Shown in pieces: positions 1 to 62,265 of a stretch of 62,265 bases of DNA (position 1 is the stretch's first letter; every line of letters begins with the position of its first letter). Source of the stretch: a virus; the IMG/VR virus record IMGVR_UViG_3300042291_000296, positions 1 to 62,265 of that record; one strand, written 5' to 3'. Both the position numbers and the translations under genes were made by a program. The notes beneath the pieces are model-generated. The model searched no databases and was not told the DNA's origin. It saw nothing but the letters and a program-made list of their open reading frames with translations.

Positions 1-48
1 GGTCCCAGACCAGCTCCGATGATTAAGGTAGTAAAGAAACCTAATTAG
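1..48 (+). CDS. Small basic protein, C-terminal fragment
   Basis: The reading frame is open from base 1 and encodes the last 15 residues (ending VVKKPN) of the protein whose complete copy lies at 61916-62095. It is partial only because the contig begins inside the terminal repeat. The function is unknown. Confidence 0.75.
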   Translation, partial: GPRPAPMIKVVKKPN

Positions 49-219
49 TGCATTTGTAAAAAAGTTGCATGAAGATACTGATATTACAGGTAGCAACACC
101 TAATATAAAGGATTATTCTGTTTACTCTATCCCAATAAATATAAATTATTCTATCAAGTGGGACTATGATTTTTTACTTTATACATCTAAAGAAGAAGAG
201 CTAAATTATCATCCTGCTT
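1..219. repeat. Left copy of the terminal direct repeat
   Basis: Bases 1-219 match 62048-62265 almost exactly. The differences are a cluster of substitutions plus a one-base length change at about 50-68, and A92 versus G, which is synonymous in the overlapping glycosyltransferase codon for Val. It covers the end of a small basic gene and the first 50 codons of the glycosyltransferase gene. This is what an assembled circular or terminally redundant phage genome shows. The mismatches suggest strain variation rather than a perfect duplicated end. Confidence 0.9.
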
Positions 220-770
220 GGCTAAAGATAACGGCTTTTTACAACATAAATGTTGACAAGTATGACTGGATTTGGGTTTTAGATGCTGACGCTGTTATTA
301 ACAATGAAAAAATCAAACTAGAGGACATAATTAGTGATTGCAATAGGCCAATTATTATTTCAGAAAATGGAGAAAATGGAGGCAGGCATTTAAACAGTGG
401 ATCGGTTTTAATCAAGAGTGAGTTTGTCAAAGAGTTACTACTTAAGTATGAGGAATGTGTTAGTAAGGACTATGTATTTTTAAACAAGCGATTTTGGGAC
501 CAAGAGTTAATAAACGATTGGTATGAAGAGAGCCCAGAACATTTCTCAGTCAGAAAGATGAAAGAGTTAAACTCACACTGGAGGATATATGGAGCGAGCA
601 AGGAGCATTGTTTAGAGCATGGGATTGATTATATACCTACTTACAATCAAGAGAAAAATTTGATACATCACTTTATGTCACTTCCGAGAGACATAAGAAT
701 TAATTGGATGAAGAATAATTGGATGTATAAACAAATAGATTTATTAAAAAAAATTAATATCTTTGTATAA
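69..770 (+). CDS. Putative glycosyltransferase (GT-A, GT34-like)
   Basis: The 233-aa protein has a DxD motif (D72-A-D74 in WVLDADAV) after a hydrophobic strand, and LNSGSVLIK at about 108-116. This combination is typical of nucleotide-sugar-dependent GT-A enzymes of the GMA12/MNN10 kind. HHF near residue 208 may be the late metal ligand. There is no signal peptide or membrane segment, so it should act in the cytoplasm on DNA, virion protein or cell-envelope precursors; the substrate cannot be read. It is preceded by a degenerate -7 box (49-56). It starts 21 nt after the previous stop and ends in TAATG, overlapping the next gene. Its first 50 codons recur at the contig end. Confidence 0.7.
   Translation: MKILILQVATPNIKDYSVYSIPININYSIKWDYDFLLYTSKEEELNYHPAWLKITAFYNINVDKYDWIWVLDADAVINNEKIKLEDIISDCNRPIIISENGENGGRHLNSGSVLIKSEFVKELLLKYEECVSKDYVFLNKRFWDQELINDWYEESPEHFSVRKMKELNSHWRIYGASKEHCLEHGIDYIPTYNQEKNLIHHFMSLPRDIRINWMKNNWMYKQIDLLKKINIFV
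758..765 (+). promoter_or_regulatory. Bacteroidota -7 promoter box (TATCTTTG)
   Basis: This is an exact TAnnTTTG match ending 4 nt before the ATG at 770. Transcription from it would start at or next to that ATG, giving a leaderless message for the 45-aa gene and the 536-aa gene after it. Confidence 0.6.
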
Positions 771-907
771 TGGAAGTTTACATAGAAAACAGAATGTCTC
801 ACGGTTTAAACTTAGGTTTTGAATTATTCCAACCAGACGACATATATGACGACTATGAGCTAGAGATCAATTTATTAATAATAAAAATAATAATAGTATG
901 GCACTAA
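770..907 (+). CDS. Small conserved phage protein (45 aa)
   Basis: The frame starts on the A of the previous TAA stop (TAATG) and overlaps the next start by 10 nt. It encodes 45 residues: a pattern LNLGFELFQPDD, then an acidic DIYDDYELE stretch, then a hydrophobic C-terminus rich in Ile. Small proteins with this arrangement are, from memory, common in Bacteroidota phages and prophages. A consensus promoter box lies immediately upstream. The function is unknown. The tight overlap at both ends supports expression. Confidence 0.6.
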   Translation: MEVYIENRMSHGLNLGFELFQPDDIYDDYELEINLLIIKIIIVWH

Positions 908-2508
908 AATTTGGTAGAACATCAGGGATCACATCACGGATAGATCCTAAGACAAACACAATAAAGTACACAGAGGAAGAGCTTGACGCATACAACACGG
1001 CTGTAGGAGCTGAAGTTAAAAGAAAGTCAGATTATGACGCTAGCATGGCGAAGTTTAAAACAGATAGTGATGTTTACTATGGCAGAAACGTAGTAGACAC
1101 AAAAGGAGCAGAGGCAACAGCAAGTTTTCTTAATAAAAATAATTTGAAAACAAGCAAGGGGGAAAATCTTGTAGCTACTGCTGCGAGAGAGGAGACTCAA
1201 GCACAAATTGACAAAAGGTATGATGATGCTATTAAAAGTGGTAAGATGGTACCGTATAATGACCCATCTATAGATGATGAAACTAGAAGGTTTTTAAAGG
1301 GGGCCACCTATGGTGCTGACTTGTCTAGAAGTGCTTTCGATAAGGGCCTTAAGATCAGGAACTATAACGAGGTATATGAAGGTGATTATAATCCTGAGAT
1401 ATGGCTGGCAGACGCTAAGAAAGGTAAAGATAGTAGATATGGTACAGGCTCACACTTTCCAGATAAAGTTGGTATGTATACCAGAGGTGTCACACCTGTT
1501 AAGCCTGCTGCCTATGTACCTGCGAACCTTGGTAAAGAAATTAAAGCAAAGGATGTTGACTGGAAACAAAGCAAGATGGAGCCACTTAAGCCAACGAAAG
1601 TTGATAAAAAGAAATACGGAAAACTAAGACCAGCCAAAGAGGAGGAAGCTCCTACATGGCAGGCTCCTGGTTTAGACAAAAGAAAGAAAGCCACTCATAT
1701 TAAAGCTACTAAAATTTATGCGTCAGAAACAACAAAGAGCGGAAGACATAAGGATTCCAGACTTGGGATTCATAATGCGGCTAGAATAAAACAATCAGAT
1801 GCATCATCGCCTCAGAGAATAAAGTATAACACTGAAAAACGACAATCTGCTGCATACTATGGAAACGAAACTGTAACAGGAGAAAAGATAACAGGAAAGA
1901 CCGCATCCCAATTAGAGAGCTTAAAGCAAGAGGTAAAGGGGGACGTAAAGCGTATGAAAGGAGAGGGTCGAACTCAAGATGCACGAGACGTTCGTGGTGA
2001 CCTACCTCAAATCAGAAAAGCAATCAGGTATGCCAAAAGGGGTGACTTGGGTGTAGGCTCAGTAACAGGGCTTACTATGGAAGGTGATAAGTCAACTCTA
2101 CGTTACTTTACACCAGAGAGAACCAAATTGGCTATGAATGGAGGCGATAAGAAGACAAGGGAAGATGGAGCAATGGCTGGATATAAAGATGTTCAACGGT
2201 ATAACAACAACAAGGCAATGGAGCAATCCTTCAAAGGCCAAGCAGACAACCCAGCCAACAGAAATACCGTTGTAAACCAACAGGAAAAACTTGCCTTTAA
2301 AAACCAACAGGCAAAACTTGCCACCGCAGCAAATACTGTAACCCCATCTTATGGATCTCAGGTGAGGGAAAAGATTAAAACAGACAATCCAACTGCTACT
2401 AAAAGAGAGGTGAGGGCATTAGTTCAAACTAAAAAAGACGCTGACCAAGCTCTAATGAATAAAGTTAATTTAGATATGCAAGCAAAAGACCTGATTCCAA
2501 AAAAATAA
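898..2508 (+). CDS. Hypothetical basic protein (536 aa)
   Basis: The protein is lysine- and arginine-rich throughout, with short charged helices and no recognisable enzymatic motif, signal peptide or membrane segment. Its composition suggests a nucleic-acid-contacting or internal virion protein, but this is inference only. It is the last gene before a strong terminator at 2514, so it closes a short unit with the glycosyltransferase and the 45-aa gene. Confidence 0.75.
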   Translation: MALKFGRTSGITSRIDPKTNTIKYTEEELDAYNTAVGAEVKRKSDYDASMAKFKTDSDVYYGRNVVDTKGAEATASFLNKNNLKTSKGENLVATAAREETQAQIDKRYDDAIKSGKMVPYNDPSIDDETRRFLKGATYGADLSRSAFDKGLKIRNYNEVYEGDYNPEIWLADAKKGKDSRYGTGSHFPDKVGMYTRGVTPVKPAAYVPANLGKEIKAKDVDWKQSKMEPLKPTKVDKKKYGKLRPAKEEEAPTWQAPGLDKRKKATHIKATKIYASETTKSGRHKDSRLGIHNAARIKQSDASSPQRIKYNTEKRQSAAYYGNETVTGEKITGKTASQLESLKQEVKGDVKRMKGEGRTQDARDVRGDLPQIRKAIRYAKRGDLGVGSVTGLTMEGDKSTLRYFTPERTKLAMNGGDKKTREDGAMAGYKDVQRYNNNKAMEQSFKGQADNPANRNTVVNQQEKLAFKNQQAKLATAANTVTPSYGSQVREKIKTDNPTATKREVRALVQTKKDADQALMNKVNLDMQAKDLIPKK

Positions 2509-2513
2509 AAAAT

Positions 2514-2538
2514 AACCCACCAATCGGTGGGTTTTTTG
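2514..2538 (+). terminator. Intrinsic terminator after the 536-aa gene
   Basis: A perfect 8-bp stem AACCCACC/GGTGGGTT with loop AATC is followed by a T run. It separates the upstream unit from groEL. The TTG inside its T tract (2536-2538) also sits 21 nt before the groEL -7 box, where a -33 element belongs. Confidence 0.85.
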
Positions 2539-2559
2539 TTTTATATGATAAAATTTTAC

Positions 2560-2567
2560 TAAATTTG
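2560..2567 (+). promoter_or_regulatory. Promoter box of the chaperonin operon (TAAATTTG)
   Basis: This is an exact TAnnTTTG box 16 nt before the groEL ATG, with a TTG 21 nt upstream at 2536-2538. It immediately follows a terminator, so groEL-groES appears to have its own transcription start. Confidence 0.65.
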
Positions 2568-2583
2568 ACCAAAATATAATCAA

Positions 2584-4143
2584 ATGATAGTAAAACAAGT
2601 CTATTTTGGTGATGAAGGCCAAAAAAAATTAAAAAACGGCATTAAAATTATCGCTGGGGCGGTAAAGAGCACCTTGGGTGCCAGAGGTCGGACGGTGTTA
2701 ATAGAGTCAGAGAACCACGTAGGTGGTATCACCGTAACAAAGGACGGTGTGACGGTTGCAAAGTCAATCAACCTGTACGACCCGACTGAGAACTTGGCTG
2801 TAATGATGATGCGTCAGGCGGCTGACAAGACATCTACAGTAGCTGGTGACGGCACGACTACATCGATCGTGTTGGCAGAGGCCATAATCAATGCAGCAGA
2901 CAATCACGTTGACTCAAACACTAATGTGATAGAGGTGATACGTGAGATCAACGACATCACGGCATCTGTTGTGGCTAGGCTCAGTAAGATCAGCAAGAAG
3001 GTCACTGGCAAGAAGCTGTGTGACGTGGCATCGATCAGTTCAAACAACGACAAGCAGATCGGCAAGATGATCTCTGACGCATTCAGCGAGGTTGGCATGG
3101 TTACCGTTGAGAATAGCATGAACTCTGAGACACATGTAGAGATTATTAGTGGGATGAAGATAGACCGTGGATACACGTCTAAGTACTTCATCAACGACCA
3201 CAAGAAGCAGGAGTGTGTGTTAGACAATCCATACGTACTGATCACCGACCACGAGATAAACAACCTATCAAACTTAGAGTCTATACTTGCACCAATTGTT
3301 AGTCAGGGAAGGTCGTTATTGATCATAGGCACGCTTGGACAGAACGCAGTGAACACATTAAATGTGAACGTGGCACAGGGCAAGATCAAGGCGTGCAACA
3401 TCATACCACCATCGTTTGGATACAGGAAGAAGGACCTACTAGAGGACCTAGCCGTAGCACTTGGCGGTACGTACCTCTCTGAGGACACTGGAGACGACCT
3501 AACACTTATTTCTATGTCTGACCTAGGAAGGGCATCAAAGGTTATCGTAAAGAAGAACATGACGGTATTTATGAATACATCAGAGATGAAGGATGCCATC
3601 GACATGAGGGTATCTGACCTGAAGCACCAGATATGGGAGACCACAGACGCAAACGACAGAGAGTTCTTAAAGGAAAGGATTGCAAACATATCTGGAGGTG
3701 TTGGCGTTATATATGTTGGTGCACTTAGTGACATCGAGCAGAAGGAGAAGAGGGACAGGATCGATGACGCTGTGTGTGCGGTTATGGCTGCGATGGAGGA
3801 CGGGATACTTCCTGGCGGAGGTGTTGCACTACTGAACTGCTTAGACTTAGTGATGGGTGAGAGCATAGCTCAGAACATAATGTTCGATACGTTGAGCGCA
3901 CCATTTGATCAGATACTTATAAATGCAGGCAAGGACCCACACGTTATCAAGCTAGAGTTGGCAGGCATGGGCGAGGGCTATGACGTGAAGAACGAGGTGT
4001 ACGGTAACATGATGAAGATGGGCATTATAGACCCAACGAAGGTTACGAAGAACGCACTGCTTAACGCTGTATCTGTGGCAACAACAATTATGAGTACAAA
4101 CGCAATTATAACAAACATAAGAGACTATGAAGGTTCTAAATAA
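2584..4143 (+). CDS. groEL: Phage-encoded group I chaperonin, GroEL-like
   Basis: The 519-aa protein aligns by eye over the whole GroEL length. It carries STLGARGR near residue 29, TKDGVTVAKS near 58, the ATP-binding AGDGTTTSIVLAEAI near 88, and DRIDDAVCAV...LPGGGVALL near 390-415, so the nucleotide-site aspartates of the family are present. It is about 30 residues shorter than bacterial GroEL and lacks the C-terminal GGM tail. GroEL folds proteins in an ATP-driven double-ring cage; the likely client here is the phage's own capsid or another large virion protein. The groES gene follows with a 17-nt overlap, the reverse of the usual bacterial order. The gene looks less AT-rich than its neighbours. 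Confidence 0.95.
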   Translation: MIVKQVYFGDEGQKKLKNGIKIIAGAVKSTLGARGRTVLIESENHVGGITVTKDGVTVAKSINLYDPTENLAVMMMRQAADKTSTVAGDGTTTSIVLAEAIINAADNHVDSNTNVIEVIREINDITASVVARLSKISKKVTGKKLCDVASISSNNDKQIGKMISDAFSEVGMVTVENSMNSETHVEIISGMKIDRGYTSKYFINDHKKQECVLDNPYVLITDHEINNLSNLESILAPIVSQGRSLLIIGTLGQNAVNTLNVNVAQGKIKACNIIPPSFGYRKKDLLEDLAVALGGTYLSEDTGDDLTLISMSDLGRASKVIVKKNMTVFMNTSEMKDAIDMRVSDLKHQIWETTDANDREFLKERIANISGGVGVIYVGALSDIEQKEKRDRIDDAVCAVMAAMEDGILPGGGVALLNCLDLVMGESIAQNIMFDTLSAPFDQILINAGKDPHVIKLELAGMGEGYDVKNEVYGNMMKMGIIDPTKVTKNALLNAVSVATTIMSTNAIITNIRDYEGSK

Positions 4144-4384
4144 ATATATTATCGTTGATAAGTTAGTAGAAAAAAAGACCACCTCGAGTGGTCTTATAAT
4201 GAGCGGAGACGAGTACAAGGACATGCGCTACCAGTACGGTAATGTCATAAACTTTGGACCTCTAGTTTCTGGTATGGAGATAGGTGACAAGATAATGTTC
4301 GACAGGGTGTCTGGTCACGAGGTCATCATAGAGAACGATAGGATGTTCATTCTTCAAGAGAAGGATGTTGTTTGCGTTCTTTAG
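4127..4384 (+). CDS. groES: Phage-encoded co-chaperonin, GroES-like
   Basis: The 85-aa protein has the GroES pattern: an N-terminal strand (MKVLNKYIIVDKL), a mobile-loop stretch EKKTTSSGLIMSGDE where GLIM stands in the place of the hydrophobic tripeptide that docks on GroEL, then GDKIMFDR, and a closing FILQEKDVVCVL. It should form the lid of the GroEL-like ring. At 85 aa it is shorter than E. coli GroES and T4 gp31. It overlaps groEL by 17 nt in another frame, which implies coupled translation. Its 3' end overlaps the convergent gene 4347-4856 by 38 nt. Confidence 0.9.
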   Translation: MKVLNKYIIVDKLVEKKTTSSGLIMSGDEYKDMRYQYGNVINFGPLVSGMEIGDKIMFDRVSGHEVIIENDRMFILQEKDVVCVL

Positions 4385-4856
4385 ACTCCTTATTAACTCT
4401 TTTTATTGCTATGGCTAGAGTCTTCTGTGAGAATGTAGCGTTAGGTCTAAACACGATGTTTCTTCTTGGCGATTCAGGTATAGGCTCTAGCCCCATTAGT
4501 TTTCGGTAGATACTGGCTACCATCTTCTTTGCCTTAAACGACAGCTCGTACATGTCGTACTCTCCCTTTCTGCGTTCTCTCCACTTGGATATAAATCCGT
4601 CACGCAGCAGTTTATCAAATCTCGCACGATCCCAGCTCATAAATTTAGAGTACTCATGGAACTTAGCCCTGGTGAACAGGTTCTCTGTATATAAAAACAT
4701 CAGCATGTCCATGTCTGCCTGCGACTTTATGCCGTAGTTGTGTATGGCCCACTTGCGTATTATACCCCAATTCTTAAGAAAGTCATATCTAACTTCCTTT
4801 CTGTGGTATACTTTTTCTTTTCTTTTACTTATTACTTGTTTAATATTTGGAATCAT
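4347..4856 (-). CDS. Putative winged-helix DNA-binding protein (169 aa)
   Basis: I place the start at the second Met (4856), because the upstream Met (4889) lies inside a consensus minus-strand promoter box at 4887-4894; this leaves a leader of about 25 nt. The protein is basic and helical. A central region (about 75-125) of helix-turn-helix character ends in YDMYELSFKAKKMVASIYRKL, resembling winged-helix regulators of Bacteroidota phages. It is one of only two leftward genes in the late arm and shares a promoter region with the rightward gene at 4894, so it may regulate that junction. This is inference. Confidence 0.75.
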   Translation of the reverse strand: MIPNIKQVISKRKEKVYHRKEVRYDFLKNWGIIRKWAIHNYGIKSQADMDMLMFLYTENLFTRAKFHEYSKFMSWDRARFDKLLRDGFISKWRERRKGEYDMYELSFKAKKMVASIYRKLMGLEPIPESPRRNIVFRPNATFSQKTLAIAIKRVNKESKERKQHPSLEE

Positions 4857-4861
4857 TTGAT

Positions 4862-4869
4862 TATATTTG
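4862..4869 (+). promoter_or_regulatory. Rightward promoter box (TATATTTG)
   Basis: This is an exact TAnnTTTG box 24 nt before the ATG of the gene at 4894. It faces the leftward box at 4887-4894 on the other strand, so both transcripts would overlap in this short intergenic stretch. Confidence 0.6.
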
Positions 4870-4886
4870 TATTTAAATTTATAAAG

Positions 4887-4894
4887 CAAAGTTA
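4887..4894 (-). promoter_or_regulatory. Leftward promoter box (TAACTTTG on minus strand)
   Basis: This is an exact TAnnTTTG box read on the minus strand, 30 nt before the ATG at 4856. It decides the start choice of the winged-helix gene and overlaps the first base of the rightward start codon at 4894. Confidence 0.6.
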
Positions 4895-5301
4895 TGAAAA
4901 ATAGAAAGACAATGGCAACTACTGAGTTTCCAATGAGAAAAAAAGAAATGGTATCTCCAATGGAATCTTATATGTCGGACATAAATCGTTTTGCAAAACA
5001 AGGAATGCAAGAAGGAATGGAAGAAGGAATGCAAGAAGCTGTAAATGAAAGATTAAACTCTATACCATTTAAGAACTCCTCTATTAACGTATTTGATAAA
5101 AAACGTTACGATATCTCTAGAGAGTTTGACGGACAGGAGGTACCTGGATCATTGACTGTTCGACCTACCCTTTCTGGTGGCACTGTCGAGACAGAGAGAT
5201 TTGACATCCCTGGAGCTGGAACAAGTATGTCAAGAACTAGAAAAAACGCTGAGGGTCAGCCTGTAAGAAGAATTGTAAAAGATAAAAAAATAAACCAATA
5301 A
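4894..5301 (+). CDS. Hypothetical protein with Met/Glu repeat (135 aa)
   Basis: Residues about 35-50 repeat QEGMEEGMQEA, a short amphipathic heptad-like segment. The remainder is polar with a basic C-terminus. No enzyme motif is visible. It opens a run of small rightward genes and has its own promoter box. A small structural or assembly role is possible but not shown. Confidence 0.7.
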   Translation: MKNRKTMATTEFPMRKKEMVSPMESYMSDINRFAKQGMQEGMEEGMQEAVNERLNSIPFKNSSINVFDKKRYDISREFDGQEVPGSLTVRPTLSGGTVETERFDIPGAGTSMSRTRKNAEGQPVRRIVKDKKINQ

Positions 5302-5329
5302 AATTAAATATAACGGCAAAGTTTAGGAA

Positions 5330-5548
5330 GTGATAATTATAAAAAGACACAAGGGATTTGGCGACACTGTCGCTGCAATAACCAAGGCAACTGGTTTAGA
5401 TAAGCTAGCTACTGAAGATTGCGGATGTGGAAAGAGACAAGAGGCATGGAATAGTCCAGACCTATTAATAAATAAAATATTCTATGGGACAGAGCAAGAC
5501 ATCAAAGTTTTACGCAGAGAATCCGAAGGCAGCGGAGAAGAGGCGTGA
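5330..5548 (+). CDS. Small Cys-containing phage protein (72 aa)
   Basis: The GTG at 5330 is the first available start; the core GFGDTVAAITKATGLDKL...CGCGKRQEAWN is a pattern I recognise from small proteins of Bacteroidota phages. Two Cys (CGCG) could bind a metal, but no full zinc motif is seen. The end overlaps the next gene by 65 nt in another frame, an unusually long overlap. Confidence 0.6.
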   Translation: MIIIKRHKGFGDTVAAITKATGLDKLATEDCGCGKRQEAWNSPDLLINKIFYGTEQDIKVLRRESEGSGEEA

Positions 5549-5747
5549 GTACCAGAGGGATTTAAACAAGACGGAGGTACAGAAAAAATACAGGGCCGAC
5601 CACAATAAAGCAAACAGAAAGGCAGGCACATATGGCAACGGTGACGGTGTTGATATGAGTTCAACAAAAAGTGGTAAATTTGTAAAAGAAAAAGCAAGTA
5701 TAAATCGTGCTCGGAACGGATCTAACGGAAAGAGCACAAAAAAATAA
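5484..5747 (+). CDS. Small basic conserved phage protein (87 aa)
   Basis: The protein is strongly basic, with a helical N-terminus (KTSKFYAENPKAAEKRREYQ) and a middle RKAGTYGNGDGVDMSSTKSG. Comparable GDGxDxSHT-type small proteins occur widely in phages, often among structural genes. The function is unknown. The first 65 nt overlap the end of the preceding gene. It is followed closely by the gene at 5752. Confidence 0.7.
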   Translation: MGQSKTSKFYAENPKAAEKRREYQRDLNKTEVQKKYRADHNKANRKAGTYGNGDGVDMSSTKSGKFVKEKASINRARNGSNGKSTKK

Positions 5748-5751
5748 AAAG

Positions 5752-6012
5752 ATGGCATATCAAAAATTACAAGTATCAAGAGTTAGTGCAGTAGTAAATA
5801 GCGACACAGTTGACATTCCATATGTTGGAGATCCGTCATCTGTTTGGCCGTGTATATTATACTCTGGAACTGGTGGAGACATAAGAGTTATGACCGCAGG
5901 TGGTGATGACGTATTGTTTGTGGGTGTACCTGCTGGGTCATTTATGCCCGTACAGGTTATAAGAGTATTTGCTACAGATACAGTTCCTACTGACATTCTG
6001 GCTTGTTGGTAA
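5752..6012 (+). CDS. Small virion protein, spike/decoration-like (86 aa)
   Basis: I choose the ATG at 5752 because the family pattern starts at MAYQKLQ; an upstream in-frame Met at 5707 lies inside the previous gene. The pattern VVNSDTVDIP...LYSGTGGDIRVMTAGGDDVLFVGVPAGSFMPVQVIRVFATDT...LACW is shared by small beta-rich proteins found near fibre and head genes of many tailed phages. It probably forms part of the particle surface or a fibre tip. This is recognition from memory, not a search. Confidence 0.75.
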   Translation: MAYQKLQVSRVSAVVNSDTVDIPYVGDPSSVWPCILYSGTGGDIRVMTAGGDDVLFVGVPAGSFMPVQVIRVFATDTVPTDILACW

Positions 6013-6013
6013 G

Positions 6014-6343
6014 ATGTCTATATCTGCCTCCATATCAGCTGGCGTTGGATCAATTCCAATTGTTGAGAACTCAAGAGTACCTGTTAATACTGATCGTCCT
6101 GTATTGTCAGGTGATTTTTTAGTAGGTACTACAGCTACGTGCAGCGATGGTACTTGGACAAACGATCCAACTGAGTTTAGTTACCAATGGTACAGAGACT
6201 CACGAGAGATACCTCTTGCTTTTATGTCTACGTACTTATTAATAAATTTAGACAGAGGAAAGACCATTAGTTGTCTTGTAACAGCTACTAATGATTTTGG
6301 TAGTGGAGATCAGTTTAGCGATGAAGTTTTTATAACTGAATAA
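6014..6343 (+). CDS. Ig-like domain virion protein (109 aa)
   Basis: I place the start at ATG 6014, one base after the previous stop. The C-terminal 80 residues form a bacterial Ig-like domain: DGTWTNDP, then the core YQWYRDS, then GKTISCLVTATNDFGS. Ig-like domains on phage particles bind carbohydrates or decorate capsids and fibres. The N-terminus (SISASISAG) is low in complexity. Flanking genes encode other small beta-rich particle proteins. Confidence 0.75.
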   Translation: MSISASISAGVGSIPIVENSRVPVNTDRPVLSGDFLVGTTATCSDGTWTNDPTEFSYQWYRDSREIPLAFMSTYLLINLDRGKTISCLVTATNDFGSGDQFSDEVFITE

Positions 6344-6356
6344 ATATATTTTTATA

Positions 6357-6683
6357 ATGATTGGAAAATTCAGTAATCAAGGAGACATAAGTCCAGCTGG
6401 CACTATAATACATACGTGTCCGTTAAACAACATTACTGAAATTACATACATGAGGTTTAATAACTCTGATGCAAATTATATTTTAACTGTGTCTAAGTAT
6501 GACAGCTCTATAGCTGCAAATGTGCTACTTTACGTTAAGAGTCTAACTCTCGGAGACACGATTACTGACAGCATGCTGTACATATTAAATCCTGGTGACT
6601 ATATATACGTAGAGTGCAGCGTAGCTAATACTACATACATCATAACTGGCGAGGACATGCCAAATGTAAACATGATACGATAA
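6357..6683 (+). CDS. Small beta-rich virion protein (108 aa)
   Basis: This beta-rich sequence has alternating polar and hydrophobic residues and an ending LTLGDTITDSMLYILNPGDYIYVECSVANTTYIITG, of a kind seen in small tail- or head-associated phage proteins. No catalytic motif is visible. It ends in TAATG, sharing a base with the start of the tail-fibre gene, so the two are probably cotranslated. Confidence 0.65.
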   Translation: MIGKFSNQGDISPAGTIIHTCPLNNITEITYMRFNNSDANYILTVSKYDSSIAANVLLYVKSLTLGDTITDSMLYILNPGDYIYVECSVANTTYIITGEDMPNVNMIR

Positions 6684-8179
6684 TGCAGGTAGTCGATGCG
6701 AATGGCAACATGTATGGTGACGACAATTTAGAGATAAATGACGTAAACGGTAAGCCTAAGACTACGGGTGGAGGAGGAGGTGGGGGTGTTACGTCAGTAG
6801 GCACAACTGGATTAATATCAGGCGGGCCAATTACAACTACAGGAACCATTAGTACATCTATGAATACCAATAAACTTGTTGGTAGAAGCACAGCAGGGCC
6901 AGGTATAATGGAGGAGATAACTGTTGGTAGTGGACTAACGTTATCATCTGGTACATTAAATAATACCGCAACACCTACACCACTTGGGTATTATGGAGCA
7001 TGGCAAGATGATATAACTCAAACTGCTGCTGCTAGTAATACAGGATATGCAATGATTTATAGAGTTACTGATATTACTCCTAGTGGTATATCAATTGTTA
7101 ATAATGGCAGTGGAAATCCTACAAGAATAACATTCGCAAATACAGGTATATATAACATTCAATTCTCTTCACAATTTCAAAACCTAGCTAATTCTCCACA
7201 AGATGTAACTATATGGTTAAGAAAAAATGGTACTGATGTAGTAGGTAGTTCAGGAGTTGTAGGAATGGAGGCTAGAAAAAATCCAGGAGATCCATATCAC
7301 ACAATAGTAGGTTGGAATTATGTATTAAGTGTAGTTGCAGGAGAGTACTATGAATTAGTATGGAGTACAACAGACCATATACACGTAGAAATGCACTCTT
7401 ATGCAGCAGGTTCTCCTCCTCCATCAGCAGCATCAGTTATTTTAACTGTTACACAACAGAGTGGTATAATGGCAGGTACGGGCATTACTGCACTTAATAG
7501 TTTAACTGGAGCTGCTCAAACATTTGGTAACGACACGAATGTTACTATGGTATCATCTGGAACTACTCATGCAATTACATGGGCTGGTACACTAGCAGAT
7601 AGCAGGATAGCTAGTGCATCAACTTGGAATGCTAAACAAAATGCTTTAGTTAGTGGCACAAACATTAAAACAATTAACTCTACCTCATTATTAGGTAGTG
7701 GTGATATTGCTATATCATCTAGTCCTTATACTACAGTAGGCAATGCTACAGGAACATTAGTAAACAACTCGACCACCAATACTATTAGTGCGTCTATCCT
7801 TATTCCTGCTAATACCTTAGTACCTACAAAAGTACTACAGCTAAGGTCTCAAGTTCGTAAGATAGGAGGCGCAGGTACAACTAACGTAAGATTCTACATT
7901 AACACAATTAATAGTTTAGTGGGTGCTACTCAGATAGCTCAAGGTTTAAATATGACAGGCTCAGGGCTTATGCAAAGAGTAGGAAGAGATATCTATATCA
8001 CTAATAACAGCATTCAATGCTACTCACCTTTTAACGGTCTTGCAACCGACTTAAATAGTGGCCCTATGACTAACGTAGCTTATGTACTTGCTACACCTTA
8101 CTACCTTATAGCAGCAATACAATGCTCTACTCTATTAGACGATGGTACAATAACAAGGCTCAATCTAATGACCTACTAA
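6683..8179 (+). CDS. Tail fibre-like protein with C1q-like region (498 aa)
   Basis: The N-terminus contains a seven-glycine run followed by repeats common in phage fibres (SVGTTGLISGGPITTTGTI; NKLVGRSTAGPGIMEEITVGSGLTL). Residues about 105-255 (GYYGAWQDDITQ... FANTGIYNIQFSSQFQNLA...DVTIWLRKNG) resemble a C1q/TNF-like trimeric beta-jelly domain, usually a receptor-binding tip. A further fibre repeat and a beta-rich C-terminus follow. It is likely a host-recognition protein. The previous gene is coupled through TAATG. Confidence 0.8.
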   Translation: MQVVDANGNMYGDDNLEINDVNGKPKTTGGGGGGGVTSVGTTGLISGGPITTTGTISTSMNTNKLVGRSTAGPGIMEEITVGSGLTLSSGTLNNTATPTPLGYYGAWQDDITQTAAASNTGYAMIYRVTDITPSGISIVNNGSGNPTRITFANTGIYNIQFSSQFQNLANSPQDVTIWLRKNGTDVVGSSGVVGMEARKNPGDPYHTIVGWNYVLSVVAGEYYELVWSTTDHIHVEMHSYAAGSPPPSAASVILTVTQQSGIMAGTGITALNSLTGAAQTFGNDTNVTMVSSGTTHAITWAGTLADSRIASASTWNAKQNALVSGTNIKTINSTSLLGSGDIAISSSPYTTVGNATGTLVNNSTTNTISASILIPANTLVPTKVLQLRSQVRKIGGAGTTNVRFYINTINSLVGATQIAQGLNMTGSGLMQRVGRDIYITNNSIQCYSPFNGLATDLNSGPMTNVAYVLATPYYLIAAIQCSTLLDDGTITRLNLMTY

Positions 8180-8208
8180 GACGGCATTAAATGTGATTAT
8201 TTTTTTCA

Positions 8209-8216
8209 TATCTTTG
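8209..8216 (+). promoter_or_regulatory. Lysis cassette promoter box (TATCTTTG)
   Basis: This is an exact TAnnTTTG box ending 5 nt before the ATG at 8222, implying a leaderless or nearly leaderless transcript for the spanin-holin-enzyme cassette. Confidence 0.6.
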
Positions 8217-8221
8217 TATCT

Positions 8222-8710
8222 ATGAAATACTTACCAATATTACTTATATTATTTTCATCTTGCTCTCTTGAAAAGAGGCTTGCTAAGTACTGTCCTTTGT
8301 GTGTTCAGAAAGACAGCACTGTGACGGTAATACAAGTTAAGGACACTACAATAACTATACCTGGAGAAACTATTTTTTTACAAGATACTTTATACTGTGA
8401 TTCTCTTGGTAATGTTATATCTAAACTAGCAGGAGATTTAAGAGACAAGGACGGTAAGTTGGTAAGTTTGCAAACTAAACTTCAAAACAATGTGTACTAC
8501 ACAAAGGCTAAAGTTGAAACTATATATAAAACAATCAAGGGTAATGATATATACCATACCAATACCATAACTAAAACACTTAAACCACAAAAGATTAAGT
8601 ATATTCCTGGTTGGATAAATTTCTTAGCTTGGTTTGGTGGTATATGGTTTATTTTAATAATCCTGTATATTATTTATAGAATAATAAAGGCACAATTACT
8701 AATTTTATGA
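8222..8710 (+). CDS. Candidate unimolecular spanin (lipoprotein with C-terminal TM)
   Basis: The 162-aa protein begins with a short signal sequence ending LFSSC (Cys14), a loose lipobox. It continues through a periplasmic region that is partly helical (LAGDLRDKDGKLVSLQTKLQ), and ends with a strong membrane segment at about 131-157 (WINFLAWFGGIWFILIILY). An N-terminal lipid anchor plus a C-terminal membrane anchor is the topology of u-spanins, which fuse inner and outer membranes in the last step of lysis. The gene overlaps the holin gene by 4 nt (ATGA). The -3 lipobox residue is Phe rather than Leu, so lipidation is likely but not certain. Confidence 0.7.
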   Translation: MKYLPILLILFSSCSLEKRLAKYCPLCVQKDSTVTVIQVKDTTITIPGETIFLQDTLYCDSLGNVISKLAGDLRDKDGKLVSLQTKLQNNVYYTKAKVETIYKTIKGNDIYHTNTITKTLKPQKIKYIPGWINFLAWFGGIWFILIILYIIYRIIKAQLLIL

Positions 8711-9168
8711 AAGCACAGTTAGCCATCTTATTATTATCTATACAAAAATCATCATTTAAATTGTTAGCAGTAATATCAACTTTTTTCATGCCAATATCAG
8801 GAATATTATTTCTAATTGCTTTTGCCATCTTAGTAGATACTATAACGGGTATATGGAAGTCTAGAAAGCTAAAAATACCTATTACCTCTAGAGGGCTTAG
8901 TGCTATTATATCAAAGTTATTTTTATATGAGGTAGCAGTTATTTTGACATACATGATCGATAAATTTATACTCAATGACATCATCTTGACATTTTTTAGT
9001 GTTCCGTTAATGCTCACAAAGCTCCTTGCATTAGTGCTATTAAGTATCGAAGTGATCTCTACCTCGGAGAATTATGAGGCAGTCCGTGGAATAAATATAT
9101 GGTCTAGCCTAAAGAATTTGCTACAACGTTCAAGAGAAATTAAACAAGACATAGATACAATAAAATAA
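8707..9168 (+). CDS. Phage holin (Phage_holin_4-like)
   Basis: The 153-aa protein has three to four membrane segments (about 15-45, 70-92, 95-120). The region FAILVDTITGIWKSRKLKIPITSRGLSAIISKL matches the pattern of the Phage_holin_4 family: an acidic DxxTG after the second helix and a basic stretch before SxxL. The C-terminal tail is cytoplasmic and charged. It should form the inner-membrane lesion that times lysis. It lies between the spanin candidate (ATGA overlap) and a small membrane gene. Confidence 0.8.
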   Translation: MKAQLAILLLSIQKSSFKLLAVISTFFMPISGILFLIAFAILVDTITGIWKSRKLKIPITSRGLSAIISKLFLYEVAVILTYMIDKFILNDIILTFFSVPLMLTKLLALVLLSIEVISTSENYEAVRGINIWSSLKNLLQRSREIKQDIDTIK

Positions 9169-9169
9169 T

Positions 9170-9304
9170 ATGAAATACGCTGCATACATACTAGCTGTCT
9201 TTAGTATCCTGATGATATTCGAGCACTTTTTATTAAAAAAAGAAATTAAATTTTTGAAAGATGAATTATACAAGGGAACAGATCGAGATAGCGGTCAAGA
9301 GTAA
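9170..9304 (+). CDS. Small single-TM protein of the lysis cassette (44 aa)
   Basis: It starts two bases after the holin stop and overlaps the next gene by 44 nt. It encodes MKYAAYILAVFSILMIFEHF followed by a charged KKEIKFLKDELYK helix, one membrane segment and a short cytoplasmic or periplasmic coil. Its position suggests a holin modulator or second spanin part, but neither is shown. Confidence 0.55.
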   Translation: MKYAAYILAVFSILMIFEHFLLKKEIKFLKDELYKGTDRDSGQE

Positions 9305-9860
9305 GGGTGGCGTTTGGTTTGCTAGTGCTAAAGACTACGATGTAAATGTTGTAGGGGTGCGCAACCTGAAGTCAGGTAAAAAGGTCACCAACGAGTTTGA
9401 TGACACGTTAACCTTATCGTATAAAATCAACGGTGTTTGGCAGTACCATGAGTGGAAAATCACGACTGACCCAGGCAAAAAACCAACCGAAGTATTGAGG
9501 CATCCAAAGGGAGTGGCTAGACTAAAGCCAGGTCAGTACAGAGGTGTTTATGCTGTAAGTATGCACAACGGTAAGTATGAGGCTCTATGTCAACGATTAG
9601 GCAATGTCACGGTATATAGGGACAATAACAAGGACACTGTATATGATGAGAAGGTGACAGAGACAGGTGCTTTTGGTATCAACATCCATCGATCATCTAT
9701 ATACAAAGACCCTACTTACGTGGACTACTTTTCAGAGGGCTGTCAAGTATTTCGATACAACTCAAATTTTATCGAGTTCATGAAGATTATAAACAAGGCT
9801 AAGTCAGCATTTGGTAATAAGTTTACCTATACATTAATTGAATCAACAGATATTAAATAA
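9261..9860 (+). CDS. Candidate endolysin with L,D-transpeptidase-like motif (199 aa)
   Basis: The C-terminal half reads INIHRS...YFSEGCQVF (His143, Ser158, Gly160, Cys161), matching the order of the YkuD catalytic signature: His, then SxGC about 15 residues later. YkuD enzymes act on peptidoglycan stem peptides; some family members cleave rather than form bonds. Its place right after spanin and holin genes, with no lysozyme or amidase elsewhere in the window, makes it the best endolysin candidate. There is no signal peptide, so export would depend on the holin. The N-terminal 80 residues are unassigned. The assignment rests on motif and context only. Confidence 0.6.
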   Translation: MNYTREQIEIAVKSKGGVWFASAKDYDVNVVGVRNLKSGKKVTNEFDDTLTLSYKINGVWQYHEWKITTDPGKKPTEVLRHPKGVARLKPGQYRGVYAVSMHNGKYEALCQRLGNVTVYRDNNKDTVYDEKVTETGAFGINIHRSSIYKDPTYVDYFSEGCQVFRYNSNFIEFMKIINKAKSAFGNKFTYTLIESTDIK

Positions 9861-9877
9861 TTTTAAATATATGTTTT

Positions 9878-10030
9878 ATGAGATTTATAAATAATTGGCC
9901 AATGAATGTGTTTGGAATTTTTTATTTTAGATTGGTATTAGGACCCATTAAGTTTATATCTTTAGATATAGATATTTATAGAAAATTTTATTCATTTACT
10001 TTTCTTAACTTTACAGTTAGAAACAGATGA
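9878..10030 (+). CDS. Hypothetical small hydrophobic protein (50 aa)
   Basis: The frame opens 17 nt after the previous stop and encodes an aromatic, partly hydrophobic peptide (MRFINNWPMNVFGIFYFRLVLGP at the start, written here only in part: FGIFYFRLVLG). It ends with ATGA shared with the next gene, which supports real translation. It may be membrane-associated. No family is recognised with confidence. Confidence 0.5.
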   Translation: MRFINNWPMNVFGIFYFRLVLGPIKFISLDIDIYRKFYSFTFLNFTVRNR

Positions 10031-10161
10031 AGAAACAATCAGAGGTTAGGACAATGGTGAAAAGGTTTATTAGTAGACCTGGAATTCACGCTAAAACAAA
10101 GACATCTAAGATGAAGTCATCTAAGAACTATAAGAAACAATATAAAGGTCAAGGAAAATGA
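10027..10161 (+). CDS. Small basic phage protein (44 aa)
   Basis: The protein is rich in Lys, with the string RPGIHAKTKTSKMKSSKNY and ending KGQGK. Very similar short basic proteins (GIHAKTKTSK...KNYKK..RGQG) are, from memory, common among Bacteroidota phages. ATGA overlaps exist at both ends (with 9878-10030 and with 10158), indicating a translationally coupled chain. The function is unknown. Confidence 0.7.
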   Translation: MKKQSEVRTMVKRFISRPGIHAKTKTSKMKSSKNYKKQYKGQGK

Positions 10162-10565
10162 AAGTACAAAACTATAGCATAGTTGCTCCAAGTATAAACG
10201 ACACTGTCTTTGGTACAGCAAATGGCGACACGGTCAATTTTAATGTCCAAAGCCTTTTAGCGTTAAATTCAGTTCCATTGATAAACTCTACTGCAACCTT
10301 AACTGCGGCTACTATATCAAGCACAAACACATACTTTACATCAGCGACTCCTGGGGCTAATTTTGCAATAACAATGCCAACGGCTAGCTCATCAATCAAC
10401 GGTGCTAAGTACGTTATTATGTCTACAGCTACACGTCTAGTTACAACATGGATCACTCCTGGAGCAGTAGGTATATTAGGTATAGCACCTCCTACATTGT
10501 CAGCAAATACACCTATTTGTCTTCAGTACGACAATGCTACTACTGCATGGTATATATCTATGTAA
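10158..10565 (+). CDS. Hypothetical beta-rich virion or fibre protein (135 aa)
   Basis: The protein is Ser/Thr/Ala-rich with repeated short beta segments (ATLTAATISSTNTYFTSATPGANFAITMP), ending with CLQYDNATTAWYISM, a phrase typical of fibre and decoration proteins of Bacteroidota phages. It lacks charged helices. It starts within the stop of the preceding small basic gene. Confidence 0.65.
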   Translation: MKVQNYSIVAPSINDTVFGTANGDTVNFNVQSLLALNSVPLINSTATLTAATISSTNTYFTSATPGANFAITMPTASSSINGAKYVIMSTATRLVTTWITPGAVGILGIAPPTLSANTPICLQYDNATTAWYISM

Positions 10566-10576
10566 CGAATTTTTAC

Positions 10577-10584
10577 TATATTTG
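10577..10584 (+). promoter_or_regulatory. Promoter box (TATATTTG) with duplicated leader
   Basis: An exact TAnnTTTG box is followed by a leader to the ATG at 10606. The 29 nt from the box's TTTG through ATGG (10581-10609) recur identically at 16554-16582 before the scaffold gene. Confidence 0.65.
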
Positions 10585-10605
10585 TAACAAATTAAATTAA
10601 ATAAA

Positions 10606-10851
10606 ATGGAAGATAAAAAAATCTCAGACGAAGAGTTAGATAAACTTAGGTCTTTAAACCAGTCTTACAAGGACTTAAAATTTCAAATAGCTGACATCGA
10701 GGTAACATTCTCTCGTTTAAAGAGTCAGAAAATCTCTACTATCGCTAATCTAGAAACATCTGCGTATGATCTTTCATCTTTTCAGGATGAACTGATTGCA
10801 AAGTACGGTGCAGATATCAAGATTAATCTTCAAACAGGTGAATATAATTAG
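10606..10851 (+). CDS. Small coiled-coil phage protein (81 aa)
   Basis: The protein is almost entirely helical, with heptad hydrophobics (LRSLNQSYKDLKFQIADIEV) and an ending KYGADIKINLQTGEYN. Proteins with this coiled coil plus a YG..INL.TGE tail are frequent just upstream of the terminase in Bacteroidota phages. The role is unknown. The next gene begins at an internal GTG 14 nt before its stop. Confidence 0.75.
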   Translation: MEDKKISDEELDKLRSLNQSYKDLKFQIADIEVTFSRLKSQKISTIANLETSAYDLSSFQDELIAKYGADIKINLQTGEYN

Positions 10852-11059
10852 AAAAATATCTATAGGTCCAGACTACATGAAGTGCATGCACTACGTGGTT
10901 GGGCAGGAGGTCTTAGATAGGACGTATAGAATTGAGTCTATACTTTCAGAAAAGGACGGGTCTATATGTATATGGATAATTAAGGATGGAGAGATAATAA
11001 AATGGAAGCAGTTCTCTAGTACAATGCCAATTTCAATAGAATTTAAAATTGATTTTTAA
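10838..11059 (+). CDS. Small conserved phage protein (73 aa)
   Basis: I choose the GTG at 10838, giving MNIIRKISIGPDYMKCMHYVVG; this recovers the RKISIGPDY motif I associate with the family. ATG 10877 would remove it, and ATG 10796 would overlap the previous gene by 56 nt. The rest is beta-rich (YRIESILSEKDGSICIWIIKDGEIIKWKQF), with an acid-poor end. It shares the A of its stop with the next ATG (TAATG). The function is unknown. Confidence 0.7.
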   Translation: MNIIRKISIGPDYMKCMHYVVGQEVLDRTYRIESILSEKDGSICIWIIKDGEIIKWKQFSSTMPISIEFKIDF

Positions 11060-11619
11060 TGAAGTCACCCTACTGTTTTATCATCAAGCCATTTGATGGG
11101 AGACGGTATGACAACTTAAGGACGTATGGTGACATAAGCTTCATCATAAGTTCTTCTCAAGACGATCATACTGTGTCTAATAGATTCGCTATAGTTGAGT
11201 CTGTGCCTATATACTATGACGGACCTGTACTACCAGGAGACCTAGTAGTTGTTCACCATAACGTGTTTAAGTTTTACCATGACATGAAGGGCAGACAGAA
11301 GTCTAGCTGGCACCATCTTATTGATGACTATTTTATTATTGAGCCAGAACAGATGTACTTATATAAGCGAGGCACTGAAGACTGGAAGGCTACACCACCA
11401 TTTCTATTTATAAAGCCAATCGACTCTGAGGATAAGATGTTTACAAATCTAGGCAGGTTTGAAGAACTTTGGGGTGAGATAGTATACAAGAACGATGACT
11501 TCACTTCGGCAGAGGTGGGGGATGTGGTGTCATTCACACCAGAGAGCGAGTACGAATTCAAGATAGATGGAGAGGTTCTTTACAGGATGTTTAATAAGAA
11601 CATATGTCTAAAAAAATAG
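11059..11619 (+). CDS. Tandem GroES-like beta-barrel protein (186 aa)
   Basis: Two half-proteins look alike. Residues 1-100 have CFIIKPFD..., then FAIVESVPIYYDGPVLPGDLVVVHHN, and DYFIIEPEQMYLY. Residues 110-186 have PFLFIKPIDS..., then WGEIVYKNDDFTSAEVGDVVSFTPESEYEFKIDGEVLYRM and ICLKK. This is the GroES strand order (V.KP...G.VV....V..GD.V.F.....F.IDG..Y.....I) twice. It may be a fused co-chaperonin partner for the phage or host GroEL, or a structural barrel without chaperone function; no clear mobile loop is visible. It is coupled at both ends to its neighbours. Confidence 0.6.
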   Translation: MKSPYCFIIKPFDGRRYDNLRTYGDISFIISSSQDDHTVSNRFAIVESVPIYYDGPVLPGDLVVVHHNVFKFYHDMKGRQKSSWHHLIDDYFIIEPEQMYLYKRGTEDWKATPPFLFIKPIDSEDKMFTNLGRFEELWGEIVYKNDDFTSAEVGDVVSFTPESEYEFKIDGEVLYRMFNKNICLKK

Positions 11620-11879
11620 AGATACTAGAGGCTGGTAAGGCGGCAATTGATGAGCTTATAAAGGTGCTTAAGTCTCCTATAATAACTCACGCTGAGGACG
11701 ATCTATCGGCAGATAAGTTGAAGAATGCTGCTGCGTCAAAGAGGTTAGCATTTGAGGATGCACTGTCTATGTTGTATAAGATAGAGGAGGAGGAGAACAG
11801 AGAGAATGACGTTCCAGTAAAGGACATAAGCATGCAGGGGTTTGCCGAGGGAAGGGCTAAGATAAAGAATGGAAAATAG
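11604..11879 (+). CDS. Helical protein before TerL, possible small terminase (91 aa)
   Basis: The 91-aa acidic helical protein (KLKNAAASKRLAFEDALSMLYKIEEEEN) lies directly upstream of the large terminase gene and overlaps it by 11 nt, the usual place of a small terminase subunit. I see no DNA-binding helix-turn-helix, so the assignment is by position only. Confidence 0.55.
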   Translation: MSKKIEILEAGKAAIDELIKVLKSPIITHAEDDLSADKLKNAAASKRLAFEDALSMLYKIEEEENRENDVPVKDISMQGFAEGRAKIKNGK

Positions 11880-14091
11880 ACTATATAGTATAATCACAGA
11901 CTGCATCCCAAAGGGTGTAGTATCTACAAAGAACAAGTTCAAGACTTGGGCTTACGGATACAATAGTGACTACGATGTAATAGTTATATCTAAGGATGGT
12001 ACCATAGGTGAAATATATGAAGTAAACAGCATAAGGATTGCACTACCACCAGCACCAGCAGAAGTTGATGACAAAAATAATAGATGGTCCCCACACGAGT
12101 ACGACAAAGACTTATTAAGAATAAAGACAATATTTGACTGGAATAGGAGAGATAATAAATTTAAGTCTCAGTACATAGACTATATAGAGAGAGAGTTTGA
12201 CAGACGTGATTCTGGGTATTGGTTTATGAACAACAACAAGAAGACATACATAACGGGTACACACTACATGTACCTACAGTGGACAAAGATAGATGTAGGT
12301 CTGCCAGACTTTCGTGAATCAAACAGGATATTTTACATATTTTGGGAGGCTTGCAAGGCTGACGATAGGGCGTTTGGTATATGCTACTTAAAGAATAGAC
12401 GTTCTGGATTTTCATTCATGTCTTCTGGAGAGGTGTGCAATACTGGCACGATTGTTCGTGACTCTAGGATAGGCATACTATCTAAAACTGGTAATGATGC
12501 CAAGAAGATGTTTACCGATAAGGTGGTCCCAATAGTTAGAAACTATCCGTTCTTCTTTAAGCCTGTGCAGGATGGTATGGACAACCCAAAGACAGAGCTA
12601 TCATTTAGAGTTCCAGCCAGCAAAATTACAAGAAAAAATATTGACGAGGAGAAGAACAACGACATTGACGGACTAGACACTACTATTGACTGGAAGAATA
12701 CAGCTGACAATAGCTATGACGGTGAAAAGTTACTGCTGCTTGTTCATGACGAATCTGGCAAGTGGCTTAAGCCTGAAAATATTTTAAATAACTGGCGAGT
12801 TACCAAGACGTGTCTACGATTGGGTAGCAGAATTATAGGCAAGTGTATGATGGGTTCAACGTCTAACGCACTTTCTAAGGGTGGTGATAACTTCAAGAAA
12901 CTTTATAACGATAGCGACCCTAAAAATAGATCTGCAAATGGTCAAACAAAGAGCGGTCTGTACTCATTATTCATTCCAATGGAGTGGAACTATGAGGGCT
13001 ATATTGATGAATTTGGATGGCCTGTACTGGAAGATCCATCTAAGGCAGTAGTAGGAATAGACGGAAACAAGATACAAAATAGCGTTATAACATATTGGAA
13101 CAACGAGGTGTCATCATTGAAGTCTGACGCTGACGCACTAAATGAATTTTATAGACAATTTCCTAGAACGGAGTCTCATGCTTTTAGAGATGAGTCCAAG
13201 CAGTCTATCTTCAATTTGACTAAGATATATCAACAGATAGACTACAATGACTCTTTGATAAAGGAGAGATTCCTTACTAGGGGGTACTTCCACTGGTTAA
13301 ATGGTGAGAAAGATTCAAAGGTGGTGTGGACTCCAGATCCAAAGGGACGATTCAATGTATCTTGGGTACCAGAGGTATCTCTAAGAAATAATGTGATAAC
13401 TAGGAACGGTAAGAAATACCCAGGCAATGAGGGTATGGGGGCATTTGGGTGTGACCCATACGACATATCTGGAGTAGTTGGTGGTGGTGGATCTAATGGT
13501 GCACTTCACGGTATGACAAAGTTTCATATGAATAATGGTCCGACTAACGAATTCTTTTTAGAGTATGTTGCCAGACCACAAACAGCAGAGATATTCTTTG
13601 AGGATGTCTTAATGGCTTGTATTTTTTATGGCATGCCCATACTGGCAGAAAATAATAAGGCTAGACTATTGTATCATTTTAAGAATAGGGGATACAGGGG
13701 ATACTCAATGAACAGGCCAGATAAACACCTTAACAAGCTATCTAAGACAGAGTTAGAGATAGGTGGGATACCCAACTCATCTGAGGACGTAAAGCAGGCT
13801 CACGCATCATCTATTGAGTCTTATATTGAGGAGTATGTTGGACTAGATACAGAGGGTACGTATAGAGATTCGAGCAATATGGGGTCTATGTATTTTACAA
13901 GAACACTTGAGGATTGGGCAAGATTTGATGTTAATAATAGAACTAATTTTGATGCATCAATTAGCTCTGGTTTAGCCATAATGGCGACACGAAGGTATAT
14001 GTTTGTGCCAGAGTCTAAAGAATCAAAAATAAGTATTAAATTTGTAACATACGATAATCGTGGAACAAGAAGCGAAATTATAAAAAAATAA
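11869..14091 (+). CDS. terL: Terminase large subunit
   Basis: This 740-aa packaging ATPase-nuclease has a degenerate Walker A in CYLKNRRSGFSFMSS (about 172-186), Walker B plus the catalytic acid in LLLLVHDESGKW (D295/E296) and a motif III MGSTS (about 328). The C-terminal RNase H-like nuclease starts at FGCDPYDISG (Asp near 528) and continues with FYGMPILAENNKARLLYHFKNRGY. It should translocate DNA into the prohead with the portal encoded next. The stop overlaps the portal ATG (TAATG). The length and Walker A form fit crAss-like or related podophage terminases of Bacteroidota. Confidence 0.9.
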   Translation: MENRLYSIITDCIPKGVVSTKNKFKTWAYGYNSDYDVIVISKDGTIGEIYEVNSIRIALPPAPAEVDDKNNRWSPHEYDKDLLRIKTIFDWNRRDNKFKSQYIDYIEREFDRRDSGYWFMNNNKKTYITGTHYMYLQWTKIDVGLPDFRESNRIFYIFWEACKADDRAFGICYLKNRRSGFSFMSSGEVCNTGTIVRDSRIGILSKTGNDAKKMFTDKVVPIVRNYPFFFKPVQDGMDNPKTELSFRVPASKITRKNIDEEKNNDIDGLDTTIDWKNTADNSYDGEKLLLLVHDESGKWLKPENILNNWRVTKTCLRLGSRIIGKCMMGSTSNALSKGGDNFKKLYNDSDPKNRSANGQTKSGLYSLFIPMEWNYEGYIDEFGWPVLEDPSKAVVGIDGNKIQNSVITYWNNEVSSLKSDADALNEFYRQFPRTESHAFRDESKQSIFNLTKIYQQIDYNDSLIKERFLTRGYFHWLNGEKDSKVVWTPDPKGRFNVSWVPEVSLRNNVITRNGKKYPGNEGMGAFGCDPYDISGVVGGGGSNGALHGMTKFHMNNGPTNEFFLEYVARPQTAEIFFEDVLMACIFYGMPILAENNKARLLYHFKNRGYRGYSMNRPDKHLNKLSKTELEIGGIPNSSEDVKQAHASSIESYIEEYVGLDTEGTYRDSSNMGSMYFTRTLEDWARFDVNNRTNFDASISSGLAIMATRRYMFVPESKESKISIKFVTYDNRGTRSEIIKK

Positions 14092-16520
14092 TGGATAAAT
14101 CACCAGTTATAATCAATCAATACCCGTTTCCAAATCAAATGGCATCTGAGGAAGAGAAGTCTACTGAAAAATACGGGTTAAATGTTGGCAAGGCCATAGA
14201 GGGCGAATGGTTTAAAAGAAGGAATAATTCCTGTAGGTTTTACGACCAACGGGGAGAGTTTAATAGACTTAGACTATACGCTAGGGGTGAGCAGCCTATA
14301 CAGAAGTACAAGGACGAGTTATCTATAAATGGAGACATGTCTATGTTAAATCTAGACTGGACCCCCATACCCATCATACCCAAGTTTGTAGATATCGTAG
14401 TTAACGGTATGTCAGACAGACTGTTTGAAATAAGGGCTGAGTCTCAAGATGTTATGTCTGCTGAGAAGAAGAACATATTTCAAGATATGATTGAGTCTGA
14501 CATGGTAGCAAAAGATTTTTTGACTCTTACCAAGGAACAGTTTGGTATAGATGCATTTAATGTTGATCCAGAGGAATTGCCAGAGAATGATGAGGAATTG
14601 TCATTGTATATGCAGTTAAAGTATAAGCCAAGCATAGAAATAGCACAAGAGGTTGCAATCGATACACTTCTTAAGATGAATGATTATTCGGAAACAAGAA
14701 AGCTAGTAGATTATGACTTGACTACTATTGGTATAGCGTGTGTTAAACATTCGTTCTTACCAAATGATGGAGTTAATATTGAGTACGTAGACCCAGCCAA
14801 TTTGATACATAGCTATACAGATAAGGCTGACTTTTCTGATTGTTATTATTTTGGTGAGGCAAAGCAGGTACACTACACTGAATTATTAAAGATAAATCCA
14901 AACTTAACGGATGAAGAATTAACGGAAATTAAAAATGCTGGTTCAGCTTGGACTAGTTATTTTCCTATAATTAGAAGTTATCAAGATGATGCCTTTCAAA
15001 ATGAAGTTGTTACGTTGTTATACTTTAACTATAAAACGTCTAAGCACTTTGTATGGAAAAAGAAGATACTAGAAAATGGTGGTGAAAAGGTAATAAGAAA
15101 GGACGAGTCATTTAATCCTCCAATTGAGGAGGGTATGATGTTCGAGAAGGTTGAGGCAGTAAGAGACGTGTGGTATGATGGCATACTTGTAGCTGGTTCA
15201 AACCTTTTATTAAAGTGGGAGTTGATGCGTAACATGGTTCGTCCTAAGTCTGCAACGCAGATGGCACTACCAAATTACGTATTGCATGCACCTAGAATGT
15301 ATAAGGGTATGAAGGAGTCTCTAGTTAGACGAATGATCCCATTTGCTGATCAGATACAATTGACTCACCTTAAGCTTCAGCAGGTAATGGCTAGAGTTGT
15401 TCCTGATGGGGTATTTATTGATGCAGATGGTATCAACGAGGTTGACTTGGGTACTGGTGCAGCATACAATCCAGAGGACGCACTCAAGTTGTACTTCCAG
15501 ACGGGTAGTGTTATTGGTAGAAGTTATACACAAGATGGTGACTTTAATAACGCAAGAATTCCTATTCAAGAGTTAAACTCAAATAGCGGTCAAGCAAAAA
15601 TGGGTGCACTTATTAATAACTACAACCACTATCTAAACATGATTAGAGATGTGACGGGCATTAATGAGGCTAGAGATGGAACGTCACCTCATCCAGATGC
15701 ATTAGTTGGTGTACAGAAGTTAGCTGCTATGAATTCTAATGTAGCTACTAGACACATACTAGAGGCTGGTCTTAACATCACCAAGCGTTTGGCTACATGT
15801 ATATCAATCAGGGTTGCGGACATACTAGAGTATTCTGATTTTGCTGAAGAGTTTGCTATGCAAATTGGCAAGTATAATGTTTCTATAATAAACGATGTAA
15901 AAGATTTATATTTACATGACTTCGGAATATTTATAGAGTTATCTCCAGATGAAGAGCAAAGAGCAAACCTAGAGACCAACATACAGATAGCGTTACAACA
16001 ACAGACAATTGACCTAGAGGATGCAATTGACATACGAAATATCAAGAACATTAAGCTTGGCAATGAGTTGCTAAAGGTTAAGAGACGTAAACGAATGGAG
16101 AAGCAGCAGCAGGACAAGCAGATGGAATACCAGATGCAAATGCAGACAAACATGCAGACTCAACAGGCAGCAGCAGAACAAAAGGCTCAATTGTTTCAAA
16201 TGGAATCTCAATCTAAGATCCAGATTAAGCAGGCAGAGGCTGAGTATGCTATACAGCAGTTGAGAGCAGAGGCTGATCTAAAGAAGGAGTTAATGGCAAT
16301 AGAGTTTGACTATAACATGCAACTAAGGGGCATGGAGTCAGATCAATTAATGAGTAGAGAGAAAGAGAAAGAAAAGGCAAAGGATAACAGGATTGACTTA
16401 CAGGCAACTAGACAGTCAGACCTTATTAACCAAAGAAAAAATAATCTTCCGCCTTTAAACTTTGAGAGTAATGAGGATTCACTTGACGGATTTGACTTAG
16501 AATCATTTAGTCCTAGATAA
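14091..16520 (+). CDS. Portal protein (809 aa)
   Basis: This large portal sits immediately after terL. Conserved-looking parts are FRRL-type N-terminal helices (RGEFNRLRLYARGEQP), DWTPIPIIPKFVDIVVNGMSDRLF, and TGINEARDGTSPHPDALVG near 525. Residues about 665-790 form a long Gln/Glu/Ala-rich coiled coil (MEYQMQMQTNMQTQQAAAEQ), matching the barrel extension of large podophage portals. It forms the dodecameric DNA channel at the capsid vertex. It ends just before a promoter for the scaffold and capsid genes. Confidence 0.88.
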   Translation: MDKSPVIINQYPFPNQMASEEEKSTEKYGLNVGKAIEGEWFKRRNNSCRFYDQRGEFNRLRLYARGEQPIQKYKDELSINGDMSMLNLDWTPIPIIPKFVDIVVNGMSDRLFEIRAESQDVMSAEKKNIFQDMIESDMVAKDFLTLTKEQFGIDAFNVDPEELPENDEELSLYMQLKYKPSIEIAQEVAIDTLLKMNDYSETRKLVDYDLTTIGIACVKHSFLPNDGVNIEYVDPANLIHSYTDKADFSDCYYFGEAKQVHYTELLKINPNLTDEELTEIKNAGSAWTSYFPIIRSYQDDAFQNEVVTLLYFNYKTSKHFVWKKKILENGGEKVIRKDESFNPPIEEGMMFEKVEAVRDVWYDGILVAGSNLLLKWELMRNMVRPKSATQMALPNYVLHAPRMYKGMKESLVRRMIPFADQIQLTHLKLQQVMARVVPDGVFIDADGINEVDLGTGAAYNPEDALKLYFQTGSVIGRSYTQDGDFNNARIPIQELNSNSGQAKMGALINNYNHYLNMIRDVTGINEARDGTSPHPDALVGVQKLAAMNSNVATRHILEAGLNITKRLATCISIRVADILEYSDFAEEFAMQIGKYNVSIINDVKDLYLHDFGIFIELSPDEEQRANLETNIQIALQQQTIDLEDAIDIRNIKNIKLGNELLKVKRRKRMEKQQQDKQMEYQMQMQTNMQTQQAAAEQKAQLFQMESQSKIQIKQAEAEYAIQQLRAEADLKKELMAIEFDYNMQLRGMESDQLMSREKEKEKAKDNRIDLQATRQSDLINQRKNNLPPLNFESNEDSLDGFDLESFSPR

Positions 16521-16549
16521 TTATAAAAAATAAAAATAAAAAAAAGTTA

Positions 16550-16557
16550 TAACTTTG
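16550..16557 (+). promoter_or_regulatory. Capsid-module promoter box (TAACTTTG)
   Basis: This is an exact TAnnTTTG box 21 nt before the ATG at 16579. The downstream leader is identical to that at 10581-10609, so the two transcripts share their first 20 or so bases. Confidence 0.65.
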
Positions 16558-16578
16558 TAACAAATTAAATTAAATAAA

Positions 16579-17670
16579 ATGGGAGAAGAATTTAAAGTAA
16601 GAGCAGTAGAGTTTGAGGAAAAGGGTGTAGCAGAAATTGAGGATCAATTGCTAAAGGAGCATGATGAGAAAGTAAATGGAACACCTGCCCCTAGCAATAC
16701 AGAGAATATAGAGTTTTCTACATCGGTAGGAGAGAACATTTCTGAAGATCTAGATGATAATAGAGTTCTTTCATATCTTGGGAAAAGATGGAATCGAGAG
16801 ATTACATCGTTAGATGAATTGGCAGACCAACGTAGGGATAACGAAGAGTTACCTGAAGATGTGTCTACCTTTTTAAAGTATAAAAAAGAAACAGGACGAA
16901 GTATCCAAGACTTTATTCAATTGAGTAAAGACTATGATACTGAAGAACCAAATTCTTTGTTGTTTGAATATTATAAGAGTCAAAATGCAGATTTAGACGC
17001 TGAAGATATTAAGTTTGATATAGAAAGTAATTTTTCATATGATTCAGATTATGATGATGAAAAAGATATCAAGAAAAAACAAATAGCAAAGAAAAAAGAG
17101 CTTGCTAAAGCTAAGAAGTATTTCAACGAAATGAAAGAACAGTACAAGGTTCCACTTGAGTCAAGGGAGTCTTTTGTTCCACAAGAAGAGAAAGATGCTT
17201 ATAATGCTTACAAGAAAAATAGAGAGTCTTCCTCACTTAACGATGAAGAGCAACAGAAGAGGTCTAGGTATTTCTCTGACAAAACAAATGAATTATTTTC
17301 AGATAAATTCGAAGGTTTCGGGTTTAATATTTCTGAGAACAAGAAGTTAGTTTATAAGCCAGCAGAACCAAAAACCTTATTGCAAGAACAAGCTAATTTA
17401 AGTGGCTTCATTTCGAAGTTCTTAAATGATGATGGATATCTTGCAGATGCTGAAGCCTTTCACCGTGCTATTTCTGTAGCCTCAAATCCAGAAAAGTTTG
17501 CTAAGTTCTTTTATGAGCAAGGCAAATCAGAAGCAATTGATGGTGTATCTAGGGAATCAAAGAATATTGACATGACTAGACAAACACCTCAAAACGCTCC
17601 TAGTACTGGAATGCAGGTTAGAGTTTTAGATCAAGAACGTGGAAGCCGATTAGTAATAAAAAAACGTTAA
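16579..17670 (+). CDS. Scaffold-like capsid assembly protein (363 aa)
   Basis: The protein is highly acidic and helical, located between portal and capsid genes. It contains FLKYKKETGRSIQDFIQLSKDYD near 95 (a phrase I recognise from proteins before crAss-like capsid genes), a Lys/Glu-rich coil (DIKKKQIAKKKELAKAKK) near 165-185, and a C-terminal part EAFHRAISVASNPEKFAKFFYEQGK. This composition and position fit an internal scaffold. No protease motif is visible in it. Confidence 0.75.
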   Translation: MGEEFKVRAVEFEEKGVAEIEDQLLKEHDEKVNGTPAPSNTENIEFSTSVGENISEDLDDNRVLSYLGKRWNREITSLDELADQRRDNEELPEDVSTFLKYKKETGRSIQDFIQLSKDYDTEEPNSLLFEYYKSQNADLDAEDIKFDIESNFSYDSDYDDEKDIKKKQIAKKKELAKAKKYFNEMKEQYKVPLESRESFVPQEEKDAYNAYKKNRESSSLNDEEQQKRSRYFSDKTNELFSDKFEGFGFNISENKKLVYKPAEPKTLLQEQANLSGFISKFLNDDGYLADAEAFHRAISVASNPEKFAKFFYEQGKSEAIDGVSRESKNIDMTRQTPQNAPSTGMQVRVLDQERGSRLVIKKR

Positions 17671-17692
17671 ACAATTTAAAAACTAAAAAAAA

Positions 17693-19126
17693 ATGGCTGG
17701 TACATTATCAACGAGCCCAGGTGTACAAATTACACCTAGCTCAGTAAAGGCAACATTGCCTACAAACTACATTACAAACTTTGATTTCTTAAGTCAGTAT
17801 CTTCCTGATACATACGAGCAAGAATTCGAACGTTACGGTAATAGATCAATTGCATCTTTCTTACGTATGGTAGGTGCAGAACTTCCTTCTAACTCTGACA
17901 TGATCAAGTGGGCAGAACAAGGTCGTTTACATACAAAATATACAGGTGTAACTTTTGGAGTTGAAGCAGCTGGTGTTCAAACATTTACATTGGCTGTTAC
18001 TGTTCCAGCTACTGTTTGTAACTTCCGTGTAGGACAAACTGTTTTCCTTTCTTCAGAAAGCATCTCTTCAGAATCACAAAAAGCTTTAATAACTGCTGTT
18101 GGAACAAGTTCATTTACGGTTGCTTATTATGAGAACTTATTAGCAGCTCCTTTTACCGCTGCTACTACAGTAACTGTATTTGTTTATGGTTCTGAGTTTT
18201 CTAAGGGGACTGGTGGTATGTTAGGATCTAATGAAGCTCAAGATGAATTCTTTAGTAACAAGCCAATTATCATTAAGGACAAGTACATTGTATCTGGTTC
18301 AGATATGGCACAAGTTGGATGGGTTGAAGTAACTACTGAAAATGGTGCTGCTGGATACTTATGGTACATTAAGTCAGAGCATGAGACTCGTCTTCGTTTT
18401 GAAGATTACTTAGAGATGGCTATGGTTGAGGGTGTTCCTGCTGCTGCATCATCTGCTGCTTTATCACAATTATCTCCTGCTGGCTCATCTGCTCCTGGTT
18501 CAGGTGCTGGATCAACAGCTGCTGGTACAGAGGGTATGTTCAATGCTATTGAAACTCGTGGTAACGTTTGGTCTGGTGGTACCCCATCTTCATTGGGTGA
18601 CTTTGATACAATTGTACAACGTCTTGACAAGCAAGGAGCTATCGCTGAAAATGCATTGTTCTTAAATCGTCAGTTCTCTTTTGATATTGATGACATGTTA
18701 GCTGCTCAAAACTCTTACGGAGCTGGTGGAACTTCTTACGGATTGTTCGACAACTCAGAAGAGATGGCACTTAACTTAGGTTTCTCTGGATTCCGAAGAG
18801 GTTATGAGTTTTACAAGACTGACTGGAAATACTTAAACGATGCTACCCTTCGAGGTGGTTTAGTTGGAGGTGTCGTAAATGGCGTATTGGTTCCAGCTGG
18901 AACAATGAGCGTATACGATCAAGTGTTAGGTAAAAATGCTCGTAGACCATTCTTACACGTTCGTTACCGTGCTTCAGAGACTGAAGACAGACGTTACAAG
19001 ACTTGGATCACAGGTTCAGCAGGTGGTGCACAAACAAGTGACTTAGATGCAATGGAGGTTAACTTCTTGTCTGAAAGAGCTTTATGTACATTAGGTGCAA
19101 ACAACTTCTTCATCTTTAAGGGATAA
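17693..19126 (+). CDS. Major capsid protein (477 aa)
   Basis: The gene follows scaffold and portal and precedes a terminator. The sequence begins MAGTLSTSPGVQITPSSVKATLPTNY and contains FLSQYLPDTYEQEFERYGNRSIASFLRMVGAELPSNSD, then a beta-rich insert (80-150) and a closing FLHVRYRASETEDRRYKTWITGSAGGAQ; written here in short pieces, these are the features of the HK97-fold capsid proteins of crAss-like phages. Codon use appears optimised (GCT, GGT, CGT) compared with neighbouring genes, as expected for the most abundant protein. Confidence 0.88.
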   Translation: MAGTLSTSPGVQITPSSVKATLPTNYITNFDFLSQYLPDTYEQEFERYGNRSIASFLRMVGAELPSNSDMIKWAEQGRLHTKYTGVTFGVEAAGVQTFTLAVTVPATVCNFRVGQTVFLSSESISSESQKALITAVGTSSFTVAYYENLLAAPFTAATTVTVFVYGSEFSKGTGGMLGSNEAQDEFFSNKPIIIKDKYIVSGSDMAQVGWVEVTTENGAAGYLWYIKSEHETRLRFEDYLEMAMVEGVPAAASSAALSQLSPAGSSAPGSGAGSTAAGTEGMFNAIETRGNVWSGGTPSSLGDFDTIVQRLDKQGAIAENALFLNRQFSFDIDDMLAAQNSYGAGGTSYGLFDNSEEMALNLGFSGFRRGYEFYKTDWKYLNDATLRGGLVGGVVNGVLVPAGTMSVYDQVLGKNARRPFLHVRYRASETEDRRYKTWITGSAGGAQTSDLDAMEVNFLSERALCTLGANNFFIFKG

Positions 19127-19140
19127 GAATAATTGATATA

Positions 19141-19175
19141 GAGGGGGGCACAGTGTCTCCCTCTTTATTTTAAAT
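19141..19175 (+). terminator. Terminator after the capsid gene
   Basis: GAGGGGGGCA and TGTCTCCCTC pair through 10 positions (two G-T wobbles) with a 3-nt loop and are followed by a T-rich stretch. It lies 14 nt after the capsid stop. The T tract is interrupted, so partial read-through into the 254-aa gene is possible. Confidence 0.7.
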
Positions 19176-19195
19176 TTTAATTTAAATTATATAAA

Positions 19196-19960
19196 ATGGA
19201 AAAGATCAAAAGAGTAAAATTAGAACCTAAGGATAGGATCTATCTATTAAAAGGAGGAGCATCTCCACTAAGCTATTATATAGCATCAAAAGACACACCA
19301 AGAAAGAGGTTGCTTTACTATAACGAAGAGACAAACTCTAATCACGCACTTAGGTATGCTAGAAATTCTAATTCACCATTTCAAGAAGAACAAGACGCAA
19401 ATGTTATTTTGGAGCCTATTGTTTTTGAGGATGGGGTATTAAGTGTTCCAAAAAACAATCCTGTTCTGCAAGAGTTTTTACATTATCATCCAGGAAATGG
19501 TGGTGATTTTTATGAGTTCGACAATGAAAAGGATGCTCAGGAAGACATGATGATGTTGTATGACCAACTTGATGCACAGTTAGCAGCAAGAGACTTAGAT
19601 GTTTCTACACTTGAGTCAGTAGCAAGATTGTTGATGGGATCAAATGTAGAATCAATGAAGACCTCTGAATTAAAGAGAGACGTTATGATGTTTGCAAAAC
19701 GATACCCTCAAGACTTTATGGAGGCTATTAATGACCCAGCACTAAGAGTAACAAATATAGCTGCTAGAGCTATGTCTGATGGATACTTATCTTATCGAAA
19801 CAATAAGAAAGAGATCTTTTATAACCTTAAGGACAATAAGAAAAAATTAATGACAATTCCATTTGGAGAGGATCCATTGTATGTACTGTCTTCTTATCTA
19901 CAGTCTGACGAGGGATTAGATCTATACAAATACCTTGACGATAAGTTCTCAGAAAATTAG
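19196..19960 (+). CDS. Conserved head protein after the capsid gene (254 aa)
   Basis: The pattern SPLSYYIASKDTPRKRLLYYNE, then ALRYARNSNSPFQEEQDANVILEPIVFEDGVLSVPKNNPVLQEFL, is one I recognise from the gene following the capsid gene in crAss-like and related Bacteroidota phages. The C-terminal half is helical. A head-associated or decoration role is likely but unproven. It may be expressed by read-through of the post-capsid terminator, since no consensus box precedes it. Confidence 0.75.
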   Translation: MEKIKRVKLEPKDRIYLLKGGASPLSYYIASKDTPRKRLLYYNEETNSNHALRYARNSNSPFQEEQDANVILEPIVFEDGVLSVPKNNPVLQEFLHYHPGNGGDFYEFDNEKDAQEDMMMLYDQLDAQLAARDLDVSTLESVARLLMGSNVESMKTSELKRDVMMFAKRYPQDFMEAINDPALRVTNIAARAMSDGYLSYRNNKKEIFYNLKDNKKKLMTIPFGEDPLYVLSSYLQSDEGLDLYKYLDDKFSEN

Positions 19961-19968
19961 TATATTTG
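19961..19968 (+). promoter_or_regulatory. Promoter box (TATATTTG)
   Basis: This is an exact TAnnTTTG box starting right after the preceding stop codon, 32 nt before the ATG at 20001. Confidence 0.6.
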
Positions 19969-20000
19969 TACTTTATAAACCCATTTAAACTTTTTAAACA

Positions 20001-20285
20001 ATGGAAAAATTTTTAAGATTCCCTATTTCTGGTAGCACATACATCTTAGTATCTGCAACAAACATTGCATTAATCAGCCAACTTACTGGTACTACTACTG
20101 CAATTTATTACAAGTCTGGTGGTTCTGCTACTGATGTTGTAACAATTACTCACGCATCTTTAAGTAATGATGGATTTCGTGACTTCGTTCAGAATCAAGT
20201 AATCAATGCGTTACAAACGCCTTGGACTGCTGTTTCTTTTGATGTTACTCCTCCTGTAGCTGTATCAGGTATTGCTATAGCTTAA
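20001..20285 (+). CDS. Small structural protein (94 aa)
   Basis: The beta-rich sequence MEKFLRFPISGSTYILVSATN, then TTTAIYYKSGGSATDVVTITHA and FRDFVQNQVINAL, resembles small particle proteins coded between capsid and connector genes of Bacteroidota phages. It stands alone between its own promoter (19961) and terminator (20308), so it may be strongly and separately expressed, as a decoration protein would be. Confidence 0.7.
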   Translation: MEKFLRFPISGSTYILVSATNIALISQLTGTTTAIYYKSGGSATDVVTITHASLSNDGFRDFVQNQVINALQTPWTAVSFDVTPPVAVSGIAIA

Positions 20286-20307
20286 TTTTAAGGTAATTTA
20301 AAAATGA

Positions 20308-20338
20308 AAGGGCACTTAGTTTAAGTGCCTTTTTTTAT
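20308..20338 (+). terminator. Terminator of the 94-aa gene
   Basis: GGCACTTA/TAAGTGCC forms a perfect 8-bp stem with a 3-nt loop, followed by seven or more T. The next promoter box begins two bases later. Confidence 0.85.
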
Positions 20339-20339
20339 T

Positions 20340-20347
20340 TATCTTTG
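20340..20347 (+). promoter_or_regulatory. Connector/tail operon promoter box (TATCTTTG)
   Basis: This is an exact TAnnTTTG box placed directly after a terminator and 14 nt before the ATG at 20362; it would drive the connector and tail genes. Confidence 0.65.
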
Positions 20348-20361
20348 TAAAAAGCATCCCA

Positions 20362-21090
20362 ATGATAGATGACGTTAGACGTACCGTACTAAACATAGTA
20401 AACAAAGATAATAGAGGTTACATAACTCCTGATGAATTTAATACATTTGCTAGGATGGCTCAAAATGAAATATTTGAGCAGTACATGTACTCGTATACAA
20501 ATGAGATAGTTAAGCAAAATAATCGACTGAATGGCGAGGGGTATTCAAATATCCCACAAAAGATATCAGAGATGATTGACAGGTTTTCGGTGTATACCCC
20601 ACTTACATATGATGCAGCTCCTGCAAAGTTTAATACGCCTACTGACTATTACTACATAGAGAAGATAGTGTACAACAATGTTACCGAAGTAGAAAGGGTT
20701 GAGCATAGCAAGATTTTCAATCTACTGGCATCAAACTTGACTGCTCCAACGGTGAACTATCCAGTTTATATATTGTCAACTGGAACATCGAGTGTCTTGA
20801 ATCCACAGCTGTTGTCTGAGGACATAAAAATTTATCCTTTATCTATTACCAATAACGTACTCATAAGGTACATAAGATACCCACACATCCCACTTTGGTC
20901 ATTTATATCTACTCCAAATGGTGAGGCTTTATTTGATTCAGCAAGCTCTGTTGATTTTGAGTTACCAGACAGCGACTTTGTTAATTTAGTTGTAAAGATA
21001 CTACAGTATGCAGGTATTTCGATAAGAGAACAAGAGGTGGCAGCGGCAGCAAAATCAGAAGAGATACAGGACGCTCAACAAAAACAATAA
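20362..21090 (+). CDS. Head-tail connector protein, crAss-like (242 aa)
   Basis: It starts IDDVRRTVLNIVNKDNRGYITPDEFNTFARMAQNEIF, a phrase I associate with a ring protein below the portal in crAss-like phages (the string is split here: NIVNKDNRGYITPDEFN). The middle is beta-rich and the C-terminus helical with an Ala/Glu-rich end. It is followed after 3 nt by a second connector. The assignment rests on memory of the family and the gene order. Confidence 0.72.
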   Translation: MIDDVRRTVLNIVNKDNRGYITPDEFNTFARMAQNEIFEQYMYSYTNEIVKQNNRLNGEGYSNIPQKISEMIDRFSVYTPLTYDAAPAKFNTPTDYYYIEKIVYNNVTEVERVEHSKIFNLLASNLTAPTVNYPVYILSTGTSSVLNPQLLSEDIKIYPLSITNNVLIRYIRYPHIPLWSFISTPNGEALFDSASSVDFELPDSDFVNLVVKILQYAGISIREQEVAAAAKSEEIQDAQQKQ

Positions 21091-21093
21091 GAT

Positions 21094-22002
21094 ATGTCAT
21101 ATATAACTAATTATCAGTACTACACAAATAATGGGACTATCCCACAAGATACCAACTGGGGGTCTTATCAGTACGTAAGTCTATTTGACATTGTTAACAA
21201 CTTTATGCTTATGTATGTAGGCAACGACAAGCTGGTAAACAATGTTGATAGGTACACGCTATTGTTTCATGCAAAGAGAGCTGTGCAGGAGTTAAACTAT
21301 GACGCACTTAGAAATATTAAGGTTCTAGAGATAGAGATGGGAGACGATCTAAAGTTGATCCTTCCTCCAGACTACGTGAACTATGTTAGAATATCAATGC
21401 TTCGTAATGGGCTACTTATCCCATTGGTTGAGAATAGGACGGTAATGTCAGCAACGGCTTACCTACAAGACAATGACCTAGAGGTTGTGTTTGATTCAAA
21501 CGGTCAGGTTGTGATCGCTGACTCAAAGCTAGACATACTAAGACAAAATAAGGAGCTATACACTGGCCCAGGTGCGTATAACGGATCTATGGGATGGTGC
21601 TGTAATGGTGACTGGTTCTTTGGGTATAGACTAGGGCAGCGGTACGGAATGAATCCTGAAGACTCTAACATTAATCCTAAGTTTTCAATCAACAAATCAT
21701 CAGGGATAATTGATTTTTCTAGTGGTGTTGAGAATTCATTCATCATACTTGAGTACGTGTCAGACGGAATGGAGAATGGTGACGAGACAAAAATCACAAT
21801 AAATAAATTAGCAGAAGAGTATCTATATTCTTACCTAAAGTGGGCTGTGCTTAATAATAAAATTGGTGTTCAAGAGTACGCCATTGCTAGAGTTAAGAAA
21901 GAGAAGACAGCGACCCTTAGAAATACTAAAATACGACTAAGTAACATGCACCCATCAAGGCTATTAATGAGCTTGAGAGGTAAAGATAAATGGATTAAAT
22001 AA
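21094..22002 (+). CDS. Second head-tail connector/adaptor protein (302 aa)
   Basis: Pieces such as LFHAKRAVQELNYDALRN, LILPPDYVNYVRIS and EEYLYSYLKWAVLNNK fit the adaptor or ring protein that precedes the large tail protein in crAss-like phages. The middle has a Gly/Tyr/Trp/Cys-rich loop (GAYNGSMGWCCNGDWFFGYR). It lies between the first connector and the 1358-aa tail protein with spacers of 3 and 2 nt, so the three are one translational unit. Confidence 0.75.
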   Translation: MSYITNYQYYTNNGTIPQDTNWGSYQYVSLFDIVNNFMLMYVGNDKLVNNVDRYTLLFHAKRAVQELNYDALRNIKVLEIEMGDDLKLILPPDYVNYVRISMLRNGLLIPLVENRTVMSATAYLQDNDLEVVFDSNGQVVIADSKLDILRQNKELYTGPGAYNGSMGWCCNGDWFFGYRLGQRYGMNPEDSNINPKFSINKSSGIIDFSSGVENSFIILEYVSDGMENGDETKITINKLAEEYLYSYLKWAVLNNKIGVQEYAIARVKKEKTATLRNTKIRLSNMHPSRLLMSLRGKDKWIK

Positions 22003-22004
22003 TT

Positions 22005-25000
22005 ATGCCTGACTTACAAAGAACATTCCTTGCTGGAAAGATGAACAAAGATATTGACGAAAGGCTACTGCCTGACGGACAATATCGACATGGGCTAAAT
22101 ATTACCATAGACACATCTTCTGGATCTAATATAGGCGCACTTCAGAACGGATTGGGTGCGACAAAAGTATACCCTATTACACAGGTAGTAAATAGCTTTG
22201 TCGGACAAGAAAGTACAACTAAAACTATAGGTGCGGTTGCGTATGAGGCTAAAAACCTTATATATTGGTTTGTTACATGTTCCACATCAAGTGCTATAAT
22301 AGAGTACAACCAAGATAGCGGTGTATCGTCAAGAGTACTTGAGTGTACTGTATCTGGTGGTAACTATCTAAATTTTGACTCAAAAAGGATAATAACAGGT
22401 GTGAATTACTTAGAGGGAGAGGACGGTGACTCGTACTTATTCTGGACTGACAACTATAACCCACCTAGAAGAATTAACATATCAAGGTGCAAGTCTTATG
22501 GTCAAAATGACCCAAGAATTCCATTAGACATAAATGTTATTCTTAACCCTCCAATGAACGCTCCGTACATATTCTTAAGTAATGACAGTGCAATCCAAAC
22601 AAATAATCTAGAGGAGAAGTTTTTATATTTTGCGTATAGATATAAGTACATAGATAACGAGTACAGCTCAATATCTCCGTTCTCTTCAGTTGCATTTGTT
22701 CCAGGACAGCTTAACATAGACTTTGAAACTGGTGACAATAAGGGAATGGTCAATACTATAAACAAAGCTGATATTACATTCGAGACAGGAAATCAATTTG
22801 TAACAGAGATACAGCTACTTGTTAGAGACACACGTAGCTTAAATGTAATGATCATTGAGAACCTGAACAAGGCAAACATGTCAATACAAAGTAATACTAC
22901 GTTTAGCTTTACATTTAGAAATAACAAGATATATGCCCCAATATCTGCAGATCAGATAACAAGACTATTTGACAATGTACCGTTAAGAGCTCAGGCACAA
23001 GACATGATAGGGAACAGGTTGCTATATGGTAACTACCTACAATTTAGAAACATTGCAGACTGCAATGACGTTGGCATAAACATGAATTTTACTGTTAACT
23101 ATGCATCATCTGCTGTTGTAAACACTTTATATCCAAAGCCAACATTTAGAAGTGACAGGGACTACGAGATAGGTATTATGTATGGTGATGAATATGGACG
23201 TATGACAACGGCACTCACGTCTACCGAGAGTAATACTTCAAACAGTAGTAGCAACGCTGTATATATTCCACCAACAAATTCAGATACAGCAAATAGTCTA
23301 ATTGTTGAAATAAAAAATTCTCCTCCTTGCTGGGCTACAAACTATAGACTTGTAATAAAACAGGCTAAACAGACATACTACAATATATTTCCAAGGTTAT
23401 TTTATGCAAGTGGGTCATTTAGATACTTTTTGATTAACGAGTCAGATAGAGACAAATTTAAGGTTGGTGGATATTTAATATTTAAAACAGCTACTGGAGG
23501 TGCTACTCACGTAAATAAACAGTTTAAGATACTAGAGCTAGAACAAAAGGCGGCAGCGTTTATACCTAATGCTATCGAGGGTTTATATTTTAAGATTAAA
23601 ATTGACTCAGGAGACGTATTTTTAATTGCTCCTACGGCACAAACTTGTGGTGGTACAGCTCTAGGAACTAATAATCCAAATTCTAGTCCACTAGCTTTGG
23701 GGTACACTGTTCCTGTACTTGTAAATAGTTCTAATGCTGCTGGAACTGGTGGATATATGAATATGCAAGTTAGATATACAACATCTCCTATATTTTATGG
23801 TAGTAGTACATCAAATGCAGGGGCAATGATTACTAGCTTTCAAGATCCAGGTATTCAAGCCATTGCTGGATCTAATGGCATAGGAGTTTCAAATCTTTTT
23901 TATGGGGGTATAGATTTAAGATATACAATACAGATAAGACCTGGAAATAAGTACAGATATACTTCTGATGTTGCTGGTCTTATAGGGTGGTCAGCAGATA
24001 TTCCAATAACTATAAATACATTACACTACATAAATTTACCTCCAGGGCAAACTGGTTCGGCTATTAACTTACCAAACTTAGCATTTGTTGTTAAATGGAC
24101 TTCTACATCTGTATCTCTAGGAGATAAATTTATTGTTAATTGTAGATCTGTAAACGGGAATAATTATTTTAATAGTTCAAATGGTAATAATGGAGGATTA
24201 TTAGAAACACACTACAAAAAAACAGGTGGTTTTGCAATAGTTAACTGTAACTGTAATGGACCAGTGTATGCAGGTGCCTTAATATCAATTACAATAAAAA
24301 GAGATAAATATAATCCAAATGCATATACAACGCTACAAACATTTCCTGCCTCTCAACAGAACTATAATAATATAGAGGAGTGGTTTATAGAGTCAGGGGC
24401 GTATCTGTTGTTTAAAGAAAATGATAATGGTGGATCTGATATTGGTAGTCGTGGTGTATGGTTTAGAAATACAACTGGTGCTGCACAGACACAAGTATAT
24501 CCCCCATACCCATCAATAGCAAATATTCAGCTATATAATTCAACTGCTGGAAATCAAGAAGCAACTAATTTTACATACAATAGATGGGATGGAACTAATG
24601 TGAAAATGTTTCTAAAGGGATATGGGAAAAGAGATGGAAATAATAAGCAAAACGTAATTGAAACCTATTTTACAATAACACAAACACCTCCATCTAATTT
24701 TATTGTGTGCGAAACTGTTCCATCCGAGAATGATGTAGATATATTTCACGAACTAACCAAGACGTATCCAATTATAAATAATAAGCATATATCAAGGTGG
24801 CAGTATAATACAAAACAAAATGCTGTAGGATTTACTAGGTTAACACAAACAGCTAAAACTCAACCACATTATTTTACTGTTGGAGAAAAGGTATATGTAA
24901 ATTCAGTTGGAATAACACCAACAACATCATACACAATCACTGCTGTACCTAGCAGATACGCTATAGTTATAGACCTTCCGTTCCCTGGTGGACCAACAGT

Positions 25001-26081
25001 TCCTGGAGGCGTGGCATACACTATTGGTGAGAAAGATCAAACGTCTGTAACAACTGGCGCAACAATACAACTAAATCATCCAGACTCTGTAAACAGTGAC
25101 TACAATGCCTTTTGTTTTGGGAATGGCCTAGAGTCATACAGGATTAAGGACGATTTTGCAAATGCAACCATGGGTTATAGCCCAAGAGTTACAACAATAA
25201 TAGAAGACTACTCTGAGCAAAATCAATTTGCATCGTTAACCTATAGCGGAATATTTAGGGGTGACTCATCTGTAAATAGACTAAATGAGTTCAACCTATC
25301 ACTTGCAAATTTTATGAATTTAGATAAGCAGTACGGGCCCGTAAGAAAGCTGCATGCTAGAGACTCAGATCTATTGGTTTTACATCAAGACAAGGTCACA
25401 TCTGTACTGTATGGTAAGAACTTACTAGTTGATGCTTTAGGCGGAGGACAGGTAGCATCTATACCAGAAGTACTTGGTAATCAGATAGCATATCCAGGGG
25501 AGTACGGTATAAGTAATAACCCTGAGAGCTTTGCTTATAATGGAGGCGAAATTTACTTTACAGACGAAAAAAGAGGTGTTGTACTAAAGTTAACTGGGAA
25601 TCAAATAGCTAACATATCATCAGATGGTATGACAGACTACTTTAGAGACTTAATGATCGACACAACGAATAAGCAAAAAATAGGGGGATATGACCCATAC
25701 AACAGGGCGTATGTAATTTCTTCTAACCAAACATCAACAATACCCTGTCAGTTGGTATTGTTTCCAACTCAGAAATCAGTATCAGCCGCTACGGGTGGTA
25801 TATCCATGTTTTTATTTGCTATAAATACGCCTCAGTCTACGTGGAATTTACAGGTGATAGATGATGGATTTGGGGTAAATTGGGTATCATATTATGTTCC
25901 ACCAGGAGGATATGACCAGTTAGTATATGGAAATATTGCAAGTAACAACACGGGGATAGTAAGAACAGTTACATTCAGAGTATATTATTGTGGACTCTTA
26001 TTTAAGCAGTTTATATTAACACAGGGGATAGGTACTCTTACTGGAATAACAAACATTGTACTAACAAATCCAACATCTTAA
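22005..26081 (+). CDS. Large tail (stabilisation/muzzle-type) protein (1358 aa)
   Basis: The N-terminus MPDLQRTFLAGKMNKDIDER followed by LLPDGQYRHGLNI is the signature of the large tail protein of crAss-like phages, usually annotated as stabilisation protein and part of the short tail's muzzle or nozzle. Most of the chain is beta-rich with repeated blades (about 30-420), a variable middle, and a segment near 1100-1250 (VRKLHARDSDLLVLHQDK; PESFAYNGGEIYFTDEKRG) that looks like propeller strands. The extreme C-terminus resembles an Ig-like or BACON-type domain (NTPQSTWNLQVIDDGFGVNW). It probably closes the tail channel. Variable middle segments may be surface exposed. Confidence 0.78.
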   Translation: MPDLQRTFLAGKMNKDIDERLLPDGQYRHGLNITIDTSSGSNIGALQNGLGATKVYPITQVVNSFVGQESTTKTIGAVAYEAKNLIYWFVTCSTSSAIIEYNQDSGVSSRVLECTVSGGNYLNFDSKRIITGVNYLEGEDGDSYLFWTDNYNPPRRINISRCKSYGQNDPRIPLDINVILNPPMNAPYIFLSNDSAIQTNNLEEKFLYFAYRYKYIDNEYSSISPFSSVAFVPGQLNIDFETGDNKGMVNTINKADITFETGNQFVTEIQLLVRDTRSLNVMIIENLNKANMSIQSNTTFSFTFRNNKIYAPISADQITRLFDNVPLRAQAQDMIGNRLLYGNYLQFRNIADCNDVGINMNFTVNYASSAVVNTLYPKPTFRSDRDYEIGIMYGDEYGRMTTALTSTESNTSNSSSNAVYIPPTNSDTANSLIVEIKNSPPCWATNYRLVIKQAKQTYYNIFPRLFYASGSFRYFLINESDRDKFKVGGYLIFKTATGGATHVNKQFKILELEQKAAAFIPNAIEGLYFKIKIDSGDVFLIAPTAQTCGGTALGTNNPNSSPLALGYTVPVLVNSSNAAGTGGYMNMQVRYTTSPIFYGSSTSNAGAMITSFQDPGIQAIAGSNGIGVSNLFYGGIDLRYTIQIRPGNKYRYTSDVAGLIGWSADIPITINTLHYINLPPGQTGSAINLPNLAFVVKWTSTSVSLGDKFIVNCRSVNGNNYFNSSNGNNGGLLETHYKKTGGFAIVNCNCNGPVYAGALISITIKRDKYNPNAYTTLQTFPASQQNYNNIEEWFIESGAYLLFKENDNGGSDIGSRGVWFRNTTGAAQTQVYPPYPSIANIQLYNSTAGNQEATNFTYNRWDGTNVKMFLKGYGKRDGNNKQNVIETYFTITQTPPSNFIVCETVPSENDVDIFHELTKTYPIINNKHISRWQYNTKQNAVGFTRLTQTAKTQPHYFTVGEKVYVNSVGITPTTSYTITAVPSRYAIVIDLPFPGGPTVPGGVAYTIGEKDQTSVTTGATIQLNHPDSVNSDYNAFCFGNGLESYRIKDDFANATMGYSPRVTTIIEDYSEQNQFASLTYSGIFRGDSSVNRLNEFNLSLANFMNLDKQYGPVRKLHARDSDLLVLHQDKVTSVLYGKNLLVDALGGGQVASIPEVLGNQIAYPGEYGISNNPESFAYNGGEIYFTDEKRGVVLKLTGNQIANISSDGMTDYFRDLMIDTTNKQKIGGYDPYNRAYVISSNQTSTIPCQLVLFPTQKSVSAATGGISMFLFAINTPQSTWNLQVIDDGFGVNWVSYYVPPGGYDQLVYGNIASNNTGIVRTVTFRVYYCGLLFKQFILTQGIGTLTGITNIVLTNPTS

Positions 26082-26085
26082 TAAA

Positions 26086-28935
26086 ATGAATACAAATCAA
26101 TCGTTTGAATATACAGGCAGCTCTCAGTACGACATAAACAATGTTATACTTAGTAATGCTAGCATTGCATTATTTGATACGTTGACTGGAGTTGGTGGGG
26201 TTGACTTTATGCCATCTAACGGGTCAGTTGTTACAGTAAAGTCTGGAGATCCATCTGGAGCATTTACTGACTTAGTACCTACACTAAATAATAAGCTATA
26301 CTACTTGGTATCAGATCAACTTTATAGTCAGTCAGACAGAGATATAATAATAGCCGACCGAATAGAAATACCTGTAATTTATAACTATGGAATATATGAG
26401 GGTACGTTCACCTTTGTCAATCCAAATGACTATGAATATCTTTATTTATTGTGGGACTATTCTGACAATATTGGAACAGGTACCGTGTCGTTTTTAGGTG
26501 AAACATCAGATAGGTCTATATCTTTTCCACTTGGAGGTGATATTGGTATAACAGGTATAAACTATAATGCAATAGATTATCCTACTAGATTTCAGATAAT
26601 GTGGGGTGACGTTATTGTTGCTGACTCGCAGTATGTTGGGTTAAATTCATTGGCAAACTACAATGCATTAATAGCTTATGGTGTAGACCCATCAAATATA
26701 GCACTGCAATCACCGTATGATGGACTAGTAAATAATGGTGTTGGGAGTCTATTATTTAAAAAGTTTGCTGCTGGAACTGGATTTGACGATGCTACAATTA
26801 TAGTATCATCTCCTGTTTCTGTAAGTTCAATTTGGATTGTAAGCAAGATCGATACATATTTAAATACCTTTTGGATAGATATAACTGATGGTACTGATGC
26901 CGATGTGTGCACTCAGTGTCCTTTAGACATGTACTATCATAATGGCTCAGGATTACTTCCAGTGTCAGGTGACACCATATACACAACCTCAGATGGTCTG
27001 TCAGTGTTCGATGGTAATGATGCATATCATATGATTGATACCTCTATATGTGCTATTCCAACGCCTGTAAATAAGACATACTGTCTGGTAAGTGATTCAG
27101 GTATAGTAGTATCTGTATCTGCATGTAACTGCCCTGATTTTGCGGTACCATTTATATATCAAGAGGATATATACTTTAATATAAATGAAAATGTAAATAT
27201 ACCAATAAGTGTGACTAATTCTCCAACATCGTGGACCGTTGACACTCTATGTCGTCAGTATATATTGACAGGTGGTACTGATTCTACATTGTTTGAGTAT
27301 ACTGACTGTGATGGAAATTCAAAGAATATAACAGTATCACAAGGGTTTGACATGCAAATATGTACACTATCATATCCAACTGTTGTGCGAGGTAGTGGAT
27401 CGATTTCAGACAATGGCAAATGTAACTCTGTAGTTTTTCCATCTGGGATTACATTTGAAAATGGGATACTATCTGGAACCGTAAACGAGGCCACAAATTT
27501 TAATGTAGACTTAATTGCTGCAAATTGTTTTGGAGACAGCGACCCTAGAACAATAGGTGTGTACATAGGACAGTCAAGTGATTATAATCCATTTTTAATA
27601 GATATAGAACAATTTAAAAAAACATCTGCTGACTGTTGCACTATAACACCATCGTTTACGCTTTCATACTTTATTGGTTCTGGACTAGTTCCAACAAAGG
27701 GAGATCAAATATTTTTAGATAGAAATCAAGAAGACTTTATTATTGGTGGGAATAAGTGGTACTATATAGACAAGTCAGACTACGTAATAAAGGTTGACTC
27801 GAATGGATACGTAAATGATATAGCTGTGTGTCCTGGTAGTACTACAACAACAACGACTACTACCACCACCACATTACCTGCTGGTGATTATTTTGAGGCA
27901 ACGTCTTGTTCAGATCCAACTATATCTGTAACATTATTAGATTCAAGTATGTTTGGGATATTGGTTGGAGATGTAGTTAAGACTACAGACGGCAACTGCT
28001 GGACCATAACAGCATCATCTATTGGAGGATTTCCATTTTACTATATAGAGAATCCAGTTACTATATACCCAGACTGTTCAACGTGTACGGGCACAACGAC
28101 TACTACAACTACGACTACGACAACCACAGCTCCAGTCATTACTCCATTTAGTATGGACATTACTGGTCTTAATTCTAGCTTTAATACGTGCAACATAACA
28201 CCCTCTCTAACAACTATGTACCATAATGGTGCTGGCCCTAATCCAATAGTAAACGACTTTGTTTACTCTGATGCATTGGGTGCTAATTTGTTTAATGGTG
28301 GTTACCTATGGTACTACTCTGATAATGGCGGTGTACTAGCTGCGATTAACATAGCTGATACGGGGCAGGTGTTGCAGTTTGATACATGTCTGTACGTTAC
28401 TACTACAACCACAACGACCACAATACCGTTATTCTATTATTATGGTGAGAAGTGCACAAACTTGGGCGGTCCTTCATACTTACTAGAGTATCAGAATCTA
28501 TCTGGTCTTGATATTGGAGCAATAGTAAAAGATAGTGCTGGTGAGTGTTACGAGATAATGTCGGTTACAGTCCCAGGTATAGTTGACGGAACAATATTCT
28601 TTCAGTATAACAACTGTGCTGACTGCATAGGAGTTACTACGACTACGACTACTACAACTACTACGACTACTACAACTACGACGACTACTACTACGACTAC
28701 TATGCCACCACTGACAGAGGTGATTTGTAAGGCTGGGTCATACATTAACGTATGTAGTGGAGATATATCATTATACTACATTACAGATCCACTTGGATCA
28801 ATGGTAGTAAGTAATATATACACAGACCCATCTGGATTAATATTGGCTCCAGCAAATTACTATATGCTTTTTGATGGGTCAATTGCCTATGAGTGGGATG
28901 GGGCTATATGGACTGGAAACACTAAAAACTGTTAA
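26086..28935 (+). CDS. Modular tail fibre with poly-threonine linkers (949 aa)
   Basis: The N-terminal 540 residues are beta-rich, with cadherin/Ig-like parts (FENGILSGTVNEATNFNVDLI). After residue 585 the protein alternates poly-Thr runs of 11, 12, 8 and 22 residues with Cys-containing modules of about 80-90 residues (pattern C...GDVVK..DG.CW.I...Y.DC..C). The Thr runs are mucin-like, extended, and would be good O-glycosylation targets. Each is encoded by mixed ACN codons, so slippage could still alter length. Its stop shares a base with the ATG of a glycosyltransferase (TAATG). It is probably a host-binding fibre. Confidence 0.8.
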   Translation: MNTNQSFEYTGSSQYDINNVILSNASIALFDTLTGVGGVDFMPSNGSVVTVKSGDPSGAFTDLVPTLNNKLYYLVSDQLYSQSDRDIIIADRIEIPVIYNYGIYEGTFTFVNPNDYEYLYLLWDYSDNIGTGTVSFLGETSDRSISFPLGGDIGITGINYNAIDYPTRFQIMWGDVIVADSQYVGLNSLANYNALIAYGVDPSNIALQSPYDGLVNNGVGSLLFKKFAAGTGFDDATIIVSSPVSVSSIWIVSKIDTYLNTFWIDITDGTDADVCTQCPLDMYYHNGSGLLPVSGDTIYTTSDGLSVFDGNDAYHMIDTSICAIPTPVNKTYCLVSDSGIVVSVSACNCPDFAVPFIYQEDIYFNINENVNIPISVTNSPTSWTVDTLCRQYILTGGTDSTLFEYTDCDGNSKNITVSQGFDMQICTLSYPTVVRGSGSISDNGKCNSVVFPSGITFENGILSGTVNEATNFNVDLIAANCFGDSDPRTIGVYIGQSSDYNPFLIDIEQFKKTSADCCTITPSFTLSYFIGSGLVPTKGDQIFLDRNQEDFIIGGNKWYYIDKSDYVIKVDSNGYVNDIAVCPGSTTTTTTTTTTTLPAGDYFEATSCSDPTISVTLLDSSMFGILVGDVVKTTDGNCWTITASSIGGFPFYYIENPVTIYPDCSTCTGTTTTTTTTTTTTAPVITPFSMDITGLNSSFNTCNITPSLTTMYHNGAGPNPIVNDFVYSDALGANLFNGGYLWYYSDNGGVLAAINIADTGQVLQFDTCLYVTTTTTTTTIPLFYYYGEKCTNLGGPSYLLEYQNLSGLDIGAIVKDSAGECYEIMSVTVPGIVDGTIFFQYNNCADCIGVTTTTTTTTTTTTTTTTTTTTTTMPPLTEVICKAGSYINVCSGDISLYYITDPLGSMVVSNIYTDPSGLILAPANYYMLFDGSIAYEWDGAIWTGNTKNC
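27841..27873 (+). repeat. ACN triplet run, 11 Thr codons
   Basis: Eleven consecutive threonine codons encode residues 586-596 of the fibre and form the first of four linkers between Cys-rich modules. Confidence 0.9.
28093..28128 (+). repeat. ACN triplet run, 12 Thr codons
   Basis: Twelve consecutive threonine codons form the second linker, after a TCTG segment with two Cys just upstream. Confidence 0.9.
28399..28422 (+). repeat. ACN triplet run, 8 Thr codons
   Basis: Eight consecutive threonine codons form the third and shortest linker. Confidence 0.9.
28636..28701 (+). repeat. ACN triplet run, 22 Thr codons
   Basis: About 22 consecutive threonine codons, mostly ACT and ACG alternating, form the last and longest linker before the C-terminal module. 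The ACT/ACG alternation makes local 6-nt repeats prone to slippage. Confidence 0.9.
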
Positions 28936-29855
28936 TGAAGAGACTACGATTTTTATCTGCACAGCCAGCAATAGATTATTATTCTTGGCAGGTAGAGGTT
29001 TATATACATAACTTTATAAGTCTTGGTTATAAAGAAAACCATATAGATATTGTTGCAGGCTATCAAGAAGACATACCTGAGTCATGGATAAAGCTACAGA
29101 AGAGATTTCCAAAGGCTAGATTTTTTTTCTATGAAGACACTATGGGAGAGTGTAAATATCTTCCAGCAATACAGGGTCATTTATTAAAAAAACATTTTAA
29201 GGCCCATCCATATCTAAAGAGAGACGCTATATTTTTTCATGATGCTGATTTTTTATTTACTAAATACTTTGATTTCTCAAAGTTTCTACATGATGACATT
29301 TGGTACTTCTCTGATACCATTAGCTATATAGGTTACGATTATATAATGAGCAAGGGCGAGGAGGTATTAGATGCTATGTGTGAAACAGTTGGTATAGATA
29401 AAGATGTTATCAAGAACAACCAGAAGAACAGTGGTGGAGCACAGAAGCTATTTAAAAATATAGACCATGAGTACTGGGAGCAGGTGGAGGAATACTCTTT
29501 AAAACTGTACGATGTTTTAATGGACAATCAACATGTAAAGAAGGAGGGAGACCCATACCCAATACAGGCATGGACGGCAAGCATGTGGGTAGAGCTTTGG
29601 ATGGGATGGAAGCTAGGGCATACCGTTGTTGTTCCTAGTGAGTTTGATTTTTGTTGGGCCACGTGCCCTGTATCAAGATGGGAGAGCGTCAATTTTTTTC
29701 ATAACGCAGGTGTAATGAATGATAAATCTGGAATGTTTTGTAAGGCAAAGTACATGGACAAGTATCCGTTCAAAGAAGACTTGAATGTTGTGCCAGAGAG
29801 GTGCTCTTATATGTACTATAAGCTATTGAAATCTATCGATACTTGTCTTGAGTAA
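28935..29855 (+). CDS. Putative glycosyltransferase coupled to the fibre gene (306 aa)
   Basis: The protein has a HDADFLF motif (H102-D103-A-D105) after hydrophobic strand AIFF, a KNSGGAQ loop near 155, AWTASMWVELW near 210 and FFHNAG near 262. This is the layout of a GT-A glycosyltransferase: DxD metal site, acceptor loop and a late His. It has no signal peptide. Its ATG shares a base with the stop of the poly-Thr fibre gene, so both are made together; the fibre's Thr linkers are an obvious candidate acceptor, but this is inference. It differs clearly from the glycosyltransferase at 69. Confidence 0.68.
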   Translation: MKRLRFLSAQPAIDYYSWQVEVYIHNFISLGYKENHIDIVAGYQEDIPESWIKLQKRFPKARFFFYEDTMGECKYLPAIQGHLLKKHFKAHPYLKRDAIFFHDADFLFTKYFDFSKFLHDDIWYFSDTISYIGYDYIMSKGEEVLDAMCETVGIDKDVIKNNQKNSGGAQKLFKNIDHEYWEQVEEYSLKLYDVLMDNQHVKKEGDPYPIQAWTASMWVELWMGWKLGHTVVVPSEFDFCWATCPVSRWESVNFFHNAGVMNDKSGMFCKAKYMDKYPFKEDLNVVPERCSYMYYKLLKSIDTCLE

Positions 29856-29863
29856 TTTTTTTG

Positions 29864-29871
29864 TAAATTTG
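29864..29871 (+). promoter_or_regulatory. Promoter box (TAAATTTG), leaderless type
   Basis: This is an exact TAnnTTTG box ending 4 nt before the ATG at 29876, so transcription would begin at the start codon. Confidence 0.6.
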
Positions 29872-29875
29872 TACT

Positions 29876-30685
29876 ATGGCAGATGTAACTATTTCGTATT
29901 CTGAGAATGTTTCTGGGTGGACCTCATTTTGGTCTTACATACCCGAATGGATGGTGTGTCTAAATAGTAATTTTTATACGTTCAACCAGGGTAATTTATA
30001 TAGACATAATGACGTGTCAGTTCCAAGGACTAGGTACTACAATAATGTTGTTTATGGTTGCAGTGTTCAGACGATATTTAATGACGATCCAGCAAGCGTA
30101 AAAATGTTTAAGACAATAGATCTTGACTCCAACAATAGCTGGAACGTAAGTCTAACTACAGATCTTCAGGACGGAAGTATATCAAGGGATTGGTTTGAAG
30201 TAAAGGAGGGGGAGTGGTATTCATTTATACGATACAATCCAGAAAATCTATCATTGCTTACTAACATCAGTCAGGTAGATGCATCGGCAAATTATATGCG
30301 AGGAATGGGAACAATAGCAGCGGAAGCTTCTCCTATATATACATTAAATTTAAATGCAGTTACTCCTAACTTTAGCACTACATATCCATATGGATCAAGC
30401 GTGTATACGATAGATCTAAGTACTACTGTACCACCAGGCGGGACACTTGTGTATCTAGGTCAGCTTGACTTTACAACTAATTCAGGAGAGGTTCACATGA
30501 TACCAGCTACTGTGGTGGCCACCCCAACTGTGGGTCAATACCTAGTATCTATATCAGATCCACTCGCACAGTCATACGGTGTTAGGGGTTACTACCTAGA
30601 CATTACATTGACTCTCCCAATTACAGAGACCGCAGAGACAGAATTATTTGCTGTTGGAACGTCAGTTTTCAAAAGTTATATGTAA
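29876..30685 (+). CDS. Structural protein, crAss-like (269 aa)
   Basis: The N-terminal sequence VTISYSENVSGWTSFWSYIP and the following NFYTFNQGNLYRHND are characteristic of a beta-rich structural protein found near tail genes of crAss-like and other Bacteroidota phages. The second half is beta-rich with repeated Tyr/Thr strands. It is likely a tail or head-surface component. It has its own leaderless-type promoter, and another box follows in its last codons. Confidence 0.72.
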   Translation: MADVTISYSENVSGWTSFWSYIPEWMVCLNSNFYTFNQGNLYRHNDVSVPRTRYYNNVVYGCSVQTIFNDDPASVKMFKTIDLDSNNSWNVSLTTDLQDGSISRDWFEVKEGEWYSFIRYNPENLSLLTNISQVDASANYMRGMGTIAAEASPIYTLNLNAVTPNFSTTYPYGSSVYTIDLSTTVPPGGTLVYLGQLDFTTNSGEVHMIPATVVATPTVGQYLVSISDPLAQSYGVRGYYLDITLTLPITETAETELFAVGTSVFKSYM

Positions 30686-30690
30686 ATTTG
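30683..30690 (+). promoter_or_regulatory. Promoter box (TAAATTTG) over a stop codon, leaderless type
   Basis: This is an exact TAnnTTTG box overlapping the stop codon of the previous gene and ending 3 nt before the ATG at 30694. It supports ATG 30694 rather than the TTG at 30688. Confidence 0.55.
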
Positions 30691-30693
30691 TTT

Positions 30694-31095
30694 ATGGATG
30701 TAAGGTATTTAATAGACAGCGACTACGAAGTACTAGTCGACTGGTGGAAAGATTGGAGATGGGACGCACCTCCAAGGGATATGCTCCCACAAGACGGAGT
30801 TGGTGGTTTAATGGTTTCTAAGGATGGCGTTGACATATGTGCTGGGTTTATATACTTCACAAACTCAAAGACGGCATGGATAGAGTTTATAGTTTCAAAC
30901 TTCAAGTACAAAGAAAAAGATAGGAAGCAGGCTCTAGAGTTCTTAATATCTTCCCTTGTAGACGTAACAAGAGATGTAAACAAGTGCAAGTACATATACA
31001 CATCATTAAAGAGTCCCAGCCTTATAAAGAGGTATGAAAATTGTGGATTTAAGTCTGGCAGTACAAGTTGCACTGAAATGATTATGACTATATGA
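30694..31095 (+). CDS. Putative GNAT-family acetyltransferase (133 aa)
   Basis: The protein is of GNAT size and order: N-terminal strand and helix (VRYLIDSDYEVLVDWWKDW), central strands GVDICAGFIYF and TAWIEFIVSN, then a helix where acetyl-CoA would bind (RKQALEFLISSLVDV), and a C-terminal SLIKRYENCGFK, the usual end of the fold. The classical Q/RxxGxG/A loop is degenerate (KEKDRK). GNAT proteins are frequent in phage late regions; the substrate is unknown. It overlaps the next gene by 4 nt (ATGA). Confidence 0.65.
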   Translation: MDVRYLIDSDYEVLVDWWKDWRWDAPPRDMLPQDGVGGLMVSKDGVDICAGFIYFTNSKTAWIEFIVSNFKYKEKDRKQALEFLISSLVDVTRDVNKCKYIYTSLKSPSLIKRYENCGFKSGSTSCTEMIMTI

Positions 31096-31577
31096 AGGTA
31101 AACCATTTCATGGTGATAGATGATTTCTTAGAAAATCCACATGGCCATATAGAAGATATATTTAATAACGAGTTTATAGATTACCAATCAGAGTCTGGCA
31201 TATTTAGAAATATACAGGTAAGAGATGACGAGGTAAAAGATACGGTACATGGGATATTGCCTGATTACGATGTGGTTCATAATTTTGTTAGGATGTCTCC
31301 ATATGGTCAGATAGAGCCAAACAACGTACACAACGATGAGATCATGGGAGATATCACGTGTGTGTTATATTTAAGTCTTAACCATCCAAGTGATGACGGC
31401 ACAACAATATATGATTGTGAAGACAAGATGATAGACGTAAGGTCTAAGTTTAACAGAATGTTTATTTTTGACTCCGCACTATATCATAGTCGGAATATTT
31501 TTAGTAACTTTGGTGTTGACAAATCATCAAGACTTATACAGGTCTTATTTTTAAATAAAAAAAAATGGCAGCAGTAA
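31092..31577 (+). CDS. 2-oxoglutarate/Fe(II) oxygenase-like protein (161 aa)
   Basis: Metal-site residues are visible: H80-N-D82 in VHNDEIMGD, a distal His132 in LYHSRN and Arg147 in SSRLIQVLF, the HxD...H...R order of 2-oxoglutarate-dependent oxygenases. The set resembles the DUF6445 type seen in phages. Such enzymes hydroxylate proteins or small molecules; the target is unknown, but the neighbourhood (fibre, glycosyltransferase, GNAT) suggests particle modification. It overlaps both neighbours by 4 and 13 nt. Confidence 0.7.
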   Translation: MKVNHFMVIDDFLENPHGHIEDIFNNEFIDYQSESGIFRNIQVRDDEVKDTVHGILPDYDVVHNFVRMSPYGQIEPNNVHNDEIMGDITCVLYLSLNHPSDDGTTIYDCEDKMIDVRSKFNRMFIFDSALYHSRNIFSNFGVDKSSRLIQVLFLNKKKWQQ

Positions 31578-32194
31578 CATCAACAATAGTAGCACTAGGT
31601 GGTTTGGGTCTTAGTGCCGCTCAAGCTATCAAGGCAAACAAAGATATGAAAATAGCTAGTAAGGCATCTCAAGATGCCTCAAATCAGCTTAAAAGTATTA
31701 AAGAACAGAACGCATTTAAAAATGTCCAGGTACCTACACTAGGGTTTGACCTAGCACAAGAAGCAGGAGCACAAAGAGATGCTCAAGCACTTAATGCTAT
31801 ACAAGGAGCTGGAGCTGCTGGGGTAATTGGTGGTGTTGGGCAATTAGCTCAGGTTGGTTTACAAGGGGACTTACAACTAGCTGCATCTGCACAGGATGCT
31901 CAATATAATAGAGATCTACAACAGGCAAACGCAGAGCAGGGTATTGAGGCTAGAAGAGGAGAGAGAGAGTTTAATATAGGAATGGGAGAGAAGCAAGACG
32001 CTGAACTACGTAGGGCTCAGGCACAATCAAGAAAGACTGCTGCAATTAATTCAATGGCTACATCTGCTGGGTCGGCACTGACTGGTATAGGCGGAATATT
32101 AGACAAAGACAAACCAACTTTAGACGATCCATATGGATATGAAGCATACAAAAAGACGCAACAAATAGGTGAAAGGATGAGGGGTAAATGGTAA
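31565..32194 (+). CDS. Internal virion protein (209 aa)
   Basis: The protein is Ala/Gln/Gly-rich, with an N-terminal hydrophobic helix (STIVALGGLGLSAAQAI), long helices and repeats of AQ and QDAQ. It belongs to the low-complexity helical proteins coded between tail genes and the giant protein of podophages, which are usually packaged inside the head and ejected. The role is inferred from composition and position. Confidence 0.65.
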   Translation: MAAVTSTIVALGGLGLSAAQAIKANKDMKIASKASQDASNQLKSIKEQNAFKNVQVPTLGFDLAQEAGAQRDAQALNAIQGAGAAGVIGGVGQLAQVGLQGDLQLAASAQDAQYNRDLQQANAEQGIEARRGEREFNIGMGEKQDAELRRAQAQSRKTAAINSMATSAGSALTGIGGILDKDKPTLDDPYGYEAYKKTQQIGERMRGKW

Positions 32195-32227
32195 AAATAA
32201 GTAAAGGAATAACTAAAGTAATTTAAT

Positions 32228-33658
32228 ATGCCAATCAAAGATTATAGTACATATATACCAACAGCAGGTGTTGACTGGGGTAAAATAACCGAGGGTTTAA
32301 TCGGTAACATTAATGCAGTAGAGACTGGAAGAAAAGCAAATGATTTAGCAGTAGAGAAAGAAAAGGAAGCACTTGACTTAATCATGACCGATGCAAATGC
32401 GCTAATGAATAAACAGCAGTTGTATTCCTCACAAAACTTAAATGACTTTATATTAAACGGCGCTGATGCTGGAAGACAAAAGATATCAGAATGGAACAAA
32501 CTTTTAAAGAGCGGTCAATTAAGCCCTAAAGACTATAAAAAAAGAATAAATGCTCTCAACGATAATTGGAGCACGCTTGCAGGAACAGCAAAGCAATTTG
32601 ACGCAGCGAATAAAACGCTTATGGATAGACAGATTCCAGATGCAAAAACTGGAAATCCAACAGGTAGCCCATTTGAACAATATTTAGCTCTAATTCAAGC
32701 TGAACTTGGAGACTTAAAAGATAAAAAAATATTTTTTGACAATGAAACTGGAAAGTCTTATATTTCAAAAATATCAGATGGTAAGGTAGTTGATATGACA
32801 TCTACAATGAGTTACGCCCAACCTAATAATTTCCTTGATAATTTCTTTGATGTAGATAAAGAAATCATTGATCTTACTAAGAACCTTGAGCCTTATAAAA
32901 TAGAAAAGATAGATAGTAAGGGAAATAAAATAACTGAAGATCCATTTCAAAACGAAGCAACTGTGAACACCGTTATCGCATTCGAAAACGTTGTACTAGG
33001 TAACCCTCGATATACAGCTTCAGTTTTAGAAAAACTTTCTGGATCTAATATGGACTACTATAGAACAGATGAAGAAAAAAACCAAAAGATAAATGATCTT
33101 TTTGAAACAAAAAAGAAGGCAAGAGCTTATCTAAAACAACCTGATTATACAGCTGAAGAAGAAAAAAAATTAAAGGAAGAGTTAGCCGAAACATTAATTT
33201 ATACTGCGCTTGACCAAAATCAAGTTTATCAACCTGTTCCATCTGAAAAACAAATAGCGAAAGCTAAGAAACTTATTGATGATCAAATAAGATCACAGGT
33301 TGGATATGTAGGGACAATTGAAAGTATTAGTAGGGGCGGTGGCGGTGGCTCTGGAGGTGGCTCTAGAGGTGGCTCTGGGAAACCAACTGCTACAGAAATA
33401 AAGAATGCAGCAGATGAAAAAAAACAAAATGATTATTTTACTCAGGTATTGAATTCATGGGGTAACTCAAGCGAAATAGCGTCAATGCTTGGACGAGAAT
33501 ATAAGGTGACATGGGATCCTGGGAAAGGCATGGGTATAAAAAAAGAAGGTACAAAAGCTGCATATGTTTACTATAAACACCCAAGAGAAATGTTTGACCT
33601 ATTCGGATATGGCTCACCAGATAACAAAATAGCGTGGACTTCATTCTTTAAAAAATAA
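32228..33658 (+). CDS. Internal/cargo virion protein (476 aa)
   Basis: The protein is helical and Lys/Glu/Asn-rich, starting MPIKDYSTYIPTAGVDWGKI. Near residue 370 a glycine-rich linker (SRGGGGGSGGGSRGGSG) separates it from a C-terminal domain. No enzyme motif is visible. It lies between the 209-aa protein and the 3446-aa protein, 3 nt before the latter, consistent with an ejection complex. Confidence 0.68.
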   Translation: MPIKDYSTYIPTAGVDWGKITEGLIGNINAVETGRKANDLAVEKEKEALDLIMTDANALMNKQQLYSSQNLNDFILNGADAGRQKISEWNKLLKSGQLSPKDYKKRINALNDNWSTLAGTAKQFDAANKTLMDRQIPDAKTGNPTGSPFEQYLALIQAELGDLKDKKIFFDNETGKSYISKISDGKVVDMTSTMSYAQPNNFLDNFFDVDKEIIDLTKNLEPYKIEKIDSKGNKITEDPFQNEATVNTVIAFENVVLGNPRYTASVLEKLSGSNMDYYRTDEEKNQKINDLFETKKKARAYLKQPDYTAEEEKKLKEELAETLIYTALDQNQVYQPVPSEKQIAKAKKLIDDQIRSQVGYVGTIESISRGGGGGSGGGSRGGSGKPTATEIKNAADEKKQNDYFTQVLNSWGNSSEIASMLGREYKVTWDPGKGMGIKKEGTKAAYVYYKHPREMFDLFGYGSPDNKIAWTSFFKK

Positions 33659-33661
33659 ATA

Positions 33662-36600
33662 ATGGCAGAGATTGATGATGAAAATATTGTTAATGAGGAC
33701 AATCAATATTCTAGGGTTGATAATACAACTACCGAACCACCATTTAAATTTTCTTTAGATCAATATCTTAGCGATCTAACTGTTGATCCAATAACAACTG
33801 TTCCAGAAGTAACGGTAACGCCAAACGATGGGTTGTCTTCATACATGAGGACGTACTTAAATAACATTCAATCGGGTGCTAAAAAGGCAATGTCAAATGT
33901 AGACTTTAGTTATTTAGGCGGTGTTTTTGAGAAAGGATATGAAGGTGCACTTCGTGTCGTAGATCAAAATATTCAGGCGTTAAATATTTCTGAGGAAGAC
34001 AGAGCTAATATATATAAAGATCAAAAAAAAATTGATCAATATGTACAAGTGTATAATAACTGGAGAGACAGTGGGGGTACTGGTGAATTTGTTTTGTTTA
34101 ATCCAGATTTAGATCCTGAAACAGAATTTTCGGCAGAAAAACTTGGAACACAATTAAGCAAAAGAGAAAAAAAGTTGACTCAAGAAGAAATGAGGAAGCA
34201 AAACGAAACGGTAGTAAGAAGTAATAAGATAACGTCTGCTAATTTAAACATAAAACCAAAACCACTACCAAATAAAATAGCAACAACATTTGATGAAAAT
34301 ACGGGAGGATATATAACTGAATATCAACCAATCGAAAATAAAACTCTGGAACAGGAGATATCAACAGAAGTTATTCCTTCTTATATAGCTCAGACTAAAT
34401 TTTACGAAAAATTAGAAGAGAATGCTACTGCTAAAAGCATTATAAGTTTTAACAGGATTATGGAAGATAAAAGAAATCCTGCCTTAGGGTTTTTTGAAAA
34501 TGTTGTGCCCAAAGAAGTACTTGAATCTTCCCTAAAACAGATACAAAACAACTATACTGCTGATGGATATCTTGCCTACACAAAAGCTAATAATCTTCCT
34601 GCTGAACTAGACGTAAATACGTTAAACAATCATTTTAAAGGCACTGATATCTATTTTGATATGGATAATGGGGAGCTTAGGGTAAACTATGGAACCGCTA
34701 CAGAGAGAGCACTTCAAGAAAGTCCAGCAGATAGTTGGCTTATGCAGGCATATGAATATTTTTCTTATGCAGAAAGTGTAGGCCAGAATTCTCTAGTTTT
34801 TGATCCATCAAATCCAGAAGAATTATCTCAATGGATTCAAACGACATTGCTCACAGCAGAAGAGGAAAAAAGTATTAACACTGGCGACGTTGAAAAGAAT
34901 AGAAATAATTACTATAAACTACAACTTAGTCATCCTGAAAAATTTCAATCATCGCAGATTGACACCAAAGCAATTAATAATTATGTTGTTAAACAAAAAG
35001 AACAAGTAATTTACATAGCAAAACGGTTAGAATCAGATAAAAATGAATTGGATAAGTTAAAAGGAACTGAAACAATAATTAAATATGATAATCTTGCAAA
35101 AGAATTCACAACATTAAACGATAAGTTAACTGGAATAAAAAAAAATTTAGAGGGTAAAAAAAATCCGTCAGAAAAAGATATTAATGACTATAATTTACAA
35201 GTCGAAAATCTTAACAAAATTTATCAATCCATAGAACAATTAAAGAAGACTGACGAATTTTCTTATTATTCTGATTTAAACAAATCATTTGTCAGAAATT
35301 CAGAAGATCTGGTAAAGCTTAATGAAAATGCAAAAACGATTGAAGAACAAAATAAAGTAGTAGTTGCTAAAAAATACATAGAAAAAGAAGCACAGGGATC
35401 ATTTGTTGGAAATATAGCATCAGGACTTTATACAGGAATGATGGAGAAGGCAGAGAGTTCGGTTGTTTTAGCACTAGATGCAGCTGTAGGGACTGGGCTT
35501 ATTAAGGTTGACGATCTTTTCGGTCCTTCATACGCTGTGGATTTAGATAAAAGTGATACACAGAAGTACAATGAGTTTAAGAGGGAACTATCTAATGTTT
35601 TTGACAATGAAATAATAAATCGATATACTGAAGCAGCTTTTGGTACTACTGAGGAGTACGCTCAATCTGATAAAAGAAATGACTTTGAAAAATCTGCTCG
35701 AATGGTATCGGAATCATTAGGCGCAATGGCGGGTGGAGGTGGAAATAAATACCTTACTCTTTTTGGATTTTTCTCTCAGTCATACAATGCGATAAATAAA
35801 GAAATGAGGGGGGAGGAATTTGATGATTTAACTTCCTTTGAAAAAAATATATTGGCTGTACCAGTCAGTATAGCGGTGGGATATTTAGATAAACTTGGTG
35901 CAAAGATCTCACTTGGGGATCCTTTAGTTGAAAAATTATTACTTAAAACACTTGCAAAAGCTGTAACAGAAATCCCTAAGGATGCCACCATAGAATATGT
36001 AGAGTCAGTTGTGAAAAAAAGTATTGCCAACCAAATAGCACTAGGTACACTTAAGATTGTGGGAAGCTCATTTGCTGAAGGATTTACTGAGGGGGGTCAG
36101 GAGGTAGCAACTATGAGTGCAAAAGCTATATTTAATGAATACCACAAAAAAGATTTATTTAATTTACCAGATATAACTACCGAAAAGGGAAGGCAAGAGG
36201 CTAAGGATATTGTACTCGAAAATCTTTATTATGGAACGATTGGAGGGGGTATAATGTCAAGTGGAGAGCAATCTGTATCAGCCCTAAAAAATGGTTTTGA
36301 TAATTCAAAAGCAGACGCTAAATTTGATTTGTTGTACAATACAATAACTGACCCAGAATTAATTTTAACAGCTAAGAATGCTATAAAACTAGATTTAGCT
36401 AATAAAAAAATAACTAGAGAAACTGCCGAACAACGAATGGAGAGCGTGAACAGTGTATACTCTTTGTTTAAATCTATTCCAAAAGAATTGTCTACTGAAC
36501 AAAAAAAAGAGGCATTTAATTTAATAAGAGAAAAGCAAACAATAGAAAAAGAAATAGAAGGAAAGGATCCTGCATTAGTAAACGCTCAAAAAACCAGAGT

Positions 36601-39600
36601 CTCTGAAATAAATGAATCACTTAAAACAATAAGCAACAATGCCGCTAAAGAAACCACAAACAAACAGCAAGCAGGCACAGCAGAAGGCGGTGTCAGCGAA
36701 TATCAAGGAACTAGTGAAGGACAACCAGAAGGCGGGCAAGTCGAAGGGGGACAACGGAAAGCCACGGTCAATGAAACAGATAGTCGCAATAGCACTATCC
36801 CAAGCAAAGTACAAGAAGAAGTAACTACCTACAGAGCTGAAGAACAAGCGGAGCTTCTTAAGGTTATACCTAAAATAGAAAATTACAAGGTAAATGGTGA
36901 GATAGATAAAACTCTCATGCCAAAGACTGTACTAGATAAGTACAATAAGGTTTACAACAAGTATGACAATTTAATCAGTCCACTATTAGAGACCACAGGT
37001 GAAATCACAATCAACAAGCCTGCCATTGCTACCAATACAACAGCTGAGGTTAGCCGAGTAAAGTCATTGAAAGAAGTTGATGAGGATGGGGCTACATTTA
37101 ATATTGACGGGGTTAAGTACGAAGGTCCTGGATTGGTTGTACCTGTAATCAGCATGAACACAACAATGGAGGAGATTACTCCAGAGATGATATCTAACTT
37201 TGTTGAAGAGCACTCTGATAAGATCGGAGATTCTGAGACGGTAAAGGTTGGTATCTATAAGTTCCCTAATAGTAATCAGGTGTCTATAGACCTAAACATA
37301 CTTGCACCTGAATCATCTAGAGGTCAAGCTATTGAGTTTGGTCGATTGTCAGGACAGGAGTCTCTGTTTGACATGAGCACATTTGAAAATGTAAAGACTG
37401 GAGCTACAGGAGAAAATCCAATGCAGTTTACACCAAAGCAGTTTAAAGAAATTGCTAAGGCGTTAAAGGAGGGCAGGATGCCAAATGTTTTTGACAGTAA
37501 AGCAACTACAGCTAAAAAAATAGATTACAAGCAAAACTTAGTTACCCCTGAGAACTCAAGAGAAGTAGCATCAAAACAAGATACACCGTTAAAACAAAAA
37601 ATAGCTAAGTCAGCAGCTATGATAATGAAGTCTTTGCCTGGTGTTAAGATCTATCTTCATAACAATCAGTCAGAGATGCACCAAGCCATAGCAGATACAA
37701 CTGGTAGAAATGTAGATGATATATCTGATGAGGTAGGAAATGCAGCAGGAGCTCAAATTAAGAAAGAGATTCATGTAAACATGGATACTGCTAAGGAAAC
37801 TACAATACTACATGAGGCATTCCACGAGGCAATACTAAGATCTGGCAAGTCTTTTCAGACTATAACTGACTTTGCTAATGGTCTTAAAAATATTATATCA
37901 GACAAAGACGTTAAAGCTAAGTTAGACAAGTTTATCTCTATGTATAATGAATCAGATAGGGCAGAAGAGTTTCTATCTGAGCTTGGAGCTATTATGTCCG
38001 AAGCAGAGACTGAGCTAACAACCACAAAGTTTCAAAAGTTTTTAAATCTAATCAATAGAATAGCTAGAAGCTTAGGCCTACCTGTAATAATAAAGTCTAG
38101 TGCAACTGCACAAGAGGCTGTTGACTTTATTAATTATATGTCTAAAAGTCTTAGGACTGGTAAGGCGATTGAGGGAGATTATAGAGGTGAAGGTAAAATT
38201 AAAAGGCAGGACATAGAATTAAATGCTGAAATAAAAAAATCTCTTTCTGAGCAAGATTCTATTAAAATAGCTAAAGAAGTAGTAGATAAAACTATTAAAG
38301 GAAAGGCTATACCTACATGGGTACAAAAAAAGACTTCCAATAAAGTTAAATTTGTTTCGTTTTCAGGAGAAATTAATCAAAAAAATGTAAAGGAAAATGC
38401 TCCTTCAAGTTATAATAGTACAGCTGCTAAATTTTCAAATTATAATACTTTTAATATTAATGTAAAACAAGAATTAAATAATTCTTTAGCTGGAGCTAGT
38501 AAAGAAAGTATAAATAAAGCTCTAGAACATAATAAAAATAAATTATTACCTAAAATAAATTCATTATTAAAAGAAATTGTAAAAATTAAAAGTAATAAAA
38601 AATTAACTAAAGAAGAGAAATTAAGTAAGATAAGTTTAAGAAATGAAGCTATTGTTAATATTAAAAAAATAGCAAAAATGAAAGATCTTAATGATCAATT
38701 AAATGCTGTTTTAAATATTGAACATAAATCAACTAAAGATTCATTGTATAATAGTATGTTTTATGATTTATCAACTAATTTAAAAAGATTAAAAGGACTA
38801 GAACTTGAAAATAAATCTGAAGGTATTTATAAAAAAGCAAAAGATATTGTTAAGTCAAATCTTTTATCTGTATATAATTCTGTTTCACCTAGAATTAGAC
38901 AAATAAGTAAATTATGGTATGATGGAGCTAATTTAATAGCTCAAGATATGGCTAATAACTATGAGTTAACTAATGAGCAGGCAGCTGCAATAATAGCAAC
39001 TCAATCCCCTCAGATGCCGTGGTTTGACAACTTACATCTTGCTGATGTAATTATGAATTTAATGCATTCAGAAAGTAATAGTATATTTACTAAAGAATTA
39101 TTTGATTATTATGTATCTAAATCTGAAGGGTATGCAGAACAGAAAAAATATATTCCTACTCTTTTAAAAGCTATAGGAACTCCTTTGTCTAAATTATCAG
39201 ATTTAGATGCTGCTATTTTTATTAGAGCTTATTATGACACTAAATTAAGTAGAAAAGCACCTATTAGAATACCAACTGGAACAGCTATATCTGAGGATCA
39301 AAAAGGAGATTCATCATTTAGTGGTTATAGTGTAATAGCTAAGGGTATATCTATATTTAGAGATGGGAGTATTGAAAATATATCTAATCAATTAGGAGAA
39401 GCAAATAAGGTTAGAAACTTTTACATGAATATTGCAGATCCATCTGACAAGAGAGCTGTAACTATAGATACTCATGCTATGGCAATTGCATTGTTTAAGC
39501 CATTAGCATCAAATGATTATGAAGTAAATTTTGATGCTGCTACATTTGCTTTTTATGCTGATGCATATAGAGAGTTAGCTGATGAATTAGGAATTGAAGC

Positions 39601-42600
39601 TAGAGCATTACAATCTATAACATGGGAAGCAGCAAGAGCTATTTTCCCTGCTAAAGAAAAAGCTAAATCTGGATACAAAGAAAAGATCTCTAACATATGG
39701 GATGAATTAGTTAGTGGAAATAAATCATTATATAAAGTTCAAGAAGAAATATTTAATCAATCACAAGACCCTAATATAACAGAGTGGTCTGAATACATAA
39801 ACATATTAAAAGATGAAAAAGCAAGAACAAATGTCAGTGGAAGAATTGTTGGATTGGAAGGGACTAGAGCCACCAATAACATGGGAGCAGTATCAGGAAC
39901 TAGTATCGGAGAATCCAAATCTTCAGGAAGAACTGGAGTATCTAGCAGAGGAGCCAAAATAAAACTCCAAAAGACCACACAAGAAACAAGAATGGACAAG
40001 GAGTCTGAGGATGTATTCAAGAAGTCATTAGATAGTGGAACAGATTGGGCCACATCTACTCAGGATGCACTAGACTACATACAGAAGTCAAATTGGTATC
40101 AAGATGCAACCGATATAGAGAGAGAACAGAAGGTAAGAGACTTTAAAGAATCTAAAAAACAGAAACTAAAGAAGGCACCATCTGTAGCTAAGATAATGGG
40201 CACGCCTAAACCAAAGATGGTTACAGTTAACGAGGCGGCTGCATTTAAAGATCAACTAAGACTAGAGGCCAAGGCAGCTAGAGAGGCTAGGGGTGACCTA
40301 AACTTTAAAAGAAAGTCGTTGTCTGATGCCATCAAGTCAATGGCTAAACTTGGAAAATTAAAGGTGAGCCAAGCGACCACAATCATCACAAGAGTTAGTA
40401 AAGTAAATCTTGATAGTTCAGTACAGGTTGACAGACTTATTGACTACGCAGCCAAAGTATTCGAGAGGGCAAACTATCAAGATAGATTAAATGATGCATT
40501 CTCTTACAAAAGGGCTATCAGAAAGTTATTAAAGACAAACAATCAGGCACAGGTTGTTGGCATGGCCAATGAGTTTACAAAGCTAGACCCATCTATGGTT
40601 GAAAATATAGAGGAATATATAGATATTGCTGAGAAAGTTAAGAAAGCAGTAGCTCCATCAAGAGCTAAAACATTTACTATTGACAACGATAATTACTTTG
40701 ACATGGTATTAAAACAAGCTACAAACATAGAGGCGGTGTCAAAATTTGTAAAAGATGAACTTGAAAAACAAGATCAACAATTAAAGGATGAGCTCTTGGC
40801 TACTAATAATGAGCTATTAGAATCTGGGTTTATATCTCGTGACATGACGGCAAAACAAATACAAGGAGTTATTGATTCAATGAAAAAGGATCCAGCATAT
40901 AAAATGGATAGCAAAGAAAAGGAAGGTTACATGATGACTTACCTATCACAAAGATTTAATTCATTGGCAGAAGTAATTTCAGACATTATAAAAACAAATC
41001 AAAATCCAGTTACTGGAGAAAGGGTAGCTATAGATCAAAAAGATGTAGCTATAATGTCAGATTTATTGAAGGTTGATCTGTCAGAAATGGGTGTCAGAGA
41101 TGCTCTTTTTATTGTTGAGGCAATGGACAACTTTATAACTAATGGAATCACTAGCAAGCTAGAGGGAGCCTTGTCTGCATACAAGGGGCAAATGGGTCTT
41201 AAAGAAGAGATAAAGTCGGGTAAGGTTGCTAGACCATTAAGGCTTTACTTTACTAAAAAAGCAGGCAGGGAGTTTGCAATTGAGTTTACACCTCTTCCAT
41301 TAATGATAGAGAGGATGTTTAATGGAGTTAAAAGTGGAATAAGTATAATGAAGTCTATGGGACTTTCTATTGTTATTAATGGTGTTAATAAGGCAAATTA
41401 TCTACACAACAAGATAATAGATGAGTACTACAACAAATTTATAAGGAAGAGTAAAACATTTCATACCCCTGAAAATGTATACGAAAGGGGTATGCTGGCC
41501 TTCTTGAAAAGAAATGTTACTGGTTCATTAGAAGAAATGAAGGCAGAGACAAATAGAAGAGTTAAAATGATAACACAAAGTATTACTACTTTAAAGAATA
41601 AAGGAGATAAATCACAAAAAGCTATGGCAGAAATTTATCAAAAAGTATTTGATAAGTTAGACGTAAGCACTGGAGACATAGACGTGATTGAATCAAGGGC
41701 ATCAAAAGAAAATAAAGATGCTGTTAACTGGTGGATAAACCAGTGGTCTAAACACTATAAAGATCTTTCTGATGTAAGTTTGTCGGTGTATAACTATGAC
41801 CTAGGAAGTGACCTTAACTATACCCCAGATAAATATAAGTTAATAAAAACTGAAGAGTTTGATCAAAAATTAATAGAAAGAAACTCATCGTTCTTGATTA
41901 GCATGGATAATTATACAGACAAAGAAAAAACAGGGGTTTTGATGCAATCAACCAGACCTAATGCTATGGAAGAAGGTAGATACCTGAGCTTTGATTTTGA
42001 TGCAAATAACTCTAACTCACTTAAGGGTGCACTAGTAGATATAAATACAGCGGCTGGAATAAGACAGATAGATGGATTTTTAAATTCAAAATTATTGGAT
42101 AAGCTGATACCAAGTACTGAAGATAGAGATGCATTAGTAATTAGAGTAAATAGATATATAAGAAGGTCTAAGGGTAAGATATTTATGCCTAAAGATTTGT
42201 ATAAGGATGTAGATTCGGTTATCAATTTTGCTGCGAGACTTGGTGTTGGTAAGGCACTAGGTGGTGTGCTACAGTCGGTAAAACAAACAATACCTATTGC
42301 AATAAGTACAGCTATAATGACAGGAAGGTTTAATATACCTAGCGTTAGTTTCAATGAGTGGCTAAACAAGACTGGCATGCCAATAGCAAATCGGGGTTTA
42401 GATTCACTGTCTGCTATAGAATCTGTAGACAGAAGACTGGACGCTAAGGCCACAGGGTTTAATAAACCATTAAAGTGGGTTCAAAAAACACAACAGCTAT
42501 ATCTAAAGTGGTTCTTATCAAAGCCAGATGTAATGATTGCAAGGATGGCATTCCAGTCATACTACTTACAGTATATGAAAGAGAGTTCTATTGACTGGGC

Positions 42601-44002
42601 TAATCATACCCCAAATCAAGATGCATTAAACTATGCTGAGGCTATGGTTGGTAGACAACAAAATATAAATGATCCAATGCTTGGTGGAGAATTCTTAACT
42701 GCTGAAGATAGTATGAAGAGGATATCTAAAAAGGTATTACTTCCATTTGCTTCTTTTGGATTAAATCAAAAGGCTAGATTAAATTCAGATTTAATTAACA
42801 TGGCTTCTAAGACAACTAGCGTTGAAGATAAAAAGATTGCATTTAAATCAGCTACTGCTACACTAGCAGAGATGGTTGCGTACAGAGCTATAGCTGTTGG
42901 AATTAGTTATGGGTTCTATAAGTCCGCTGAAGCTATAATTAAAAATTATGTGGGTGACGATGAAGATGATGATGACGATGAGGAAAGAGACAAGAAGTGG
43001 TTTTTAAGTTCTGTAAAATTCCCCCTTAAGTCAATGATAAACGACCTTATATCACCTCTTCCACTAACAGATGAATATGTTACAATGGGAGCCGACTATA
43101 TTCTATCTCAATATACTGGATACACTGAAGCTGAATTAGATGAACTAGTTAAAAATGAAAACGAGATAAGAGGATTAAAGGGTCTAGATCCATTGGAAGG
43201 TCGGCAGCTAAAGAAGTTTAGAGAAGAAGAAAAGAAAGAAAGCTTATATCAACTTGCAGGTAAATATGAAAGTAGTGCGTTTGGAATGGGATCAATTTTT
43301 TATGATGCAGCTAAAAAGTTTTATTATGAATATCAGTTAGCTATGACTGGGGAATTTAAGGATGAATATAGAGGAAATGTAACCACTAAAAAGATAAGAC
43401 CAGTGGAGCAAGAAGTAATTAAAAATAGTCTTTACTTCTCTGCTTTGTATCTGTTAGAAATACTTCCAAAAGAAGCAGATCAAATGACCACAAAAGTTGT
43501 TAACATGATTAAAAAGAATGCCATGTCTGAGCCACAATATGAAAAATATGAAGGCTTTAAAAAAGAATACAAACGTGAGCCTAGTTATTTAGAGATGGCT
43601 TTAATTAGATCTGAAAAAAAACAAGATTACATAGAAACTGAACTTAATTTTATTAAGGATGAGGGTGGATTAAGCTTAGTTCAATCTAAAGAATATGTTA
43701 AAATATTTAATTTAATAAACGAAGTTACACCTGATGATCTTTCTAAAATAAAGGAAGGTCAAACAGCTGATCAAATTATTAAATCTTTGAAAAAAGAATA
43801 CAAAGAACAAATTTCTGAGGTAGAAACTGAAACAGAAGGAGACGGAGGAGAGGTATTGCAACCAACAAAAAAAGAAGTAGTGGTCGAAGAGATATTAAAA
43901 CCAACTGAAAAAAAGAAAGAAGTCGAAGAGGTATTACAACCAACTAAAATAAATGAAGAAATAGAAGAGGTACTTCAGCCGATAAAACCGCCTAGTCTAT
44001 AA
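33662..44002 (+). CDS. Giant polyvalent virion protein with zinc-protease motif (3446 aa)
   Basis: This is the largest gene, likely packaged and ejected. Visible parts in order: a helical N-terminal 580 residues; a membrane-active-looking region about 580-880 (GSFVGNIASGLYTGMMEK... SFAEGFTEGGQE); a Gly/Gln low-complexity linker near 1000-1050; a domain near 1150-1270; a zinc-protease motif HEAFH at 1384-1388; an AT-rich coded domain about 1530-2050 containing KVRNFYMN and VTIDTHA (about 1933-1939), resembling DUF7178-type polyvalent domains; a coiled region; a hydrophobic part near 3060-3095 followed by an acidic DDEDDDDDEE stretch; and a C-terminal LQPT repeat. Such proteins carry several effector or channel functions into the host. 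No RNA polymerase motif was seen. Confidence 0.8.
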   Translation: MAEIDDENIVNEDNQYSRVDNTTTEPPFKFSLDQYLSDLTVDPITTVPEVTVTPNDGLSSYMRTYLNNIQSGAKKAMSNVDFSYLGGVFEKGYEGALRVVDQNIQALNISEEDRANIYKDQKKIDQYVQVYNNWRDSGGTGEFVLFNPDLDPETEFSAEKLGTQLSKREKKLTQEEMRKQNETVVRSNKITSANLNIKPKPLPNKIATTFDENTGGYITEYQPIENKTLEQEISTEVIPSYIAQTKFYEKLEENATAKSIISFNRIMEDKRNPALGFFENVVPKEVLESSLKQIQNNYTADGYLAYTKANNLPAELDVNTLNNHFKGTDIYFDMDNGELRVNYGTATERALQESPADSWLMQAYEYFSYAESVGQNSLVFDPSNPEELSQWIQTTLLTAEEEKSINTGDVEKNRNNYYKLQLSHPEKFQSSQIDTKAINNYVVKQKEQVIYIAKRLESDKNELDKLKGTETIIKYDNLAKEFTTLNDKLTGIKKNLEGKKNPSEKDINDYNLQVENLNKIYQSIEQLKKTDEFSYYSDLNKSFVRNSEDLVKLNENAKTIEEQNKVVVAKKYIEKEAQGSFVGNIASGLYTGMMEKAESSVVLALDAAVGTGLIKVDDLFGPSYAVDLDKSDTQKYNEFKRELSNVFDNEIINRYTEAAFGTTEEYAQSDKRNDFEKSARMVSESLGAMAGGGGNKYLTLFGFFSQSYNAINKEMRGEEFDDLTSFEKNILAVPVSIAVGYLDKLGAKISLGDPLVEKLLLKTLAKAVTEIPKDATIEYVESVVKKSIANQIALGTLKIVGSSFAEGFTEGGQEVATMSAKAIFNEYHKKDLFNLPDITTEKGRQEAKDIVLENLYYGTIGGGIMSSGEQSVSALKNGFDNSKADAKFDLLYNTITDPELILTAKNAIKLDLANKKITRETAEQRMESVNSVYSLFKSIPKELSTEQKKEAFNLIREKQTIEKEIEGKDPALVNAQKTRVSEINESLKTISNNAAKETTNKQQAGTAEGGVSEYQGTSEGQPEGGQVEGGQRKATVNETDSRNSTIPSKVQEEVTTYRAEEQAELLKVIPKIENYKVNGEIDKTLMPKTVLDKYNKVYNKYDNLISPLLETTGEITINKPAIATNTTAEVSRVKSLKEVDEDGATFNIDGVKYEGPGLVVPVISMNTTMEEITPEMISNFVEEHSDKIGDSETVKVGIYKFPNSNQVSIDLNILAPESSRGQAIEFGRLSGQESLFDMSTFENVKTGATGENPMQFTPKQFKEIAKALKEGRMPNVFDSKATTAKKIDYKQNLVTPENSREVASKQDTPLKQKIAKSAAMIMKSLPGVKIYLHNNQSEMHQAIADTTGRNVDDISDEVGNAAGAQIKKEIHVNMDTAKETTILHEAFHEAILRSGKSFQTITDFANGLKNIISDKDVKAKLDKFISMYNESDRAEEFLSELGAIMSEAETELTTTKFQKFLNLINRIARSLGLPVIIKSSATAQEAVDFINYMSKSLRTGKAIEGDYRGEGKIKRQDIELNAEIKKSLSEQDSIKIAKEVVDKTIKGKAIPTWVQKKTSNKVKFVSFSGEINQKNVKENAPSSYNSTAAKFSNYNTFNINVKQELNNSLAGASKESINKALEHNKNKLLPKINSLLKEIVKIKSNKKLTKEEKLSKISLRNEAIVNIKKIAKMKDLNDQLNAVLNIEHKSTKDSLYNSMFYDLSTNLKRLKGLELENKSEGIYKKAKDIVKSNLLSVYNSVSPRIRQISKLWYDGANLIAQDMANNYELTNEQAAAIIATQSPQMPWFDNLHLADVIMNLMHSESNSIFTKELFDYYVSKSEGYAEQKKYIPTLLKAIGTPLSKLSDLDAAIFIRAYYDTKLSRKAPIRIPTGTAISEDQKGDSSFSGYSVIAKGISIFRDGSIENISNQLGEANKVRNFYMNIADPSDKRAVTIDTHAMAIALFKPLASNDYEVNFDAATFAFYADAYRELADELGIEARALQSITWEAARAIFPAKEKAKSGYKEKISNIWDELVSGNKSLYKVQEEIFNQSQDPNITEWSEYINILKDEKARTNVSGRIVGLEGTRATNNMGAVSGTSIGESKSSGRTGVSSRGAKIKLQKTTQETRMDKESEDVFKKSLDSGTDWATSTQDALDYIQKSNWYQDATDIEREQKVRDFKESKKQKLKKAPSVAKIMGTPKPKMVTVNEAAAFKDQLRLEAKAAREARGDLNFKRKSLSDAIKSMAKLGKLKVSQATTIITRVSKVNLDSSVQVDRLIDYAAKVFERANYQDRLNDAFSYKRAIRKLLKTNNQAQVVGMANEFTKLDPSMVENIEEYIDIAEKVKKAVAPSRAKTFTIDNDNYFDMVLKQATNIEAVSKFVKDELEKQDQQLKDELLATNNELLESGFISRDMTAKQIQGVIDSMKKDPAYKMDSKEKEGYMMTYLSQRFNSLAEVISDIIKTNQNPVTGERVAIDQKDVAIMSDLLKVDLSEMGVRDALFIVEAMDNFITNGITSKLEGALSAYKGQMGLKEEIKSGKVARPLRLYFTKKAGREFAIEFTPLPLMIERMFNGVKSGISIMKSMGLSIVINGVNKANYLHNKIIDEYYNKFIRKSKTFHTPENVYERGMLAFLKRNVTGSLEEMKAETNRRVKMITQSITTLKNKGDKSQKAMAEIYQKVFDKLDVSTGDIDVIESRASKENKDAVNWWINQWSKHYKDLSDVSLSVYNYDLGSDLNYTPDKYKLIKTEEFDQKLIERNSSFLISMDNYTDKEKTGVLMQSTRPNAMEEGRYLSFDFDANNSNSLKGALVDINTAAGIRQIDGFLNSKLLDKLIPSTEDRDALVIRVNRYIRRSKGKIFMPKDLYKDVDSVINFAARLGVGKALGGVLQSVKQTIPIAISTAIMTGRFNIPSVSFNEWLNKTGMPIANRGLDSLSAIESVDRRLDAKATGFNKPLKWVQKTQQLYLKWFLSKPDVMIARMAFQSYYLQYMKESSIDWANHTPNQDALNYAEAMVGRQQNINDPMLGGEFLTAEDSMKRISKKVLLPFASFGLNQKARLNSDLINMASKTTSVEDKKIAFKSATATLAEMVAYRAIAVGISYGFYKSAEAIIKNYVGDDEDDDDDEERDKKWFLSSVKFPLKSMINDLISPLPLTDEYVTMGADYILSQYTGYTEAELDELVKNENEIRGLKGLDPLEGRQLKKFREEEKKESLYQLAGKYESSAFGMGSIFYDAAKKFYYEYQLAMTGEFKDEYRGNVTTKKIRPVEQEVIKNSLYFSALYLLEILPKEADQMTTKVVNMIKKNAMSEPQYEKYEGFKKEYKREPSYLEMALIRSEKKQDYIETELNFIKDEGGLSLVQSKEYVKIFNLINEVTPDDLSKIKEGQTADQIIKSLKKEYKEQISEVETETEGDGGEVLQPTKKEVVVEEILKPTEKKKEVEEVLQPTKINEEIEEVLQPIKPPSL

Positions 44003-44153
44003 TGGCATAGTTGTAGCACCAATGTAGCATGTCAACTTGACGCTGTAGAAATAATGGATGGTAAGAAATTTCAATACGAACCCTTACGTTCTTCTTTTTA
44101 TATATGTAGTCCTCAACTGCGGCACACATTGCCTCTATTGTTATATTTTCCAT
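43992..44153 (-). CDS. Small leftward gene in the late arm (53 aa)
   Basis: The minus-strand frame from ATG 44153 encodes 53 residues (MENITIEAMCAAVEDYIYKK, then VRVRIEISYHPLFLQRQV and DMLHWCYNYAIID). A TATATTTG box on the minus strand (44157-44164) ends 3 nt before the ATG, with a TTG 20 nt further up. Its end overlaps the giant gene by 11 nt. The function is unknown. The promoter makes it more than a chance frame. Confidence 0.7.
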   Translation of the reverse strand: MENITIEAMCAAVEDYIYKKKNVRVRIEISYHPLFLQRQVDMLHWCYNYAIID

Positions 44154-44156
44154 AAG

Positions 44157-44164
44157 CAAATATA
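44157..44164 (-). promoter_or_regulatory. Leftward promoter box (TATATTTG), leaderless type
   Basis: This is an exact TAnnTTTG box on the minus strand with a TTG spaced 20 nt upstream, ending 3 nt before the ATG of the 53-aa gene. It is divergent from the box at 44200. Confidence 0.65.
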
Positions 44165-44199
44165 CTATTTTTTAAAATTAATAACAATAAAATATACTG

Positions 44200-44207
44200 T
44201 ATCTTTG
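44200..44207 (+). promoter_or_regulatory. Rightward promoter box (TATCTTTG), leaderless type
   Basis: This is an exact TAnnTTTG box ending 5 nt before the ATG at 44213; it forms a divergent pair with 44157-44164. Confidence 0.6.
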
Positions 44208-44212
44208 TCGAT

Positions 44213-44851
44213 ATGGCATACTTAAATTCAAACATTCCTACCATAACTTGTCTTATAAGAAACGAGTTCTTATTTAATAATGAACAGGGTCAAGGTGAGC
44301 ACACATTGGCTGACGTGCATTCAGTTGCATCTATACAAAAAAGAGTCCCATTGTTTGAAGCATTTTTAGAGAATGGGGTTAATTGGACTAGAAGACCTAT
44401 AAACGCATTTTGTTGGAAAAAAGACGCTGAGATTTTGCCACTTACAGAACACATCTACTGGGATTGTTTTTCTTCTTATATAGACGTGCAGGTAAGAGAA
44501 AGAATGTTTGGGTTACGGGCAGATCTAATCTCTATAACAAAAGTAAAAAGACAGGGTGTATATATGTTTACCCTTGATTGGTCACATGAAAATAGAAATA
44601 TGTTAGATACAAATTTTTCTGAAACACCAGAGCATAAGTGTGGTCACGTATTTAAAATGGATAATGGTAATTACTTTATCTATCCTAATAACAGGATCAT
44701 ATGGATAGATAAAGCATGGACATATAATCGTATATCAGAAAACCCAGGATATAAAATTGACATGAATATATACTCAGTGGAAAATGATAACCAATATGAA
44801 ACTGATTATAGTTATATTACAGAATTTACTGAAAACAAAAACAATGGCTGA
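44213..44851 (+). CDS. Conserved phage protein (212 aa)
   Basis: It starts MAYLNSNIPTITCLIRNEFL and contains GEHTLADVHSVASIQKRVPLFEAFLENGVNW and ILPLTEHIYWDCFSSYIDVQ. I recognise this pattern from conserved proteins of unknown function in marine and freshwater phages. It is rich in Trp, Tyr, Asn. No catalytic motif is visible. It has its own leaderless-type promoter and overlaps the next gene by 8 nt. Confidence 0.72.
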   Translation: MAYLNSNIPTITCLIRNEFLFNNEQGQGEHTLADVHSVASIQKRVPLFEAFLENGVNWTRRPINAFCWKKDAEILPLTEHIYWDCFSSYIDVQVRERMFGLRADLISITKVKRQGVYMFTLDWSHENRNMLDTNFSETPEHKCGHVFKMDNGNYFIYPNNRIIWIDKAWTYNRISENPGYKIDMNIYSVENDNQYETDYSYITEFTENKNNG

Positions 44852-45131
44852 ACAAAAAAAAATGAAGACTGCTGCATGGACACGCAGTGCTGGTAAATCA
44901 AAATCAGGTGGATTAAATGCTAAAGGCGTTGCTAGTTATAGGGCTGATAACCCTGGAAGTAAACTTAAGATGGCAGTAACTACTAAGCCATCTAAAATTA
45001 AACCAGGGAGCAAGGACGCTAAAAGAAGAGAAAGCTTTTGCGCTAGAATGTCTGGTATGCCAGGTCCTGCTAAAAAACCAAACGGAGAACCTACGAGGAA
45101 GACCCTTGCATTAAAAAAATGGAACTGTTAA
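44844..45131 (+). CDS. DUF6321-like small basic protein (95 aa)
   Basis: I place the start at ATG 44844, where the family pattern begins (MAEQKKMKTAAWTRSAGKSK); an earlier in-frame Met lies inside the upstream gene. The core WTRSAGKSKSGGLNAKG, the RRESFCARMSGMPGP segment and GEPTRKTLALKKW match the DUF6321 pattern of phage proteins of unknown function. It is the last rightward gene before the convergence. Confidence 0.78.
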   Translation: MAEQKKMKTAAWTRSAGKSKSGGLNAKGVASYRADNPGSKLKMAVTTKPSKIKPGSKDAKRRESFCARMSGMPGPAKKPNGEPTRKTLALKKWNC

Positions 45132-45380
45132 GGCAAAATATAGTTTACAAAAAAGGGCTAATATGTTAACTATATTATACATTATAGCATCATTTTGGCT
45201 ATTATGTTGGCTATAACCAACCCTTATACCAACCTTATTCTGGAAAAATTCATGCAAATAAACGGTAGTTATCCGATTATACCGTAAAATTGTGTCACAA
45301 ATCTTGGCAATATTTTGACCAAAATGTCAACTTAAATGCGTGAAAAACTTGACAATTAAGCGCATTTCCTATGATTGTGA
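45132..45380. other. Convergent intergenic region with three hairpins
   Basis: The rightward late arm and the leftward early arm meet here. Inverted repeats seen are GTTGG/CCAAC (45206-45221), ACGGTA/TACCGT (45262-45285) and AAATGCG/CGCATTT (45334-45367). None is followed by a long T run on either strand, but together they fit a two-way termination region. No gene was found. Confidence 0.6.
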
Positions 45381-46484
45381 TTAAAATAGGTGCGTGAGTC
45401 TAGCCACCTGGCCGTGCTCCTTGTGGTGTATGAATGCCTCGACCGCCTGTGGTGAATGCTGATACCCGTTACGGTGGTGCCAACTATCAGTGCCAGAGGG
45501 ACTTCTAAGTGTCTCAACATTTACAGACATGAAATCTTTCGAAGATTTATGGTGAACATGGTGCCCATAAATATATCTGTGCCTGCACTCGTGCCATGAC
45601 GAACCAGACTCATGTGCCATAAGCAACGGAAGGTTGGCAATCTTAGCACCATCCATGTGTGTAGATCCGATTAAGTTCTCACCATACACAGAGTACTTCC
45701 TGTGTCTCATGTCATTATTAAATGTGACATTTTTTGATTTAATGAACCAAGCCTCAACGCACTGTAGTAGCATGAACCCAGACATGAAGTCATGGTTACT
45801 TGGGTTATACACGACCTCAACGTCTGCAATAGCAGACAGTGTCTCAATTATGTCTACAAGTAACTTCTTTGCTGTTACAAAGTTCTCGTACCACATGCCG
45901 TCAGTGTCCTGTGGTGTGCCTGATGTGGTACCTCTTTTTGGGTTGTCGATGTGGAGTATGTCGTTGCCAGTGATGAATATTATCTTGTCGATATTAAATC
46001 CACTAGACTTATTTAGTATGCCCTGTAGTCCCTCCTTAACCCTCTGAACTGCTATCTGAGAGTTGTAGTCCTCACCAGTCTCAAAAGACGAGCACAGCTT
46101 ACCTATGTGGATGTCAGCTGGGTCAAACACTAGGCAGTGACCGTCCTTAATCTTATCCCTCTTTATTTTTTTATAATTAGGTGCCCAAGTCTTTACCTCT
46201 TCAATTAAGTCACTTTGAAATTGATCAAGGTCTACCTTATTGGATGCGTTTATTGAGAACTGCTTGCCCTTGTACCAATAATAATTTACTGTCGCTGGAT
46301 CAATACCAACCTCATTACATTCAGTATATAAGGCTCTGTTTTTTATGTAAGTAGAAACACCTTTTCTTAGGGTATCGTTATATTCAATTCTGAATTCTTT
46401 CGATATCAACTTAGATATCTCTGTCTTATTTTTTTGACCGCCATTAAATAATTCAATAGCTCTGTCATAGTAAGTAGTTTTCAT
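45381..46484 (-). CDS. Calcineurin-like metallophosphoesterase (367 aa)
   Basis: The protein carries the dimetal motifs in order: D121-P-A-D124-I-H126, GNDILH near 172, the GNHD-like NPSNHDF near 228, and GHHVHH near 307. The N-terminal 60 residues look like a helix-turn-helix (NKTEISKLISKEF; VGIDPATVNYYW), so the enzyme may act on DNA. Members of this family include SbcD/Mre11-like nucleases and protein or nucleotide phosphatases; I cannot tell which. It is the last gene of the leftward operon and overlaps the preceding gene by 20 nt. Confidence 0.8.
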   Translation of the reverse strand: MKTTYYDRAIELFNGGQKNKTEISKLISKEFRIEYNDTLRKGVSTYIKNRALYTECNEVGIDPATVNYYWYKGKQFSINASNKVDLDQFQSDLIEEVKTWAPNYKKIKRDKIKDGHCLVFDPADIHIGKLCSSFETGEDYNSQIAVQRVKEGLQGILNKSSGFNIDKIIFITGNDILHIDNPKRGTTSGTPQDTDGMWYENFVTAKKLLVDIIETLSAIADVEVVYNPSNHDFMSGFMLLQCVEAWFIKSKNVTFNNDMRHRKYSVYGENLIGSTHMDGAKIANLPLLMAHESGSSWHECRHRYIYGHHVHHKSSKDFMSVNVETLRSPSGTDSWHHRNGYQHSPQAVEAFIHHKEHGQVARLTHLF

Positions 46485-46635
46485 GTGTTTTTTGGAGGTC
46501 CTTTAGGACTTTAATTAAATTTAAAATATTTGATTTTAATTCATCATCATTCTCATCCATAAGAGCTTCGTAAATATTATCAGTGAGTTCATTTATCTCT
46601 GACATTGTACTATTTACATAATTTACTATACTCAT
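46465..46635 (-). CDS. Small acidic helical protein (56 aa)
   Basis: I place the start at ATG 46635, because the upstream Met (46665) lies inside a consensus -7 box at 46663-46670. The product (MSIVNYVNSTMSEINELTDN...) is acidic and helical without a recognised family. It would be the first gene of a short transcript leading into the phosphoesterase. Confidence 0.6.
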   Translation of the reverse strand: MSIVNYVNSTMSEINELTDNIYEALMDENDDELKSNILNLIKVLKDLQKTHENYLL

Positions 46636-46662
46636 ATATTTATTATTTAATATAAAGATTAG

Positions 46663-46670
46663 CAAATATA
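46663..46670 (-). promoter_or_regulatory. Leftward promoter box (TATATTTG)
   Basis: This is an exact TAnnTTTG box on the minus strand, 27 nt before the ATG at 46635. It would drive the 56-aa gene and the phosphoesterase. Confidence 0.6.
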
Positions 46671-46676
46671 AATAAA

Positions 46677-46931
46677 TTAATACTTATATGACACATTTGA
46701 TAAAAAAAATATATTTTTTATTTCATATGTCATTGTGTATTTGTGTATATCATTTACTCTTGCTACATCTTCTATGGTGCTAATAAATATTGGATTTAAA
46801 TTATTGTCTAAGGTTATTGGTTGTTTTTCAACAGTTCTGTGTACCCTAGATAGCTTGCTTGACTTAGATATTGGTAACAATGTGACACTAATATCTGCAC
46901 AGTATACAGCTCTTAAAGGTCTAGTAACCAT
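46677..46931 (-). CDS. Hypothetical protein (84 aa)
   Basis: The frame overlaps the preceding gene by 19 nt and fits the leftward operon. It encodes 84 residues with no recognised motif and a hydrophobic C-terminus. A rightward frame covers almost the same bases; I prefer the leftward one because of strand and overlap. Confidence 0.5.
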   Translation of the reverse strand: MVTRPLRAVYCADISVTLLPISKSSKLSRVHRTVEKQPITLDNNLNPIFISTIEDVARVNDIHKYTMTYEIKNIFFLSNVSYKY

Positions 46932-47194
46932 TGCCTAAATATAGTGCCCATATTAACGACCTGTGTGTAGAACTCCATTAAATCTTCATCTGATTCATTA
47001 ACAACTCTTTTGTTTAGTGAGTAGCCCATCTTGTCTACCTCTGTAATAAAGTCATTGCCAGACTTCTTTACCTGCCTGTTGTACAGGTGTGGGTACTCAT
47101 CCCTTACATCCTCCATGAAGTCCATCATTACTGGTAAAATGGCTACCAAGCAGGCCAGCTTCTTCTCGTTGCTTATAGATTTCTTTTTCGTCAT
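46913..47194 (-). CDS. Hypothetical phage protein (93 aa)
   Basis: The 93-aa helical protein has a basic N-terminus (TKKKSISNEKK), then CLVAILPVMMDFMEDVRDEYPHLYNRQVK, and an ending MGTIFRQWLLDL. It resembles small operon proteins of Bacteroidota phages, but I do not recognise a function. It overlaps both neighbours. Confidence 0.6.
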   Translation of the reverse strand: MTKKKSISNEKKLACLVAILPVMMDFMEDVRDEYPHLYNRQVKKSGNDFITEVDKMGYSLNKRVVNESDEDLMEFYTQVVNMGTIFRQWLLDL

Positions 47195-47429
47195 TGCTTA
47201 GATTTTTAAATGAATATTTTTTTTCTGTTAACATTTCTTCTTCGGTAAAGTATGCCTGATCTTTGTGTCCAAAAACAGCAACGCTTTTCTTTAGGGAAAA
47301 GAATGCATGTATTGACATGAAACTTATACCTAACTTCTTTGCTATTTTTCGCATACTATATCCCAACATGATAAGTTCTTTTATTTCATGGTACTTGTCA
47401 AGTATCAACTTCTCTTTTGCCGTTCCCAT
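47097..47429 (-). CDS. Helix-turn-helix protein (110 aa)
   Basis: I choose ATG 47429; upstream starts would run deep into the nuclease gene. Residues about 13-45 (YHEIKELIMLGYSMRKIAKK, then LGISFMSIHAFF) form a clear helix-turn-helix of the recombinase/resolvase-like type. The rest is charged. It is probably a DNA-binding regulator. It overlaps the VRR-NUC gene by 32 nt and the next gene by 98 nt, the latter unusually long, so either this gene ends as predicted or the downstream start is later. Confidence 0.65.
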   Translation of the reverse strand: MGTAKEKLILDKYHEIKELIMLGYSMRKIAKKLGISFMSIHAFFSLKKSVAVFGHKDQAYFTEEEMLTEKKYSFKNLSNDEKEIYKQREEAGLLGSHFTSNDGLHGGCKG

Positions 47430-47661
47430 CTTGTATATACGCCTTGATTCCATGATTATGAAGTTCTTTAATTCGATAAATTTGTAGTGGTCTTGGCTTC
47501 TTGCCGTCACGCTTTACCTCTATAAACTCAACGTCAGAGTTCTTTGGTATCGCTATTAGATCAGGTATCCCTGGCTTGTTTGTCATTGATAGCTTTATAA
47601 CATAATAGCCATCAGCCTCCAGCTTCTTTATTATCTTTGCCTGTATCTGTTGCTCGGTCAT
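47398..47661 (-). CDS. VRR-NUC domain nuclease (87 aa)
   Basis: The minimal nuclease domain is complete: EQQIQAKIIKKLEADGYYVIKL, then TNKPGIPDLIAI (Asp at about 33) and FIEVKRDGKKPRPLQ (Glu, Lys and Gln of the active site). VRR-NUC enzymes of phages are standalone and act on DNA structures such as Holliday junctions. It overlaps genes on both sides, as does the whole operon. Confidence 0.88.
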   Translation of the reverse strand: MTEQQIQAKIIKKLEADGYYVIKLSMTNKPGIPDLIAIPKNSDVEFIEVKRDGKKPRPLQIYRIKELHNHGIKAYIQDGNGKREVDT

Positions 47662-47872
47662 TGAATATGCAATAGTGCTTGTCTAAGTGTTTAGTAAGCT
47701 TACTTAAGTCAGCAAATCTAACAAAATTCATGTCACTATCCAATACCTTTGCCTCTTTTATTTTAATGCACCCATCTTCAAATGCATACCTTGATATCTG
47801 TATTACTAACTTAGTTGGTACCTCTAGGTCAAAGGTCTTTATCAACAACTGCACCATCGGATCGTTTATCAT
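47612..47872 (-). CDS. Hypothetical protein (86 aa)
   Basis: A mixed alpha/beta 86-aa protein (IKTFDLEVPTKLVIQISRYAF; DADLSKLTKHL-like helix) with no recognised domain. It overlaps the nuclease gene by 50 nt and the zinc-ribbon gene by 44 nt, both in other frames. Confidence 0.55.
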   Translation of the reverse strand: MINDPMVQLLIKTFDLEVPTKLVIQISRYAFEDGCIKIKEAKVLDSDMNFVRFADLSKLTKHLDKHYCIFNDRATDTGKDNKEAGG

Positions 47873-48239
47873 CTTTTCTATATTTAATTTCTTTATTAAT
47901 TAATTCCATGTGCCAATCAGCACCACCATAGTCAAGCATTGCTTCTAGGTAGTCATCATCCATATCAGCTATGGCTACCCATGTTAGTGGTTGCTTACCA
48001 TCCTTACCTCTACTGCCTCTCGTTGCATGTTGTCTGACCAACTCATAGTCATCATCTGCATAGACATAATAAGTTTCAATCTTATCCATATCCATTGCAC
48101 CATACCTTTCATACTCATTGCCACCATCTGCCATAGCATCATTTGGACAACCACATGTTACATAGTCATGCCTGTGTCTACTTACTAATACCTCATTACA
48201 CTCAAGGCATTTTACTGAGTTATATACTATCTGTTTCAT
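47829..48239 (-). CDS. Zinc-ribbon phage protein, DUF7695-like (136 aa)
   Basis: The N-terminus holds KCLECNEVLVSRHRHDYVTC, then GCPNDAMADGGNEYERYG: two Cys pairs forming a zinc ribbon, a pattern I know as DUF7695. The C-terminal half has GKDGKQPLTWVAIADMDDDYLEAMLDY. The function is unknown. It follows an 80-nt gap after the SF2 helicase gene. Confidence 0.75.
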   Translation of the reverse strand: MKQIVYNSVKCLECNEVLVSRHRHDYVTCGCPNDAMADGGNEYERYGAMDMDKIETYYVYADDDYELVRQHATRGSRGKDGKQPLTWVAIADMDDDYLEAMLDYGGADWHMELINKEIKYRKDDKRSDGAVVDKDL

Positions 48240-48320
48240 ATCATTTCTATTTAATTAATGGGGCAACTTTTACCCCTTATCCTTTATCGTTTTGTTTTGC
48301 TATACCTCGCCAAATGTGTT
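48240..48320. other. Intergenic hairpins between helicase and zinc-ribbon genes
   Basis: Two inverted repeats are visible: GGGG...CCCC around 48258-48274 and CGCCAAA/TTTGGCG around 48308-48342, the latter reaching into the end of the helicase gene. They may attenuate or process the leftward message. Confidence 0.4.
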
Positions 48321-49571
48321 TCAAATTTGTAGTTTTGGCGAAGTATAATCTTTCTTGAATATATTCAAGGTATAGTTCTTCTTGCTTTTGACAGCACTGT
48401 ATATCTTGTCTTCTATTCCACCTTTCGAAAAGATCCAGTACACCTTGTTGTACATCCGATCAATTGTTGTCATACGATCCCTAGCCTGCCAGTAAGACAC
48501 TGCGCTAAAGTCTATGTTGTAGAATACCAAGTACTTAGCATTCTTAAGGCTTATGCCCTCACGACCAGATACGATCTGTAGAGCTATCGACTTGTCTGTT
48601 GCATTGAATTCATCTAGATCTGACGTTAGGTTGTCTGGACCAAATGTTTCCATTAGTGCATCTAACTCAGCCTTAAACTTGTAGAAGATTCCGATCTTAG
48701 TTCCTGAGAATCTGTCCCTTATGAACTCAGCCTTGGAGTAGTCTATAACCATCCTGTTCTCACTCTCAAACTTCACAGTGCCACTCCACAGCTGGTGCAA
48801 CTTCTGCATTAACTTCACTGGGGTGTCTCCAAGTATCACCTCTTTCGACCCATCCACAACCAGGTCACGCTCCAGTCTCTTCACAATCATTTTTGTCCAA
48901 TCGCTCATCTCCACGTACAATACCTCCTCGTCAATGTCAGTGCTAAACCCAGCCTCCTTTTGAGTGTACGATATGACGTAGCTAGATATGGCTCCCATTA
49001 TCTTTGTCTCATTTCCCTTTGAGTACTCATTTATCATCAGCCCGTTGATCTTCCTCTGGAACTTATGAACGTAGTCATCTGCCCATCGATAGAAGTTGAT
49101 GTAATGCCTAAATGGGTTCATCGGGTGTACGTAGAACTGATGGTATATCTGAGAGTAAGACTCTGGAGTCAGTGTGCCTGTCATTAGTATCAACCTGCAA
49201 CCGCTGTTTAAACCTACCAACTGCCTAACCTGTTTCGCCCTTAAGCTTGGCTTAGGGAAGGCAGACATGGTGTGTGACTCATCGCATATTATAAAGTCGT
49301 AATGAGTTTGTTTTACCTTGTGTATGCTCTCGTAGTTGGTAATGGTAATGTCAAATGGTGGGCGCATGGTGTCGTAATCAGACTGTATGGATGATATGGC
49401 CTTCTTCTTTGTTAAGAACAACACGTTCTTAGCTCCAGATAGCCTACACACCTCCATGGATGTGTAGGTCTTACCAAGTCTAACCTCCATCGCTAGGCAT
49501 AGTATTTTGTGCCTAGCTATGATGTCTGCACCCCTTATTGATATATCTACCTGATATGGTCTTAGGTTCAT
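48321..49571 (-). CDS. SF2 DNA helicase, SNF2/DEAD-like (416 aa)
   Basis: The helicase motifs are present: motif I AMEVRLGKTYTSM (about 27-39), motif II ICDESH (about 95-100), motif III MTGTLTPE (about 132), motif V VSGREGISLKNA (about 334) and motif VI YWQARDRMT (about 358). The protein is shorter than SNF2 enzymes and resembles the compact SF2 helicases encoded near phage replication genes. It should use ATP to remodel or unwind replication or recombination intermediates. It is 4 nt downstream of the primase-helicase gene. Confidence 0.88.
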   Translation of the reverse strand: MNLRPYQVDISIRGADIIARHKILCLAMEVRLGKTYTSMEVCRLSGAKNVLFLTKKKAISSIQSDYDTMRPPFDITITNYESIHKVKQTHYDFIICDESHTMSAFPKPSLRAKQVRQLVGLNSGCRLILMTGTLTPESYSQIYHQFYVHPMNPFRHYINFYRWADDYVHKFQRKINGLMINEYSKGNETKIMGAISSYVISYTQKEAGFSTDIDEEVLYVEMSDWTKMIVKRLERDLVVDGSKEVILGDTPVKLMQKLHQLWSGTVKFESENRMVIDYSKAEFIRDRFSGTKIGIFYKFKAELDALMETFGPDNLTSDLDEFNATDKSIALQIVSGREGISLKNAKYLVFYNIDFSAVSYWQARDRMTTIDRMYNKVYWIFSKGGIEDKIYSAVKSKKNYTLNIFKKDYTSPKLQI

Positions 49572-49575
49572 ATGC

Positions 49576-51927
49576 TTAAAAGTTTAGTTCTGTGTTCACA
49601 TCTTTCTTGGCGATGAACTCTACCATCTTTCCCATTGCATTTCTAAATATCCTTGGCTTCTCTCCAAACTTAAAGTTTCCATATGAGTCGAGCCACTTGT
49701 AGAACTTGTTGTGGGATATCTTGTATCGTCCATAGTTGCCGTAGTCGGGGTACTCACCAACAAAATTATTATATATGTTTTGACCTATCGTTATCGACCC
49801 AAGCCTTGTGTCTACATTGTCATCAGCTGTCACCCATTCCCAAAAGTCAGTGCTGGTCTCTGCTATAAACTTGCGTGTCTTTAGGTTCATGAACTGACTC
49901 TTTATCAGCCCACTAGACAGGTATGTCTGTATGTTTTTGATCATGTAGTTGTCAAACTTAGTCCACTCAGCATTACTCCATCCAGAGAACAACATATGAC
50001 CAAACTCACTCTCAGGAGTAAACGATTTGTTGTAGTACTGCTTGAACTCTAGGTCCCACTTACGCCTCTCGAACGAGTTGCCTGCACCTTTGATCGCATA
50101 GTTTGTTGTTATGACAATCTTTGGTGCGTCCTCAAATGGGATGTGTATCTCGTCCTTGTTCTTCTTCTCTAGGGTTATACCCTCAGTAATTATACTGAAC
50201 AACCTCTCGAAGTCAAAGTTCTTACTAACGTCATCAAATACTAGTGTCTGCGTGTCTACCTGCACCCGTTGATATGGGAAGGACTTCTGGAAGCTAAATC
50301 CCTTACCGTCTATTATCACCATCTTCTTCATGTGGCTGATAGACTTAACAAATATCCCCTTGCCCGTGCCACCCTCTGGGTTGTCACTTATAACCTCGTC
50401 ATTAAGTATGACCGCAGGACAATAGCTCGCTGGCTTGTGGCTGTGCATAAGGTATCCCAGTGTAGACTCCATAGACCTCATCCTCTCAGTGCTACCACCA
50501 GATATGTTCTTTATAAAGGTGTTGAACTCACATATATCGCTTGGCGATTTTATGAAGTTACGTCCGATCTTCTGCTTCTCCCACACGTATCCGTTTAGCT
50601 CCCTGTAGTCTATTATATCTACATCGTCCTTGGTGACCTTTACAGCACAGTTGTTGTAGTATATATATGAATCGTCTACCGTGTCTACCATGAACATTGG
50701 CTCTACCTTTGACACATAGTTTAAGAACGTCTCTTGGAAGAACTTGGTGTTAACAGCAAAGAAGTTGTACACAGACATGTCGTCAATACCCAGCAGGTAC
50801 TCAAGAACAAAGTCCTTTATCATCTCCTCGTTTACGTCAGATATGGTGTTGTCAAGCACCCTAACAAATACAAAGTTATTTGACTCAGCTGGGTAGTACT
50901 TATAGAACCCATTGATCCTCAAGTACTCCCTAAACAGGTGAGGCACCAGATCAATCTTGCCCTTGCTTGTCTTTGTCCAGAATGTATTGCTGTCAGCTGT
51001 CTCGATCAAGTAGTCGATAACGTCTACATTATGATTGGCCTTGACCTCCTTCTCTGGCACACCCTTCTTAAGGTCGTTCTTTATGTTGGTTGTCTTGTCT
51101 ATGTCCTCGTAGAACTTTGTCCCATGTGATGCAATGTTCCTATACGCTGACCACACAATCGTGCCTATCTCCTTCTCCATGTCCCCATCGTCATACGACA
51201 TCAATACAGACTTGGCCTCCTCTTGTGGTATGCCAAACTCATTTAATGCTGAGGCTAGGATGAACAGGTTGTTGTTCCTCTGTCCCTTGACCATGCCGTA
51301 GCTCTTGTTCCACCATATGGTGAGCCTCCTTGTTATCTCGTTTGTGTCGTTTATAACGATCTTTGGCCTTACGTATGCAACGTCAGACGAGTCAGAGTCC
51401 ATCTCTGTCCACGTAGACGACAGCTCATTTACGTATATATTCTCGTCATATGACTCGTAGCACACACGTGAAATATTTTTACAGCTCACGTCAAACTCAT
51501 CACAATCATAATATTTTTTAAGTGCAGAGAAATACTTCTTGTGGTTCATCGGGTCTTTTGGTATGCTTACCAATACCTTTAGTCCATCACCAGATGGTGA
51601 CGTGAACACACAGTAGCTGTACTTATCAGCCATCAACTCCTCCCTCTTGTTGTACAGGTCTTGCTCATTTTTAAATCCGTCAAAGTCTATGCATATAAAT
51701 CCGCTGTGCTCTATGATCGCATTGTCTGATCGCCTGCTGAATGTACCAGAGAAACATATCGCTGGTAATTTCTTCTTCTTCTCGTTCCTCTCGTCCTTGT
51801 TAGATGAGTTCCTTACAGCCATCACCTTGTCCTTCGAGGAACCATTTCTTATCCTATCGATTGCCATTGAGACATCCTTGTAGAACGGCTCAGAGGTGTC
51901 GTTTATACTTCTGAAGTAAGTTATCAT
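49576..51927 (-). CDS. Primase-helicase (AEP/VirE-type primase plus D5-like ATPase, 783 aa)
   Basis: I choose ATG 51927, which shares ATGA with the preceding gene; an in-frame upstream Met would overlap that gene by 79 nt. The N-terminal 190 residues are of the BT4734/VirE N type seen in Bacteroidota primases: CFSGTFSRRS, ICIDFDGF near 80 and SPSGDGLKVLVSI near 110. The C-terminal ATPase has Walker A PEGGTGKGIF near 515, Walker B LVFDDV near 564, ITTNY and the arginine-finger string ERRKWDLEF near 620, as in SF3/D5-like helicases. It should prime and unwind DNA; no polymerase is encoded here, so the host supplies it. Confidence 0.88.
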   Translation of the reverse strand: MITYFRSINDTSEPFYKDVSMAIDRIRNGSSKDKVMAVRNSSNKDERNEKKKKLPAICFSGTFSRRSDNAIIEHSGFICIDFDGFKNEQDLYNKREELMADKYSYCVFTSPSGDGLKVLVSIPKDPMNHKKYFSALKKYYDCDEFDVSCKNISRVCYESYDENIYVNELSSTWTEMDSDSSDVAYVRPKIVINDTNEITRRLTIWWNKSYGMVKGQRNNNLFILASALNEFGIPQEEAKSVLMSYDDGDMEKEIGTIVWSAYRNIASHGTKFYEDIDKTTNIKNDLKKGVPEKEVKANHNVDVIDYLIETADSNTFWTKTSKGKIDLVPHLFREYLRINGFYKYYPAESNNFVFVRVLDNTISDVNEEMIKDFVLEYLLGIDDMSVYNFFAVNTKFFQETFLNYVSKVEPMFMVDTVDDSYIYYNNCAVKVTKDDVDIIDYRELNGYVWEKQKIGRNFIKSPSDICEFNTFIKNISGGSTERMRSMESTLGYLMHSHKPASYCPAVILNDEVISDNPEGGTGKGIFVKSISHMKKMVIIDGKGFSFQKSFPYQRVQVDTQTLVFDDVSKNFDFERLFSIITEGITLEKKNKDEIHIPFEDAPKIVITTNYAIKGAGNSFERRKWDLEFKQYYNKSFTPESEFGHMLFSGWSNAEWTKFDNYMIKNIQTYLSSGLIKSQFMNLKTRKFIAETSTDFWEWVTADDNVDTRLGSITIGQNIYNNFVGEYPDYGNYGRYKISHNKFYKWLDSYGNFKFGEKPRIFRNAMGKMVEFIAKKDVNTELNF

Positions 51928-52145
51928 TTGCTTAGTTCTTTTTTTAGCTTGGTTAGGTATAGTATGTTGTCCATCTGCTCCTCTATGGCGTGGTCTATCC
52001 ACTCAGTGACAGACAAATCATCTCTGTCCATAGTGTTGTTATACTTCTTAATCCCCTTGATCGATCTTTCTTTGAATCGAAAAATTACAGAGTCGACTAT
52101 AGTGTCAACCTGACCGTGTGTTGAGTTTGAATACCACATATACAT
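51924..52145 (-). CDS. Small conserved phage protein (73 aa)
   Basis: The pattern FKERSIKGIKKYNNTMDRDDLSVTEWIDHAIEEQMDNILYL, which I know in the form RSxKGxxKYGTTLxR.DLS..eWL.HaqEE.mD..lYL, is among the most common small phage proteins. It is helical and acidic, a MazG-like look without proof. It is coupled to the primase-helicase gene by ATGA and lies just after a terminator. Confidence 0.8.
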   Translation of the reverse strand: MYMWYSNSTHGQVDTIVDSVIFRFKERSIKGIKKYNNTMDRDDLSVTEWIDHAIEEQMDNILYLTKLKKELSK

Positions 52146-52163
52146 TAAAATTAAATTGATTAC

Positions 52164-52200
52164 TTAAAAAAGAGGGTAGGCCATCCATAACTGCCTACCC
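52164..52200 (-). terminator. Leftward intrinsic terminator after tRNA-Lys
   Basis: On the minus strand GGGTAGGC and GCCTACCC form a perfect 8-bp stem with an 11-nt loop, followed by TC and six T. It lies between the tRNA and the 73-aa gene, so it would reduce transcription into the primase-helicase. Confidence 0.8.
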
Positions 52201-52257
52201 AGAGTTTTTCCAAAAATGGTTGGCTAACCACAGAACCCTAACTGTACCTATGAAGTG

Positions 52258-52328
52258 AAGTCAGGACAGGAATCGAACCTGTATACTCCGACTTAAAAGG
52301 TCGGGCTTTACCATTAAGCCACCTGACT
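52258..52328 (-). tRNA. tRNA-Lys (anticodon UUU)
   Basis: The minus strand folds as a full cloverleaf: acceptor AGTCAGG/CCTGACT (7 bp), D-arm GCTT/AAGC, anticodon arm CCGAC-CTTTTAA-GTCGG with anticodon TTT, and T-arm ACAGG-TTCGATT-CCTGT. No CCA is encoded; the position after the acceptor is T, unusual as a discriminator for lysine tRNA. Lys AAA is very frequent in this AT-rich genome, which fits the choice of tRNA. Confidence 0.9.
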
Positions 52329-52339
52329 TATTAATCTAA

Positions 52340-52684
52340 TTAAAAGGGTAGGTCTGCGTCAGTGTCGTTTGCATCACCTACAACGACAGGAGGTGTAGTT
52401 GTTACATGTGCTACCTCGATCGCCTCTACTCTCCACGCCTCTAAGTTGTTGAAGTACTTACCTTGGTACTCACGTCCTCTGATACGAAAACATACCTCAA
52501 CCTCTTGACCCTCAGCGATTTGATCTAACTTTTCGCAGTTGTTCTGCGTCAGCTGAAATGAAATATCTTGTGGATACTTCTCGTCAGGCTCGTTCAATAC
52601 AAACTCTCGCTTTTGGAATTTGTCTGTGATCTTAACCGTGTCGTTAATCACCTTCATCACCCCCCTCATTTTAAATTCACTCAT
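52340..52684 (-). CDS. Single-stranded DNA-binding protein, DUF3127-like (114 aa)
   Basis: The 114-aa protein has an OB-fold-like core (FQKREFVLNEPDEKYPQDIS, QEVEVCFRIRGREYQG, YFNNLEAWRVEAIE) as in DUF3127, and a disordered acidic tail ending DTDADLPF, the tip typical of SSB proteins that recruit partners. It should coat single-stranded DNA at the phage replication fork. It overlaps the exonuclease gene by 4 nt (ATGA) and is followed by the tRNA. Confidence 0.85.
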   Translation of the reverse strand: MSEFKMRGVMKVINDTVKITDKFQKREFVLNEPDEKYPQDISFQLTQNNCEKLDQIAEGQEVEVCFRIRGREYQGKYFNNLEAWRVEAIEVAHVTTTPPVVVGDANDTDADLPF

Positions 52685-53451
52685 TTGTTTTTTGATTTTA
52701 GTAAATTATGATACTCATTTGCATACTTCTCGGCAGCAGCTAGCCGTTTGTCCATCTTGACAATATCATCGCTCGTAAGCTTTACAGGTACTATAGTAGC
52801 CCTAAGTTCATCTTCTAAGTCCTCCATGTAGTGCAGGCTGTCGTCCTCGTACTCTGGCTTCAACTCCTCTGGAGTGGTTGTTAAAATAAATGCAACCTCA
52901 CCATCAGACCAGTCTTCGCCAGTCATCTTAGTCAACATGTAGAGGTAGTGTTTTACTTGCCACTCATAGTTGCTATTGTATGCCCTATTGACCGTCTTGG
53001 GAAATGACTTTTTCGACCATGAGGACTTCAAGTCGATCACCTTCCTTCTTTCACAATCAACAATGTCTGGGTGACCACCCGATATGCCGTGCTCAAGCTC
53101 GTAGTAACTATCGAACGCCTCCTGCTTATGGTAGCTCGTAAAGAAGATACGATTATATATCTCGCACGACTCTGACTCCACGTCCCATCCCTTCTGTGTC
53201 TTCGGGTTGGAAAAGTTCTCCTCGTACTTGTACACCTGCTGATCGATGATGTCCTCGATTAAGCTCTTGGCACCTGAACTCAGCTCTACCGAGTTATGCT
53301 TCATCTCTAACTTGTCACGCTCCCTTGCCTGTGACTCTGTCAACTTTATCTTCGACTTTAGCTCAATAAGTTTTGTAAACTGGATGTCTGTCAGCCCGTC
53401 GTCGCCCAAAAATAATGGTGCGCATGACGATGATCTAATTCTTAATTTCAT
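52681..53451 (-). CDS. PD-(D/E)XK exonuclease, YqaJ/Cas4-like (256 aa)
   Basis: The active site is visible: GGHPDIVD (Asp129), KVIDLKS (Asp140, Lys142) and WQVKHYLYM (Gln165, Tyr), the GxhD...DxK...QxxxY order of YqaJ/RecB/Cas4-type nucleases. Glu upstream (ESCEIYNRI, about 96) may be the first ligand. It should resect DNA ends for recombination, working with the SSB next to it (ATGA overlap). No RecT-like annealing protein was identified with certainty; the 161-aa neighbour is a candidate partner. Confidence 0.82.
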   Translation of the reverse strand: MKLRIRSSSCAPLFLGDDGLTDIQFTKLIELKSKIKLTESQARERDKLEMKHNSVELSSGAKSLIEDIIDQQVYKYEENFSNPKTQKGWDVESESCEIYNRIFFTSYHKQEAFDSYYELEHGISGGHPDIVDCERRKVIDLKSSWSKKSFPKTVNRAYNSNYEWQVKHYLYMLTKMTGEDWSDGEVAFILTTTPEELKPEYEDDSLHYMEDLEDELRATIVPVKLTSDDIVKMDKRLAAAEKYANEYHNLLKSKNK

Positions 53452-53920
53452 TCAGTATCTCCATTTGTTCGTTAGTAATTGTGTACGCCTTCTTGATCTT
53501 GTCAATGGTCGTTCTGCCAGACTCCAGTGCCTCGACGGCCTTTGTCATCTGATCAGCTGTTAGTGTTGGTAGCTCCTTCTTTGGCAAAGGTCGGACGCTA
53601 AATCGTAGCGCATCAACCAATCCCTGTGGACTCTTTACCTTCTCTGTCATCATTACTATCTGCTTGCCTACGTAGTCTTCTGCGTTGAATGAGCTGAAGA
53701 ATGTCTCTAGTCGCTTGAAGTTTGACCTGTTGCATATCATTGGCTTGTCAAATTCTTTTAGCTTCACGAAGACCTTGTCCTCCTTGCCCATCTCTCCGAC
53801 AAATACGTCTTGGTATATGCGATCGATAGTTACAACCTTTGGCTCGTATTTGCCATTCACCTCTAAGTCCCACGATCCTAGGTACTTGTTGTCTTTCATT
53901 AGATTTCTCCAGTGTGCCAT
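53435..53920 (-). CDS. Conserved recombination-cluster protein (161 aa)
   Basis: The pattern MAHWRNLMKDNKYLGSWDLE followed by VVTIDRIYQDVFVGEMGKEDKVFVKLKEFDKPM and CNRSNFKRLETFFSS is a family I recognise next to phage exonucleases in Bacteroidota phages. Beta-rich N-terminus, helical C-terminus. A DNA-binding or recombination accessory role is inferred from this constant neighbourhood. It overlaps the exonuclease gene by 17 nt. Confidence 0.75.
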   Translation of the reverse strand: MAHWRNLMKDNKYLGSWDLEVNGKYEPKVVTIDRIYQDVFVGEMGKEDKVFVKLKEFDKPMICNRSNFKRLETFFSSFNAEDYVGKQIVMMTEKVKSPQGLVDALRFSVRPLPKKELPTLTADQMTKAVEALESGRTTIDKIKKAYTITNEQMEILNEIKN

Positions 53921-53951
53921 ATATATTTATTTAATTAGGGGGTTACAAAGA

Positions 53952-54347
53952 TTATAAAATTTCGCTTAACAGCAATGAATATTTCTCTTTTTTTATTAAC
54001 AATTTTTGTTTTCGTTCTGTAAGCTCTTCAACGTTGTACAGGTCAGAGTCCATCTCAGCGTAGCGTATCAAAGACTCTACCTTCTTAATCTTCCTGTCGC
54101 AAACGTCTAGGTTTAGGTTGTAGCAACCTGCCAGCCAGCCGTTGTTCTCGAACAAGAGCATCTGAAAGTCAGTTATCTTCTCGTACTTATCGCTGGATGT
54201 CATCGTGTTCATTATCTCAATGCGATTGTCAAAGTCAAACAGCTCTATCTTAACCCCGTGGTCTATGTACCACGAGCTGTATCCCGTTCGGTAGATCTTA
54301 TCTTCCGATGTTAGGTCGTTCCATGCTTTATTTTGGGTCATACTCAT
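53952..54347 (-). CDS. Hypothetical helical protein (131 aa)
   Basis: The protein has a short N-terminal domain (MSMTQNKAWNDLTSEDKIYR) and a long C-terminal coiled coil (SLIRYAEMDSDLYNVEELTE, then RKQKLLIKKEKYSLLLSEIL). No family recognised. It overlaps the secreted protein gene by 20 nt. Confidence 0.6.
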   Translation of the reverse strand: MSMTQNKAWNDLTSEDKIYRTGYSSWYIDHGVKIELFDFDNRIEIMNTMTSSDKYEKITDFQMLLFENNGWLAGCYNLNLDVCDRKIKKVESLIRYAEMDSDLYNVEELTERKQKLLIKKEKYSLLLSEIL

Positions 54348-54714
54348 ATATTATTTCGCCGAAGCCAGTGAATTTTGAATAAACATTATCTTTGTGAATG
54401 ACAGCTACGTTGTACCCACCCTCCTTGTTTTTGTGACAAAAGAATAGGTATACCCTGTCTGGATTCTTTAGGTCATCCCAGTATATATATATTGGAACCT
54501 CAGAATCCCTTTCAACAATTACAGAGTTTAGGTCTATTCCATTGTTTTCAATTACACGCATAGATATATCCAGTGCATCGTCTAATTTTTTTACCTTGGT
54601 GATAAATAAATCTTCACCTTTTTCATAGCTAACCGAGTCTAATCCCTCGAAGTTTTGTGCGAATGATGTTACCGTTATCCCTAAGAATAACATCGTTGTT
54701 TTAAGTTTTCTCAT
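54328..54714 (-). CDS. Secreted protein with signal peptide (128 aa)
   Basis: A Sec signal peptide is clear: MRKLKTTMLFLGITVTSFAQ with cleavage after Ala19 and Gln at +1, a typical Bacteroidota SxAQ site. The mature domain (about 108 aa) is charged alpha/beta with YLFFCHKNKEGGYNVAVIHKD. Phage early secreted proteins may alter the host envelope; the function is unknown. It is one of two such proteins in this operon (see 55719-56171). Confidence 0.7.
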   Translation of the reverse strand: MRKLKTTMLFLGITVTSFAQNFEGLDSVSYEKGEDLFITKVKKLDDALDISMRVIENNGIDLNSVIVERDSEVPIYIYWDDLKNPDRVYLFFCHKNKEGGYNVAVIHKDNVYSKFTGFGEIIYEYDPK

Positions 54715-54731
54715 TTTATATTTAATTTAAG

Positions 54732-54899
54732 TTAAGTTACTAATTCTCCAAATGCAATAATCATTGTGTATACAAGGAATACAGACGATACCATGGCTAT
54801 TACCATGAATGAAAGTACTATAAATCTGTACCTTATAAACTTTAATGGAAGCCAACACGATAGCGTGAAGACTGTCAACGATATTAAAAAATTTGTCAT
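54732..54899 (-). CDS. Small membrane protein (55 aa)
   Basis: The frame encodes MTNFLISLTVFTLSCWLPLK followed by FIRYRFIVLSFMVIAMVSSV and FLVYTMIIAFGELVT: two strong membrane helices separated by a basic loop. A second minus-strand frame covers the same bases (54727-54936), but the hydrophobic pattern favours this one. Possible role in host membrane alteration or superinfection exclusion is inference. Confidence 0.6.
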   Translation of the reverse strand: MTNFLISLTVFTLSCWLPLKFIRYRFIVLSFMVIAMVSSVFLVYTMIIAFGELVT

Positions 54900-54904
54900 G
54901 TCTT

Positions 54905-55174
54905 TTAAGTTTTAGTGAACCTTGGACTGCACCCAAGGAGTATGCTAGGGCGGAAGCCCTTCTCTTTTATCTTGTAAATCTTAATCGTGTCATCTACTAT
55001 CTCATCGAACACCTTCTCCTCTATCTCGTAGTCCATGTATGGTATCACCTTCTGACCCATCTCGTTGGTCTCTGCATTATTAAACAGCTCGTCAAACGAT
55101 GCTGGCGGTGTTGAGTGTGCGTATAGCTGTCGGTAGCAGTGCATGATCGCTGTGTCTATTTTTTTTTGTCTCAT
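54905..55174 (-). CDS. Hypothetical protein (89 aa)
   Basis: I choose ATG 55174, which sits in an ATGA overlap with the preceding gene; the longer frame would cover most of that gene. The acidic helical product (MRQKKIDTAIMHCYRQLYAH; DYEIEEKVFDEIVDDTIKIY) has no recognised family. Confidence 0.6.
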   Translation of the reverse strand: MRQKKIDTAIMHCYRQLYAHSTPPASFDELFNNAETNEMGQKVIPYMDYEIEEKVFDEIVDDTIKIYKIKEKGFRPSILLGCSPRFTKT

Positions 55175-55341
55175 ATATCTAGTTCTAGTTTCTCGATTAG
55201 TATTAGTAGTGTTGTGTACTTTGTCTGTAGTCTCTGAGTACTCGGGTCTTTGCATCCAAATTCAGATACCATCTCGTCGAACTCATCCTTTAGCTCTAGC
55301 ATGTAGGCAAGGATTGTTTGTGTCATTTCTTCTTTGTCCAT
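55171..55341 (-). CDS. Small acidic helical protein (56 aa)
   Basis: The minus-strand frame encodes MDKEEMTQTILAYMLELKDE, then FDEMVSEFGCKDPSTQRLQT and a helical end. It ends in ATGA shared with the next gene and starts 12 nt after the previous one, so it fits the operon. No family recognised. Confidence 0.6.
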   Translation of the reverse strand: MDKEEMTQTILAYMLELKDEFDEMVSEFGCKDPSTQRLQTKYTTLLILIEKLELDI

Positions 55342-55352
55342 CTGTATTTAGT

Positions 55353-55535
55353 TTAATAGTCCATGCCATAATCAGCTAGGTCTAGTGGTGAAATGTTTCC
55401 GCTCTCTAATATGTCAATTAGCCCGTGAAATTGTTTTGCTCCATCAAGTCCCATGTCGTTCATATCCTTTATGAATCGATTTGCGTGCTCGTTGCAGTAG
55501 TCAACTGCATCATTGATTGTTGTTTCTTCTGTCAT
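55353..55535 (-). CDS. Small acidic protein (60 aa)
   Basis: I choose ATG 55535 (MTEETTINDAVDYCNEHANR) over the upstream in-frame Met at 55571, which lies deeper in the preceding membrane gene. The product is acidic and helical, ending SPLDLADYGMDY. Unknown function. Confidence 0.55.
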   Translation of the reverse strand: MTEETTINDAVDYCNEHANRFIKDMNDMGLDGAKQFHGLIDILESGNISPLDLADYGMDY

Positions 55536-55722
55536 CTTTTCTCGTTTTTTTATAGTCAATAATAAATCCAATAGCTACAATTATATTCATACCGCATGAC
55601 ATTAGTATCTCGTGGATGTCAGCGTACACATTCATTGACAGGTGTACGTGACCCACCATCCAAAAAGGTATGGATAAGTTTTGGCTCACCCATACCAGTA
55701 GATACCTTACAAAATGTTTCAC
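55510..55722 (-). CDS. Small membrane protein (70 aa)
   Basis: The frame begins with a GTG whose GTGA overlaps the stop of the secreted-protein gene. It encodes two hydrophobic stretches (HFVRYLLVWVSQNLSIPFWM; SCGMNIIVAIGFIIDYKK) and a basic tail. Its overlap on both sides favours a real gene. Confidence 0.55.
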   Translation of the reverse strand: MKHFVRYLLVWVSQNLSIPFWMVGHVHLSMNVYADIHEILMSCGMNIIVAIGFIIDYKKTRKDDRRNNNQ

Positions 55723-56171
55723 TGCTTGACAACAAAGTCGAACGCAGACAAGCCACCTGTCATTTTGAACTCATACGTCCCCGCTCCACACGTCTTGTCA
55801 TTTACCCTTACCTTTACCGATGACGCAGACTTAAAGCTTGACAACATATTGCTTGTCTTTAAGTTCTTTACTAAGAATACCGTGTTGTGGTCTTCGGTGA
55901 CATTACATTCTAATACCTCGTACTTCTGATAAACCCCGTCAACTAAGAAAGATATCTCTACATCGACAACATCATCACACACGAAAAAACCATACATGTA
56001 AAATGATATGTTCTTGTTGTAGTTCTCAAGCTTTAGCCAATGTGTGATGTAATCTTTGGTGTATGCTATGTTGTAGGTCGGATCGATTCCATTGTCAACA
56101 TTCATGTTTACCCATTGCGCACTTGCTGTATAGCTTAGTGCTAATCCGATTGTCATTAATACAGTTTTCAT
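55719..56171 (-). CDS. Secreted protein with signal peptide (150 aa)
   Basis: A signal peptide MKTVLMTIGLALSYTASAQW with a clean ASA|Q site precedes a beta-rich domain (YNKNISFYMYGFFVCDDVVD; VKVRVNDKTCGAGTYEFKMT) with four Cys that could form disulfides. It should reach the periplasm or outside. The function is unknown; similar small secreted proteins occur in other Bacteroidota phages. Confidence 0.7.
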   Translation of the reverse strand: MKTVLMTIGLALSYTASAQWVNMNVDNGIDPTYNIAYTKDYITHWLKLENYNKNISFYMYGFFVCDDVVDVEISFLVDGVYQKYEVLECNVTEDHNTVFLVKNLKTSNMLSSFKSASSVKVRVNDKTCGAGTYEFKMTGGLSAFDFVVKQ

Positions 56172-56181
56172 GTTTTTTAGT

Positions 56182-56367
56182 TTAATTACTATTAAATTCT
56201 TCTATTAAAAATTGGACGACCGATGGCTCTATCGATGTGATGACCGCTCCGATGTCCGTAAAGAACATTTCGAAAAAATGCGTCGCATCTGCCTCGCTGT
56301 TCGCCCATACCTTGTCTACATACCTATCCCTCCCGAATACAATGTAGTTGATTTTATATGCCCTCAT
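56182..56367 (-). CDS. Small alpha/beta phage protein (61 aa)
   Basis: I choose ATG 56367 because it forms ATGA with the preceding 44-aa gene. The product (MRAYKINYIVFGRDRYVDKV, then WANSEADATHFFEMFF) is a small alpha/beta unit with no recognised motif. Confidence 0.6.
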   Translation of the reverse strand: MRAYKINYIVFGRDRYVDKVWANSEADATHFFEMFFTDIGAVITSIEPSVVQFLIEEFNSN

Positions 56368-56498
56368 AACTTGCAAATATATATAATGTTACCGCTGTCG
56401 CCAAACTTTTTCAACGCCTCAGCGTAGCTTAGTGCGTCTACGTTCACTCCCGAACATAGGTTCCTCGATATCTCGAAGCAGATGTGGTAGGTCGTCAT
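56364..56498 (-). CDS. Small protein (44 aa)
   Basis: The frame encodes MTTYHICFEISRNLCSGVNV followed by DALSYAEALKKFGDSGNIIY and ICKL. Both ends are ATGA overlaps with neighbours, a strong sign of coupled translation. Its strand-helix-strand layout resembles that of the gene downstream, so the two may be related small domains. Confidence 0.6.
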   Translation of the reverse strand: MTTYHICFEISRNLCSGVNVDALSYAEALKKFGDSGNIIYICKL

Positions 56499-56917
56499 AG
56501 CTCTAGCTCTATTTGGTTTATAACTTGGTACTCGTAGTCAACATCGTTGTTGTACGGGTATGCCTGTATGATGTAGTTTAGCCACTCCTTCTCGTTCTTA
56601 AACTCATGCTTCTGCATGTAGTCGAAGTGTACGTCAAACTTGCCCTCGGCAAACTCGATGGTGTACCACTCGTCAAGGTCATCAAACTGGATGGTCTTGG
56701 TCTCAACTCCGTAAGTCAGCTCGACAAAGCGGAGGATAGGATTGATTTTTGCTTTCATTGGTTTTCTATTATAGGTTAAATTAAATTCCGACATCTGATC
56801 CTTCTCCATTATTAAGGCGGAGCCGTATACATTCATCAATTCATTTGTAGTCATCTGTTCATCTCTCATTAACATTAACTGGCTGAATAGCCATTCTACT
56901 GCTGTCTGTTTTTTCAT
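56495..56917 (-). CDS. Conserved small phage protein (140 aa)
   Basis: It starts MKKQTAVEWLFSQLMLMRDE, an N-terminus common to short proteins in Bacteroidota phages, and continues with an acidic beta-rich part (FDDLDEWYTIEFAEGKFDVH). No function is known. It is the first gene on the left side of the origin-like region. Confidence 0.65.
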   Translation of the reverse strand: MKKQTAVEWLFSQLMLMRDEQMTTNELMNVYGSALIMEKDQMSEFNLTYNRKPMKAKINPILRFVELTYGVETKTIQFDDLDEWYTIEFAEGKFDVHFDYMQKHEFKNEKEWLNYIIQAYPYNNDVDYEYQVINQIELEL

Positions 56918-57263
56918 TTAGTGTTGGTTTTTAGTGATTAGTGTTGGTTTATGTTGATTTTATGTTGATTTGAAATTCTGTAACCATTGGTACTGCTAGG
57001 TTTGTGTTAGAATGTTAGTTTTTACTCTTCTATAGAGTAAAAAAAAATAAAATATATATATATAGATAGTATAGTGATACTATACTATGTAATTATTTAA
57101 TTTCACGCTAGTTTTGTCTTCAAAATCAACATTTCGACACAAAGTCAATGGTAGCAAGGCTTTCAGAAAAAAAAATCAACACTAAATCAACACGAGTCAA
57201 CACTGAAAATAGTTAAACGATTGATTGATAGGTTTTTAGGCGATTTGATTTCAACACTCACAA
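56918..57263. other. Origin-like region: AT-rich core between inverted iterons
   Basis: Left array: GTGTTGGTTT at 56921 and 56941, and ATGTTGATTT at 56951 and 56962. Right array in the opposite orientation: AAATCAACAT at 57123, AAATCAACAC at 57173 and 57184, GAGTCAACAC at 57194, ATTTCAACAC at 57248. Between them are a perfect hairpin TTTTTACTC/GAGTAAAAA near 57018-57045, a run of AT dinucleotides, and a 9-bp hairpin ATAGTATAG/CTATACTAT. This is the anatomy of an initiator-bound origin with an unwinding element. No gene was found in the region. Confidence 0.55.
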
Positions 57264-57620
57264 TCATAGGTCGATTGAATGGCCGTCGTTAATATTGAAG
57301 ATTGCCTTCTGCTCGTTAATCTTGCCAATCAATATTGCGTCAGATAGATTGTCTACTACGATTGATACGTCGAGGTATAGCCATCCATCGTCGACCCATC
57401 CGCCTATGTTGTTCTCGGGCAGAGATAGTTCAAGCCCGTGTACAGCACAGAAGTTATAGAGCGTGTGCTCGATCGATTGTCTTGTGTCGTCTATTGGTGT
57501 CTTAGAGCCTCCCTTCAGACTGACCGCATAGCCAGTTTTTGGTGATGTACCATTTGATAGATTGAATGTGGCTCCACCATTCTGAATGATGGAGTCCACG
57601 AAGTCATGTAGGTTTTTCAT
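57264..57620 (-). CDS. Conserved phage protein (118 aa)
   Basis: The pattern MKNLHDFVDSIIQNGGATFN, then GYAVSLKGGSKTPIDD, then GGWVDDGWLYLDVSIVVDN and a closing KAIFNINDGHSIDL is one I recognise from small early proteins of Bacteroidota phages. Function unknown. It carries the repeated CCTAGAA leader. Confidence 0.72.
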   Translation of the reverse strand: MKNLHDFVDSIIQNGGATFNLSNGTSPKTGYAVSLKGGSKTPIDDTRQSIEHTLYNFCAVHGLELSLPENNIGGWVDDGWLYLDVSIVVDNLSDAILIGKINEQKAIFNINDGHSIDL

Positions 57621-57632
57621 AGTTTCTAGGTT

Positions 57633-57770
57633 TTAAAGGTTACAAAAAAAATCGTCATCAACAAATAGTGTTGCGCTAAAATATTCGTTTAGTTGTTCTA
57701 TTGTCATATCTTCTCTATCTGATAATTCAAATAGCTCGTCTTGGTTCAATTGGCTTATTGTTCTGTACAT
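57633..57770 (-). CDS. Small acidic protein (45 aa)
   Basis: The frame encodes MYRTISQLNQDELFELSDRE followed by DMTIEQLNEYFSATLFVDDD and a short end. The LNQDEL.EL start is common in small phage proteins. It lacks the CCTAGAA leader; its start overlaps nothing but lies 2 nt before the end of the upstream gene. Confidence 0.55.
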   Translation of the reverse strand: MYRTISQLNQDELFELSDREDMTIEQLNEYFSATLFVDDDFFCNL

Positions 57771-57772
57771 GG

Positions 57773-57982
57773 TTATTTATAATTATGGTTTATTACTTCT
57801 ATTCCTACACGTATTCCGTATTGAATCTCTTCCATTATCCGTTCGTTAGTCAGAGCCATCGCTAGTGCTGATTGCTTCTGATTGTCTGTTAGGCTGTCGT
57901 CATCTACATCGTGGATGCTCCATAAATTGTCTACGTAATACCCTGCGTTGCGTAGTACTTCCTTTGCTTGTTCTGTTGTCAT
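57773..57982 (-). CDS. Conserved small phage protein (69 aa)
   Basis: The core EQAKEVLRNAGYYVDNLWSI, then HDVDDDSLTDNQKQSALAMA, matches a widespread small phage protein (GYYVDNLWHVDDV type). Function unknown. It carries the CCTAGAA leader. Confidence 0.75.
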   Translation of the reverse strand: MTTEQAKEVLRNAGYYVDNLWSIHDVDDDSLTDNQKQSALAMALTNERIMEEIQYGIRVGIEVINHNYK

Positions 57983-57994
57983 AGGTTCTAGGTT

Positions 57995-58168
57995 TTATTG
58001 GTTAGTAATTAATTCATAGTCTTCAATGTAATCTTGTATGTCTTCAGTTTGTGAGCCGTAATCACGCTCGTATACTTTATGGTTATTAATAGTAACAGAA
58101 AATATTTCACATGTGTTTTTTGAATTGCTGTCTACATATTCTTCGATTATAAATTGTGTAGTTCTCAT
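57995..58168 (-). CDS. Small hypothetical protein (57 aa)
   Basis: The frame encodes 57 residues (MRTTQFIIEEYVDSNSKNTC, then EIFSVTINNHKVYERDYGSQ). It starts after the CCTAGAA leader and its stop lies within the next gene's leader, so it has the spacing of its neighbours. Function unknown. Confidence 0.6.
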   Translation of the reverse strand: MRTTQFIIEEYVDSNSKNTCEIFSVTINNHKVYERDYGSQTEDIQDYIEDYELITNQ

Positions 58169-58180
58169 AGGTTCTAGGTT

Positions 58181-58405
58181 TTAAAATATTAATTTATCAA
58201 ATTCTGTGTACATATCTGCATACTCCATCGGGAATCTATCCTTCAATGCTTGGAGTAAGATATCGTTGTCAAATTCCTCGTAGCCATCTCGCTCTGCGTT
58301 AACGATTGGTTGGATGACCTCAGCTATTTGGTCATCGTCTAGTGTTGTTAATAGATAGAAGTCCTCGTCTATCCACGCTGTTGTGTTTATTCTAATTACT
58401 CTCAT
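58181..58405 (-). CDS. Conserved small phage protein (74 aa)
   Basis: The pattern VIRINTTAWIDEDFYLLTTL, then DDDQIAEVIQPIVNAERDGY, is recognised from small early proteins of phages infecting Bacteroidota. Function unknown. It carries the CCTAGAA leader. Confidence 0.68.
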   Translation of the reverse strand: MRVIRINTTAWIDEDFYLLTTLDDDQIAEVIQPIVNAERDGYEEFDNDILLQALKDRFPMEYADMYTEFDKLIF

Positions 58406-58417
58406 TTGTTCTAGGTT

Positions 58418-58684
58418 TTAAAGTTCATATTCGTTTCCATCCTCGTCATAATATACATCGTCATCAGTCTCTTCCCACTCCGTGTAGTAGTACAACTCCT
58501 CCTCGTAATAGTGGTTCATCATTGATTTGTCTGATTCAAAGTTTAGGTTTTCTTCTTTAGCCAAACCTTTCAACCATTCGATTAAGTGTTGCTTCTCAGA
58601 GAAGTGTAGGTCACCTGCTCCAACAACAAATCCTTCGTTCATGCCCACTCCTGTGGCATCACATTTTCTTGCATATCTGTCCAT
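58418..58684 (-). CDS. Acidic conserved phage protein (88 aa)
   Basis: It begins YARKCDATGVGMNEGFVVGA, a phrase known from acidic phage proteins of unknown function, and ends in a very acidic Tyr-rich tail (TEWEETDDDVYYDEDGNEYE). The acidic tail could mimic nucleic acid, but this is speculation. It has a variant leader (CTTAGAA). Confidence 0.7.
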   Translation of the reverse strand: MDRYARKCDATGVGMNEGFVVGAGDLHFSEKQHLIEWLKGLAKEENLNFESDKSMMNHYYEEELYYYTEWEETDDDVYYDEDGNEYEL

Positions 58685-58698
58685 AAGTTCTAAGGGTT

Positions 58699-59049
58699 TT
58701 ATTGGTTAATAAATTTAGCTGTGTAATCTCTATCTGATATAGCCTTGTAATTGTCAGTATCGAACGGGTTCTTTACTACGTTTCTGAACTGCCGACCATT
58801 TGGCATGCTGTACTCGATGACATATCCTTGTGATTGTGAATAGTTGATAAAATAACCATCCCTGTCCGCTTGATTTCTGAACACCTGTACATCGTCAAGA
58901 AGAAATTGTACCTCTCTCATTGTAAAGTCTACAAGGATTGTCTCGTGTTCTAGCACACACTCTAAAGTTACCCTGTTGCCTACTATCTCGTGTACCTTGT
59001 GGTCACGACCTTTCATATCTCTGTGGTTTACATTTACGATTGCTCTCAT
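58699..59049 (-). CDS. Hypothetical protein (116 aa)
   Basis: A beta-rich protein (MRAIVNVNHRDMKGRDHKVH; IEYSMPNGRQFRNVVKNPFD) without a recognised domain, preceded by the repeated leader. Function unknown. Confidence 0.6.
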   Translation of the reverse strand: MRAIVNVNHRDMKGRDHKVHEIVGNRVTLECVLEHETILVDFTMREVQFLLDDVQVFRNQADRDGYFINYSQSQGYVIEYSMPNGRQFRNVVKNPFDTDNYKAISDRDYTAKFINQ

Positions 59050-59074
59050 AGGTTCTAGTTTTTAGTTTGGTTAG

Positions 59075-59248
59075 TTAATCTTGACAAGCATATATTACTT
59101 GCATCAAGCTATTGTATAAGAATTTTCCATTGTATGTCTCGCATCCAAATCGATTGATAGTGATGTCGTTATCACTTAGCTGTAGAGTGGTATAAGTTCC
59201 TGTGCGTTGACCATAGCTGTCAATGTCGCATACATAATAAGTTTTCAT
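59075..59248 (-). CDS. Small hypothetical protein (57 aa)
   Basis: The frame encodes MKTYYVCDIDSYGQRTGTYT, then TLQLSDNDITINRFGCETYN and a helical end, with three Cys. It has the operon's spacing and a shortened version of the leader. Function unknown. Confidence 0.58.
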   Translation of the reverse strand: MKTYYVCDIDSYGQRTGTYTTLQLSDNDITINRFGCETYNGKFLYNSLMQVIYACQD

Positions 59249-59253
59249 AGGTT

Positions 59254-59487
59254 CTATTTTTTATTTGGTTGAAACATACTCTTTTTAAATCTAATCAATT
59301 GACCCTCCGTGTACTTGAGTAGGTCTTCTAGCTTATCTCTATCAACGTCAATTATCCCGTGTATTGGATGCTTGATATCATTTATGCCACGAAAATTTAT
59401 GTTTCGTTTCAATTGCTCTATGATAGTTATCTCTCTGATGAATCCATCTGTCTTGTGGAATCCAATGTTGTTCATTCGCTCGTTCAT
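59254..59487 (-). CDS. Small basic protein (77 aa)
   Basis: A 77-aa helical basic protein (REITIIEQLKRNINFRGIND; DKLEDLLKYTEGQLIRFKKS). The HTH character is weak. It carries the CCTAGAA leader. Function unknown. Confidence 0.58.
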   Translation of the reverse strand: MNERMNNIGFHKTDGFIREITIIEQLKRNINFRGINDIKHPIHGIIDVDRDKLEDLLKYTEGQLIRFKKSMFQPNKK

Positions 59488-59505
59488 AATTTCTAGGTTT
59501 TAGGT

Positions 59506-60021
59506 TTATAGTACTCTCTCTCTTACTAGCTCAAGGAAGTTTGTCTTAGCTACCAACTCTTCGATTGTATCAAATCGGTCATTAGAGCCGTTGTATTCGT
59601 ATTGTAGTTTTACACCTCGTGAGTATATGTTACCGAACGAATCTATTACGTCATTTAAACGAGCGACTTTTACCCTTACGATTACACAATCTGCATGGTG
59701 CGTTGAATGGTTTTTGTCTCGTCTAATCACTAGATCGGGTTGGTCGTAGTGACCATTCTCACTACCATACTTTTGAACTGATGCTGTAGGTAGGTCTGCT
59801 TTGAATAGATTCACTAAACGTATCGCCTCTTCGGTCGCTAGTTTATCCCATGCCTCCATATCAGCCTTTCTTCTAGCTAAATACTTTTCGATTTCATTTG
59901 TCTTATCGTTCAATGCATTTACGTTGATTAGATTGAACGTTGTAGTTGGTTTGTGCATAGCCTCAATTCTATTGATTTCGTTTACTAATGCATCAACGAT
60001 TTGCTGTTGGTTGGTTGTCAT
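59506..60021 (-). CDS. Hypothetical protein (171 aa)
   Basis: The N-terminal half is coiled coil (QQQIVDALVNEINRIEAMHK; EKYLARRKADMEAWDKLATE) and the C-terminal half beta-rich (DCVIVRVKVARLNDVIDSFG). No domain is recognised. It carries the leader and is the largest gene of this group. Confidence 0.62.
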   Translation of the reverse strand: MTTNQQQIVDALVNEINRIEAMHKPTTTFNLINVNALNDKTNEIEKYLARRKADMEAWDKLATEEAIRLVNLFKADLPTASVQKYGSENGHYDQPDLVIRRDKNHSTHHADCVIVRVKVARLNDVIDSFGNIYSRGVKLQYEYNGSNDRFDTIEELVAKTNFLELVRERVL

Positions 60022-60033
60022 AATTTCTAGGTT

Positions 60034-60240
60034 TTATTGGTTAATATATCTCTCGTTAAATTGCTCTTGTGTTACCTCACTATTCTCTATGCCCAAGTTG
60101 AACGCTACCTCCGTAACAAATTCTCCGTTCTCAGGGTTCAAGATGCTATCAGGCCAATAGCCTGTGCATGTTTCGGTTTTGTTAATTATAGCACAACCGC
60201 TTAGGACTATCGTTGCTATTAAAATTGATATCGTTTTCAT
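60034..60240 (-). CDS. Small lipoprotein (68 aa)
   Basis: I choose ATG 60240, giving MKTISILIATIVLSGCAIIN: a signal peptide with a textbook lipobox LSGC (Cys16). The mature 53 residues are acidic (NGEFVTEVAFNLGIENSEVT). It should be anchored in a host membrane, possibly as a superinfection-exclusion factor; this is inference. The leader is a weaker variant. Confidence 0.7.
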   Translation of the reverse strand: MKTISILIATIVLSGCAIINKTETCTGYWPDSILNPENGEFVTEVAFNLGIENSEVTQEQFNERYINQ

Positions 60241-60250
60241 AGGGTTTAGT

Positions 60251-60463
60251 TTAAAATTCATTAATATGATTCTCTATTATATACTTGCAGTCAGATAGAG
60301 TAATGTAATGGTTGCAGTAATCATAATGACCTTGCATACCATCCAATTGTGATTCAACAAATAGCAACATCATCCATTGCCCATCTTCACTTTTTTCACA
60401 TTGGAATACTTTACCTTTGTTCTCTATCTTATAGATGCCCGTATTAATTCTAGTCACTTTCAT
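60251..60463 (-). CDS. Small hypothetical protein (70 aa)
   Basis: I choose ATG 60463, directly after the repeated leader, not the upstream in-frame Met. The beta-rich product (MKVTRINTGIYKIENKGKVF, then QCEKSEDGQWMMLLFVESQL) has four Cys/His residues in its C-terminal half (YDYCNHYITLSDC) without a clear zinc motif. Function unknown. Confidence 0.6.
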   Translation of the reverse strand: MKVTRINTGIYKIENKGKVFQCEKSEDGQWMMLLFVESQLDGMQGHYDYCNHYITLSDCKYIIENHINEF

Positions 60464-60468
60464 AGGCT

Positions 60469-60618
60469 CTAGTTTTGATGCCACACCTCGTCAAACACAT
60501 AGTTATAACGCCTTGTGGCATAGTTAATGAAATTGGTTAAATGACTCTCGTCTGTGAATGTTTTTCTCATAACTATCTGCTTCCCGCTGATGTTTATGAA
60601 TGTCAGTACTACCTCCAT
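60469..60618 (-). CDS. Small hypothetical protein (49 aa)
   Basis: ATG 60618 follows a GGATGG overlap with the end of the 35-aa gene; a longer frame from 60675 is possible. The product (MEVVLTFINISGKQIVMRKT, then FTDESHLTNFINYATRRYNY) is alpha/beta with a basic middle. Function unknown. Confidence 0.5.
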   Translation of the reverse strand: MEVVLTFINISGKQIVMRKTFTDESHLTNFINYATRRYNYVFDEVWHQN

Positions 60619-60716
60619 CCTCTTACTCTTAATTTGTTTGTTCTGATTAATACTCCCTCGTTGAAAAAGCCCCATATCTCAAAGGCTCCCTCGATTTTAA
60701 TGATTTTACTAGTCAT
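60609..60716 (-). CDS. Very small protein (35 aa)
   Basis: The frame encodes MTSKIIKIEGAFEIWGFFNE followed by GVLIRTNKLRVRGWR. It starts right after a good copy of the CCTAGAA leader, which is the main reason to call it. Function unknown. Confidence 0.5.
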   Translation of the reverse strand: MTSKIIKIEGAFEIWGFFNEGVLIRTNKLRVRGWR

Positions 60717-60786
60717 TTTTTCTAGGTTTTAATTGGTTAAGACGCTTCACAGCGTTTCGGATATTGAATCCATCTTCAGTTAACCT

Positions 60787-60891
60787 TTAGATGGAACAAT
60801 GAACACCGAATGTGATGACATTGTGGATGATAACTACTGCTAATAAAATAATACCGCTTAGCAAAACGATTGGGGCTGTTAGATTTTTCAT
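60787..60891 (-). CDS. Very small membrane protein (34 aa)
   Basis: The frame encodes MKNLTAPIVLLSGIILLAVV and a short Ile/His/Cys end: a single membrane helix. It follows a leader variant (CCTAACAC) and would be the first gene of the leftward early operon. A host-membrane effect is possible but unproven. Confidence 0.5.
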   Translation of the reverse strand: MKNLTAPIVLLSGIILLAVVIIHNVITFGVHCSI

Positions 60892-61422
60892 TGTGTTAGG
60901 TTTTAATTGGTTAGTGGTGCAGTAGGTATCGCTCCTATTAATAGTCATTCTAACTGCACCTGTATGTTGTTACTTGCACCACGCTTATATAGATGGAATT
61001 GAACCACCACAAGTAAATTGTTTTGTTTTGGCGGGAGCGTTAACACTCGTTCTCCCCTATCGTTTTTGTCTTGCAATCACTCTCTATGCCTCACTCTTTA
61101 AACATCTATCTATGTATCACCATAGCCTACCGACATTCATACCCTCGACATATACCATTTTGCATCGTGTACCTTTCCAATATCTAACATTTTTGATTTA
61201 AGCATTCATGTTCATTCTCAGTAGACTAATATTCCGTGCTCTTAATACTTTCATCTAGTCTATGTCATAATGACTGCTAGAACTAAGAGTCTTGTTGTTC
61301 ATCCCCATGTGTGTCGCTGTAAATCGCTGTTGGCTCGTTTGCCTTACATTACTATAATGCTATTTGTTTAAAAATGTTACACTTTGTTTGAAAGTTTTTT
61401 TTCAATTGACACGTTATTTTAA

Positions 61423-61430
61423 CAAATATA
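61423..61430 (-). promoter_or_regulatory. Candidate early leftward promoter (TATATTTG)
   Basis: This is an exact TAnnTTTG box on the minus strand with TTG spaced 20 nt upstream (61451-61453 region). It is the only full match between the first early gene (60891) and the contig junction, so it is the best candidate for the main early promoter, giving a leader of about 520 nt. Confidence 0.6.
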
Positions 61431-61560
61431 TGATGTATATCGTTGTGTATCAATGAGTTACATAGGTAAAAAATAATTGAAAATAGTTTGTTATTTTTTT
61501 GTAACGGATGGTGTAACCCCTCCACTACACCCGTGCGATTGGATTCGATGCATTCCTTTT

Positions 61561-61690
61561 GGTCGGTCGGTCGGTCGATAGGTCGACAGGTCGACAGGCA
61601 TACAGGTCGATTGGTCGGTCGGCAGACAGACATACAGGTAGGTCGGGCGACAGGTAGGTAGTTCGGTCGGCATATCGGGTGAGATAGGTA
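61561..61690. repeat. GC-rich tetranucleotide repeat (GGTC/GACA/GGTA family)
   Basis: Four perfect GGTC units at 61561-61576 decay into interspersed GGTCGACA, GGTCGGTC, CAGACAGACA and GGTAGGTA units through about 61690. The composition is far above the genome average in G and C. No frame through it looks coding. Confidence 0.85.
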
Positions 61691-61891
61691 GCACAGGTGA
61701 GCGGGCGGAGGGGGGGGGTGATGTCACGTCAAACGTACACAGGTCTGCCCATGGAAAAGCTAGAAATTCCGACACGTAACTTCAAAAATGGAGACCCCCC
61801 CCTAAATTTCAAACCGTTTCCCTTCTGCGCTGGCTCACGTCAGATGGGTGTATTACCCAAAACCTATACATATCCAATCATATTTTTTTCA

Positions 61892-61899
61892 TATCTTTG
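61892..61899 (+). promoter_or_regulatory. Promoter box (TATCTTTG) at the start of the late arm
   Basis: This is an exact TAnnTTTG box 16 nt before the ATG at 61916. Across the circular junction it would drive the small basic gene and the glycosyltransferase. Confidence 0.62.
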
Positions 61900-61915
61900 T
61901 AAAAAACAAAACATT

Positions 61916-62095
61916 ATGAAAAATAAAGATTCCAATCGATTAACTGTAGAAACAACTAAGCCTATGTTGAAAAAAAACGTTAAGAAGACAACTACAGTTG
62001 GTAGTTTCTCAGGTAAGAAAGAGGTAAGTTTTGCTAAAAACAGTGCAGGTCCCAGACCAGCTCCGATGATTAAGGTAGTAAAGAAACCTAATTAG
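61916..62095 (+). CDS. Small basic protein (59 aa), complete copy
   Basis: The 59-residue product is rich in Lys and Thr (MKNKDSNRLTVETTKPMLKK, then NVKKTTTVGSFSGKKEVSFA) and ends KVVKKPN, the same end as at 1-48. Function unknown. It has a consensus promoter and is the first rightward gene after the control region. Confidence 0.68.
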   Translation: MKNKDSNRLTVETTKPMLKKNVKKTTTVGSFSGKKEVSFAKNSAGPRPAPMIKVVKKPN

Positions 62096-62265
62096 TATAT
62101 TTTCAAAAAAGTACATGAAGATACTGATATTACAGGTGGCAACACCTAATATAAAGGATTATTCTGTTTACTCTATCCCAATAAATATAAATTATTCTAT
62201 CAAGTGGGACTATGATTTTTTACTTTATACATCTAAAGAAGAAGAGCTAAATTATCATCCTGCTT
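62048..62265. repeat. Right copy of the terminal direct repeat
   Basis: 218 bases repeat 1-219. Compared with the left copy, the short intergenic stretch differs at several positions, including the -7 box (TATATTTT here, TGCATTTG on the left). The rest is the same apart from one synonymous change. Confidence 0.9.
62115..62265 (+). CDS. Glycosyltransferase, N-terminal fragment
   Basis: The first 50 codons of the gene at 69-770 are repeated here and run off the contig end. The amino-acid sequence is identical over the overlap. Not a separate gene in a circular unit. Confidence 0.8.
   Translation, partial: MKILILQVATPNIKDYSVYSIPININYSIKWDYDFLLYTSKEEELNYHPA

What the first reader, a model, noticed from the sequence alone, without database searches (positions are those of the whole stretch)
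56921..57257. Origin candidate with two facing iteron arrays
Four copies of RTGTTGRTTT on the left face four to five complementary-orientation copies on the right, around an AT-only core with two perfect hairpins. It sits inside the early arm beside small genes, not beside the primase, and interrupts an otherwise gapless operon.
Basis: partly seen in the sequence, partly recalled or inferred. Interest (0 to 1): 0.72.

Follow-up and report, generated by a model that had tools for sequence, protein, structure and literature searches.

The report
Conserved phage replication origin with facing repeats
A 346-base non-coding stretch in a Bacteroidota-type phage carries two sets of short repeats pointing at an AT-rich centre; it recurs in dozens of related phages and is very probably where the phage starts copying its DNA, most likely opened by the phage's own primase-helicase.

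Summary
All 7 exact RTGTTGRTTT copies in the 62-kb genome lie at 56921-57193. Four point right and three point left, around a 27-bp AT-only run and two hairpins.

The element is strongly conserved. Across 27 related elements the facing orientation is 127:21 upstream and 155:9 downstream. The repeat sequence changes between clades, but both arms change together (permutation p = 5e-5, 12 clades). Flanking genes turn over while the element stays.

Raw GC-skew has no minimum here. Codon-controlled G/(A+G) of same-strand early genes does step down at the element (0.55 to 0.39, pooled over seven genomes). An eighth genome lacks the step there.

In outgroup relatives, including MW202828, the same kind of element sits directly or about 0.7 kb upstream of the primase-helicase gene. 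That protein is the best initiator candidate shared by the genomes with the element.

Best reading: a theta-type iteron origin, bound by the C-terminal winged-helix-like domain of the BT4734/PriCT-1/DUF5906 primase-helicase. It works like P4-alpha or SaPI Rep origins. New variant of a known kind. No experiment or read depth was available.

The parts
56918..57263 (.). Whole element (non-coding gap), proposed replication origin
   Evidence: ORF map and sequence; homologous element in relatives
56921..56971 (+). Left outer iteron array: exact RTGTTGRTTT at 56921-56930, 56941-56950, 56951-56960, 56962-56971 (spacing 20, 10, 11)
57004..57023 (+). Left inner iteron pair GTGTTAGAATGTTAGTTTTT
   Evidence: conserved in relatives as the complement of AAAAAYTAACATTYTAACA
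57019..57043 (.). Hairpin II (10-bp arms, 5-nt loop); perfect only in this genome
   Evidence: not conserved
57038..57064 (.). AT-only run (T-tract and (TA)n on the gene strand), proposed melting region
   Evidence: the T-tract/(TA)n recurs in most relatives
57066..57088 (.). Hairpin I, ATAGTATAGT-GAT-ACTATACTAT; most variable part of the element, yet a palindrome in each of the nearest relatives
57121..57141 (-). Right inner iteron pair (gene strand GTGTCGAAATGTTGATTTTG)
57171..57203 (-). Right outer iteron array: exact copies 57173-57182 and 57184-57193, degenerate copy 57194-57203
57214..57226 (-). IHF-consensus-like site AATCAATCGTTTA (WATCAANNNNTTR)
   Evidence: present in 21 of 27 elements, only 5 in the whole 62-kb window
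57247..57257 (-). Outermost degenerate iteron (GTGTTGAAATC)
49576..52002 (-). Primase-helicase (BT4734-like_N, PriCT_1, DUF5906, C-terminal winged-helix-like domain), proposed initiator

Best explanation
The element is the phage's replication origin. The phage primase-helicase (49576-52002) binds the two facing arrays of about 10-bp iterons through its C-terminal winged-helix-like domain. The arrays position two helicase rings head to head around the AT-rich core, probably helped by a bend from a host IHF/HU-type protein. The core (T-tract, (TA)n, palindrome) melts, the N-terminal primase domain makes primers, and forks leave in both directions. Shown by computation: the repeats, their facing orientation, their conservation and co-evolution, independence from flanking genes, association with this primase-helicase, and a strand-composition step at the site. 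Inferred: binding by the primase-helicase (about 0.6), double-ring loading (about 0.4), IHF help (about 0.3), bidirectional start (about 0.6). The confidence given is for the claim that this is the replication origin.
For: Repeats unique to this site. Element conserved over a wide range of primase divergence while flanking genes change. Facing orientation 127:21 and 155:9. Both arms vary together between clades: same-genome similarity 9.56 of 12 against 8.37 cross-genome, permutation p = 5e-5, n = 12. In the sister branch the element is directly or about 0.7 kb upstream of the primase gene (L067-L073, L077, L147, L149, L153, L172, MW202828). The primase-helicase was found in every genome or contig compared, while the small HTH protein 47097-47510 and the flanking-gene products were not. 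AF2 of the C-terminus gives H-H-E-H-H-E-E at pLDDT about 80-95 over residues ~706-798. Codon-controlled composition of same-strand genes steps at the element: 0.55 to 0.39 pooled, left 0.52-0.71 against right 0.29-0.40 in seven genomes. No Bacteroidetes-type -7 promoter motif lies on the gene strand within the window's element. Single-protein primase-helicase initiators that bind origin repeats through a winged helix are known (P4 alpha, described in PMC4234260).
Against: No direct binding, replication or read-depth data. Foldseek gives no significant PDB match for the C-terminal model (best E 0.13; P4 origin-binding domain not among the 50 shown). Four-fold-site GC skew is inconsistent between genomes, and C/(C+T) does not change as strand asymmetry would predict. 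One of eight genomes (G016) lacks the step at the element. Genes right of the element are a different, small-gene class, so codon-usage differences could contribute.
Confidence: 0.82

Rival explanations
1. It is a transcription-control region: repeated operators for an early regulator, switching the downstream part of the early operon.
For: It sits between two parts of the early operon; the left array abuts the start codon of 56495-56917; dispersed GTGTCGTTAACGACAC palindromes before early genes in MW202828 suggest that related phages use operators.
Against: No Bacteroidetes-type promoter motif on the gene strand within it; the downstream gene is different or missing in relatives while the element stays; exact iterons occur at this one place only; a candidate HTH regulator is absent from several genomes that have the element; two symmetrical facing arrays around an AT core are unusual for operators.
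Confidence: 0.1
2. It is an origin, but recognised by a host initiator or another phage protein, not by the primase-helicase.
For: No significant fold match for the proposed DNA-binding domain; an IHF-like site suggests host proteins take part; other early proteins are also widely shared (Mre11-like 45381, helicase 48321, VRR-NUC 47398).
Against: Iteron sequence differs between phage clades and co-varies between arms, which is not expected for a fixed host protein; outgroups place the element next to the primase gene.
Confidence: 0.25
3. A packaging (pac/cos), partition or attachment site, or an RNA element.
For: Intergenic, repeated and structured.
Against: No Rfam match; terminase genes are on the other arm; the strand-composition step and the link to the primase gene do not fit.
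Confidence: 0.03

Closest known systems
Phage P4 ori and its alpha primase-helicase
   Same: Short direct repeats about 10-11 bp apart, some inverted, away from the alpha gene; single primase-helicase initiator with a winged-helix domain that binds origin repeats (stated in PMC4234260).
   Different: P4 alpha has a Toprim (bacterial-type) primase; here the primase is BT4734-like. P4 also needs a second site (crr); no second iteron cluster exists here. No sequence or significant fold match was shown.
SaPI and SCCmec Rep/Cch2 helicase origins
   Same: Iterons bound by the helicase, apparently as two hexamers for SaPI Rep (PMC7581432).
   Different: Those origins lie downstream of the helicase gene; here 5 kb upstream, or just upstream in relatives. 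In SCCmec the primase is a separate protein; here primase and helicase are one chain.
pRN1-type origins (primase + SF3 helicase + winged helix)
   Same: Archaeo-eukaryotic-type primase fused to helicase and winged-helix domain; origin stem-loop that varies in sequence but keeps its fold between conserved flanks (PMC4234260).
   Different: pRN1 has a 100-nt stem-loop and no iterons; here iterons are the conserved part and the stem-loop is short and not universal.
Iteron-type origins with an AT-rich unwinding element in general (plasmids, lambda)
   Same: Iterons plus AT-rich melting region plus IHF-like site (general knowledge).
   Different: Two facing arrays on both sides of the core rather than one array on one side; DnaA boxes were not looked for systematically.

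Membership tests
Iteron-type replication origin | Cluster of short repeats unique to one site | tested here: met
   All 7 exact copies in the genome are in the element
Iteron-type replication origin | Adjacent AT-rich unwinding region | tested here: met
   27-bp AT-only run plus AT-rich core, conserved in most relatives
Iteron-type replication origin | Strand-composition change at the site | tested here: inconclusive
   G/(A+G) step in the pooled profile and in most genomes, but four-fold GC alone is inconsistent and G016 shows no step at the element
Iteron-type replication origin | Supports autonomous replication / is the read-depth peak | not testable with these tools
   Needs experiment or raw reads
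P4-alpha / ori system | Primase-helicase with winged-helix origin-binding domain | tested here: inconclusive
   Winged-helix-like order of elements at good confidence, but no significant Foldseek match
P4-alpha / ori system | Toprim-type primase domain | tested here: not met
   Pfam BT4734-like_N and PriCT_1 instead
P4-alpha / ori system | Second cis site (crr) with the same repeats | tested here: not met
   No second cluster in the genome
pRN1-type origin | Long stem-loop as the essential, structure-conserved origin | tested here: not met
   Hairpin I short and not universal; hairpin II not conserved
pRN1-type origin | AEP-type primase, SF3-type helicase and winged helix in one protein | tested here: inconclusive
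   BT4734-like_N + PriCT_1 (below cutoff) + DUF5906 by Pfam; BT4734-like listed among AEP families in PMC5862659; winged helix by weak model only

The most novel reading that the evidence does not exclude
A previously undescribed origin type that combines P4/SaPI-like facing iterons with a pRN1-like, sequence-hypervariable palindrome in an AT core. It would be opened by one BT4734-type primase-helicase acting as sole initiator through two facing hexamers, and the origin module would have moved about 5 kb away from its initiator gene in one large clade of Bacteroidota-type phages.
Probability: 0.35. Interest if true: 0.6.

Novelty: new variant of a known kind. Interest (0 to 1): 0.46.

Why it matters
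Origins are rarely known for uncultured phages. Here one is pinned to about 350 bp in a widespread phage family, with an identifiable candidate initiator. It gives a ready test of how BT4734/DUF5906 primase-helicases find their origins: by iterons (P4, SaPI) or by stem-loops (pRN1). The paired change of both repeat arms between clades makes the DNA-recognition code of the initiator directly testable.

Tried and rejected
Plain GC skew: follows gene strand, no minimum at the element. Four-fold GC skew: too few sites, inconsistent. Hairpin II as a conserved cruciform: rejected, perfect only in the window. Hairpin I as an essential universal structure: rejected, absent or weak in several clades. 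RNA element (Rfam): no match. Sigma-70-like promoters: 10 found against 5.8 expected over the wider region, and the consensus does not suit this phylum. A second crr-like iteron cluster: none. DNA match in annotated phages for the element: only chance matches. Fold search of the C-terminal domain: no significant match. The elemo phage region (L099): no facing array found by a coarse scan. In the tree label test I marked some loci 'adjacent' without a verified element (L148, L152, L154, L157, L158, L160, L166, L170), so only the tree topology and the verified loci are used.

Full report
What is there. The window is an IMG/VR phage record. Its two ends share 219 bases at 96.8% identity, so it is probably a complete, circularly assembled genome of about 62.05 kb. 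Late genes run on the + strand (about 0-45 kb) and early genes on the - strand (about 45-62 kb). The terminase matches Flavobacterium and Cellulophaga phages and, at 68%, the circular podovirus record MW202828. The gap 56918-57263 holds four exact RTGTTGRTTT copies pointing right and three pointing left, a 27-bp AT-only run and two perfect hairpins. These are the only seven exact copies in the genome. With one mismatch allowed, 8 copies fall in the gap; shuffled versions average 0.29 and never exceed 4.

Conservation. Loci with the same flanking genes align over the whole gap. The two repeat arms, the inner pairs and several linking blocks are nearly constant, and hairpin I is the most variable part. 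In more distant phages of the window's clade the element is found about 4-8 kb upstream of the primase gene, with different neighbours. In the sister branch (L067-L073, L077) it is directly or about 0.7 kb upstream of the primase gene. It is also directly upstream of the primase gene in MW202828 and in MAG-derived loci L147, L149, L153 and L172. The primase tree puts the displaced-origin phages in one 34-row clade with 100/100 support, so a single relocation is the simplest reading, although the root was placed at the midpoint and not every row has a verified element.

Two arms, one reader. Counting RTGTYR in 27 elements, the arm upstream of the core has 127 facing and 21 opposite, and the downstream arm 155 facing and 9 opposite. 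The repeat differs between clades, for example GTGTTGATTT, ATGTTGGTTT, GTGTTRACTTT, TGTCGRTTT and TGTCGCTG. Within a genome the two arms resemble each other more than arms of different genomes do: 9.56 against 8.37 matching bases of 12, permutation p = 5e-5 for 12 clade representatives. This is what a shared DNA-binding protein would impose, although local gene conversion between arms could contribute.

Strand composition. Raw GC skew changes sign only where gene orientation changes. Early genes on both sides of the element lie on the same strand, so they can be compared directly. At two-fold codons, G/(A+G) is 0.52-0.71 on the downstream side and 0.29-0.40 on the upstream side in seven genomes, and 0.71 against 0.58 in the eighth. 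In 1-kb bins pooled over seven genomes it drops from 0.548 to 0.389 at the element. Two genomes (G002, G011) show little change in the bins right at the element, and G016 shows none there. Four-fold GC and C/(C+T) do not give the same signal, so this is support, not proof.

Which protein. The primase-helicase at 49576-52002 has Pfam BT4734-like_N and DUF5906, and PriCT_1 below cutoff. It was found in every genome and contig compared. The products of genes flanking the element and the small HTH protein were not. In L077 the only other early protein found is the Mre11-like phosphoesterase. The C-terminal ~95 residues are predicted with good confidence as a winged-helix-like order of helices and strands. 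Foldseek against the PDB gave no significant match, so this is a lead. P4 alpha binds its origin repeats with such a domain, and pRN1 ORF904 carries one (PMC4234260). Helicases of SaPI and SCCmec bind iterons, SaPI Rep apparently as two hexamers (PMC7581432).

How it probably works. The primase-helicase binds both arms and forms two facing rings. A host IHF/HU-type protein may bend the DNA: a WATCAANNNNTTR site is in 21 of 27 elements, against 5 in the whole window. The AT core melts, primers are made and two forks leave. The binding, ring and IHF steps are inferred.

Hairpins. Hairpin I keeps a palindrome with changed sequence in the nearest relatives, but in this AT-rich setting the energy z-scores are modest (-0.5 to -2.3). 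Stronger versions occur in L051, L052 and L089 (z -4 to -6), and several clades have none. Hairpin II is perfect only in the window. A cruciform is therefore optional, not defining.

Known or new. It works like a P4 or SaPI origin. It is not filed as a member of the P4 or pRN1 families: the Toprim primase and crr features (P4) and the long stem-loop feature (pRN1) were tested and not met. I found no description of this origin in the open papers searched. It is a new variant of the iteron-origin kind.

Noticed in passing
window 52146-52339 (- strand): A second gap, just upstream of the primase gene, holds a tRNA-Lys (TTT) gene at 52257-52328 followed by a ~100-nt segment ending in a strong terminator-like hairpin (GGGTAGGC...GGCCTACCC-TCTTTTTT). 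The segment after the tRNA recurs in L003, L005, L007 and, in altered form, L064 and L076; several relatives appear to have other tRNA-like sequences there (not scanned).
   Followed up: partly
MW202828.1 43745-55154 (locus L098): Fourteen identical copies of the palindrome GTGTCGTTAACGACAC, mostly in or near the gaps before early genes; they look like dispersed operators (a gene annotated as repressor lies at 40229-40705).
   Followed up: no
window 1-219 and 62048-62265: The two ends overlap by 219 bases at 96.8% identity, suggesting a circular genome whose assembly ends were not merged, although no exact end repeat is present.
   Followed up: partly
window 2584-4143 (+): A GroEL-like chaperonin gene (phrog_5725, E 3e-129) in the phage late arm; MW202828 is also annotated with groEL and a 10-kDa chaperonin subunit.
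   Followed up: no
L158, L160, L166, L170 (upstream of primase): More distant Bacteroidota loci carry GTGTTGCG/CGCAACAC repeat arrays upstream of related primase-helicase genes, partly back to back instead of facing.
   Followed up: no
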